Source: Candidatus Moraniibacteriota bacterium
GTDB taxonomy: Bacteria; Patescibacteriota; Minisyncoccia; Moranbacterales; UBA1568
Assembly (NCBI GenBank): GCA_903893925.1
Contig: CAITOC010000062.1
Span: 1-37,151 of the forward strand
DNA length: 37,151 nt
Direction: 5' to 3'
In this document: in pieces, positions 1 through 37,151 of the stretch
Layout: the number at the start of each line of letters is the position of its first letter
How positions within the stretch are numbered: position 1 is the first letter of the stretch
Program-made: the position numbers and the translations under genes
The notes under the pieces: generated by a model
Seen by the model: only the letters and a program-made list of their open reading frames with translations
Told to the model about the DNA's origin: nothing
The model's database searches: none

Positions 1-92
1 TCCGCGAGGCCCTACGAAGCGGTCCAGGCCTCTGGATTGCCACCCCGGCATACGCGGGGCAGGCTGCCCGAGGACGGGCTCGCAAAGACAGA
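1..92. repeat. Partial dispersed palindromic repeat at window edge
   Basis: A GC-rich non-coding block whose ends are inverted: GCGAGGCCC near base 4 and GGGCTCGC near base 85. The inside contains CTCTGGATTGCC and CGCAAAGACAG. This resembles the common bacterial intergenic repeat of the type GTCATTGCGAG...CTGGATTGCC...CTCGCAATGACA (recognised from memory). The left end probably continues outside the window. No ORF here looks real. Bases 93-244 are AT-richer and hold no convincing gene or promoter. Confidence 0.4.
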
Positions 93-244
93 CGTATTTG
101 ATATGGTTTCAGTTTCTAACGTGACGTAGTATAACGTTGTATCGTAGTAAGAATATGAGTGTTGGTATAGAGGACCTCGCTTGCTTGAAGGATGGGGAAG
201 TCGGTGGTATCTTTGTAACGTATGGGAATCGTTAACGAAAGCGT

Positions 245-607
245 ATGAAACTTATCATCAGGTGGTTTTCGGTGGCGGTCGGATTCCTCGTGGCGTCGCG
301 GTTTGTGCCGGGCGTGCACGTGGATGCCTTCTTGACCGCGCTTCTCTTGGCGGCGGTGTGGGGCATGCTCGGTCTCATCGTGCGACCGATCCTGGTCATC
401 CTCACCTTGCCGGTCACGATCGTCACGTTCGGATTATTCATCTTCGTCATCAACGCGGCGCTCTTCGCCTGGCTCGGCAACGTGATCGTCGGGTTCACGG
501 TCGCCGGATTCGGTGCCGCACTTCTCGGCTCGCTTGTCATGTCTCTTACGAGTGCTATCGTCCACGGTATCCTCGATATGTTCGGCAAGGAAGAAGGAAA
601 GGAATAA
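245..607 (+). CDS. PF04020-type (phage holin IV superfamily) four-TM membrane protein
   Basis: A 120-residue, almost entirely hydrophobic protein with about four membrane helices (roughly residues 3-20, 27-48, 52-77 and 84-108) and a short charged tail ending GKEEGKE. The pattern MKLIIRW..., a V.P.... loop after the first helix and GLIVRPILVILTLPVTI between helices 2 and 3 matches PF04020, the 'mycobacterial 4 TMS phage holin' family. It is widespread in bacterial chromosomes and has no proven lytic role there. The ATG lacks a strong Shine-Dalgarno. It sits 82 bp ahead of the first glycosyltransferase and is probably a separate unit. Function in the cell is unknown. Confidence 0.8.
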   Translation: MKLIIRWFSVAVGFLVASRFVPGVHVDAFLTALLLAAVWGMLGLIVRPILVILTLPVTIVTFGLFIFVINAALFAWLGNVIVGFTVAGFGAALLGSLVMSLTSAIVHGILDMFGKEEGKE

Positions 608-638
608 TCGCCGACTTTTTCGTCCAGATTCGTGAGTC

Positions 639-647
639 TGGTATACT
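639..647 (+). promoter_or_regulatory. Candidate extended -10 promoter upstream of first GT4
   Basis: TGG followed by TATACT (642-647) is an extended -10 motif. It lies 42 bp upstream of the glycosyltransferase ATG at 690. No good -35 is visible at 16-18 bp. The arm pair CCAGA/TCTGG (624-641) overlaps it and could form a small hairpin. Confidence 0.35.
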
Positions 648-689
648 GTCACGGAGAGGACTACCGATTCACTGATTGATGAAAGAGAG

Positions 690-1799
690 ATGAAAATCGC
701 CCTGGTTCATGATTATCTGGTGCAGTACGGGGGAGCGGAGGGCGTCTTGCAGGCGTTCCGCGAAGTGTTCCCCGAAGCGCCGATCTATACGCTCATCCAT
801 GACCGCGAGTCGGTGCACGGATTGTTCGACGATGCACGTGTCTACACATCTTTCTTGCAACGTTTGCCGGGTGCGAAACGGTCGCATCGTATCTTCCCGT
901 TGCTTATGCCGGGAGCGGTCGAACAGTTCGACTTGTCCGGGTATGATGTCGTCTTGTCTGATTCGGCGAGCTTCGCCAAAGGTGCGCTGACCCGTCCGGA
1001 AACGATCCATATCTCGTATATCCATACGCCCATGCGGTATGCGTGGGATGATTGCCAGAAGTACACCGAGGACTTCGGGTTTCCACGACTTGTCCGACAC
1101 CTGGTCCCGTTTTTCATGAACCCGCTTCGACTTTGGGACAAAGCGGCCGCGGATCGGCCCGATATTATCTTGGCGAATTCCGGTTTTGTCGCGAAGCGGA
1201 TCCACAAGTATTACGGACGCGAAGCACAAGTCATCCCACCGCCGGTGGAGACGGATCGGTTCCATATCTCGGAGACGCGCGGAGAATATTTCCTCATGGT
1301 CGGACGGATCATCGCATACAAACGATTCGATATCGCCGTCGAGGCATTCACCCGACTCGGTATCCCACTCAAGATCGCCGGTAGGGGGCCGGAACTGAAA
1401 CGGCTCCGGAAGATGGCCGGGTCGAACATCGAATTTCTCGGTCGTGTGCCCGATGATGAACTGTCCCGATTGTATGCCGAGTGTCGTGGATTTATCTTCC
1501 CACAAGAAGAAGACTTCGGTATCGTGGCGATGGAAGCACTCGCGTCCGGTCGGCCGGTCATCGCGTACCGGGGCGGTGATATCGAGGAACGGATCGAGGA
1601 GGGCTTGTCGGGAATCTTCTTTGACGAGCAGACGCCCGAGGCGATTATAGGGGCGGTAGAGCGCTTCAATGAAGCTTTATTCGACCCGGAACGCATCCGT
1701 GAACGGGCGCTCCCGTTTGACAAGGCCGTATTTAAGAGGAAAATAAGGGAGTGCGTGGCGACTGCCTTGGAAGAAAAACAAGAGGAGGGAATTCATTAA
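690..1799 (+). CDS. Glycosyltransferase family 4 (GT-B fold)
   Basis: 369 residues, the usual length of a GT4 retaining glycosyltransferase. The N-terminal Rossmann half begins MKIALVHDYLVQYGGAE, with the glycine-rich donor/acceptor loop (YGGAE). The C-terminal half has GRIIAYKRFDIAVEAF around residue 208 and the nucleotide-sugar EX7E motif E274-DFGIVAM-E282, followed by SGRPVIAYRGGD. It is cytoplasmic or membrane-peripheral and adds one sugar to a lipid-linked glycan; donor and acceptor cannot be read from sequence. A purine-rich stretch (AAAGAGAG) precedes the ATG. It is the first enzyme of the polysaccharide locus and is followed by a mobile hairpin element. Confidence 0.9.
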   Translation: MKIALVHDYLVQYGGAEGVLQAFREVFPEAPIYTLIHDRESVHGLFDDARVYTSFLQRLPGAKRSHRIFPLLMPGAVEQFDLSGYDVVLSDSASFAKGALTRPETIHISYIHTPMRYAWDDCQKYTEDFGFPRLVRHLVPFFMNPLRLWDKAAADRPDIILANSGFVAKRIHKYYGREAQVIPPPVETDRFHISETRGEYFLMVGRIIAYKRFDIAVEAFTRLGIPLKIAGRGPELKRLRKMAGSNIEFLGRVPDDELSRLYAECRGFIFPQEEDFGIVAMEALASGRPVIAYRGGDIEERIEEGLSGIFFDEQTPEAIIGAVERFNEALFDPERIRERALPFDKAVFKRKIRECVATALEEKQEEGIH

Positions 1800-1822
1800 G
1801 TCTGTAAAGTCGTCAGTTGTGA

Positions 1823-1923
1823 TATCGAATGAACCTAAACACTGTACGGTTCAGAGAGGCTAGGCCTCCAATTGGAGGCATAGCCTCTCAAGCCGGCCTA
1901 CCATAAATCAAGTTCATTTGGTA
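1823..1923. mobile_element. Hairpin mobile element copy 1 (divergent, ~101 bp)
   Basis: A member of a small inverted-terminus element family in this window. The left end TATCGAATGAACC and the right end GTTCATTTGGTA are imperfect inverted copies of TACCAAATGAAC. The flanks are TGA (1820-1822) and TAA (1924-1926), a decayed version of the 3-bp TAA/TTA target duplication seen at other copies. The centre is a strong hairpin with 16-bp arms (1854-1869 and 1874-1889), one mismatch and the loop AATT. It lies between a GT4 and the Wzz-like gene. The right end plus flank reads TGGTATAAG, a possible extended -10 directed at the gene starting at 1951. Confidence 0.6.
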
Positions 1924-1950
1924 TAAGTTATTTGTTGTCCGCTTATCGAT

Positions 1951-2550
1951 ATGGAATTCCGTGATTTTTGCCGAATATTCGTAGATCGACGGAAACTTTT
2001 TTTCGAAGTGTTTGCCGGGTTCGTATTCGCGTCCCTTCTGATCCTGCGTTTCCAACCGGCACGGTTCGAGACGGACCTGACCGTGAACGTGTCGCGCTCC
2101 GGGACACAGACGACCGCCGACTATACCTATGATCAGTTCTATCGCCTGCAGGCGGACGAGCGCTTCGCCGATACGGTGGTCCGGTGGCTCGCGACGCCGT
2201 CGGTCCGGTCGGATGTCCAAGAGACGGCAGGAGTGTCTGCGGATGTTCCCGGTTCGATCGATGCGAAGCGGCTTTCTTCACAGATGATCGCGGTGACATA
2301 CGTCTCACCCTCGGTGGACGGGTTTGGGACCATGGAAAGTGCGATTCCCGATGTCCTCAACCGTGAAATCGTGAGGCTGAATGCGCTTTCGAAGGATCCT
2401 GACTGGTTCGTCGTGATGGCGGACGTACCAGTGGTTCGCGATGCTCGGGTGCCGGCCACACTGTTGTTGCCACTCGGCATCGCTCTCGGAGCCTTCTTCG
2501 GATTTTTTTCCGTGCTGCTCGCATGGTATTTCCGGGGGCCGAGGAAATAA
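1951..2550 (+). CDS. Wzz/chain-length-determinant-like two-TM protein
   Basis: 199 residues with the topology of a polysaccharide co-polymerase: a short cytoplasmic N-terminus (MEFRDFCRIFVDRRKLF), a first membrane helix near residues 18-34, an extracytoplasmic domain of about 130 residues, and a second helix near 168-190 ending in a short basic tail (YFRGPRK). Such proteins (Wzz and the membrane part of Wzc/CapA) set glycan chain length. There is no kinase domain and no Walker motif. At about 200 residues it is shorter than enterobacterial Wzz (about 320), so the periplasmic coiled-coil part is reduced. It lies between two GT4 genes. The assignment rests on topology and context, not on a clear motif. 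Confidence 0.6.
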   Translation: MEFRDFCRIFVDRRKLFFEVFAGFVFASLLILRFQPARFETDLTVNVSRSGTQTTADYTYDQFYRLQADERFADTVVRWLATPSVRSDVQETAGVSADVPGSIDAKRLSSQMIAVTYVSPSVDGFGTMESAIPDVLNREIVRLNALSKDPDWFVVMADVPVVRDARVPATLLLPLGIALGAFFGFFSVLLAWYFRGPRK

Positions 2551-2599
2551 TCATAAGGAAAAAAGGAGACGTTTCAGAAGTGAAAAAATTTATAGCCAA

Positions 2600-2634
2600 A
2601 GAAGTTCACCTCGTGAATGCCGGGGCGAACTCCT
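2600..2634. repeat. Degenerate hairpin core of the mobile element family (copy 2)
   Basis: Left arm 2600-2613 pairs imperfectly with right arm 2621-2634. The right arm and loop (GAATGCCGGGGCGAACTCCT) are identical to those in the copy at 3909-4010. No inverted termini or target duplication can be recognised around it, so it looks like an old or truncated copy. It sits in the leader of the second GT4 gene. Confidence 0.5.
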
Positions 2635-2697
2635 GAATAAAATGAAAGGTGAAATCGATAAGACAACGGTTCCGGAGGGATGCCGCGGAAGAAACGT

Positions 2698-3876
2698 ATG
2701 CGTATCGGAATCGATCTGCGATGCCTGGCGAGCGGTCGACGGAGCGGGGTGGAGGAATATGCTGTCGGATTGCTCTCCGCGCTCTTTCGGCGCGATCAGG
2801 AGAACGAATATGTACTGTTCCTGAACGAGTGGCGCGATGAGCGGATAGACTTGTCTTTTGCCGAAGGATTCTCCAATGTTTCGGTCCGGCGGTTTCGGAT
2901 CCCGAACAAGTTGCTCAATCTCTCGCTCTGGTACTTCCGCTATCCGTCGCTCGACCGGCTCATCGGCGGGACGGATATCTTCTTCATGCCGAACATCAAC
3001 TTCTGTGCCGTGTCTCGCAAGACGAAGCTTTTCGTGACCGCTCACGACCTTTCGTTTGAGACCTGTCCCGAGACGTTTTCTTGGAAACAGCGATTGTGGC
3101 ATTTCTTCGTCGATCCGAAGGGACTGTTCAAGCGGGCCCATCGTATCTTCGCGGTGTCGAACTCGACTCGTGATGATCTCGTGTATCGATATGGCATCGA
3201 CGGGCATCGGATCGAAGTCGTGCGAAGCGGGGTAGATCAGCGGTTTCGCGAGTGCGACCGGAACGATCCGAACATGCTTGCCGTGAAGGAGAAATATGGC
3301 CTGCCGTATTCGTTCATACTCTTTCTCGGCGCGTTCGAGCCGAGGAAGAACATCATCGCCATCATCCGTGCCTACAACGCCCTTCGTAAGGCGCGGCACC
3401 CGGAACTTTCAAAGACCGCGCTCGTGCTCGCCGGCGTATCCGGATGGAAGGAACGAGGAATGCTTCGGGCGGTGGAACATTCGCCGTTTCGTGGCAATAT
3501 CATCTTGCCGGGGTTCGTCGATGACGATGACAAGCCGGCATTCTACAATCTGGCGAGCGCGTTCGTCTACCCGTCGGTCTATGAGGGGTTCGGGTTCCCG
3601 GCACTCGAAGCGCTCGCGTGTGGGGCACCGGTCATCACATCGAACTCGTCGTCTTTGCCGGAGGTGGTGGGGGATGCCGGCATCCTGATCGATCCGCATC
3701 GTCCGGACGAACTCTTCCGGGCGCTCGAAGCGGTGCTCCTCGATCGGAAGTTCCGGCAGACACTTCGGTCGCGTGGCATCGCCCGCGCGAAGACATTCAC
3801 CTGGGACAAGACGGCCAAGCGGGTCGCAGAAAGCTTCGCGTCCGTTTCACCGGCACGTCGAGATGTGGTAGGATAG
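2698..3876 (+). CDS. Glycosyltransferase family 4
   Basis: 392 residues from ATG 2698. That start gives the family-typical MRIGIDLRCLASG and has GGAAG at 2687-2691 with a 6-nt spacer. The alternative ATG at 2680 abuts GGAGGG with no spacer, so it is less likely. Features include GVEEYAVGLL (acceptor-side loop), the mid-protein HDLSFETCPETFSWKQR region common in mannosyltransferase-like GT4s, FLGAFEPRKNI at the start of the C-terminal domain, and the EX7E motif E296-GFGFPAL-E304 followed by CGAPVITSNSSSLPEV. It is most like WbpY/mannosyl-type GT4s; donor specificity remains a guess. Confidence 0.9.
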   Translation: MRIGIDLRCLASGRRSGVEEYAVGLLSALFRRDQENEYVLFLNEWRDERIDLSFAEGFSNVSVRRFRIPNKLLNLSLWYFRYPSLDRLIGGTDIFFMPNINFCAVSRKTKLFVTAHDLSFETCPETFSWKQRLWHFFVDPKGLFKRAHRIFAVSNSTRDDLVYRYGIDGHRIEVVRSGVDQRFRECDRNDPNMLAVKEKYGLPYSFILFLGAFEPRKNIIAIIRAYNALRKARHPELSKTALVLAGVSGWKERGMLRAVEHSPFRGNIILPGFVDDDDKPAFYNLASAFVYPSVYEGFGFPALEALACGAPVITSNSSSLPEVVGDAGILIDPHRPDELFRALEAVLLDRKFRQTLRSRGIARAKTFTWDKTAKRVAESFASVSPARRDVVG

Positions 3877-3908
3877 GATCGTGAAGAGAAAGCTCTTTTT
3901 TGTTCTTA

Positions 3909-4010
3909 TACTGAAATAACTTGATGTGTCGTATATCGCTATTAGAGGAGTTCGCCTTGCGAATGCCGGGGCGAACTCCTGAAGGTAACAGTGATTCAGT
4001 TAATATGGTA
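3909..4010. mobile_element. Hairpin mobile element copy 3 (102 bp, TTA duplication)
   Basis: The element is 102 bp and is flanked by TTA on both sides (3906-3908 and 4011-4013). Its left end TACTGAAATAACTTGAT and the complement of its right end TACCATATTAACTGAAT are imperfect inverted repeats. The central hairpin (AGGAGTTCGCC... and ...GGGCGAACTCCT, about 3946-3980) has 14-bp arms. It differs from the copy at 35020-35121 at 7 of 102 positions and is in the same orientation. It encodes nothing. The right end with its flank reads TGGTATTAT, a possible -10 for the gene at 4034. Confidence 0.75.
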
Positions 4011-4033
4011 TTATATCGTAATCCTCCAAGCGT

Positions 4034-4225
4034 ATGGCGCACAAGAATGTCGGTCATATTGATCGCATCGTCCGAATCGTGCTCGGTGTCCTCATCCTGT
4101 CGGTCGCCATCTATTATGAGTCTTTGTGGGGCATCCTCGGTCTCGTCATGCTTGCGTCAGGGACGCTCCGTTTCTGCCCGGTCTATTTCCCATTCGGCTT
4201 CTCGACCCATCGGGAGAAGGAGTGA
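4034..4225 (+). CDS. DUF2892 (YgaP-like transmembrane domain) small protein
   Basis: A 63-residue protein matching the DUF2892/PF11127 pattern: an N-terminal N-x-G-x-x-D-R-x-x-R motif (KNVGHIDRIVRIVLG), two short helices separated by a glycine-rich turn (roughly residues 14-30 and 31-47), and a terminal F-C-P-x-Y-x-x-x-G-x-S-T signature. In other bacteria this domain is fused to rhodanese (YgaP) or stands alone as here. Its biochemical role is unknown. There is no clear Shine-Dalgarno. The start lies 24 bp beyond the mobile element, whose outward end may supply the -10 box. It has no evident link to glycan synthesis. Confidence 0.8.
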   Translation: MAHKNVGHIDRIVRIVLGVLILSVAIYYESLWGILGLVMLASGTLRFCPVYFPFGFSTHREKE

Positions 4226-4286
4226 TGTTTAAGGGAATGCTGATGAGATTGATTCCGTCCGATATATGTCTTTTTGATTTCGGCCT

Positions 4287-5045
4287 ATGGTCAGGAGCTT
4301 GTACCGGAAAAGGATTAAGAGATACGTTCCGTATGCCGTATTTTCTTTGTACAATGGGATAAAAACACGCTTGCATATACGGTTTTCAGAGAGTGATCTC
4401 GCTTTTCGGTATCTCGATGGACTTACTGGTTTGGAAATAGGAACATCGGCTCATAACCCGTTTGGACTCGATACAAAGAACGTCGATAATGTGGAGGATA
4501 ATCATTACAAGCGGCTTGAAAGAGGATTTGTTGGGCGGTCGGCGTCGATAGACATTATTGCGTCGGGTGATGATATCCCTCTTCCTGACGGAAGTCAGGA
4601 TTTTGTCGTGAGCGCTCATGTCATCGAGCATTTTCCTGATCCGATTAATACCAAATTAACGAGATCAGTACCACATTGGAACGGAGCTAAGCTTCGATTC
4701 GGAGCTTAGCTCAGGAAGAGCAAACTGGAACAAATTAAGTTAATTCCGTGTAAGGCGTTGAAAGAGTGGCATAGACTCATTCGTTTCGGCGGATATATTT
4801 TTATGATCGTTCCAAACAAAGAGAAAGCATTCGACAAAGACAGGCCTCGGACGACATTGCAAGAGCTTATCAGCCGACACAAAGGCCGTCTGCATCCCGA
4901 GCCGAATCCTGATGGCCACTACTCAGTATGGACCACTCCGGATATGGTAGACTTAATCAAGTATGTGAGCTGGACGCTCGTCGAAACACAGGAAACGGAC
5001 GACAAGGTGGAAAACCGTTTTACAATCGTCGTACGGAAATTGTAG
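4287..5045 (+). pseudogene. SAM methyltransferase interrupted by a 105-bp insertion
   Basis: The N-terminal part (4287-4709) has the class I SAM fold: LTGLEIGTSAHNPFGLD as motif I, DIPLPDGSQDFVVSAHVIEH as motifs II/III. The C-terminal part (from 4755) continues with ALKEWHRLIRFGGYIFMIVPNKE as motif IV. Both lie in the same frame. They are separated by a 102-bp hairpin element plus a duplicated TAA, which introduces one in-frame amber codon (TAG 4707-4709). Removing exactly 105 bp restores ...FPDPIKALKEWHRL..., the expected join, and a 217-residue enzyme. As it stands the product stops after 140 residues without the end of the SAM fold. Unless the amber codon is read through, the gene is inactive. 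The lost activity was probably sugar or lipid-intermediate methylation. Confidence 0.85.
4649..4750. mobile_element. Hairpin mobile element copy 5 inside methyltransferase gene (102 bp, TAA duplication)
   Basis: The element is 102 bp, flanked by TAA at 4646-4648 and 4751-4753. Left end TACCAAATTAAC and right end GTTAATTCCGTG are inverted with 9 of 12 matches. The central hairpin is GAGCTAAGCT (4684-4693) with AGCTTAGCTC (4703-4712). The interior is unrelated to copies 3 and 4, yet the length is exactly the same, and the termini belong to the same family. Length plus duplication (105 bp) is a multiple of three, so the frame is kept. The hairpin arm itself supplies the stop codon. Confidence 0.8.
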
Positions 5046-5071
5046 TTAATTCATTTGAAGGTGAAACAGGC

Positions 5072-6367
5072 ATGAAACGCATTGTCGCATTGTTCCAAGA
5101 AAACGTTTTCGTACGTAACAGCACTATCTTGTTTACAGGATCGATGCTTATGAATGCGCTGAATTATGCTTTTCATGCCATTCTGGGTCGCATGCTGGAT
5201 GCTGAGACATACGGTGCCGTACAGTCGCTTATCGCGCTTCTCGTCATCGTATCGGTGCCGGCGTCGACTCTCGGTCTGGTGGCGACCAAATATGGTGCCA
5301 AGGCCAAGGCTCACGGGGACCGTCTTTTTGGGAAGCACCTCTTTGCGTATCTCAATCGCCGTATCGTCAAATATGGTGGTCCGCTATTGGCGCTCGGACT
5401 GCTCCTGACGCCCGTCGTGCGGTCGTTTCTCAAGATCGACGATACGCTCGCAGTCCCGCTTCTGTGGATGATCGCAGCGCTTTCATTCTTCTCGTCGGTG
5501 AGTATCGGAGTCCTGTCGGGGTGGCAGAAATTCGGAGCCGTCAATACGGCTAATATCGCGGGGGCCGGGGCAAAACTCACACTCGGTATTCTCTTTGCGT
5601 GGCTCGGATTCGGGCTTGATGGCATTATGACCGCGTTGGTGCTGTCCGGCATCGTCGGATACGTCGTGTCCGTGGTGGATCTGCGGTTCTTGTCGGGGCA
5701 TACCAAGGAAGTCTCTTCGGAAGTTGAGCAAGACGGGAAGAAAGATGTTTTCGATTTTTCTTCTGTCCGGGGCTATGCGGTCACCGTCCTAACCGGGACA
5801 CTTGGAATCGTCATCCTCGGCAATGTCGATGTCGTGCTCGCCAAGCACGCCTTGTCCCCGGACATGGCCGGAGCGTATGGTGCTCTTGCGGTTGTGGCGC
5901 GGGTTATTTTTTTCGTGACGGGCGTTTTGGCCTCGGTACTTTTTGCGATGTCGGCCGAGTCGGTCGAGAAGGGGAGTGAACAATCCCACGATTTTTCTGC
6001 CTTCCGGACAGCTCTCCTCTTGACCGCAGGAGCCGTAGGTATAGCTGTCATTGTGTATTTTCTGCTCCCGAATTTTATCCTCGGTGTGTTCTTCGGAGAC
6101 AAATACCTTGCTATGGCGCCCTTGCTCGGATGGTTCGCTCTCGCTGCAGGACTCTATGCTATCGTAAACCTGATCCTCCAGCAATTGCTCTCGATGCATG
6201 TCGCCGTGGCCGTGCGGTGGCTCCTTGGAATCGCTTTCATCGAGCCGGTCGCACTCTACTTCTTCGGGTCAAGCCTGGCTTCGATCATCGCCATCGTCAT
6301 CGGGACGCAGACGCTCGCCCTGATCTCCGGTCTGGCGTTTATTCGGAAAAAGGGTAGAATAGGGTGA
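5072..6367 (+). CDS. Wzx-like polysaccharide flippase (MOP superfamily)
   Basis: 431 residues from ATG 5072, preceded by GAAGG at 5058-5062; the open frame extends upstream but the extension overlaps the broken methyltransferase. About 12 hydrophobic helices occur. The opening NSTILFTGSMLMNALNYAFHAI with the following GRMLDAETYGAVQSLIALL is typical of MATE/MOP oligosaccharide flippases (Polysacc_synt family). A basic segment (TKYGAKAKAH) follows helix 2. It would move lipid-linked glycan across the cytoplasmic membrane. It follows the broken methyltransferase at once and precedes a GT4. A weak hairpin with a T run (about 6370-6392) lies after its stop. Confidence 0.85.
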   Translation: MKRIVALFQENVFVRNSTILFTGSMLMNALNYAFHAILGRMLDAETYGAVQSLIALLVIVSVPASTLGLVATKYGAKAKAHGDRLFGKHLFAYLNRRIVKYGGPLLALGLLLTPVVRSFLKIDDTLAVPLLWMIAALSFFSSVSIGVLSGWQKFGAVNTANIAGAGAKLTLGILFAWLGFGLDGIMTALVLSGIVGYVVSVVDLRFLSGHTKEVSSEVEQDGKKDVFDFSSVRGYAVTVLTGTLGIVILGNVDVVLAKHALSPDMAGAYGALAVVARVIFFVTGVLASVLFAMSAESVEKGSEQSHDFSAFRTALLLTAGAVGIAVIVYFLLPNFILGVFFGDKYLAMAPLLGWFALAAGLYAIVNLILQQLLSMHVAVAVRWLLGIAFIEPVALYFFGSSLASIIAIVIGTQTLALISGLAFIRKKGRIG

Positions 6368-6429
6368 TAGGAGCGGTTTGTCTCCCTTTTTGTATTTGAG
6401 TGTTGCCGTATTTTCACGAAGATAAAGGC

Positions 6430-7557
6430 ATGAAGATACTGTGGATGGCCTGGAAGGATATCAAGAACCCGTACGCCGGCGGGGCGGAGGTGGTCAATGG
6501 ACAGCTGGCACAAAGACTCGTTCGCGATGGACACGAAGTCATTTTTCTCGTGCGCGGATTTGCGGACGCACCCAAAGAGGAGACGCGGCACGGGTACCGG
6601 ATAATCCGGGTCGGGGATTTCCATTCGGTCTATTGGGAGGCGTACCGCTACTACAAGAAACATCTGCAAGGCTGGGCGGATCTGGTCATTGAAGAGGTGA
6701 ATACCATTCCTTTTTTCTGTAACTGGTATGTCAGGGAGCGGAATATCCTTTTTTTCCATCAGCTCTGTCGGGAAATCTGGTTCTATGAGATGGGGTCTTT
6801 CAAGGGTATTTTCGGTTATGTTGCGGAAACAATATATCTCATGCTCTTGGGCAATCGGGACGTCATCACTGTTTCGGACAGCAGCAAGCGAGACCTGAGC
6901 CGATATGGCTTCAAACGCAATCGGATCAAGGTAATCGGTGAAGGGATTGAGCTTGAGCCGGTCACAGACCTCTCTCTCAAAAAATTCGAACAGCCGACGA
7001 TGCTGAGTTTGGGAGCGCTTCGACCCATGAAACGGACGGACCACATCGTCCGCGCATTCGAGTTGGCAAAAAAGGATCTGCCGAATCTGCGATTGGTCGT
7101 GGCCGGCGACCCGTCGGGGAATGACAAGGTCCGTAAGGTGATTGAGGCCTCGCCCTATCGTGACTCCATCGAGTTTCTGGGCAAGGTGAGTCGGGAGAAA
7201 AAAATCGAACTGATGCAGAGGGCGCATCTCGTCTGCGTCGCATCGGTGAAGGAAGGGTGGGGGTTGGTTGTGACCGAGGCGAACAGTCAAGGGACCCCGG
7301 CCGTCGCCTATGATATCGACGGCTTCCGAGACAGCATCCGTCATGGCGAGACCGGCCTGTTGACGGAAAAGAACGACCCGGAAAGCTTAGCAAAGGCCGT
7401 CGTTTCGCTCTTATCCGATATGGAACGCTATGCTATGATGAGAAAAAACGGCTGGGAATGGAGTAAGGAGAAGACATTCGAACAAAGCTACGCTGATTTC
7501 CTCAAAGCGATTGCCATGCCCTCTCTTTCCGGAAAAGGGCAGGAGATGAAAGGCTGA
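6430..7557 (+). CDS. Glycosyltransferase family 4
   Basis: 375 residues from ATG 6430, which gives MKILWMAWKDIKNPYAGGAE. The longer frame from GTG 6400 adds an unlikely ten residues. The N-terminal donor/acceptor loop is NPYAGGAEVVNGQLAQRL. The C-terminal half begins LSLGALRPMKRTDHIVRAFE and carries the EX7E motif E275-GWGLVVT-E283, followed by NSQGTPAVAYDIDGFRDS, a typical GT4 ending. Its donor is unknown. It is the last gene of the first GC-rich block. Downstream lies a repeat-rich spacer and then the AlbA-type regulator, which probably belongs to another transcription unit. Confidence 0.9.
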   Translation: MKILWMAWKDIKNPYAGGAEVVNGQLAQRLVRDGHEVIFLVRGFADAPKEETRHGYRIIRVGDFHSVYWEAYRYYKKHLQGWADLVIEEVNTIPFFCNWYVRERNILFFHQLCREIWFYEMGSFKGIFGYVAETIYLMLLGNRDVITVSDSSKRDLSRYGFKRNRIKVIGEGIELEPVTDLSLKKFEQPTMLSLGALRPMKRTDHIVRAFELAKKDLPNLRLVVAGDPSGNDKVRKVIEASPYRDSIEFLGKVSREKKIELMQRAHLVCVASVKEGWGLVVTEANSQGTPAVAYDIDGFRDSIRHGETGLLTEKNDPESLAKAVVSLLSDMERYAMMRKNGWEWSKEKTFEQSYADFLKAIAMPSLSGKGQEMKG

Positions 7558-7635
7558 CTCCCGTTCCCCGAACCGATCCGAGAGACACAACATCTTTCGT
7601 CCCCGTACCTCCTGCTTTGCCGTCCCCATCTTCAT

Positions 7636-7696
7636 CTTCCTCCTCTCCCTCTGGGAGAGGCTTAGCCCCGCGGATGCTGGGGTAGGGTGAGGGTCG
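7636..7696. repeat. Dispersed intergenic hairpin repeat
   Basis: Two adjacent hairpins: CCTCTCCC/GGGAGAGG (7642-7660) and AGCCCC...GGGGTA (about 7663-7684), followed by GGGTGAGGGTC. This resembles the very common intergenic repeat whose reverse strand reads CCCTCACCCTACCCC...CTCTCCCAGAGGGAGAGG (recognised from memory). It fills most of the spacer between the GT4 and the AlbA gene and has no coding content. Confidence 0.45.
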
Positions 7697-7730
7697 GGCG
7701 CTCCCGATTTTGCGTCTCTGTACCCTTTTT

Positions 7731-7758
7731 TTGGCTTTTCTTGTAACAAAGGTAAAAT
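7731..7758 (+). promoter_or_regulatory. Candidate promoter for the AlbA-type regulator
   Basis: TTGGCT (7731-7736) and TAAAAT (7753-7758) are separated by 16 bp, 66 bp before the ATG at 7825. The match to the sigma-70 consensus is 4/6 and 5/6. It supports independent transcription of the regulator from the surrounding glycan genes. Confidence 0.35.
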
Positions 7759-7824
7759 AGAAAATAATGTAAGTACCTGAATTGCATCCCACGCCGAGCT
7801 GTAAATGAGAAAATAGAGAGCTTT

Positions 7825-9213
7825 ATGCAAAGAAGAGAATCTGAAAAAATCGAATTGAAATCTTCTTTTTCTGAATGGAAGGAGGGGATAATCTCTCTTT
7901 GTGCTTTTGCCAACAAGAAAGGTGGCAAGGTTATTATTGGAATGAATGATGATGGTGTGGCGAGTGGAATTCAAGTTGGAAAAAATACAATAGAAGATTT
8001 TGCGAATAAGATAAAAAATCATACTGATCCCATACTGTATCCATCTATAAATGTTAAAACATTTGGATTGGGAGAGATTGTGGAGATAGAAGTTTCTGAA
8101 TCTGACAACAAGCCCGTGTTCGCTTTTGACAGGGCGTATGTAAGAGTTGGAAAAACAAATCAGAAGATGTCTCAAACCGAGGTGAGGGAGTTGATCAAGA
8201 GATACTCCTTGTCTGATTTTGACAAGATGTATTTGGAAAAAGATTTTCGAAAAGTGGAATTTGACGATAAGCTTATCGAAAAAGTGAACAAAGAATATTA
8301 TGCATTTAAAATCAACTCGTCAATCGATTTTTTGAAACAGCTCGGGCTGGTATCTAAAAATACAATTTCAAATGCCGGGTATCTTTGCTTCGTGAAAAAT
8401 AATATTGAGATGCGCAATGTTATCGTAAAGGCGGCGAGATTTAAAGGAGGAAGTGTTGCTAAGTTTTTGGACGAAAAAGAATTTGACGGAAACATCGTTC
8501 GCGCCGTCGATGAAACGATGGATTTCATTAAACGACACATCAGCACGGAGTTTGTCATGACGGGAAAACCGAAGCGAGATGAGATTTGGGATTATCCACT
8601 CTTGGCACTGAGGGAAGCGGTGATCAACGCGCTTATTCATCGCGATTATAATGACCCGGGGAATATTCAAATCAGGATATTTGATAATTCTCTTGAAATT
8701 TGGAGCCCGGGCCTTTTGCCGAAGGAAATCGATACAAAAAGCATTCTTACTGAAAACAGATCTATTCCGAGAAATAAAAAACTAGTTGAAATTTTTCATA
8801 CGATAGGGTTGGTTGAGAATTGGGGAGCCGGCTTTCAGAGAATTATTGAAGAGTGTAAAAAAAATGGCAATGAAACTCCTGAATTTTCTGAAAAAGCAGG
8901 TGCTTTTGTGATTTCTTTCAAAAAAAGGAAGCAAAATGTCCCTGAAAAAGACCTAGAAAAGGTGGGTGAAAAGGTGGGTGAAAAGGTGGGTGAAAAGGTG
9001 GGTGAAAAGGTGGGTGAAAAATTAACAGAAAATCAATACAAAATCATTTCTTCTATAATGAAGGATGAAAAAGTATCAATTGTTGAAATTGCCAAGCAAA
9101 TAGATATGGCTGAAAAGAATGTGGAAAACAATCTGCGAAAACTCAAAGAAAAAGGCTTATTGAAAAGGATCGGTCCCGATAAAGGCGGGTATTGGAATGT
9201 GACCGGGAAATAA
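7825..9213 (+). CDS. AlbA_2/Schlafen-type ATP-binding regulator with C-terminal HTH
   Basis: 462 residues in four parts. Residues 1-125 form an AlbA_2 (Schlafen AAA_4) domain: ESEKIELKSSF, FANKKGGKVIIGMNDDG, RAYVRVGKTNQKMS. Residues about 230-360 form a HATPase_c_4-like domain (LREAVINALIHRDYNDPGNIQ, IWSPGLLPKEI, RNKKLVEIFHTIGLVENWGAGFQRI). Residues about 379-398 are a repeat KVGE x5 encoded by five exact 12-bp units. The C-terminus is a winged helix-turn-helix (LTENQYKIISSIMKDE...VENNLRKLKEKGLLKRIG). This is the COG2865 group of predicted transcriptional regulators. It is AT-rich compared with its neighbours and is probably acquired. It may regulate locally or act in stress or phage response; the target is unknown. 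Confidence 0.85.
   Translation: MQRRESEKIELKSSFSEWKEGIISLCAFANKKGGKVIIGMNDDGVASGIQVGKNTIEDFANKIKNHTDPILYPSINVKTFGLGEIVEIEVSESDNKPVFAFDRAYVRVGKTNQKMSQTEVRELIKRYSLSDFDKMYLEKDFRKVEFDDKLIEKVNKEYYAFKINSSIDFLKQLGLVSKNTISNAGYLCFVKNNIEMRNVIVKAARFKGGSVAKFLDEKEFDGNIVRAVDETMDFIKRHISTEFVMTGKPKRDEIWDYPLLALREAVINALIHRDYNDPGNIQIRIFDNSLEIWSPGLLPKEIDTKSILTENRSIPRNKKLVEIFHTIGLVENWGAGFQRIIEECKKNGNETPEFSEKAGAFVISFKKRKQNVPEKDLEKVGEKVGEKVGEKVGEKVGEKLTENQYKIISSIMKDEKVSIVEIAKQIDMAEKNVENNLRKLKEKGLLKRIGPDKGGYWNVTGK
8961..9020 (+). repeat. 12-bp tandem repeat, five exact copies, in frame
   Basis: GGTGGGTGAAAA is repeated five times without a mismatch and encodes a KVGE-type run between the ATPase-like domain and the HTH. 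Copy-number slippage of one unit changes the linker by four residues and keeps the frame, so it would tune length, not switch the gene off. Confidence 0.9.
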
Positions 9214-9263
9214 GGTATGATGGTAGAGACCCACGCGAACCGTCCTGTATCCGAAAAGCAACA

Positions 9264-10112
9264 ATGATGCCACACCCCCTCGTCTCTATCATCGTGCCGA
9301 CATATTATTCCGCAAGTCAGCTTGAGACGTGCTTTTCGTCCATTCGCAAGCAGACATATCGGAATATAGAGCTTATCGTGGTAGACAATCATTCGAAGGA
9401 CTCGACCCGGGAGATCGCAAAGAAGTATGATGCCCGATTTTTTACGGCCGGTCCAGACCAATCGAAAGAGCGTATTTTCGGGGCCCCGTTCCAGCGGAAT
9501 TTCGGTTTCAGGCAGTCTAAGGGAGAATATGTGTATTATGTGGATGCCGATATGAGTCTGCCGGAAGGGTTGATCTCGGAATGTGTCGAAGTGATCCAAG
9601 GAGACGACCGCTGCAAAGCGGTCATTGTCGCGGAAGAATCGTTCGGTGTGGGGTTTTGGGCGAAATGTAAATGGCTTGAGCGTCGAACATATTGGGGCGA
9701 CGATTTCGTTGAGGCTCCGAGGTTTTTCGAGAAGAAGGCGATCGAGGCTATGGGGTATCTGGATGATACCGTCGGTGCGGATGACTGGGATTTGGCCTTG
9801 AGAATCCGTGAGGCGGGATATGTTATACTGCGGACCACACGGCATATCATGCATGACGAGGGCGCGCTGTCGTTGGGAAAGCTGATACGCAAGCGGTTTC
9901 TGTACGGGAAAGATGCTTATAAATTCGGAAAGAAACACGGTGGAAAGAAATTCGTCCAATACTTCAATCCGTTTAAGGCGTCCTATTTCAGACACTTCGG
10001 ATTTCTCCTCAGTCATCCTATTTTGTTGATTGGTATGGTATTCATGCGGGCATGCGAATATGCCGGAGGCGGGGCCGGGATGGTATATGGGAAATTCATA
10101 ATGAAGCGATAA
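9264..10112 (+). CDS. Glycosyltransferase family 2
   Basis: 282 residues from ATG 9264 (MMPHPLVSIIVPTYYSASQL). The GT-A fold is clear: VSIIVPTYY, IELIVVDNHSKDSTREIAKKYD, RNFGFRQSKGEYVYYVDADMS with the metal-binding DAD, and DDWDLALRIREAGY as the acceptor-side acidic motif. A hydrophobic stretch near the C-terminus (FGFLLSHPILLIGMVFMRA) could anchor it to the membrane. It acts on the cytoplasmic face. Its stop codon overlaps the next gene's ATG (TAATG at 10110-10114), so the two are probably translationally coupled. Confidence 0.88.
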   Translation: MMPHPLVSIIVPTYYSASQLETCFSSIRKQTYRNIELIVVDNHSKDSTREIAKKYDARFFTAGPDQSKERIFGAPFQRNFGFRQSKGEYVYYVDADMSLPEGLISECVEVIQGDDRCKAVIVAEESFGVGFWAKCKWLERRTYWGDDFVEAPRFFEKKAIEAMGYLDDTVGADDWDLALRIREAGYVILRTTRHIMHDEGALSLGKLIRKRFLYGKDAYKFGKKHGGKKFVQYFNPFKASYFRHFGFLLSHPILLIGMVFMRACEYAGGGAGMVYGKFIMKR

Positions 10113-11077
10113 TGAACCGAGCGTACTGGAAGGAAAAGCGGGTGCTTGTGACCGGAGCTGGCGGATTCGTCGGTTCGCATTTCGTCGAGCAACTTTCTAT
10201 ACTTGGGGCGCATGTCGTCGGGACCGCTTTGAATAGGGAGGCTGTCGATTCGTCGATTGCCGACATGGCCGAGATCGAAAGGGTCGATATCCTGCAAGAA
10301 GATCGGTTCCGCGATGTCTGCAAGGAACATTCCATAGGATTGATCCTGCATTGCGCCGCCCTGGATGGGAATATCGATTTCAAGAGCAGAAATTCGGCAC
10401 GAATCATGGATGAGAATGTCCGTATGGTTTCGAATGTACTCAATGTCGCCAAGGAACTCGGCATCCAGGACGTAATGATCATGAGCTCGGCCGAGATATA
10501 TTCTCCTCAGGTCCAGAGCCCGATTGTCGAGGAAGACGATCATCAGAAGTTTTTCCAATATAGCGAGAACGGATACGTGCTTTCAAAGATTTTTGCCGAG
10601 GTGTTGGCGAAGCTGTATGCCAAACAGTTCGGTATACGGACCTATCTTCCTCGTCCGACCAATATCTACGGCCCGCGGGACAAGTTCGATGCCGCGAACC
10701 GGGTCATTCCGAGTATGATTCGGAAAGCGGTAAACGGGGAACGGATAGAGATATGGGGCGACGGCAGTCAGGTGCGGGGATTTATTTATGTGAAGGATCT
10801 TGTGTGGTCAATTCTTGCCATGATAGAATACGGATCATACCAGACGCTTAATATCGCTACAGAGGAGTCGATATCCATTCTCGATCTCGCGAAACTCGTG
10901 TCGAAAACGGTCCGGGTGGAACCGAATATATATGTTGATTCCGAAAAGCCGGGCGGAATGAAAGAGCGCGTGTTGGATGCGAAAAAACTCAAAGGAATCA
11001 TTGATTTTCAGCAGTTAACCCTGGAAGAGGGTTTGAGGAATACGCTGGAATGGTATATGCACAGAAGCAAAGCATGA
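10112..11077 (+). CDS. NAD(P)-dependent sugar epimerase/reductase (SDR), GDP-fucose-synthase-like
   Basis: 321 residues from ATG 10112, overlapping the GT2 stop by one base. Extended SDR motifs: VLVTGAGGFVGSH (NAD(P) loop), MSSAEIYSP (catalytic Ser), Y-V-L-S-K (catalytic Tyr/Lys), PRPTNIYGPRDKFDAANRVIP and WGDGSQVRGFIYVKDL. The last two blocks resemble GDP-L-fucose synthase and ColC-type enzymes (NLYGP.DNF....HVIP; FLYVDDL), as does the late KPGG...VLDAKKL. It lies next to the ColD-like gene and two genes from Gmd, so the substrate is likely a GDP-4-keto-deoxyhexose. Whether it epimerises, reduces or both cannot be decided from sequence. A paralogue lies at 13444. Confidence 0.82.
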   Translation: MNRAYWKEKRVLVTGAGGFVGSHFVEQLSILGAHVVGTALNREAVDSSIADMAEIERVDILQEDRFRDVCKEHSIGLILHCAALDGNIDFKSRNSARIMDENVRMVSNVLNVAKELGIQDVMIMSSAEIYSPQVQSPIVEEDDHQKFFQYSENGYVLSKIFAEVLAKLYAKQFGIRTYLPRPTNIYGPRDKFDAANRVIPSMIRKAVNGERIEIWGDGSQVRGFIYVKDLVWSILAMIEYGSYQTLNIATEESISILDLAKLVSKTVRVEPNIYVDSEKPGGMKERVLDAKKLKGIIDFQQLTLEEGLRNTLEWYMHRSKA

Positions 11078-11193
11078 GTTTTGTTACAATGTGAGATTGT
11101 TTTGAACAGAAGCTCAAATACATCCTAAAGCGGCGAACCGTTTAATAAAACACGCTCATCGTTTTGGAGAAACTAATTCCATAAGACAAGGCA

Positions 11194-12360
11194 ATGATCA
11201 AATTAATGAAATCTACCTTCTATAAGGAGGAGGAAACAAAAAAAGCACTCGCGAATTTTATTCTCGAGGCTGAGATGTTGAGTATGGGTGAAGAGTGTAA
11301 AAAGTTCGAATACGGTTTTGCGCAGAAACAAGGGAGAGCACACGCGCTGTATGTTAGTAGTGGAAGTATGGCAAATCTTGTTCTTATTCAGGCGTTGTTG
11401 AATCTTGGTCGTTTACATCGAGGTGACCGGGTCGCGGTATCTTCTTTGACATGGGCGACGAACATCATGCCGCTTATCCAACTAGGTCTCGTTCCTGTAG
11501 TGCTGGACTGTGAAAAAGAAACGCTCAACATATCTAGTCAGACTCTTCAGTCTGTAAAAGCAACGGATATACAAGCACTCTTCATAACCAACGCCCTCGG
11601 ATTTTCTGGAGACATGGAACAAATCCGAAAATGGTGCTCTGAAAACGAGATTATCATGCTTGAAGATAATTGCGAGTCCCTTGGTTCTCAAGTTTCTGGG
11701 ATAAAACTGGGGAACTTTGGGCTCGCTTCGACATTCTCGACATTCGTCGGACATCACTTTTCGACCGTCGAAGGCGGCATGATCTGTACGGATGACGAGG
11801 AATTGTATGATATGCTCCTCATGGTGCGAGCTCATGGTTGGGATAGGAATCTGTCTGCGGAAAAGCAGCGCGTTATCAGGGATAAGAATGGGATTGGTGA
11901 TTTCTTTTCGCGATATACCTTTTACGACCTTGCTTTCAATGCGAGGCCTACGGAAATCGGCGGATTTCTCGGGAACCGGCAGCTACAGTATTGGGATGAA
12001 ATTGTTTCGACACGCGAAAACAACTTTAAACGATTTCAGAATTGTATCGAGTCGAATGATGATTTTTTATCGCTTGATGTCCGACATATGGATGTTGTTT
12101 CGAATTTTGCGATGCCGGCGGTATGTCGGACACACGAGTCATTTGAAAAATATCGGAAACGATTTGAGAATGCCCAAGTTGAGATACGGCCCATCATCGC
12201 GGGAGATATGACAAAACAGCCTTTCTACAAGAAATACGTCACGAATGAATCGTTGTGTGAAAATGCCGATTTCATTCATAAGAACGGATTTTATTTCCCG
12301 AATAATCCAGAATTGACCGAAGAAGAAATTGCGTTATTATGTGACTTATTGCACAAATAG
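11194..12360 (+). CDS. ColD-like PLP-dependent GDP-4-keto-6-deoxymannose 3-dehydratase
   Basis: 388 residues of the DegT/DnrJ/EryC1/StrS aspartate-aminotransferase fold: SSGSMANL for PLP phosphate, TWATNIMPLIQLGLVPVVLD, LEDNCESLGS with the pyridoxal-binding Asp, and the region FSTFVGHHFSTVEGGM. In aminotransferases of this family a lysine stands six residues before EGG. Here it is His187, followed by His188. Lys-to-His replacement is the hallmark of 3-dehydratases ColD and RfbH. No cluster of Cys suitable for an Fe-S centre is visible, which favours ColD over RfbH. ColD removes the C3 hydroxyl of GDP-4-keto-6-deoxymannose, the product of Gmd, encoded next door. The expected length of ColD is the same (from memory). 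Bases 11078-11193 upstream hold no clear promoter. Confidence 0.82.
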   Translation: MIKLMKSTFYKEEETKKALANFILEAEMLSMGEECKKFEYGFAQKQGRAHALYVSSGSMANLVLIQALLNLGRLHRGDRVAVSSLTWATNIMPLIQLGLVPVVLDCEKETLNISSQTLQSVKATDIQALFITNALGFSGDMEQIRKWCSENEIIMLEDNCESLGSQVSGIKLGNFGLASTFSTFVGHHFSTVEGGMICTDDEELYDMLLMVRAHGWDRNLSAEKQRVIRDKNGIGDFFSRYTFYDLAFNARPTEIGGFLGNRQLQYWDEIVSTRENNFKRFQNCIESNDDFLSLDVRHMDVVSNFAMPAVCRTHESFEKYRKRFENAQVEIRPIIAGDMTKQPFYKKYVTNESLCENADFIHKNGFYFPNNPELTEEEIALLCDLLHK

Positions 12361-12372
12361 ATATTCAAACGT

Positions 12373-13437
12373 ATGAATAATAATGGTAAAAAGGTCGCGC
12401 TCATAACTGGAATAACCGGGCAAGATGGTTCGTATCTTGCGGAACTTCTGCTTGGAAAAGGCTATGAGGTGCACGGTATCGTTCGACGTGTCAGTACCTT
12501 TAATCGTGAAAGGATCGAACACCTCTTTCAAGATCCACACGAAAAAAAACACGATATTACACTTCATTATGGTGACATCACCGATTCGAGTTCATTGCAT
12601 GGTATTGTCCGTCTCGTGAAGCCAGATGAGGTGTATCATTTGGGTGCACAAAGCCATGTTAGGGTCAGTTTTGATATGCCGGAATTTACCGGAGATGTGA
12701 CCGGTATCGGTACGACGAAGCTACTCGAGGCGATCCGTCAGGAGAATCCGAAAACGAAATTCTATCAAGCCTCGTCATCTGAGATGTTTGGATTGGTGCA
12801 AGAAGTACCGCAAAAAGAGACGACCCCGTTTTATCCGCGTTCTCCGTATGGCGCTGCAAAGGTATACGCGTACTGGATGACGGTGAACTATCGGGAAAGT
12901 TACGGCATGTTCGCCTGCAATGGTATTTTGTTCAACCATGAATCACCGCGACGCGGAGAGAATTTCGTGACGCGGAAAATAACGATTGGTCTCGCCAATA
13001 TCCTTTCCGGGAAAATGGAGAAATTGTATATGGGGAATTTGGATGCGAAACGGGATTGGGGATATGCGAAGGATTATGTGGAAGGTATGTGGCTGATGCT
13101 ACAGCAGGAAAAGCCTAGCGATTATGTATTGGCAACCAACGAGACGCACACGATCCGGGAGTTCATCGAAGAGGCCTGCCGTTTGGCTAGCATTGATCTT
13201 CGGTGGGAAGGAACAGGCGCGGATGAGCGAGGCGTGGATGTGAAGACTGGCAAGACGATTATCGAGATCGATTCGAGATACTTTCGCCCTGCCGAGGTCG
13301 ATCTGTTGATTGGGGATGCTTCGAAAGCCGCTCAAGAATTAGACTGGAGACCGCAGACTACCTTTACGGAGTTGGTGAAGATTATGATGGATGCGGACTT
13401 GAAACACGTCGGCTTAAGTCTTGATCCCGTCAAATAA
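12373..13437 (+). CDS. gmd: GDP-mannose 4,6-dehydratase
   Basis: 354 residues, full length. Diagnostic motifs: [19 protein letters not shown] (NADP loop), [53 protein letters not shown] with the catalytic Thr/Ser region, [12 protein letters not shown] (YxxxK), [18 protein letters not shown], and [15 protein letters not shown]. It converts GDP-D-mannose to GDP-4-keto-6-deoxy-D-mannose, the branch point to fucose, rhamnose, perosamine and colitose. It lies 12 bp after the ColD-like gene and 6 bp before an SDR reductase/epimerase, so the operon itself points to a 3,6-dideoxy or 6-deoxy hexose product. No mannose-1-phosphate guanylyltransferase is in the window; it must be encoded elsewhere. Confidence 0.97.
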
Positions 13438-13443
13438 TTAGAG

Positions 13444-14436
13444 ATGAACGGTATGGACGACAATTTCTGGATGGGTAAAAACGTTCTTGTGACGGGTGGA
13501 GCCGGGTTTATCGGGAGTTTTGTTGTGGAACAATTGATCGAGAAGGGTGCCTCGGTAACGATTACGACGTATTCGAAAAAAGAGTCGGTACGGAATATTG
13601 AGCACCTATTGCCGCAGTTGACCGTCCTCAATGGTGACTTGTTGGATTCGGATTTTGCACTGAAAGCGACGAGCGGGAAAGATGCCGTTTTTCATGTAGC
13701 ATCATATAAAAAGAACATTGCGTTTCATCAGAAATTTCCAGCTGACATACTGAGGACGAATACGTTGCTTTCCATAAACATGCTCGACGCTGCCAGAAAA
13801 TCTGGCGTCGAGCGGTTTCTTGTGGTAAGCTCCGGTATCGTATATGGCAGTGAATCAAAGTCACCGAACCTTGAAATCGATGGCTTTCTTGGTGATGTAG
13901 AGTCGGCACATTATGGATACGCTTGGTCGAAAAGATTTGGCGAGGTCTTAGCAAATGCGTATGCGAAACAGTCTGGAATGAAAATCGCCATCGCGAGACC
14001 ATACAATGTTTTTGGTCCTCGTGATAACTTTGATAAAGAATCGGCACAGGTTATCCCGACATTCATCAACCGTATAGCGGGTCGGGAAAATCCGTTTACC
14101 ATGTGGGGTGATGGTAATCAGGAGCGTTCTTTTCTTTATGTCGAGGATTTGGCTCGCGGATTGATTGATTTGACTGAGAAATATCCAGAGTGCGATCCGG
14201 TAAATTTCGGAACCGATGAGACAATAAAACTTAAAGACCTTGCGAAGATGATTATGGATCTTGAAGGTGTAGATTTGAAAGTTGAGTTTGATATCACTAA
14301 ACCAGGAGGTCTTACAAAGCGGAATTGCGATAATACAAAGAGTTTCAATACTATCGAATTTATTCCTAAATATTTTTTGAAAGAAGGCCTTATGAAGACG
14401 ATTGAATGGTATAAAAGTAACAGTATTAACGAATAA
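13444..14436 (+). CDS. GDP-fucose/colitose-synthase-like SDR
   Basis: 330 residues with [21 protein letters not shown] (NAD(P) loop), VVSSGIVYG, Y-A-W-S-K (catalytic pair), ARPYNVFGPRDNFDKESAQVIP and FLYVEDLARG. The segment GPRDNFD..S.QVIP and the late KPGG blocks match the GDP-L-fucose synthase (Fcl/GMER) and ColC pattern. It probably performs C5 epimerisation and/or C4 reduction on the GDP-4-keto sugar made by Gmd and the ColD-like enzyme. It starts 6 bp after gmd and is similar in plan to the SDR at 10112, so one of them may act on another intermediate. A start at the internal ATG 13453 is also possible. Confidence 0.82.
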   Translation: MNGMDDNFWMGKNVLVTGGAGFIGSFVVEQLIEKGASVTITTYSKKESVRNIEHLLPQLTVLNGDLLDSDFALKATSGKDAVFHVASYKKNIAFHQKFPADILRTNTLLSINMLDAARKSGVERFLVVSSGIVYGSESKSPNLEIDGFLGDVESAHYGYAWSKRFGEVLANAYAKQSGMKIAIARPYNVFGPRDNFDKESAQVIPTFINRIAGRENPFTMWGDGNQERSFLYVEDLARGLIDLTEKYPECDPVNFGTDETIKLKDLAKMIMDLEGVDLKVEFDITKPGGLTKRNCDNTKSFNTIEFIPKYFLKEGLMKTIEWYKSNSINE

Positions 14437-14441
14437 ATGAT

Positions 14442-15140
14442 ATGATAAAGCGATATTTCACAAGCCTTTTTAGTGAAGCTGGCAATCATAATAATAAAAA
14501 CATTATTGATCTATTACAAGTAAACAATCGTGCTACTTTTTGTGATCTTGGATGTGATGACGGATCATGGACAGAGGAATTGATAAAAAAAATCGGCACC
14601 CGTGATATATACGGTATCGAGATTGTAGATAGTCGTCGAAAATTAGCAGAAGAAAGGGGAATAAAGGCAAAGACAGGAGATCTTAATGAAGAATTCCCGT
14701 TTGAAGATGATTTTTTTGATGTTATACATTCAAACCAAACTATCGAGCATTTGTATGACACGACAAATTTTATTAAAGAAATAAAAAGAACATTAAAACC
14801 AGGTGGGTATGCTATAGTTTCTACTGAAAATGCGTCTTCTTGGCATAATATCTTTGCTCTGATGCTTGGTTGGCAAATGTTTAGTCTTACAAATATTGAT
14901 TCAGAAAGAAGTGGCGTCGGAAACCCTTTATCTATACACCGTTTAGAACTAAATCCTCTCAAAACATGGGAGCACCAGAGAATTTTTGCTTATCGTGGAT
15001 TGAAAGAAGTTTTTGAAGTCCAAGGATTTAAGGTAGAAAAAATTGTATGCAGTGGTTATTATCCATTTCCTTGGTGGTTTGCTAAGTTTGATCCGAGACA
15101 TGGGCACTTTATTGCCATAAAAGTTAGGAAGCTACAGTAG
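14442..15140 (+). CDS. Class I SAM-dependent methyltransferase
   Basis: 232 residues. The SAM-binding motif ATFCDLGCDDGSWTEEL (residues about 28-44), acidic motif YGIEIVDSRRKLAEE, motif FDVIHSNQTIEHLYDT and post-motif LKPGGYAIVSTENASSW are all present, as in Methyltransf_11. It is strongly AT-rich compared with gmd, which suggests separate acquisition. It starts 5 bp after the SDR stop and ends 4 bp before a GT4, so it is in the operon. It probably O- or C-methylates a sugar or a glycan chain; the substrate is unknown. Confidence 0.85.
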   Translation: MIKRYFTSLFSEAGNHNNKNIIDLLQVNNRATFCDLGCDDGSWTEELIKKIGTRDIYGIEIVDSRRKLAEERGIKAKTGDLNEEFPFEDDFFDVIHSNQTIEHLYDTTNFIKEIKRTLKPGGYAIVSTENASSWHNIFALMLGWQMFSLTNIDSERSGVGNPLSIHRLELNPLKTWEHQRIFAYRGLKEVFEVQGFKVEKIVCSGYYPFPWWFAKFDPRHGHFIAIKVRKLQ

Positions 15141-15144
15141 TAGT

Positions 15145-16314
15145 ATGAAGATAGGAATACTTATTGATCGTTTGAATGTTGGTGGTGTTGAAAAGATTGC
15201 CATCGAGCAAGTGCGGGCACTTCGTGATATCGGCGAAGACGCTATTTTGGTCGTGTTGCGTCGGAAGGCTGTTATTGAAGGCGCATTTTTAGATTTATTG
15301 GAAGGCGTTCCGGTCGAGTATCTTGATGACAAGTTACCAGCTTTTCTTTGTTATAGTTTTAATTTCCCAATCTTTCATTTCTTTGCGTCTTTTCATCTAT
15401 CCTATCCGATTTTGATACCATGGACGTTAAAAAGAAATGAGTATGATTATATCATTTGTCACGGGACATACACCGCATTCAGTGCTATAATGATACGAAA
15501 AGTAAGAAAGATCCCTTTCTCATGCTTTATCTGGGATCCAATCGGGTATATTTTGCAAAGAGTATATCGAGAGAAATTTCCGAAACCCATGTTATATTTC
15601 TTGTCTGGAATTGCAAATCGGATTGACAGGATGATTTTGGAAAATTCGGATAAAATTTTGGTTGGAGGAGATGCTCATAATGAGCATCTCCGTACATTGA
15701 AAGCAGATGTTGAGATAGTTGAGATACATCCTTCGGTACATCCAATTGTTAATAGCATTGGGAAAAGAGGATATGTATTGTTGGTTACTGCATGGAAACG
15801 TGGCAAGCATCCGGAATATATTTTTGAGTTATTAGAAAAGATTCCAGAAATGCAAATGAAGATGGTCGGAAAATGGATTGAAGATGCTTATAGAAAAGAA
15901 TTTGAAAGTGAAATTGATTTAAGGAAGCTGAAAAAAAATATAGAGATAGTTGGCGCAGTGATAGAGCGTGATCTTCAGAAATACTACGCCGAAGCGACAG
16001 TTCTTCTTCAAACGAATGATGATAAAGGTTTTGGTATGCCGGCGCTCGAAGCAGCTGGAAATGGAACGACATTTATCATTCCTGAGGGTCAAGGTGTATG
16101 TGCACTTTTCCATCATGGCCTTGATGGGTACTATACCAAAGAGAAAGAAACGGAAGCGATTGTACAGAATTTGCGTTTTCTCCTAGAAAATCACAGTGAG
16201 AGTATAAATATGGGGCGACATGCATTGGAGACCGTTCAGAATAAGTACAGTTGGGAAAAGCACGCGTTGGCATTGCAACTAATGACACGAGAATGTCTGC
16301 GTCTCAACCGTTAG
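15145..16314 (+). CDS. Glycosyltransferase family 4 with altered EX7E motif
   Basis: 389 residues. It begins MKIGILIDRLNVGGVEKIAIEQV, the usual GT4 acceptor loop (GGVE), and the C-terminal half has VTAWKRGKHPEYIFELLEK. The nucleotide-binding motif reads K-GFGMPAL-E: the first Glu of the usual EX7E is Lys while the second is kept. This could mean altered catalysis or donor binding. The gene is AT-rich. Its last 22 bp overlap the start of the following GT2 (ATG 16293), implying coupled translation. Confidence 0.85.
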   Translation: MKIGILIDRLNVGGVEKIAIEQVRALRDIGEDAILVVLRRKAVIEGAFLDLLEGVPVEYLDDKLPAFLCYSFNFPIFHFFASFHLSYPILIPWTLKRNEYDYIICHGTYTAFSAIMIRKVRKIPFSCFIWDPIGYILQRVYREKFPKPMLYFLSGIANRIDRMILENSDKILVGGDAHNEHLRTLKADVEIVEIHPSVHPIVNSIGKRGYVLLVTAWKRGKHPEYIFELLEKIPEMQMKMVGKWIEDAYRKEFESEIDLRKLKKNIEIVGAVIERDLQKYYAEATVLLQTNDDKGFGMPALEAAGNGTTFIIPEGQGVCALFHHGLDGYYTKEKETEAIVQNLRFLLENHSESINMGRHALETVQNKYSWEKHALALQLMTRECLRLNR

Positions 16315-17273
16315 TATCTGTTATCATCGTGAATTGGAATGGCGAAAAGTGGCTTAAAAAATGCCTCGGTTCTTTGTGCGCGCAGACGTATAAGAACACG
16401 GAGATTGTTTTTGTGGATAATGCGTCCACTGATGATAGTGTAGAATTTGTTCATAAGAACTATCCCGAAGTTATTATTGTACAAAGTGAAATCAATAGAG
16501 GGTTTGCAGGAGGAAATAACCTTGGCGTTACGCACTCGCATGGAGAATATATTCTCTTATTAAATAATGATACTTGGGTTAAGAATAATTTTCTAGCAGA
16601 GTTGATGTCTCAATACGATACAGTTAAATCTGATGTTATAGCACCTCTCGAATCAAGTTATGCTGGTGAGCGACAGGTTCGATATATCATGACTATTGAT
16701 ATATTTGGCCATGGTTTCGGTATCCATAATACGAATCGTCAGTCATTTTATCTTCCAGGGGCCTGTCTATTATTCTCTAAAAAGCTATACAATGAAACTG
16801 ATGGTTTGGATAAGGACTTCTTTATGTATTGTGAGGAGGTTGATTGGTTTTGGAGACTGCATCTTTTAGGGAAGACGATATACCAGTGCAATGATATATT
16901 TGTTTTTCACGCTGGAATAGGAAACATCAGCGATGGTATGCGATATAAAAAATTTTTGTGGAGAAATCAGAATACACTCCAGATGCTTCTTAAGAACTAT
17001 TCCTGGTATAATCTCCTGTGGGTATTGCCCATCTACCTGATTCAGAATATATTTGAATTTCTCACTTTTTTGCTCGTATTAAAACCGAAAATAGCTTGGT
17101 CATATATCGGAGGTTGGTGGTTTAATATTCGATATTTTCCGCGAACAATGAAGAAAAGGTCTTTGATTCAAAAAAAGAGATTGGTTTCTGATTTTCAGGT
17201 AATGAGGGATATGTATCATGGTTTTGGGAAAGCAGTACACTTATTGAGATTCATAACGGCAGAGAAAGAATGA
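16293..17273 (+). CDS. Glycosyltransferase family 2 (rhamnosyltransferase-like)
   Basis: 326 residues from ATG 16293, inside the end of the preceding GT4; this start gives MSASQPLVSVIIVNWNG. Motifs: VSVIIVNWNGEKWLKKCLGSL, IVFVDNASTDDSVEF, NRGFAGGNNLG, LLLNNDTW as the DXD equivalent, and FMYCEEVDWFWRLHLLG as the acceptor motif. The pattern NWNG...NASTD...GF.GGNN is typical of WcaE/RfbF-like GT2 enzymes that often transfer deoxyhexoses. The C-terminus has a hydrophobic region near residues 240-275 (LLWVLPIYLIQNIFEFLTF) that may anchor it. It is AT-rich. Confidence 0.88.
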   Translation: MSASQPLVSVIIVNWNGEKWLKKCLGSLCAQTYKNTEIVFVDNASTDDSVEFVHKNYPEVIIVQSEINRGFAGGNNLGVTHSHGEYILLLNNDTWVKNNFLAELMSQYDTVKSDVIAPLESSYAGERQVRYIMTIDIFGHGFGIHNTNRQSFYLPGACLLFSKKLYNETDGLDKDFFMYCEEVDWFWRLHLLGKTIYQCNDIFVFHAGIGNISDGMRYKKFLWRNQNTLQMLLKNYSWYNLLWVLPIYLIQNIFEFLTFLLVLKPKIAWSYIGGWWFNIRYFPRTMKKRSLIQKKRLVSDFQVMRDMYHGFGKAVHLLRFITAEKE

Positions 17274-17340
17274 CGCAGATTGCCAGGGTGCTACGTTCCA
17301 GTGTTTTCAAATGAAAGGATAATCGAATAGAGAAAAGGGT

Positions 17341-18279
17341 ATGAGAAAAAAGATCTTAGTATCGGGTGGCGCAGGCTTTATCGGGTCGCATCTTTGCAAG
17401 AGACTTCTCGAGGAGGGAAATGAAGTGTTGTGCGTGGATAATTTTTTCACCGGGAACAAGGATAATATAGTGGGACTTTTGGAAAACCCTCGATTCGAAC
17501 TGATGCGACACGATGTCACTTTCCCATTGTACGTGGAAGTCGACGAGATATATAATCTCGCCTGCCCGGCTTCTCCCGTGCATTATCAGTTCGATCCGGT
17601 ACAGACGACGAAGACATCCGTCCATGGTGCGATCAATATGCTCGGGCTTGCCAAACGGACAAGGGCGAAGATCCTGCAGGCATCCACGAGCGAGGTGTAT
17701 GGTGATCCGGAAGAGCATCCTCAGCGTGAAAGTTACTGGGGTAAGGTGAACCCTATCGGTATCCGTTCGTGCTATGATGAGGGGAAGCGATGTGCAGAGA
17801 CTCTGTTTTTCGATTATTATCGACAGCACGAAGTCGCGATACGGGTTATCAGGATTTTCAACACCTATGGTCCGAATATGAATCCGCATGACGGTCGCGT
17901 CGTATCTAATTTTATCGTGCAAGCCCTGAAGAATGAAGACATCACGATGTATGGTGATGGATCGCAGACACGAAGTTTCCAATATGTGGATGACCTTGTG
18001 GAAGGGATGATACGGATGATGGAAAACAAGGAAGGTTTTGTTGGTCCGGTCAATATTGGCAACCCGCACGAATTCACCGTAAAGCAACTCGCCGAAAAAA
18101 TCCTCGAACTCATCCCAGATAGCACGAGCAAGATCATCTACAAACCGCTCCCACAAGATGACCCGAGGCAGCGCCAGCCTAATATCTCCCTTGCCAAGGA
18201 AAAGCTCGATTGGGAACCAAAAGTAGAATTGGAAGAGGGACTCAGGAAGACGATAGGATACTTCGAGAAGATAGTTTGA
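17341..18279 (+). CDS. UDP-glucuronate decarboxylase (UDP-xylose synthase)
   Basis: 312 residues, the length of the soluble UXS core. Motifs: [18 protein letters not shown] (NAD loop), [77 protein letters not shown] (catalytic Tyr/Lys), [10 protein letters not shown] and DGRVVSNFI. These are specific to UXS: the enzyme oxidises and decarboxylates UDP-glucuronate to UDP-xylose. It is preceded by AAAAGGG and followed 4 bp later by galE. UDP-glucose dehydrogenase is not in the window. Together with GalE it could feed UDP-xylose or UDP-arabinose. Confidence 0.95.
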
Positions 18280-18283
18280 ATCT

Positions 18284-19270
18284 ATGAAAAAGATATTGGT
18301 GACCGGCGGTGCCGGGTACATAGGTGCCCACACCGTTCATTATCTGGTGTCCAAAGGAGTGCAACCCTCCGATATTTTCGTGTTTGACAATTTGGTATAT
18401 GGTCATAAGGATTATCTCCCGACCGGTGTTCATTTCATACAAGGCGATTTGTTGCGGAAGGATGAGATCAATGCGGTTTTTTCGGAAAACAACATAGGTT
18501 GCGTGATACATTTCGCTGCGTATGCGTATGTTGGGGAATCTATGGAAAATCCGGGGAAGTATTTTGAAAACAACATCTTGGCGGGGTTGAATCTGCTCGA
18601 GGCCATGCTGAAAGGGAACTGCAATCAGATAGTGTTCTCTTCCACCTGCGCGACCTATGGTATCCCCGATGTTTCTCCGATATCTGAGGCTACACCGCAG
18701 AAACCGATAAATCCATATGGCGAAAGTAAGTTGATGTTCGAGAAGATACTCGAATGGTATTCGAAGATACACGATATCAAATCAGTACGGCTCAGGTATT
18801 TTAACGCATGCGGTGCTGGATTCGGAATCGGAGAACTGCATGATCCGGAAACACATCTTATTCCTCTCGTATTGCAGACGGCAAAGGGAATCAGGGAGAA
18901 TGTGTCCGTTTTTGGTTCTGATTATGAGACGAAAGACGGCACCTGTATCAGGGATTATATCCATGTGTTGGATTTGGCGGATGCACATTACAAGGCGATG
19001 GACTTGCTTGATACGGAGGATTTTCGAACAGACTATTTCAATCTCGGAACAGGAATCGGCGTGTCTGTTCGTGAAATTATAGCGACATCGAAAAAAATAA
19101 CGGGCATGGATTTTACTGTTCTCGAGATGGGGCGTCGGGCGGGTGACCCAGCCGAACTCGTGGCGAGTCCTGAAAAGGCTCACGAGAGACTTCAATGGAG
19201 GGCGCAATACGATATCGATTTTATCATAAAGAGTGCTTGGGAGTGGGAAAACAGATTGGTCGGTGAATGA
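18284..19270 (+). CDS. galE: UDP-glucose 4-epimerase
   Basis: 328 residues, full length. Motifs: ILVTGGAGYIGAH (NAD loop), FDNLVYGHKDYL, VIHFAAYAYVGESMENP, FSSTCATYG (catalytic Ser/Thr), NPYGESKLMFE (Tyr-x3-Lys), LRYFNACGA, HLIPLVLQTA, DGTCIRDYIHVLDLADAH, FNLGTGIGVSV and RRAGDPAELVASP. It interconverts UDP-glucose and UDP-galactose; some homologues also epimerise UDP-xylose to UDP-arabinose, which the adjacent decarboxylase makes worth considering. It starts 4 bp after the UXS gene. Confidence 0.95.
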   Translation: MKKILVTGGAGYIGAHTVHYLVSKGVQPSDIFVFDNLVYGHKDYLPTGVHFIQGDLLRKDEINAVFSENNIGCVIHFAAYAYVGESMENPGKYFENNILAGLNLLEAMLKGNCNQIVFSSTCATYGIPDVSPISEATPQKPINPYGESKLMFEKILEWYSKIHDIKSVRLRYFNACGAGFGIGELHDPETHLIPLVLQTAKGIRENVSVFGSDYETKDGTCIRDYIHVLDLADAHYKAMDLLDTEDFRTDYFNLGTGIGVSVREIIATSKKITGMDFTVLEMGRRAGDPAELVASPEKAHERLQWRAQYDIDFIIKSAWEWENRLVGE

Positions 19271-19313
19271 AAACAACTCGCATTTTTATTAAGAGCCAAT
19301 CGAATGTGATTCT

Positions 19314-20522
19314 ATGAAGATACTTTTCAGCCCTTGTCATTATATTTACGACGAAGTTTCTGGAGGCAGTGAATTTTCCTGGGCCTTTAATATTGCCAAC
19401 AGGATAGCTTGTAAGAATACTGAGTCAGTCGTGGTGACGGGATTCACAAAACTGGAGAGCCGAAAACCATATAAAATTATAGAATTACAAAAAAAGACAA
19501 CTAATATAGACACAAGTTTAAAAAATGCAATTCGGTTTAATATACAGTATTTTATTGAAACAACAAGACAATTGAATTATACAAACTTTGATGTCGTTCA
19601 TCATGTCTTGCCGTTTTCCATCGGAAACACCTTCAATTTATCCGCAGTGTTTGGTTTTGTGGGCCGTCCATTTGTAGTTGGGCCAATTCAGAATGCTTTA
19701 ACATATCAAGATACTGATGTTAATCCTTCTAACATTAGAAACGCACAATCTTTCAGTAAACAAAACAGCATACTGCAAACCATTTATAAATCTTCAGGCT
19801 TCATTTTGAACATTCTGTCTAACATTACTTTAAAAAGAGCAAAGAAAATCGTTGTCATCAATGAGTATACTCGTAATTTTCTTATAAAGAAAGGGATAAA
19901 ACCAAATAATATCTCCATCATTCCTCCGGGAATAGATATAAGAAAATTTGAATATGTTCCATACGATAAAAAGACTGGTGTTTTAGAGATTTTAGTTGTT
20001 TGTTATTTGGTTAAGAGGAAAGCTGTAGATCTAATTATTGAAGCAGTAAATTATTCCATAAAGGAGAAAAATATCATATTAAGAATAGTGGGTGACGGCC
20101 CGCAAAAACAATACCTCGAAACCTTGGTTGAGAGATTGGGTTTGCAGAGTAACGTTTTTTTTGAAGGGTTTGTGGAAAATTATATGATTCAGGAGTATTA
20201 TAAAAAAGCTCATGTTTTTGTTAATATGAGTCGATCTGAGGGATTTGCCACCGTGTGTTTAGAGGCGATGGCATCTGGTTTGGCAATAATCAGTTCAAAA
20301 GTCGGTGGGTTTCAGGATGCTATTACGGATGGTAAAAACGGCTACTTGGTCGAGCAAGAAGATACAAAAGGATTGGCAGAGAAAATGGTATACTTGATAG
20401 ACCACCCGGAATTGATTGCTTCCTTTGGAAAGAGGGCACGTCAGGAGGTGGAAGAAAAATATGACTGGGATAAGGTCATTATCCCTCGGTATCTGGATTT
20501 GTATGATGAGATATTGAAATGA
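19314..20522 (+). CDS. Glycosyltransferase family 4
   Basis: 402 residues. The N-terminal domain begins MKILFSPCHYIYDEVSGGSEFSW with the glycine-rich acceptor loop. KKIVVINEYTRNFLIKKGI and ISIIPPGIDIRKFEY mark the interdomain border, and the C-terminal half has VCYLVKRKAVDLIIEAV and the EX7E motif E309-GFATVCL-E317 followed by ASGLAIISSKVGGFQDAI. It is clearly AT-rich compared with galE before it. Its stop overlaps the next GT2 start by 4 bp (ATGA at 20519-20522), so translation is coupled. Donor unknown. Confidence 0.9.
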   Translation: MKILFSPCHYIYDEVSGGSEFSWAFNIANRIACKNTESVVVTGFTKLESRKPYKIIELQKKTTNIDTSLKNAIRFNIQYFIETTRQLNYTNFDVVHHVLPFSIGNTFNLSAVFGFVGRPFVVGPIQNALTYQDTDVNPSNIRNAQSFSKQNSILQTIYKSSGFILNILSNITLKRAKKIVVINEYTRNFLIKKGIKPNNISIIPPGIDIRKFEYVPYDKKTGVLEILVVCYLVKRKAVDLIIEAVNYSIKEKNIILRIVGDGPQKQYLETLVERLGLQSNVFFEGFVENYMIQEYYKKAHVFVNMSRSEGFATVCLEAMASGLAIISSKVGGFQDAITDGKNGYLVEQEDTKGLAEKMVYLIDHPELIASFGKRARQEVEEKYDWDKVIIPRYLDLYDEILK

Positions 20523-21250
20523 AGCCACTACTTTCCGTAGTGATGCCCGCCTATAATGAGGAGGAATGCATCACCAAAGTCGTAACGAACTGGATTATAT
20601 TTCTTGAACGGTTTATCGGTTCAGGAACTTTTCATTTCATTGTTGTCAATGACGGATCGAAAGATGAGACTGGAAAGATATTGGATGGCCTGGAACATGA
20701 GCATTCGCAATTGATGGTTGTGCACCAGGAAAATGGCGGACATGGGAAAGCAGTTATAGAGGGATACGCGAAAGCCATCTCTCTCGGCTCCGAGTGGATA
20801 TTTCAGGTAGATAGTGATGACCAGTTTGAGATATCTGACTTCGCAAAGTTATGGGAAAACCGTAACAAATCAAAGTTCATTTTAGGATACCGTCGGATCC
20901 GTTATGATGCCGTTTCACGACTCCTGATTACTCGGATCCTCCGTTTCGCGTTGTTCGTATTCTTCGGTGAGAACATACTGGATAGCAATATCCCTTTCAG
21001 ACTCATGGAAGGCGATTTTTTGTCGATGTTACTGAAAAAATTGCCGGACGAATATCCGTTCGCCCCGAATATCTTTCTAGCCGTCTTGGCGAGAAAAAAT
21101 GGACAGCAGACGATTGATATTCCCGTTAAGCATAAGGACCGTCAGACTGGAACGATCTCCATCTTACGTTGGAATCTGCTGAGGGTGTGTTTCCGAAGCC
21201 TGAAGGAGCTGATTGTTTTCAGGGCGTCCCTACTCAAACATTCATCGTAA
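20519..21250 (+). CDS. Glycosyltransferase family 2 (dolichol-phosphate-mannosyltransferase-like)
   Basis: 243 residues. Motifs: LLSVVMPAYNEEECI, FIVVNDGSKDETGKILD, ENGGHGKAVIEGYAKAI, WIFQVDSDDQFEI (the DXD metal site) and FILGYRRIRYDAVSR. This is the DPM1/GtrB-like subgroup of GT2, which usually charges a polyprenyl phosphate with a sugar to supply GT-C enzymes that use lipid-linked donors. That fits the three GT-C-like proteins downstream. No strong C-terminal membrane helices are present. It overlaps the preceding GT4 by 4 bp and ends 5 bp before the flavoprotein gene. Confidence 0.85.
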   Translation: MKPLLSVVMPAYNEEECITKVVTNWIIFLERFIGSGTFHFIVVNDGSKDETGKILDGLEHEHSQLMVVHQENGGHGKAVIEGYAKAISLGSEWIFQVDSDDQFEISDFAKLWENRNKSKFILGYRRIRYDAVSRLLITRILRFALFVFFGENILDSNIPFRLMEGDFLSMLLKKLPDEYPFAPNIFLAVLARKNGQQTIDIPVKHKDRQTGTISILRWNLLRVCFRSLKELIVFRASLLKHSS

Positions 21251-21255
21251 GTGCC

Positions 21256-22650
21256 ATGTCGAAACGCTATACATATGTCATCATCGGTTCGGGACCTACG
21301 GGCCTCGGCGTGGCATATCGTCTGAAAGAATCGGGTATCGAAGATTTTATTGTTTTGGAAAAGGAGGCGTATGTCGGAGGCCTCTCCGCAACTTTTACCG
21401 ATGAAAATGGTTTCTTATGGGACATCGGCGGGCATGTCCAGTTTTCGCATTACCGATATTTCGATGATCTCATGCAAAAGGCCCTTGGAGAAGACGGTTG
21501 GCTGAGTCATCAGCGTGAATCATGGATATGGATACGAGATTGTTTCGTTCCATATCCGTTTCAGAATAATATCAGATATCTTCCGCGCGAGATCATGTGG
21601 AAGTGTCTAGAGGGCATCATCCGTAATCATACCAATCCAGTCGTATCGAAACCAGAGAATTTCCAGGATTGGATTGGTATTGTGTTCGGTTCTGGCATAG
21701 CCGAAGAATTCATGATCCCGTACAACTTCAAGGTCTGGGGGTATCCTGCGGAAGAGATGTCATATTTATGGACCGGTGAACGTGTTGCGACGGCAGATCT
21801 GTCGCGGGTGACGAAAAACATACTTTTCGACGAGGATGATTTCTCCTGGGGACCGAACAATATGTTCCGTTTCCCGAAACGTGGCGGGACCGGATCAGTC
21901 TGGTCCGCCGTCGCCGGAATGATCGGGGCGGAGCGGTTCTCTTTAGACTCAGAAGTGCGGGGGGTTGATCCCGAACGCAAGGAGGTTGTTCTTGGGGATG
22001 GTCGGAGAATCGAATATGGCGTCTTATTGAATACGACACCTCTCGATACGTTCGTCGGCAAAGTAGAGTCTTTCCCGGAAGTATCCGTAAGGAGTGCGAC
22101 ACGATTGAAACACTCATCAACAAACGTCGTAGGTATCGGATTGAAAGGTGCTCCAAACGATCGATTGAAAGGGAAATGTTGGATGTATTTCCCCCAAGCG
22201 AATAGTCCCTATTACCGGGTGACTGTTTTTTCACACTACAGTCCGTTTAATGTCCCCGGTGAAGGATATTGGTCACTCATGACGGAAACTACTGATTCGG
22301 AACGGAAGCCGGTTGATCAGGCTGATTTGGTCGGATGGACAATCCGAGCCCTTATCGAAGATGGATTGGTTGACTCCGAGGATGATATCGTCTCTACTTT
22401 TGTTTATAGGGCAGAGTACGGTTATCCAACCCCATCTCTCGATCGCGACGCGATCCTTGAGGATGTCTTGCCGAAACTGGAAAAAATGAATATCTTTACT
22501 CGTGGGCGGTTCGGTGCCTGGAAGTACGAAGTTGGCAACCAGGACCATTCGTTTATGCAGGGCGTGGAATGGGTGGATAAGATGGTCCTTGATGTTCCTG
22601 AGCGGACGATGCCTTTCCCAAACGTGGTAAACGCCGGAGGAAAGAATTAA
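21256..22650 (+). CDS. UDP-galactopyranose-mutase-like FAD enzyme
   Basis: 464 residues from ATG 21256. The N-terminal dinucleotide motif is YVIIGSGPTGLGVAYRL, followed by VLEKEAYVGGLSAT. DIGGHVQFSHYRYFDD, MIPYNFKVWGYPAEEMSYLW, GERVATADLSRV, WGPNNMFRFPKRGGTGSVW and the terminal FGAWKYEVGNQDHSFMQG resemble the eukaryotic type of UDP-galactopyranose mutase more than the bacterial Glf type. The likely reaction is UDP-Galp to UDP-Galf, using GalE's product. Annotation as a generic protoporphyrinogen-oxidase-like or amine-oxidase-like protein is the alternative. Its stop overlaps the next ATG (TAATG), with GGAGG just upstream inside this gene. Confidence 0.75.
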   Translation: MSKRYTYVIIGSGPTGLGVAYRLKESGIEDFIVLEKEAYVGGLSATFTDENGFLWDIGGHVQFSHYRYFDDLMQKALGEDGWLSHQRESWIWIRDCFVPYPFQNNIRYLPREIMWKCLEGIIRNHTNPVVSKPENFQDWIGIVFGSGIAEEFMIPYNFKVWGYPAEEMSYLWTGERVATADLSRVTKNILFDEDDFSWGPNNMFRFPKRGGTGSVWSAVAGMIGAERFSLDSEVRGVDPERKEVVLGDGRRIEYGVLLNTTPLDTFVGKVESFPEVSVRSATRLKHSSTNVVGIGLKGAPNDRLKGKCWMYFPQANSPYYRVTVFSHYSPFNVPGEGYWSLMTETTDSERKPVDQADLVGWTIRALIEDGLVDSEDDIVSTFVYRAEYGYPTPSLDRDAILEDVLPKLEKMNIFTRGRFGAWKYEVGNQDHSFMQGVEWVDKMVLDVPERTMPFPNVVNAGGKN

Positions 22651-24962
22651 TGGATAAAACTATGTTTCGAGAAAAAAGAGCCCGATTTGTAACGGATCAT
22701 AGGATGGTGTTGTTGCCATTGCTTTTGTTGGCGCTAGGAATGATAATCGCGAATTTCTTTGTTGACAAACATACCGCCTATCTTACCGGGGAGCAGGTAT
22801 TTTCCTTCGACTACTTCGGCCATCTGAGAAATATCGTCCATGATTTTACTGCTGACCCGTCAACATTACTCCAGACGAACGATTGTCTCGATTGTCCTGA
22901 TTTCTATCATTATTCCAAGTGGTATTCCCTTATCAACCTCTCTGTTTTCAGTATAGGAGAGGCGTTTCGTATACACCCGTTTCTATTCTATGTCTTTTTG
23001 ACGATAGCTGTTCAGTTGATTGCTGTCTATATCTCATTCCGACTACTCTTCGAGGAAGTGCAGTGGTTTGCATTTCTCGTGGCATCCGTCGTTTTTATCA
23101 TTCTTCCGGTCAACTTCACATACCTGGGGAGTGGATTGTATTCTTTCCATCATGCTTTTCTCCTTTTGTCTCTTTCTCTTGTTGTTCGCGTACTGCGAAG
23201 CATCGATGAATCGTCGTACAAGACGATATTTCGTTGGGGTTTGGTTACCGGCTTGGCAAGCTCCGTCTTTCTAAACGTGAGTATCGGATTCGTCCCGATA
23301 TTCCTGTATTCTTTTCTCGGAGTCCTGATATTCTTCTATCGTAAGTGGATGCACAGTTGGAAAAAGATCGTATGCTTTTCGACGACGATCTTTAGTGTTA
23401 TGGCCGTTCTGAACGCGCCGATAGTACTTTCGGCCCTGTTGCATGGGAATTCCCGTGAGTCTTTTGACTATGGTAAAGTGAACTTATTGGATAGCCTTAC
23501 TGCCGGCGTCACTATGGTCCCCCCTCATTTATTATCTCTTCTTCCTATATTTGTGCTTAGTTTTTTTCTTGCGATTATCGTATTGTCTATAGAATCAGAT
23601 TTGAATAAAAAACAGTCAATTATCTTTGCATCATTGTATTTTTTTGTGGCTATATTACTGTCTGGTGATATCGTTTTCGACTTTGCTTTCCGATATTTTC
23701 CTCTCATGAAAAGTCTTCGTGCGGTTCATCGACTGATTGTGTTTGAAGAAATAGTTCTATTATTTATAATCTATACGGGGATAGCTGCATTGCTTCGTTC
23801 GGCTTATTTTGGACGGCGTTGTTTAGTAATCCTGTTATCTTTTATTCTTATTGCGGTTCCGTCAATTTTTATAATAAACAATTGGAAATATCTCAATGAA
23901 ATGTCAGTACCAGATGAATACTTCCAGGTGGACGCATATCTTGCTCAGAATCAGGATGAGAAAATTTACTTTCCTGCATACCTCCCGATAGGTCAGGGTA
24001 TAAATGATAATTATACCTGGTCTAAAAATGACTCATTGCAACCGACTTTGTATCAAAATCCATTCTCAAGTCTTTTCTCTATACCTAAAACTATTACTTT
24101 TGAACGATATCCCTTTGTGAATCAAAACACCATGGATATGCGGGCTCTGTTTGATTATTCAAATAATCCCGACAAGATTCTTGGGGCCATGAGAGATTTC
24201 GGTACTCGATATCTGATACTGGATCGGAATTTTTTGTGGCAGAAAAACTTTCCGACATTTGATTATAGCAAGATAACGAGTCAGCTGATGTTGGTACGCA
24301 GTTTCGGCAATATCGATATATACCAATTGAAAGAGGCGACGAAAAAATGTAAGAAGGCGTACGGAGAATATGCGTATGGATATTGTCATGTTGAACCCGG
24401 AGAGAGGCCTAACTATCTTCTTAATATGAGTAAGGAAGAATATCTTATCACCTCTTATCAACCACAAAAGGATGATTTACTTTCATTACTTCGAAGTGAT
24501 GTTATTAATGTGTATCATGGCATCCCAAGCCCGCTTTTGGAGGTTTTTTTGACGGAAAAAAAAGTAGCCTATGCCGATGTTATGACGATGGAAACTCATT
24601 ATTCGGATAAACTACTAGGTGCTACCGAAGCGTATCTTTTTCAGAAAGAAATAGGCGCTGGGCAGTATCAGCTCGTCGTTCCTATTTTGAAGGTGACGAA
24701 GGATCAGTCTTTCTTCAAGGAATCAGTGCTTCGGGTGTTTGTCAATAACAAGAGAGTGACTACACTAAATCCGCAGGGGGAAAAAAATGAACTCACGTAT
24801 GAAGTAATCCCGCTTGATCTGAGTAAGGAATCGGTCGTTAGCGTGCGGATTGAAGGTGATGGATATCTTGTTCTAAAAAATCCATATATTCTAGAACAGG
24901 AAAAATTCGACTCAGTCACGAAAGATGGTGAATGGCAGCCGAAGATGATAACCATTCCTTAG
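22650..24962 (+). CDS. Large GT-C-like integral membrane protein
   Basis: 770 residues. A cytoplasmic N-terminus is followed by a first helix near residues 19-38, a long extracytoplasmic loop with acidic residues (FSFDYFGHLRNI, about residues 52-63), and about nine further helices up to residue 420. The last 350 residues are soluble and extracytoplasmic and include beta-rich segments (QYQLVVPILKV, VLRVFVNNKRV). This layout, with an acidic first loop, is that of GT-C glycosyltransferases that use polyprenyl-linked sugars. No family-specific motif is recognised, so YfhO-like or a polymerase function are alternatives. It is coupled to the UGM-like gene by a TAATG overlap. Confidence 0.65.
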   Translation: MDKTMFREKRARFVTDHRMVLLPLLLLALGMIIANFFVDKHTAYLTGEQVFSFDYFGHLRNIVHDFTADPSTLLQTNDCLDCPDFYHYSKWYSLINLSVFSIGEAFRIHPFLFYVFLTIAVQLIAVYISFRLLFEEVQWFAFLVASVVFIILPVNFTYLGSGLYSFHHAFLLLSLSLVVRVLRSIDESSYKTIFRWGLVTGLASSVFLNVSIGFVPIFLYSFLGVLIFFYRKWMHSWKKIVCFSTTIFSVMAVLNAPIVLSALLHGNSRESFDYGKVNLLDSLTAGVTMVPPHLLSLLPIFVLSFFLAIIVLSIESDLNKKQSIIFASLYFFVAILLSGDIVFDFAFRYFPLMKSLRAVHRLIVFEEIVLLFIIYTGIAALLRSAYFGRRCLVILLSFILIAVPSIFIINNWKYLNEMSVPDEYFQVDAYLAQNQDEKIYFPAYLPIGQGINDNYTWSKNDSLQPTLYQNPFSSLFSIPKTITFERYPFVNQNTMDMRALFDYSNNPDKILGAMRDFGTRYLILDRNFLWQKNFPTFDYSKITSQLMLVRSFGNIDIYQLKEATKKCKKAYGEYAYGYCHVEPGERPNYLLNMSKEEYLITSYQPQKDDLLSLLRSDVINVYHGIPSPLLEVFLTEKKVAYADVMTMETHYSDKLLGATEAYLFQKEIGAGQYQLVVPILKVTKDQSFFKESVLRVFVNNKRVTTLNPQGEKNELTYEVIPLDLSKESVVSVRIEGDGYLVLKNPYILEQEKFDSVTKDGEWQPKMITIP

Positions 24963-25027
24963 ATTCAATTGAAAATTGTTATCTGAATGTTTATATCTCA
25001 AAAATGTAAATCTTACTAATTAGAAAT

Positions 25028-25768
25028 ATGATGAACCACCAGAAATATTATCAGAATAACGAGGCTTATTCTTCGTTTCTTGAAACGCAAAATCCGCAGG
25101 AATTTCAGAAATATGTTTATTTTATTGATAAATATTCTCATCATACTGATATGATTTTGGATACCGGTTGCGGAACGGGAATCGTGCTTTCGTTGTTGGA
25201 AAAAAGATCGTATTGTGATACGCATGGAGTTGATATTTCAAAAACTTCTGTTGGAATATGTCAGGGAAAAAGATTAAATTGTAGTGTATATGATGGGAAA
25301 ATACTCCCTTTTGAAAACTCTGTATTTCAGGTAGTCGGATCTTATAATGTCTTGGAACATACCGACGATCCCTTGGCTTTTCTTGAAGAAGAGTTTCGAG
25401 TATTAAAAAAGGGTGGATATTTGATCGTTGCCTGTCCAAACTTTTTGTCGATAACAAATAATTATCATTATCATACGAGTGGTTTCTTCCAAAAAATTTC
25501 AAATTTTTTTGAATTGTTTAAACTAGTTTTTTCATCTGAATACATTTTTAGGAAAATGGAACCAGTAAATCGGGAGGAATTTCATCCTGATGATGATGCT
25601 GTGAATGTAACGAATCCATTATCAATTCTTAAGTGGGCCAAGACTAAGGGCCTGAAAATTGAATATTGGTCGAGTCAATCTATTTCTCGAAAGGGAGCTC
25701 TTACTTTCATAGATCGTTCTTTTTTCAGGATATTTTTAGGAAGCTTGTTTATTGTATTTAAGAAATAA
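25028..25768 (+). CDS. Class I SAM-dependent methyltransferase
   Basis: 246 residues, AT-rich. Motif I is MILDTGCGTGIVLSLLE (about residue 38), then HGVDISKTSVGIC, ILPFENSVFQVVGSYNVLEH and LKKGGYLIVACPN, as in Methyltransf_11. The long insert after motif IV (FFQKISNFFELFKLVF) may contact membrane or lipid-linked substrate. The last base of its stop codon is the first base of the next ATG, so it is probably translated together with the following membrane protein. Substrate unknown, likely a sugar residue of the glycan. Bases 24963-25027 are AT-rich with no clear signal. Confidence 0.85.
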   Translation: MMNHQKYYQNNEAYSSFLETQNPQEFQKYVYFIDKYSHHTDMILDTGCGTGIVLSLLEKRSYCDTHGVDISKTSVGICQGKRLNCSVYDGKILPFENSVFQVVGSYNVLEHTDDPLAFLEEEFRVLKKGGYLIVACPNFLSITNNYHYHTSGFFQKISNFFELFKLVFSSEYIFRKMEPVNREEFHPDDDAVNVTNPLSILKWAKTKGLKIEYWSSQSISRKGALTFIDRSFFRIFLGSLFIVFKK

Positions 25769-27912
25769 TGATGAGGAAATTAATTTCAATAATCTTATTA
25801 ATAGTACTTATCACTTATTGGCGATGGGTCTTTAATTGGTATATTATTTCATATGGAGACTGGAGTTTTTTCTTTCTAGATGCACAGAAAGAATTTCTTA
25901 ATTTTCCTTTTGGATGGATTAATTCTGGCCTAGGCGACGTAGGCGTTGCAGTTCTTCCTATGTATCCCGCTAACGTGTTATGGGGCATTTTGGCCTTTGT
26001 AACCAATTTTTCATTGAGCGAAAGGCTGTTATATTTTTTTCCAGCAATTTTTTTTGGTTCTTTCGGAAGCTTTTTTTTAATACGAAAGATACTTAAATCG
26101 AATATTGGTTCGTTTATAGGTTTTTTTGTTTTTTCCTATAATACATATTTTTTAATTGGCGATACTGGCCATCTGACCCTAATGGCGGCGTTCGCTCTCG
26201 CGCCGTGGGCATTGCTCCTTTTTATGAAAACCCTTGAAGAGAAAAAGTTGGAAAAGGCAGTTCTGACCGGGTTGGTTTTTTTCATCGTGAGCTTTTACGA
26301 GATACGTGCATTTTATATACTCGCGTGGGTATGTTTCTTCTATTTTCTTTGGTACACGTTCATTATTGACCAGATTTCCTGGAAAACCGTTTTTAGGAAC
26401 GGCTTGTCTGCTTTCTTTCCAATAGCATTGGTAGTTCTTTTGAATCTGTATTGGATCATCGGTCTGATGAAGTTGGGTGCTATTACGGACAATGTGATAT
26501 TCGACAGGGGGCTGTTCGGTAATAGCTTCATGAATATCGAGGAAGCCCTAACTCTCTTTCATCCTTTTTGGACCGGAGGAGCATCCGCCATTTTCAGGGT
26601 CCAGTCGATCCCGCTTCACTTTTTCCTTATTCCGATCTTTGCCTTTGTCGGATTGTGGCTGAATCGGAAGAGTAAGAACGTTTTATTTTTCGGATGTATT
26701 TCGTTGTTTGGCATCCTTTTGTCCAAACAGGTTGGCGCCCCGTTCGAGGAGCTCTATCTGTGGTTGTATACCCATTTTCCTGGATTCAATGCATTTCGTG
26801 AATCGAGCAAATTCTATTTTCTTATCGCCTTGGGGTATTCGGTCCTTATCGGTTCCTTCGTTTCCTGGATCTGGAATCATTGGACGGAAAAGGGAGCGAC
26901 GACATACGCGAAATATGCTCTTACAGCGATTATCGCAGTGCTTTTTCTGTGGAACACGAAACCTATTTTGACTGGTGAGTTTGGGACGCTGTTCGTTCCG
27001 CGGCATGTCCCTCAGGATTATCTGATTGTAAAGGATTTTATTCTCGAACAACCCGAAGAATTTCGGACATTGTGGGTGCCGACGTCTTCACGGTGGAGTA
27101 TATATCTTAATTCGAAGTCGAAGGCGAATTTGATAGATCTCGTGCAATCGGTATGGCAATCTTTATCCCGAACGAATAACGCTTCTCTTCCGACTGAAAA
27201 CAGGATTACTAGCATACTGAAGTCACCGTTTGCAAATAGTCTGTTGGATATTTCCTCGATGAGATATGTGATAATTCCGCTTCAGGATACCGAAAATGAC
27301 GACGATTTTTTCAAAGACTATGGTGACCGGCAATTTTTTATCGACGAGCTTGATCAACTGTCTTATTTGCAACGGATTGATATCGGGACGAAGGACGTGA
27401 TAGTGTACGAAAACGAGAACGCTCGTCCGCATATCTATTCCACCAAGGAAAAGGAGACCATATATGGTGATATTCCCTTTAGCAAGGTTGAGTATCAATC
27501 CGTGAATCCTACCCAATATAGTGTTTCGCTCAAGAATATCTCCGCTCCGGTATATGTGAATTTCTCAGAATCGTATCATCCAGACTGGAAACTTCGAGCG
27601 GGAGATTTTCAATGGTTCGACGTGCTGACCAAGAAAGACTATTTCCTGCCGGATACCGACCACTCCCAAAACGATGCGAAACTGAACTCGTTCCTGATTG
27701 ATCCGGCATATATCCGACAGCATCTTTCCAAGGATCAATATCGTGAAAATCCAGACGGGAGCATCGATGTGGACCTGACTCTCTATTTCAAGCCGCAATC
27801 GTATTTCTACTTCGGCCTCATCATTTCCGGCACGACGCTGGTTGGGTGTCTCGGGTATCTTGGCTATGCAGGTATCCGCTCTTATCGTCGCCGGAAGAAC
27901 GGGTCAGTTTAA
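25768..27912 (+). CDS. Large GT-C-like integral membrane protein
   Basis: 714 residues. A first helix near residues 5-27 is followed by an extracytoplasmic loop containing YGDWSFFFLDAQKEF, which resembles the acidic first loop of GT-C enzymes such as the AftD/DUF3367-type arabinofuranosyltransferases. About ten more helices follow to residue 390, then a soluble extracytoplasmic domain (LWVPTSSRW..., VNFSESYHPDWKLRAG) and a final helix near residues 682-705 with a basic tail (RSYRRRKNG). The same plan, including the phrase for an aromatic-rich loop near the end, is seen at 32430. It probably transfers lipid-linked sugars outside the membrane. The first half is AT-richer than the second. Confidence 0.65.
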   Translation: MMRKLISIILLIVLITYWRWVFNWYIISYGDWSFFFLDAQKEFLNFPFGWINSGLGDVGVAVLPMYPANVLWGILAFVTNFSLSERLLYFFPAIFFGSFGSFFLIRKILKSNIGSFIGFFVFSYNTYFLIGDTGHLTLMAAFALAPWALLLFMKTLEEKKLEKAVLTGLVFFIVSFYEIRAFYILAWVCFFYFLWYTFIIDQISWKTVFRNGLSAFFPIALVVLLNLYWIIGLMKLGAITDNVIFDRGLFGNSFMNIEEALTLFHPFWTGGASAIFRVQSIPLHFFLIPIFAFVGLWLNRKSKNVLFFGCISLFGILLSKQVGAPFEELYLWLYTHFPGFNAFRESSKFYFLIALGYSVLIGSFVSWIWNHWTEKGATTYAKYALTAIIAVLFLWNTKPILTGEFGTLFVPRHVPQDYLIVKDFILEQPEEFRTLWVPTSSRWSIYLNSKSKANLIDLVQSVWQSLSRTNNASLPTENRITSILKSPFANSLLDISSMRYVIIPLQDTENDDDFFKDYGDRQFFIDELDQLSYLQRIDIGTKDVIVYENENARPHIYSTKEKETIYGDIPFSKVEYQSVNPTQYSVSLKNISAPVYVNFSESYHPDWKLRAGDFQWFDVLTKKDYFLPDTDHSQNDAKLNSFLIDPAYIRQHLSKDQYRENPDGSIDVDLTLYFKPQSYFYFGLIISGTTLVGCLGYLGYAGIRSYRRRKNGSV

Positions 27913-28007
27913 CGAGTTGGGAAGATAGAATTTTTAAATTTTGTAATTTTGAAATGGGGAGCGGGGACCAACCTTCGCTGAATCTTCGGCGTGGCGATCA
28001 GACTCTC

Positions 28008-28052
28008 TCCGAGGACGGTCCTCGGAAGAAACTTCCGGGCTTGTGGTGTAAT
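28008..28052 (+). repeat. REP-like palindrome with -10-like box, copy a
   Basis: The palindrome TCCGAGGACGGTCCTCGGA (28008-28026) is followed by a small GGAAGAAACTTCC hairpin and then TTGTGG-TGTAAT, with the last hexamer at 28047-28052. The distance from palindrome start to hexamer is 39 bp, the same as in the other three copies. It lies between the second GT-C-like gene and the AAA_14 ATPase. Confidence 0.8.
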
Positions 28053-28095
28053 ATCACTATTATTTTTCTTTTATATAAGCCATATAGTTTATGTG

Positions 28096-28124
28096 TTGAC
28101 TTTGTAACAGCATTAATATATACT
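28096..28124 (+). promoter_or_regulatory. Sigma-70-type promoter for the AAA_14 ATPase gene
   Basis: TTGACT (28096-28101) and TATACT (28119-28124) are separated by exactly 17 bp. Each matches its consensus in five of six positions. It is 73 bp upstream of the first ATG. An inverted repeat overlaps the spacer. Confidence 0.6.
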
Positions 28125-28137
28125 AATATTGCTGTTA
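28105..28137. promoter_or_regulatory. Inverted repeat overlapping promoter (operator candidate)
   Basis: The arms TAACAGCA (28105-28112) and TGCTGTTA (28130-28137) are perfect and separated by 17 AT-rich bases containing the -10 box. A dimeric repressor bound here would block the promoter; no regulator gene is adjacent. Confidence 0.5.
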
Positions 28138-28197
28138 TGACATCAAAAATACTAAATAAAATAGTGTTTTTTATAGTAACCTTAATCCATTATTATA

Positions 28198-29340
28198 ATG
28201 GTATATATGGAAAAAAAGTACATACATCGGGATATTGAAAAAAATATTGAGAACTGGATATTTAAGGATAAAATAATCATTCTGTATGGAGCGCGTCAGG
28301 TCGGAAAAACGACGTTAGCCAAGAAGCTTTTGCAAAAATATGGAAAGCAGGAGGATTACTTCAATTGTGAAATCGGTTCCATACGGCAAGCCTTGGAAAA
28401 GGAAGATCCGGTAGTGCTGAAAAAGATACTTGGCGACGGTCGCTTGATCGTTTTGGATGAAGCACAGAAGGTCGCCAATATCGGAGTGATCTTGAAATTA
28501 CTCGCCGACACATACCCAAAGATGCAGATTATCGCTACCGGATCCTCTTCTTTTGATCTGGCAAGCAAAGTGAATGAGCCATTGACCGGTCGGGCTCTAG
28601 AATTCACCCTGTTTCCTTTTTCGATGCGAGAATTAAAAAATATGTATAGGGAACATGAAATGACCGGTCAATTGGAGCATGCGCTTGTATACGGACTCTA
28701 CCCGGAAATAGTGCAAAGCAATGTGTTCGATTCCCGTCAGTTGTTGGAAAATCTGAGCAATAAATATCTGTATCAGGACATACTGATATTTGATAGGATC
28801 AAGAAATCGGATTTGGTCGTGAAGTTGCTTCAGTTGTTGGCGTTGCAGATCGGCAATGAAGTGTCCATCCACGAATTGGCGGTCAATCTGCAATGCAGTC
28901 GCGATACAGTCGTGAATTATCTGGATATCCTCGAGAAGACATTCGTTATTTTCACTCTTCATGCGTTCAGTCGCAACCAGCGAAAGGAGATCACGAAAAA
29001 ACGAAAGATATATTTCATCGATCTTGGGATCAGGAATAGCCTCATCAGCCGGTATAACGATTTGCCAGTGCGCGACGATGTCGGTGCGCTGTGGGAGAAT
29101 TTTTGCATTATTGAACGGCTGAAACGGATTCAATCCGACAACCTGTATTGTCAGAAGTACTTTTGGCGTACGACCGATCAGAAAGAAGTCGATTATGTGG
29201 AAGAGTATGATGCTCATCTGGATGGATATGAATTTAAATGGAGCAAAAGAAAGGCGTCCATGCCGAAGGAATTCATGGCGTATAAGAACAGCAGTATCAG
29301 CGTGATACACCGTGAAAATTATCAAGATTTCCTGACGTGA
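28198..29340 (+). CDS. AAA_14 / DUF4143 ATPase
   Basis: 380 residues. Walker A is YGARQVGKTTLAKKLL (residues about 30-45), Walker B is RLIVLDEAQKV, followed by the sensor-like IIATGSSSFDLASKVNEPLTGRALEF. The C-terminal DUF4143 part has VNLQCSRDTVVNYLDILEKTFVIF (a winged-helix-like region), KIYFIDLGIRNSLI and the final block FWRTTDQKEVDYVEE, which resembles a restriction-endonuclease-fold remnant. This family (COG1373) is abundant and its role is unsettled. The second ATG at 28207 is an alternative start: TATAAT at 28194-28199 would place transcription start close to it. It is flanked by REP-like palindromes. Confidence 0.9.
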   Translation: MVYMEKKYIHRDIEKNIENWIFKDKIIILYGARQVGKTTLAKKLLQKYGKQEDYFNCEIGSIRQALEKEDPVVLKKILGDGRLIVLDEAQKVANIGVILKLLADTYPKMQIIATGSSSFDLASKVNEPLTGRALEFTLFPFSMRELKNMYREHEMTGQLEHALVYGLYPEIVQSNVFDSRQLLENLSNKYLYQDILIFDRIKKSDLVVKLLQLLALQIGNEVSIHELAVNLQCSRDTVVNYLDILEKTFVIFTLHAFSRNQRKEITKKRKIYFIDLGIRNSLISRYNDLPVRDDVGALWENFCIIERLKRIQSDNLYCQKYFWRTTDQKEVDYVEEYDAHLDGYEFKWSKRKASMPKEFMAYKNSSISVIHRENYQDFLT

Positions 29341-29397
29341 TGCATCGGAGGGGATCAGGGAGCGGGTTGGGAGGAGGGAACCGTTAACGAGTTAATG

Positions 29398-29496
29398 AGT
29401 CCATAAAGTCCATAAAGTCCATAAAGTCTATCAAGTCGAAAGTCGATGAGAAGAGTATATAAAGTCCATAAAATCTGTAAAGTCTATCAAGTCCAA
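29398..29496. repeat. 9-bp tandem repeat tract (AGTCCATAA)
   Basis: Three exact AGTCCATAA units (29398-29424), then variants AGTCTATCA and AGTCGAA. After a break near 29434-29461 comes a second run: AAGTCCATA, AAATCTGTA, AAGTCTATC and AAGTCCAAA. It is not coding. A short relative (AAGTCTGTAAAGTC) occurs at about 1799-1812. It fills the spacer between the ATPase and RAYT regions together with palindrome copy b. Confidence 0.7.
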
Positions 29497-29508
29497 ATTC
29501 GAAAGCTC

Positions 29509-29553
29509 TCCGAGGACGGTCCTCGGAAGAAACTTCCGTTTTTGTGGTATAAT
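29509..29553 (+). repeat. REP-like palindrome with -10-like box, copy b
   Basis: The palindrome TCCGAGGACGGTCCTCGGA (29509-29527) is followed by GGAAGAAACTTCC and then TTGTGG-TATAAT with a perfect -10 hexamer at 29548-29553; the start-to-start distance is 39 bp. No gene starts directly after it. Confidence 0.8.
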
Positions 29554-29634
29554 ATGCGCAATTATTTGTTATGCCCATCATGGCATGACATCAAATAATA
29601 CCTCTTATACGCTTACATAAAACAAGTGAACGTT

Positions 29635-29680
29635 CTCCGAGGACCGTCCTCGGAGTAATTGCTCGATTTTGTGATATAAT
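29635..29680 (+). repeat. REP-like palindrome with -10 box, copy c, RAYT promoter
   Basis: A perfect 21-bp palindrome with arms CTCCGAGGAC and GTCCTCGGAG (29635-29655) is followed by TTTTGTGA-TATAAT with the hexamer at 29675-29680, again 39 bp from TCCGA. Only six bases separate this -10 from the transposase ATG at 29687, so transcription would begin at or next to the start codon. Confidence 0.8.
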
Positions 29681-29686
29681 AATCAC

Positions 29687-30316
29687 ATGAGACGAAGGGA
29701 TCTTATCGCGATCGGCGAATATTATCATGTGTTCAACCGCGGAGTGGAGAAACGGACTCTTTTTGATGAGACCGATGATTATGAACGTTTTCTCGAGTCG
29801 ATGTTGTACTTCAATATCGAGACACCGACAGTGATGAAGACCGATGACAAGGTCTTGCCGGAGGAGGATGACCGGTTGGTCGATATCGTGGCATATTGTC
29901 TGAACAGGAATCACTTCCATTTCATTTTGAAGGAGAACAAGAAGAATGGTATCGCGATGTTCATGAAAAAGATCTGTACCGGATACGCGATGTATTACAA
30001 TAGCAAGAATGACCGGACAGGCGTCTTGTTTCAGGGGCGATTCAAGTCAGTACATCTGTCCTCGAACGACGTGCTTTTGTACGTCTCGGCGTATGTGAAT
30101 TGCAACAGTCAGGTGCACGGTCGGGAGGACGCTGAATCATATCTATGGTGCAGCTTTCTCGAGTATATGGGGGATGGCAAGGGCGCCTTGGTTTGCCAGA
30201 AGGAATCAGTCCTCGGTCAATTTACGGACGTATCTTCATATAAACGATTCTGTATGGACAAGGTGATCGGCATGCAAGATCGCAAGCGGTTCGAGCATGC
30301 ACTCGTCGAATCTTGA
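29687..30316 (+). CDS. REP-associated tyrosine transposase (RAYT, Y1_Tnp/HUH)
   Basis: 209 residues. It opens with YYHVFNRGVEKRTLF, the Y1_Tnp signature. YCLNRNHFHFILKE holds the HUH metal motif (H-F-H). KKICTGYAMYYNSKNDRTGVLFQGRFK contains the candidate catalytic tyrosine and the conserved R-G-x-LFQGRFK end. SAYVNCNSQVHG and YLWCSFLEY follow. Such single-strand HUH transposases mobilise REP hairpins. This gene is flanked by two palindromes of one family (29635-29655 and 30321-30353), consistent with an IS200-like unit or a domesticated RAYT. There is no Shine-Dalgarno, and the -10 box lies six bases upstream, so leaderless translation is plausible. The protein looks intact. Confidence 0.92.
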   Translation: MRRRDLIAIGEYYHVFNRGVEKRTLFDETDDYERFLESMLYFNIETPTVMKTDDKVLPEEDDRLVDIVAYCLNRNHFHFILKENKKNGIAMFMKKICTGYAMYYNSKNDRTGVLFQGRFKSVHLSSNDVLLYVSAYVNCNSQVHGREDAESYLWCSFLEYMGDGKGALVCQKESVLGQFTDVSSYKRFCMDKVIGMQDRKRFEHALVES

Positions 30317-30320
30317 TTAG

Positions 30321-30372
30321 AATTCTCTCCGAGGACGGTCCTCGGAGAGAATTTCAAATTTTGTGGCATAAT
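30321..30372 (+). repeat. REP-like palindrome with -10-like box, copy d
   Basis: A perfect 33-bp palindrome (arms 30321-30336 and 30338-30353 around G30337) directly after the transposase stop. It is followed by TTTTGTGG-CATAAT with the hexamer at 30367-30372, 39 bp from TCCGA (30328). It is the longest palindrome of the four. Confidence 0.85.
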
Positions 30373-30395
30373 ATGAGCCCTAAACGAATGAATCG

Positions 30396-30424
30396 AAAAG
30401 CCAGCTCTTTGTGAGAGGCTGGCT
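30396..30424 (-). terminator. Candidate rho-independent terminator of the minus-strand coiled-coil gene
   Basis: On the minus strand, arms AGCCAGC and GCTGGCT (30418-30424 and 30399-30405) are followed by TTTTC. It lies about 20 bp after the stop of the minus-strand gene ending at 30446. The T run is short. Confidence 0.5.
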
Positions 30425-30445
30425 GGTGGCGGAATGGAACAATCT

Positions 30446-30709
30446 TTATACGGCAGATGCTTTCTCTAATCGCTCGACGCGATATTCGAGGGTATTGTAC
30501 TCGATCTTGTCGACTTTCTTGTTGAGATTGGCCTCAATAGTATCAACTGTCCGCTTGAGCTCGGCAACGTCAGTCTTGAGCTCGGAAACGTCAGTCTTGA
30601 GCTCGGCAACGTCGGCGCCAAGAACGTTGAACTGTTCGTCTATCTTCAAAAAACCATTCTGAACAATCCGGGCAAGGTCGTCGATGGTTATTGTGTCTTT
30701 GTGTTCCAT
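30446..30709 (-). CDS. Small heptad-repeat coiled-coil protein
   Basis: 87 residues from the minus-strand ATG at 30709 (MEHKDTITIDDLARIVQNGF); the frame extends 21 codons further, but that part looks non-coding. After a short N-terminal motif (IDDLARIVQNGFLKIDEQF), the body is a coiled coil with three tandem heptads (ADVAELK, TDVSELK, TDVAELK) encoded by 21-bp DNA repeats, then TIEANLNKKVDKIEYNTLEYRVERLEK. Similar small coiled-coil proteins occur in uncultured bacterial genomes; function is unknown, and oligomerisation is likely. It is the only minus-strand gene in the cluster and lies just behind the RAYT palindrome. Confidence 0.7.
   Translation of the reverse strand: MEHKDTITIDDLARIVQNGFLKIDEQFNVLGADVAELKTDVSELKTDVAELKRTVDTIEANLNKKVDKIEYNTLEYRVERLEKASAV
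30554..30616 (-). repeat. 21-bp tandem repeat, three copies, encoding heptads
   Basis: Units starting at 30554, 30575 and 30596 (CTTGAGCTCGGCAACGTCAGT on the plus strand, shown here for its first unit only) differ by one to three bases. Each encodes one coiled-coil heptad, so copy changes lengthen or shorten the rod in frame. Confidence 0.8.
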
Positions 30710-30971
30710 ACTGCTTCGATTGGAAAATCTAAATGCCACACTATTATATGCCTGTACTCTGAGTTGCGTCAAATTTTACGATTTTTTAAAGTCTATACGG
30801 GGTCATCCGTCTTTCATGTCCATACTTGCGCAGCTCGTAATGGAGGCTATAACGGACATATCTTTATGAAAAAAGCCTTGGAAAAAGCAAAAAAAAATTT
30901 TGAGAATGAGCGACAATCTGATATCATGAATGAGATGAGTCATATATTGACGACAAACAGGTATCGTAGGA

Positions 30972-32423
30972 ATGAACATCGTTTCGAATACATCCCAGGA
31001 AAGGCGGCAGATATTCTCGCAACGGTACGGCAAGTACGTATTGGTGTTGGTTGTTTTTGGTGTGTACATTTTCTATAACTTCGTGGTAGTGAAGAATGTA
31101 TCCAGAGTCACTTCTCCCATATCGTCTCAACTGGTTGGAGTGCCGACATGGGACATCACGACCGACGTTCCTCAGAAAAAATTCGTGGGCGTGTTACAGG
31201 GGCGACCGGGAGATTGGTACCGGATAGGGGTCCTCACGAGGGCGAAGCATGACTCATCCGTGGACGTGTTCATTGGTTCGCAATTCGGTCAAGAAGGGGT
31301 GCGAATCGGATCGTTCGATGTCTCAGGAAGCGACGATGATCGATATCAGGAGATACGGTTTCCTGTTCCGAACGGACTATATTCGGATATCACGCTTGTC
31401 CTGCGGGATGAGACCAAGACCGGAGAATGGCCGTTTACGGGAGTTCAACTTTCGAAGTTCGACGTGTCGAGACTTGATGTAAAAACTCAGGCGGAAGCCG
31501 ACCGATTAGCACCCACGCTCGTCGGCATGCCCTCGCATGAGACGATTCTGCTGTCGTCGGATCGGGATGATACCGATCCGAACAGTATCTTCAAGGCCGA
31601 ATTTGTGGCAAAAGATGATTTCCTCGATCATGTCATGATCCATTTGAAGGACCCGTCGATGGCGAATGGTTCCGTTTTGGAACTTCGACAAAAGGTGAGT
31701 GGATCCGGCAATGAATCAGATGTTTCGATAAAGAAATCTGTCCTGACGACTGCGGATGTGGAGTCGTATCAGGACGAAAGGGGGAATCAGTTGATTTCGT
31801 TTCCAGCGTATGTGGAACAAGGGAAGAGTTACGTCATAACCCTGACCGGCGATCCCAATATAACACTGTCGCCGATTGGAAATGACATGGCGGGTATGAT
31901 CTCAGACGATGCAAAACCCGTCGGACTTGTGTTTGGTCGTCATGCGGTCGCTTTTGGGGATATCTTGTTGTTGGGTGCCACAGTGGAAGACCTTGGCACT
32001 GAGGGGATATACTCGTACTCGATGAACGGGACGGTCGATGATTACTTCAACTTGTTTGGAAGCTTCGGGAGTGTTCGATTTGACGAGAAGGGGAAACTGA
32101 TAGTCGGAAAGCAGATGCAGGGAACATCGTTCACCTATCGGTTCTTCACGGTAAATCCGTTTCGGAAATTCATGCTGGTCGCACGACAAGCCGGCAATCG
32201 GAATGATCAGATCCGATTAGCGTATTCCTTGGATAATGCGACCTGGCAGGATGTCCCATCTTCTCAGATGGAGAACAAACCGATGGACTATACACTCTCG
32301 CTCCCAGGAGACGGCACAGAACGCATCGTGTATATCCGTGCGACTTACAATGGCAAGGACAAGAAGACAGAAACCTTCGGTCTGGACAGATTGTCGGTGC
32401 GGGCCGAGTTGATTCGAAAATAA
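30972..32423 (+). CDS. Membrane-anchored extracytoplasmic protein, unrecognised
   Basis: 483 residues. A basic N-terminus (SQERRQIFSQRYGKY) is followed by one helix (VLVLVVFGVYIFYNFVVV, about residues 22-39) and then a long beta-rich extracytoplasmic region with no cysteine-rich or enzymatic motif. Segments such as WYRIGVLTRAKHDSSVDVF, FTGVQLSKFDVSRLDV and GTERIVYIRATYNGK suggest repeated jelly-roll or carbohydrate-binding-like sandwiches. No family is recognised. It ends 6 bp before a GT-C-like gene and is probably co-expressed with it, perhaps as an accessory subunit. An upstream frame at 30866-31078 overlaps its start; the anchor helix makes 30972 the better choice. Confidence 0.75.
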   Translation: MNIVSNTSQERRQIFSQRYGKYVLVLVVFGVYIFYNFVVVKNVSRVTSPISSQLVGVPTWDITTDVPQKKFVGVLQGRPGDWYRIGVLTRAKHDSSVDVFIGSQFGQEGVRIGSFDVSGSDDDRYQEIRFPVPNGLYSDITLVLRDETKTGEWPFTGVQLSKFDVSRLDVKTQAEADRLAPTLVGMPSHETILLSSDRDDTDPNSIFKAEFVAKDDFLDHVMIHLKDPSMANGSVLELRQKVSGSGNESDVSIKKSVLTTADVESYQDERGNQLISFPAYVEQGKSYVITLTGDPNITLSPIGNDMAGMISDDAKPVGLVFGRHAVAFGDILLLGATVEDLGTEGIYSYSMNGTVDDYFNLFGSFGSVRFDEKGKLIVGKQMQGTSFTYRFFTVNPFRKFMLVARQAGNRNDQIRLAYSLDNATWQDVPSSQMENKPMDYTLSLPGDGTERIVYIRATYNGKDKKTETFGLDRLSVRAELIRK

Positions 32424-32429
32424 GACCTT

Positions 32430-34604
32430 ATGGATACGCTCAAGCGGGTACTGCGCGAACAGAAATGGTTCCTCCTTGGACTCGCCGTCTTGTTGTGGGT
32501 AGTCTTTGTGAACCGATTCCCGGCGGGACATATCATTGTGGGTGGTGATGTGCTCCAACCGATAAACCTCAAGGAGCAGCTCGCAAGTTTCCATTACGGA
32601 TGGTTCTCGGGCAGGGTATCGATCTTCTATTCCCTCTTTTATGTACTTGATAGGCTTGGTGTGACGGATACTGGACAACTGTCATGGTATCTCAGTGTGT
32701 TCGTCTTCGGTGCGTATCTTTCGTTTACGATGTTCGCGCGACAGGTATTTCCACGTACGCCAAAGTGGCTCACGGCGGTGATGGCGCTCTTTTATGCGAC
32801 GAACGTCTATACACTCTATGTCTTCACGGCGACATGGGGGTTCACAAACTATCAGATTCTCTATGTCTTCATCCCAGCGCTGACCGGGTCTTTTATCCAA
32901 GCACTTCGGTCGCGGAAGCCGGGTGATAGCTTCCCGTTTTTTCTTATCGTATCGCTCGCATCGACGAGTTTTGGTAATCCGGCGTTTGCGGTCTCGCTCA
33001 CTATCTATTTTTTCTTACTGACAGTGCTCCTGTTCATATTTCGGATCGTGACGTTCGATTGGGATGTGGCGAAACGGATTGCCATCTTGATTGTCGGTGC
33101 GTTGCTTCTCAATATATATTGGATCTTACCTCTTATTCCTCAGGCCCGGGCGGGAGTCGATGAACTGAGTAATTCGACAGTGATTGTCTTGTCGGATACG
33201 CTTGCCAAAACTTCGAACACGATCTTTGATACGATGCGTTTGCTGACGACCTATGAGCACGATACGTACTACCCGTACAATTTTCCGTTTATGAGCGTGG
33301 CGTGGGCACGGTATATCATCGAGTTTCTCTCGTTCGCGCCGTTTTTCCTCGTTCTATCCGGTCTCTTCATCTGGAAGTCTGGCGAACGGAAACGACTGTA
33401 CTTCGCCTTTTTCACCCTGTTTATGGTGTTCATCGCGCTCGTGGCTCGGGTTCGGTTCCCATTCGATTCCTTCAATGTGTTTTTCTTCAAACTGCCCGGT
33501 ATCAATGCGCTTCGCGGATGGGACAAGCTCGCTATATTTACCCCGTTTATCCTGAGCTCATTGCTGCTCGGGTTCTTCTCCGAGTTGTTTGGAAAGACCT
33601 GGTTTCGGACGGCATTCGCTGTATTCATTTCGGTCGCACTTCTTCTCTCTTTGCCGTTCTATACCGGTGGGATACAGACCAAGATGAGCTATATCCTAGC
33701 GACCAGCAAGGGCAAGGATTTTGCTACAGCAAAGTACAGTGCGCTCGTAAAGCTCCCTGAGCCGTATTATTCAGTGGCGAACATTCTCGGAAGTGATCCG
33801 GTGGAAAACAAAGTTGCCATGTTGCCATATTCGCCGGGCACGAGCGTCGGTCGGGTGAACCTACCGAAACTGCAAATGAACGGACCTGATCCCGCGAATG
33901 CCCTTTATACCAAGAAATACGTCGAATTAAATGGTGCTTATTTCGGAAACTGGTCTTTCGCAGATGAGTTTAGTGAAAAAGCGTATGATCCGCAGTGGAT
34001 TACCGACTTGTATGGTCTCTTGGGGGTCAAGTACGTGTTCTATCATCATGATGCTAAGCCGAGTGCGCTTGAATCATTTGAACCCGCGCGACAGTATCTC
34101 GAAGGGAAGGGAATTTTGCGGCCTATCAAGGAAAATGAATGGTTCACTCTTTATGATATCGATTCGCAGTATGTATTCCCGTACGTATATGCGGGGCCTG
34201 ATGTCGTGACGATCGATCAGAACGTAGCCGGACTTTCCACAAAAATCCGAGATCTGCATACTCACATCACAGCACTCCCGTACGATCGGTCTGGTACTAT
34301 GGAAATAAACGTTCCGGCATCCGGACTCGGGACGGATTCGTTCGTGTATCTCAATGAGAAGTATGACCCGCTCTGGCATGCAGAATACGTGTCTCCGGAT
34401 GGGAGGCGGTCGCTTCTCGAACGGCAAGACGATGTACGCTATGCGAACGCGTGGAAGGTCGGCTCCGTCGACCCGGCCGGGAGTATCGATATCTATTCTG
34501 TGCCAATACGATTCCTCTTGGTCGGGGAATGGTTGTCGGGAATAACGTTCTTAGGTGTCATCGCCGGAGCAGTATGGGTATCGAAGCGAAAGGCTAACGG
34601 ATAA
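32430..34604 (+). CDS. Large GT-C-like integral membrane protein
   Basis: 724 residues. A first helix near residues 12-28 is followed by an extracytoplasmic loop with GGDVLQPINLKEQL (acidic residue about 40), then about ten helices to residue 420, a soluble extracytoplasmic domain, and a last helix near 697-718 with a basic tail (SKRKANG). The phrase YLNEKYDPLWHAEY near residue 640 parallels VNFSESYHPDWKLRAG in the protein at 25768. This supports a shared family resembling AftD/DUF3367 or YfhO-like GT-C proteins. The exact reaction is unknown. It is flanked by the anchored protein upstream and a small membrane protein 11 bp downstream. Confidence 0.68.
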   Translation: MDTLKRVLREQKWFLLGLAVLLWVVFVNRFPAGHIIVGGDVLQPINLKEQLASFHYGWFSGRVSIFYSLFYVLDRLGVTDTGQLSWYLSVFVFGAYLSFTMFARQVFPRTPKWLTAVMALFYATNVYTLYVFTATWGFTNYQILYVFIPALTGSFIQALRSRKPGDSFPFFLIVSLASTSFGNPAFAVSLTIYFFLLTVLLFIFRIVTFDWDVAKRIAILIVGALLLNIYWILPLIPQARAGVDELSNSTVIVLSDTLAKTSNTIFDTMRLLTTYEHDTYYPYNFPFMSVAWARYIIEFLSFAPFFLVLSGLFIWKSGERKRLYFAFFTLFMVFIALVARVRFPFDSFNVFFFKLPGINALRGWDKLAIFTPFILSSLLLGFFSELFGKTWFRTAFAVFISVALLLSLPFYTGGIQTKMSYILATSKGKDFATAKYSALVKLPEPYYSVANILGSDPVENKVAMLPYSPGTSVGRVNLPKLQMNGPDPANALYTKKYVELNGAYFGNWSFADEFSEKAYDPQWITDLYGLLGVKYVFYHHDAKPSALESFEPARQYLEGKGILRPIKENEWFTLYDIDSQYVFPYVYAGPDVVTIDQNVAGLSTKIRDLHTHITALPYDRSGTMEINVPASGLGTDSFVYLNEKYDPLWHAEYVSPDGRRSLLERQDDVRYANAWKVGSVDPAGSIDIYSVPIRFLLVGEWLSGITFLGVIAGAVWVSKRKANG

Positions 34605-34615
34605 AGAGAATCTTT

Positions 34616-34966
34616 ATGGAACAGAATGAAAAACAATTCGATGCGGTGCTGACATTCGTGTCGAAGCGGAAGATAGACATGGGAATCATGTTCGCAAGTA
34701 TCATCTTTGGCATGTTTCTGAATTGGAGCGTGATAGGGATTGCTATTTTTGCGGTGTTTATCTGGTCTATCATCGGCCCGATTCCGAGTCGGGTATTAGC
34801 GTTGCCGGCGTTGTTCTTCCTCGCATTCACGCCGATACTCCTTGCGATGGGTCGCAACGCGCAAGCGGAGGAATTCTCGATCTATGCATATTATTTCCTC
34901 GTCATGGCGGTCGTCCGCGGCGTAGTCGAAGTACGGGAAGAAAAGACAGCGAACAGAGAACAATGA
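34616..34966 (+). CDS. Small three-helix membrane protein
   Basis: 116 residues. After a charged start (MEQNEKQFDAVLTFVSKRKID) it has about three helices (residues about 22-50, 55-75 and 84-100) and a charged tail ending EVREEKTANREQ. No family is recognised. It follows the GT-C-like gene by 11 bp and is the last gene of the plus-strand block. An accessory role in the GT-C complex is only a positional guess. Confidence 0.6.
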   Translation: MEQNEKQFDAVLTFVSKRKIDMGIMFASIIFGMFLNWSVIGIAIFAVFIWSIIGPIPSRVLALPALFFLAFTPILLAMGRNAQAEEFSIYAYYFLVMAVVRGVVEVREEKTANREQ

Positions 34967-35019
34967 GTAGGGAACAGAAGTAAAAAATTCATAATTTTTA
35001 CATAGGGAAAAACGAATAA

Positions 35020-35121
35020 TACCGAAATAACTTGATGTGTCGTATATCGCTATTAGAGGAGTTCGCCCCGCGAATGCCGGGGCGAAATCCTGAATGTAAC
35101 AGTGATTCAGTTCATTTGGTA
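35020..35121. mobile_element. Hairpin mobile element copy 4 (102 bp, TAA duplication)
   Basis: The element is 102 bp with TAA on both sides (35017-35019 and 35122-35124). Left end TACCGAAATAACTTGAT and the complement of the right end TACCAAATGAACTGAAT match at 12 of 17 positions. The hairpin arms AGGAGTTCGCCCCG (35057-35070) and CGGGGCGAAATCCT (35078-35091) have one mismatch. It is 95/102 identical to the copy at 3909 and in the same orientation. It is intergenic and non-coding. Confidence 0.8.
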
Positions 35122-35282
35122 TAAGTAGGAGAGGTTTCTGTTCAGCCTTATACAGTCGCAAGCCTGAAGAGACTGACAACTGACAACAGTGGGCAAGAGA
35201 GGTATTCAGTTCACGAGTTGAGAACGGATATCAATATACGGGAAAAGAAGAAGGGTGCGTTGAAAGTCATAAAAAAGAATTG

Positions 35283-35331
35283 AAAAAAGCCATGGAATAG
35301 TCCGTCTTTGGACGGGTTCTATGGCTTTTTT
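35283..35331. terminator. Bidirectional rho-independent terminator
   Basis: A long stem (GCCAT-GAA-CCGTC pairing with GACGG-TTC-ATGGC, loop TTTG) is flanked by AAAAAA on the left (35283-35288) and TTTTTT on the right (35326-35331), so it can act on both strands. It separates the plus-strand polysaccharide block from the convergent minus-strand operon. The rest of 35125-35420 shows no gene. Confidence 0.85.
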
Positions 35332-35420
35332 GGTGACGTATCATCTGATGTGTTTCGTGCCGGGAAGTCGTATGCCGGCATATTGCGGATTCCGACTCAG
35401 AAACGGCGGTCTCAGTTTCT

Positions 35421-35486
35421 TCAGTCGTGATCCGATATGATGACACAATCCGATAATGATGACGCCGAAATGACTTTGTTGTTCAT
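35421..35486 (-). other. Possible 21-residue peptide with strong Shine-Dalgarno
   Basis: On the minus strand GGAGGAG (35492-35498) precedes ATG at 35486. The frame MNNKVISASS... runs 21 codons to TGA. The ribosome site and first codons resemble those of the gene starting at 36033 (GGAGGAATCCCC ATGAACAAAAAAG). It could be a decayed relative of that gene or a chance site; a hydrophobic continuation exists in another frame. Confidence 0.25.
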
Positions 35487-35580
35487 GGCATCTCCTCCAG
35501 GGTTTGGTTCTCGAAATCGTGAAAGGCATTCCGGGATGACAGGCATGACTCGTCGACCCCGGAGATTTTTCGGAACCGCA

Positions 35581-36033
35581 TTACGATGCGGCTGGGTATC
35601 TCAGGAAGAGACAGGGGGATGACTGCGACGACATTTCAACCGGATTTTTCGGATCGACAATCAGGTCTTCAGGGAGGTTGTTTGTCTCATTGCGAGACAC
35701 CTCTTTGGCATCCGAAGCGATCAGCTTTTTCCCGATAAGATCATTACGAACCGCGACCACGATATCGTTCGTTCGTATCGGTACGTTCTCATTGACATGA
35801 GCATCGATGAAAGTCCCTTTATCCGTAACGGTTCGAGTTACAGTATATTGTATTTGAGAGTTTTTCGTCCCGATGGCGATGATCTGGGACGGTTTTGAAC
35901 CATCCGGGACGGTCACCGTTCGTGCTGGAACGGCCGGACTCGGGATGCTGTCTCCAAAGTCAGCTAGGCATATGATGCCGAGGATGACGAGGGAAACCAG
36001 CGATACTACTATGACTAACGCTTTTTTGTTCAT
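35581..36033 (-). CDS. Exported/anchored protein of unknown function
   Basis: 150 residues from the minus-strand ATG at 36033, fixed by GGAGG (36041-36045) seven bases upstream; the longer frame to 36099 lacks such a site. It begins with MNKKALVIVVSLVSLVILGIICLADF, a signal peptide or anchor; C22 is not in a standard lipobox. The extracytoplasmic part has PSQIIAIGTKNSQIQYTV, which faintly resembles the end of a G5 domain (...IVEVGTK), and NENVPIRTNDIVVAVRN. No family can be assigned safely. It is 47 bp downstream of the other minus-strand gene, in the same operon. Confidence 0.65.
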   Translation of the reverse strand: MNKKALVIVVSLVSLVILGIICLADFGDSIPSPAVPARTVTVPDGSKPSQIIAIGTKNSQIQYTVTRTVTDKGTFIDAHVNENVPIRTNDIVVAVRNDLIGKKLIASDAKEVSRNETNNLPEDLIVDPKNPVEMSSQSSPCLFLRYPAAS

Positions 36034-36080
36034 GGGGATTCCTCCGGGTTTTCGTTTTGAAAATGATTGCGAAAATTTGT

Positions 36081-36803
36081 TCAGACCGCTCTCTTGCATT
36101 GATGTTCGATGGCCAGTGCCAGGAGTCGACTCGCCGTAAGTGATTTCTCGAATCCTCGTTCCAGTTCGACCTCTCTGGTCGATTCGACGATCGCCTCTCG
36201 TGCCGATCGGATAGAGTCTGACGATCGTCTTCCGAGGGACCGTCCGTACATGCCGAGAAACGCATCAATCCGTTTGGGCATGATTCGGCACGTTCTGCGG
36301 ATGTGGCGTCGGTAGAATCGTTTCAATGAATCATCCTGGATGATCCATGCATTACCACCAGAGACCAACTCGGTTCTCATGGATTGGATGCAATGCGACG
36401 TAAGCCCGAGATACTCATCGTTGAGTCTGGGCGTGCCACGCCGGTCTTTTCCGGCCGTCTCTATCTCTGATTGGATTTCCCTTAGCCAGTTGATAAAGAA
36501 GTTGACGCCCAGTCGTCGATCGAAATCAGTTTCCGATAGGTTTCGTTTGGTACAGATGGCAATCAGTTCGGTTTCCCGAAACTCGGCGAGGAACTGGTCT
36601 ACGCGTTCTCGTCTGTGCCACTCATCATACCGATGAGGATGATTCCGCCAGCGAACGGAGTCGAGAACCTGATACAACGCCGTGATGACGTTTGGGAGAG
36701 TATTTTGGGAAACGGGAACGTTTGAAATCGTTCCATCGATTTCCGATTTCGGGGCGTCGGTTTGCGGACGCACCCGCAGTGGTACCGTGTGGAGTATGGG
36801 CAT
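36081..36803 (-). CDS. Cytoplasmic protein of unknown function
   Basis: 240 residues, starting at the minus-strand ATG 36803 with GGAG at 36809-36812. It is soluble, Arg-rich and mostly helical: WRNHPHRYDEWHRRERVDQFL, FRETELIAICTKRNLSETDF, VNFFINWLREIQSEIETAG, RRHIRRTCRIMPKRIDAFLG. No catalytic motif or known domain is recognised. It is the first gene of a two-gene minus-strand operon with a good promoter just upstream. Confidence 0.65.
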   Translation of the reverse strand: MPILHTVPLRVRPQTDAPKSEIDGTISNVPVSQNTLPNVITALYQVLDSVRWRNHPHRYDEWHRRERVDQFLAEFRETELIAICTKRNLSETDFDRRLGVNFFINWLREIQSEIETAGKDRRGTPRLNDEYLGLTSHCIQSMRTELVSGGNAWIIQDDSLKRFYRRHIRRTCRIMPKRIDAFLGMYGRSLGRRSSDSIRSAREAIVESTREVELERGFEKSLTASRLLALAIEHQCKRAV

Positions 36804-36839
36804 GATCGCTCCGATAGGTTTTTAAGATTCAATGATGCC

Positions 36840-36869
36840 ATTATTAACATGTATATAACGGTTTGTCAA
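36840..36869 (-). promoter_or_regulatory. Sigma-70-type promoter of the minus-strand operon
   Basis: On the minus strand a perfect TTGACA (36864-36869) is followed, after 18 bp, by AATAAT (36840-36845, 5/6 match). It lies 36 bp ahead of the ATG at 36803. Confidence 0.65.
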
Positions 36870-36873
36870 ATTC

Positions 36874-36899
36874 GTTCAGTACTGCTGTTCAGTACTGCT
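36874..36899. promoter_or_regulatory. 13-bp direct repeat next to the -35 box
   Basis: GTTCAGTACTGCT occurs twice in tandem without mismatch (36874-36886 and 36887-36899), ending four bases before the -35 box of the minus-strand promoter. Its inner part CAGTACTG is itself palindromic. The position fits an activator site. Confidence 0.5.
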
Positions 36900-37151
36900 T
36901 TATCAGGTTTAGGCCTTCTTCGTTGTAACGCACTACTGAGTATCTCTCTCACATCTCACCACGATAATAAGCCGAAAAATACGGTTTGTCGTCTGAAATC
37001 CGAAAATTTCGGCTGCCCCGACCGTCTCGCCAAGCGATCGTCGCGGGCGGACAAACCCTTCAAACCTCCTCGGGTTAGTCAGTAGCCCTCGAAGATTTTC
37101 AGTGTTTTTCACCCAGAGGGTGACCAACCTCTGGTTGGCGCTCAAACGAAA
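36900..37151. other. Gene-free edge with inverted repeats
   Basis: No convincing gene. GGTTTGTC (36983-36990) and GACAAACC (37050-37057) form an inverted pair. CCAGAGG/CCTCTGG (37113-37119 and 37128-37134) and CCAAC/GTTGG (37124-37138) make small hairpins at the edge. A 70-residue minus-strand frame (36933-37145) covers these repeats and is probably not a gene. Confidence 0.3.

Follow-up and report, generated by a model that had tools for sequence, protein, structure and literature searches.

Four short palindromes within the window, the whole 37,151-nt stretch of DNA that was analysed, are each followed at the same distance by a hexamer resembling a −10 element, and two of them lie on either side of a RAYT transposase gene. 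This locus raises the question of whether palindrome and hexamer form a portable expression module, as a sequence-only reading had proposed, a flank recognised by the transposase or a part of the control region of the transposase gene itself.

Palindromes and boxes around the transposase gene

The palindrome, P (TCCGAGGACNGTCCTCGGA), was detected as four exact matches starting at 28008, 29509, 29636 and 30328 (copies a to d), against a chance expectation of 0.03 matches at up to three mismatches. Each of these copies, when single-stranded, folds into a hairpin with a stem of 8 bp or longer and a 3-nt loop. The distance from the first base of P to the hexamer was 39 bp in all four copies and each hexamer was preceded by TTGTGR, confirming the arrangement originally reported for this region. 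The features are as follows.

28008 to 28026, + strand: P copy a (exact match)
28041 to 28052, + strand: box of copy a, TTGTGG TGTAAT, with the hexamer at 28047, 39 bp from the start of P, and G at −11 (sequence, alignment)
28207 to 29340, + strand: AAA_14-DUF4143 ATPase between copies a and b, PADLOC candidate PDC-S01 (Pfam; PADLOC, E 7.6e-142)
29509 to 29527, + strand: P copy b (exact match)
29542 to 29553, + strand: box of copy b, TTGTGG TATAAT, with the hexamer at 29548 (sequence)
29636 to 29654, + strand: P copy c, the 5′ flank of the RAYT gene, with its centre 42 nt before the ATG (exact match)
29669 to 29680, + strand: extended −10 element of copy c, TTGTGA TATAAT, with the hexamer at 29675, 6 nt before the RAYT ATG; predicted leaderless-type promoter (geometry conserved in 11 RAYTs)
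29687 to 30316, + strand: RAYT/TnpA_REP, 209 aa, Y1/HUH transposase (Pfam Y1_Tnp, E 3.1e-6; motifs)
30328 to 30346, + strand: P copy d, the 3′ flank of the RAYT gene (exact match)
30361 to 30372, + strand: box of copy d, TTGTGG CATAAT, with the hexamer at 30367, facing an oppositely reading gene (sequence, neighbour orientation)

Copies c and d enclose the transposase gene, and the second sequence said to be shared by two copies was found as GGAAGAAACTTCC at copies a and b. The description of all four copies as having one orientation holds when judged by the side on which the box lies but not for P itself, which is symmetric and gives no direction; hence, the orientation of the copies rests on the box. 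Degenerate tandem AAGTCCATA/AAGTCTATC units were observed at 29390 to 29500, directly before copy b.

The RAYT protein matched the Y1_Tnp domain above the Pfam cut-off and contained both an HUH motif (HFH, residues 76 to 78) and a tyrosine motif (LLYVSAYVN, residues 130 to 138), while the match to NCBIfam REP_Tyr_transpos was below the cut-off (20.4 of 80 bits). Copies of P are also scattered elsewhere in the host genome, with 16 detected at up to one mismatch (window copies included) as compared with none for a control pattern. The best explanation of these sequence features is that P is the putative cognate REP-like palindrome of this RAYT.

A scan of genome contigs with the RAYT as query produced one match, a distant one in Clostridia. 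A second RAYT paralogue, 44% identical, is located on another contig (L027, G000:C12:38500-43000, positions 1739 to 2431, − strand). This paralogue has its own REP family (GGGAGTTCGACTCCCATGGGAGTCGAACTCCC) on the 3′ side, arranged as a REPIN-like inverted pair, a single GGAGTTCGACTCC hairpin on the 5′ side and one inverted pair within the gene that leaves the reading frame intact.

Geometry at the 5′ ends of related transposase genes

Ten more RAYTs, 52 to 69% identical to the window RAYT and belonging to four other families, were recovered when 131 genomes from the same order were searched. The resulting clade set of 11 RAYTs, inclusive of the window RAYT, spans five families of one order at 52 to 100% identity. 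All 11 genes had a palindrome with the core GGACNGTCC on both sides, a single mismatch (GGACGGTTC) being present at one RAYT. In every case, the centre of the 5′ palindrome preceded the ATG by 40, 41 or 42 nt and the −10 hexamer preceded it by 6 nt (7 nt in one case), with T−12, A−11 and T−7 of this hexamer conserved in 11/11. The summed −10 score was 73 as compared to a mean of −8.5 (sd 11.4) for shuffled sequences, none of 5,000 shuffles reaching as high a value, and the spacer was merely 45% identical among the 11 RAYTs. The arms of the palindrome covaried, with five pairs changed on both sides and a covariation of 0.255 versus 0.100 in shuffled alignments.

The distance between the stop codon and the 3′ palindrome ranged from 3 to 45 nt, indicating that the spacing is fixed on the promoter side only, and the spacing of P varied outside this RAYT clade. 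As the 5′ spacing was kept in 11 RAYTs while the 3′ spacing was free, the 39-bp constancy in the window appears to reflect how P is placed in the leaderless-type promoter of the RAYT itself. Both the fixed spacing and its association with the RAYT were borne out beyond the window. TATAAT-like hexamers tended to follow TGTGR in the host (143 upstream regions, about 250 kb), and hence the box of copy c agrees with ordinary host promoters; we infer that transcription from copy c would start at the RAYT ATG. The combination of a palindrome plus a promoter thus stood up at copy c, where the geometry is conserved and a promoter is predicted, but not as a general portable expression module.

No −35 consensus was detected at the location of P, which overlaps the −35 region; hence, control of transcription through P at about −41 is a reasonable hypothesis. 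In one genome (G431), P and the promoter were tandemly duplicated directly before the RAYT gene. Palindromes were also present in frame within RAYT genes of G030, G031 and G462 and within the C12 paralogue but were absent from the interior of the window RAYT.

Copies across the genus and accounts of the repeated unit

Copies of P at up to one mismatch were counted in the host genome (1.18 Mb, 88 contigs) and in a second genome of the same genus (G005). Seven copies in G005 brought the total to 23, and a box was present at 15 (11 of 16 in the host and 4 of 7 in G005). The distance from the first base of P to the hexamer was 39 bp in 14 boxed copies and 38 bp in the other one. The TTGTGR-hexamer was lacking in 8/23 copies, an outcome that the sequence-only reading had named as counting against its proposal. 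The box motif TTDTGNYATAATAT had seven occurrences in the host genome and two in G005, every one at P.

Identity between loci was 82% for the box columns and 48% for the 13-nt spacer (Mann-Whitney p 1.3e-4) and dropped to 27% in the flank upstream of P and to 36% after the box. From these limits in the alignment, the repeated unit is estimated as approximately 47 bp, consisting of TTC, P, about 13 nt and TTRTGNYATAATATT and ending at ATAATATT; the 5′ flanks of P end in TTC, CTC or similar. This combination of P and box without a gene was present at no fewer than seven separate places. Scattering of P with a box was restricted to this genus (two genomes, the host and G005); the scattered palindromes examined in G030, G031, G056, G431 and G433 were boxless, the exception being the tandem duplicate before the G431 RAYT. 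A close RAYT was not found in G005, although this genome has boxed copies. Protein searches with the upstream neighbour or the G005 neighbour detected no syntenic empty locus, and no P was present in the viral contigs searched.

We consider it probable, with some reservation, that the 5′ palindrome and promoter of the RAYT constitute one module, which in this genus has given rise to a repeated unit that lacks the gene. In the RAYT clade, P and the leaderless-type extended −10 element would thus act as a single module of fixed geometry, and in this genus the gene-free module would have been multiplied, with the RAYT as the probable agent and the single-stranded hairpin as its substrate. The distribution of copies suggests that the box was derived from the 5′ end of the RAYT gene, while the reverse direction, in which a gene captured the box, is possible. 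Most copies would no longer be promoters of neighbouring genes. Counting against this explanation are the eight boxless copies, which indicate that P alone may also move, the departure of copy c from the scattered consensus right after the hexamer, the failure of the protein searches to detect an empty locus and the result that no close RAYT was found in G005.

A transposase recognition or cleavage flank, an alternative that the sequence-only reading had also named, which would follow the hairpin on its 3′ side at a set distance like the right ends of IS200/IS605 elements, is a possible but distinctly less probable account of the scattered box, whose −10 likeness would then be secondary or reused by the RAYT gene. 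Consistent with such a flank, the box was more conserved than the spacer and in a fixed register even in copies without a gene to drive, TTATG-G-CATAA is itself palindromic, and the TnpA_REP of E. coli cuts at a CT on either the 5′ or the 3′ side of the hairpin (PMC8266576). The invariant columns of the scattered boxes were TG and TAATA (TACTA in C79), with variation at −12 and −11 that is unlike promoter constraint, indicating that promoter function is unlikely to be the reason for which these boxes were kept; the putative accounts that remain are recent descent from a master copy and recognition of the flank by a transposase. However, related RAYTs have bare copies of P and a boxless 3′ P, suggesting that their transposases need no box, and the bases kept in 11/11 hexamers at the RAYT 5′ end are a promoter pattern.

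It is doubtful that P serves as a double-stranded operator at −41 for a regulator, which might be the RAYT or a protein of the host, with the copies forming a regulon or titrating this regulator. The constant position of P over the −35 region, 40 to 42 nt before the probable start (ATG) of 11 RAYTs, and the covarying arms would fit an operator, but P also occurs bare, 3′ of RAYT genes and inside them, which is REP-like behaviour, the spacing varies outside the clade, and the TnpA_REP studied binds a single-stranded hairpin (PMC8266576). A related and similarly speculative idea is that the leaderless promoter of the RAYT is regulated via the REP at about −41 by the RAYT or by a partner while dispersed copies of P and box titrate the regulator; if so, REP copy number would feed back on transposase expression.

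The spread of copies by provision of promoters to neighbouring genes was rejected as the main reading and is improbable. Copies a and b and the G005 copy on C54 do face same-direction genes (the PDC-S01 ATPase, the RAYT and an AbiE pair, respectively), and host promoters favour TGTGR before TATAAT. Nevertheless, most boxed copies in the host and G005 are directed at the 3′ end of a gene on the other strand, as judged from mechanical gene calls that may include shadow ORFs next to the C34 and C88 copies. Furthermore, 13/15 boxes deviate from the promoter hexamer, with C at −12 in 11 and G at −11 in two (copy a and the G005 AbiE-pair copy, both of which face genes), and TATAAT was present only in copies b and c. 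The ATPase behind copy a has a TATAAT of its own at 28194 to 28199, 7 nt before the probable ATG at 28207, and the scattered copies examined in the five related genomes are boxless. The scattered copies are, on these sequence features, better read as REP units keeping the box of the RAYT 5′ end. Recent common descent without functional constraint, as might be suggested by near-identical tandem or array duplicates (C81, C34), is an equally weak account of the shared spacing given the different identities of box and spacer between loci and the retention of this spacing across RAYTs just 52 to 69% identical to the window RAYT.

Several other repeats and genes were observed near P. A composite element with palindrome Q (CTACCATATAATATTATATGGTAG) at its other end was envisaged, but Q was rejected as a necessary part, as it also occurs alone and in a genome without P copies. 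A second perfect palindrome, TTACTACCATATAATATTATATGGTAGTAA, with TATAAT on both strands, was present in 4/6 genomes of the genus, often within 200 bp of P (L017, 949 to 972 and 1199 to 1222; L020, 9212 to 9235; L019, 2481 to 2504; G002, G004 and G005). Downstream of a boxed copy in both genomes, P is followed directly by TTTTTAAGCCACAAT (L021, 7068 to 7086; L036, 3827 to 3845), and the pair resembles a very short unit with a promoter-like box and a terminator-like hairpin. A sequence designated CGTCTTTGCGAGGCCTCGTCGGCCGAAGCAATCC, which resembles a widespread bacterial intergenic repeat, lies beside P copies at L021 6985 to 7025, and a variant adjoins P in G005:C33. A ferredoxin-like frame that is intact in C34 is broken at a P copy in C88 (L021, 6897 to 6980, versus L017, 1480 to 1560), making this break a candidate insertion or rearrangement junction. 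Genes located between same-direction copies of P include the candidate defence ATPase of the window and an AbiEi/AbiEii pair (L035, 2821 to 4108), and further genes are separated by P copies in G431/G433 (L170), as if cargo between direct palindromes were mobile. A bare P at L037 3663 (G005:C7) is located about 440 bp upstream of a gene with a resemblance, judged by eye, to Cas12a.

Comparison with known repeat systems

These features bear on how RAYTs are expressed and how they are kept harmless as their REPs persist. The presence of a REP with covarying arms in a constant position over the promoter of the cognate transposase gene, in 11 genes from five families, makes self-regulation directly testable, and the genus-specific spread of a REP with a promoter box would represent a REP unit enlarged by part of the control region of its parent gene.

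RAYTs with REPs on either side are well known from earlier work (PMC2817692, PMC6006769), and in a limited check of the literature the word "promoter" was absent from three RAYT/REP papers (PMC6006769, PMC2817692, PMC8266576). Small repeats with putative promoter sequences are known from Neisseria as Correia/NEMIS elements (PMC2229807), but those are of a TIR type with TA target duplication and unrelated sequence, whereas the box of the P-box unit would derive from, or equal, the RAYT promoter. IS200/IS605 elements (IS608, ISDra2) share with the window system an HUH-Y1 transposase, same-strand hairpins at both ends and sites at a fixed distance from the hairpin; however, the window RAYT has low Y1_Tnp similarity, and any ends and cleavage sites of its system would be putative. 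P resembles the REPs and BIMEs of E. coli and Stenotrophomonas (PMC2817692, PMC8266576) in being a short, perfect, GC-rich and RAYT-linked hairpin with an 8-bp stem and a 3-nt loop. It differs in copy number, with 16 per genome and not over 100, and in the RAYT-flanking copies pointing the same way when oriented by the box, which lies 3′ of both, rather than the inverted arrangement of the RAYT type of Nunvar et al. (2010).

The closest likeness is to the RAYT/TnpA_REP REPtron, especially subclass 2.4/RAYT group 4 (PMC6006769), with a Y1 HUH transposase, flanking cognate palindromes and scattered palindromes. REPs are inserted in frame inside transposase genes of subclass 2.4 (PMC6006769); in-frame palindromes are present in some related RAYT genes but not in the window RAYT, and its assignment to this subclass would be tentative. 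In contrast to the REPtron, the 5′ foot of the hairpin lacks GT[AG]G, the canonical mark of a REP, and has the conserved GGACNGTCC core in its place, and the repeated unit of this genus includes a promoter-like box at a fixed distance. The P-box system would, therefore, appear to be a new variant of RAYT/REP.
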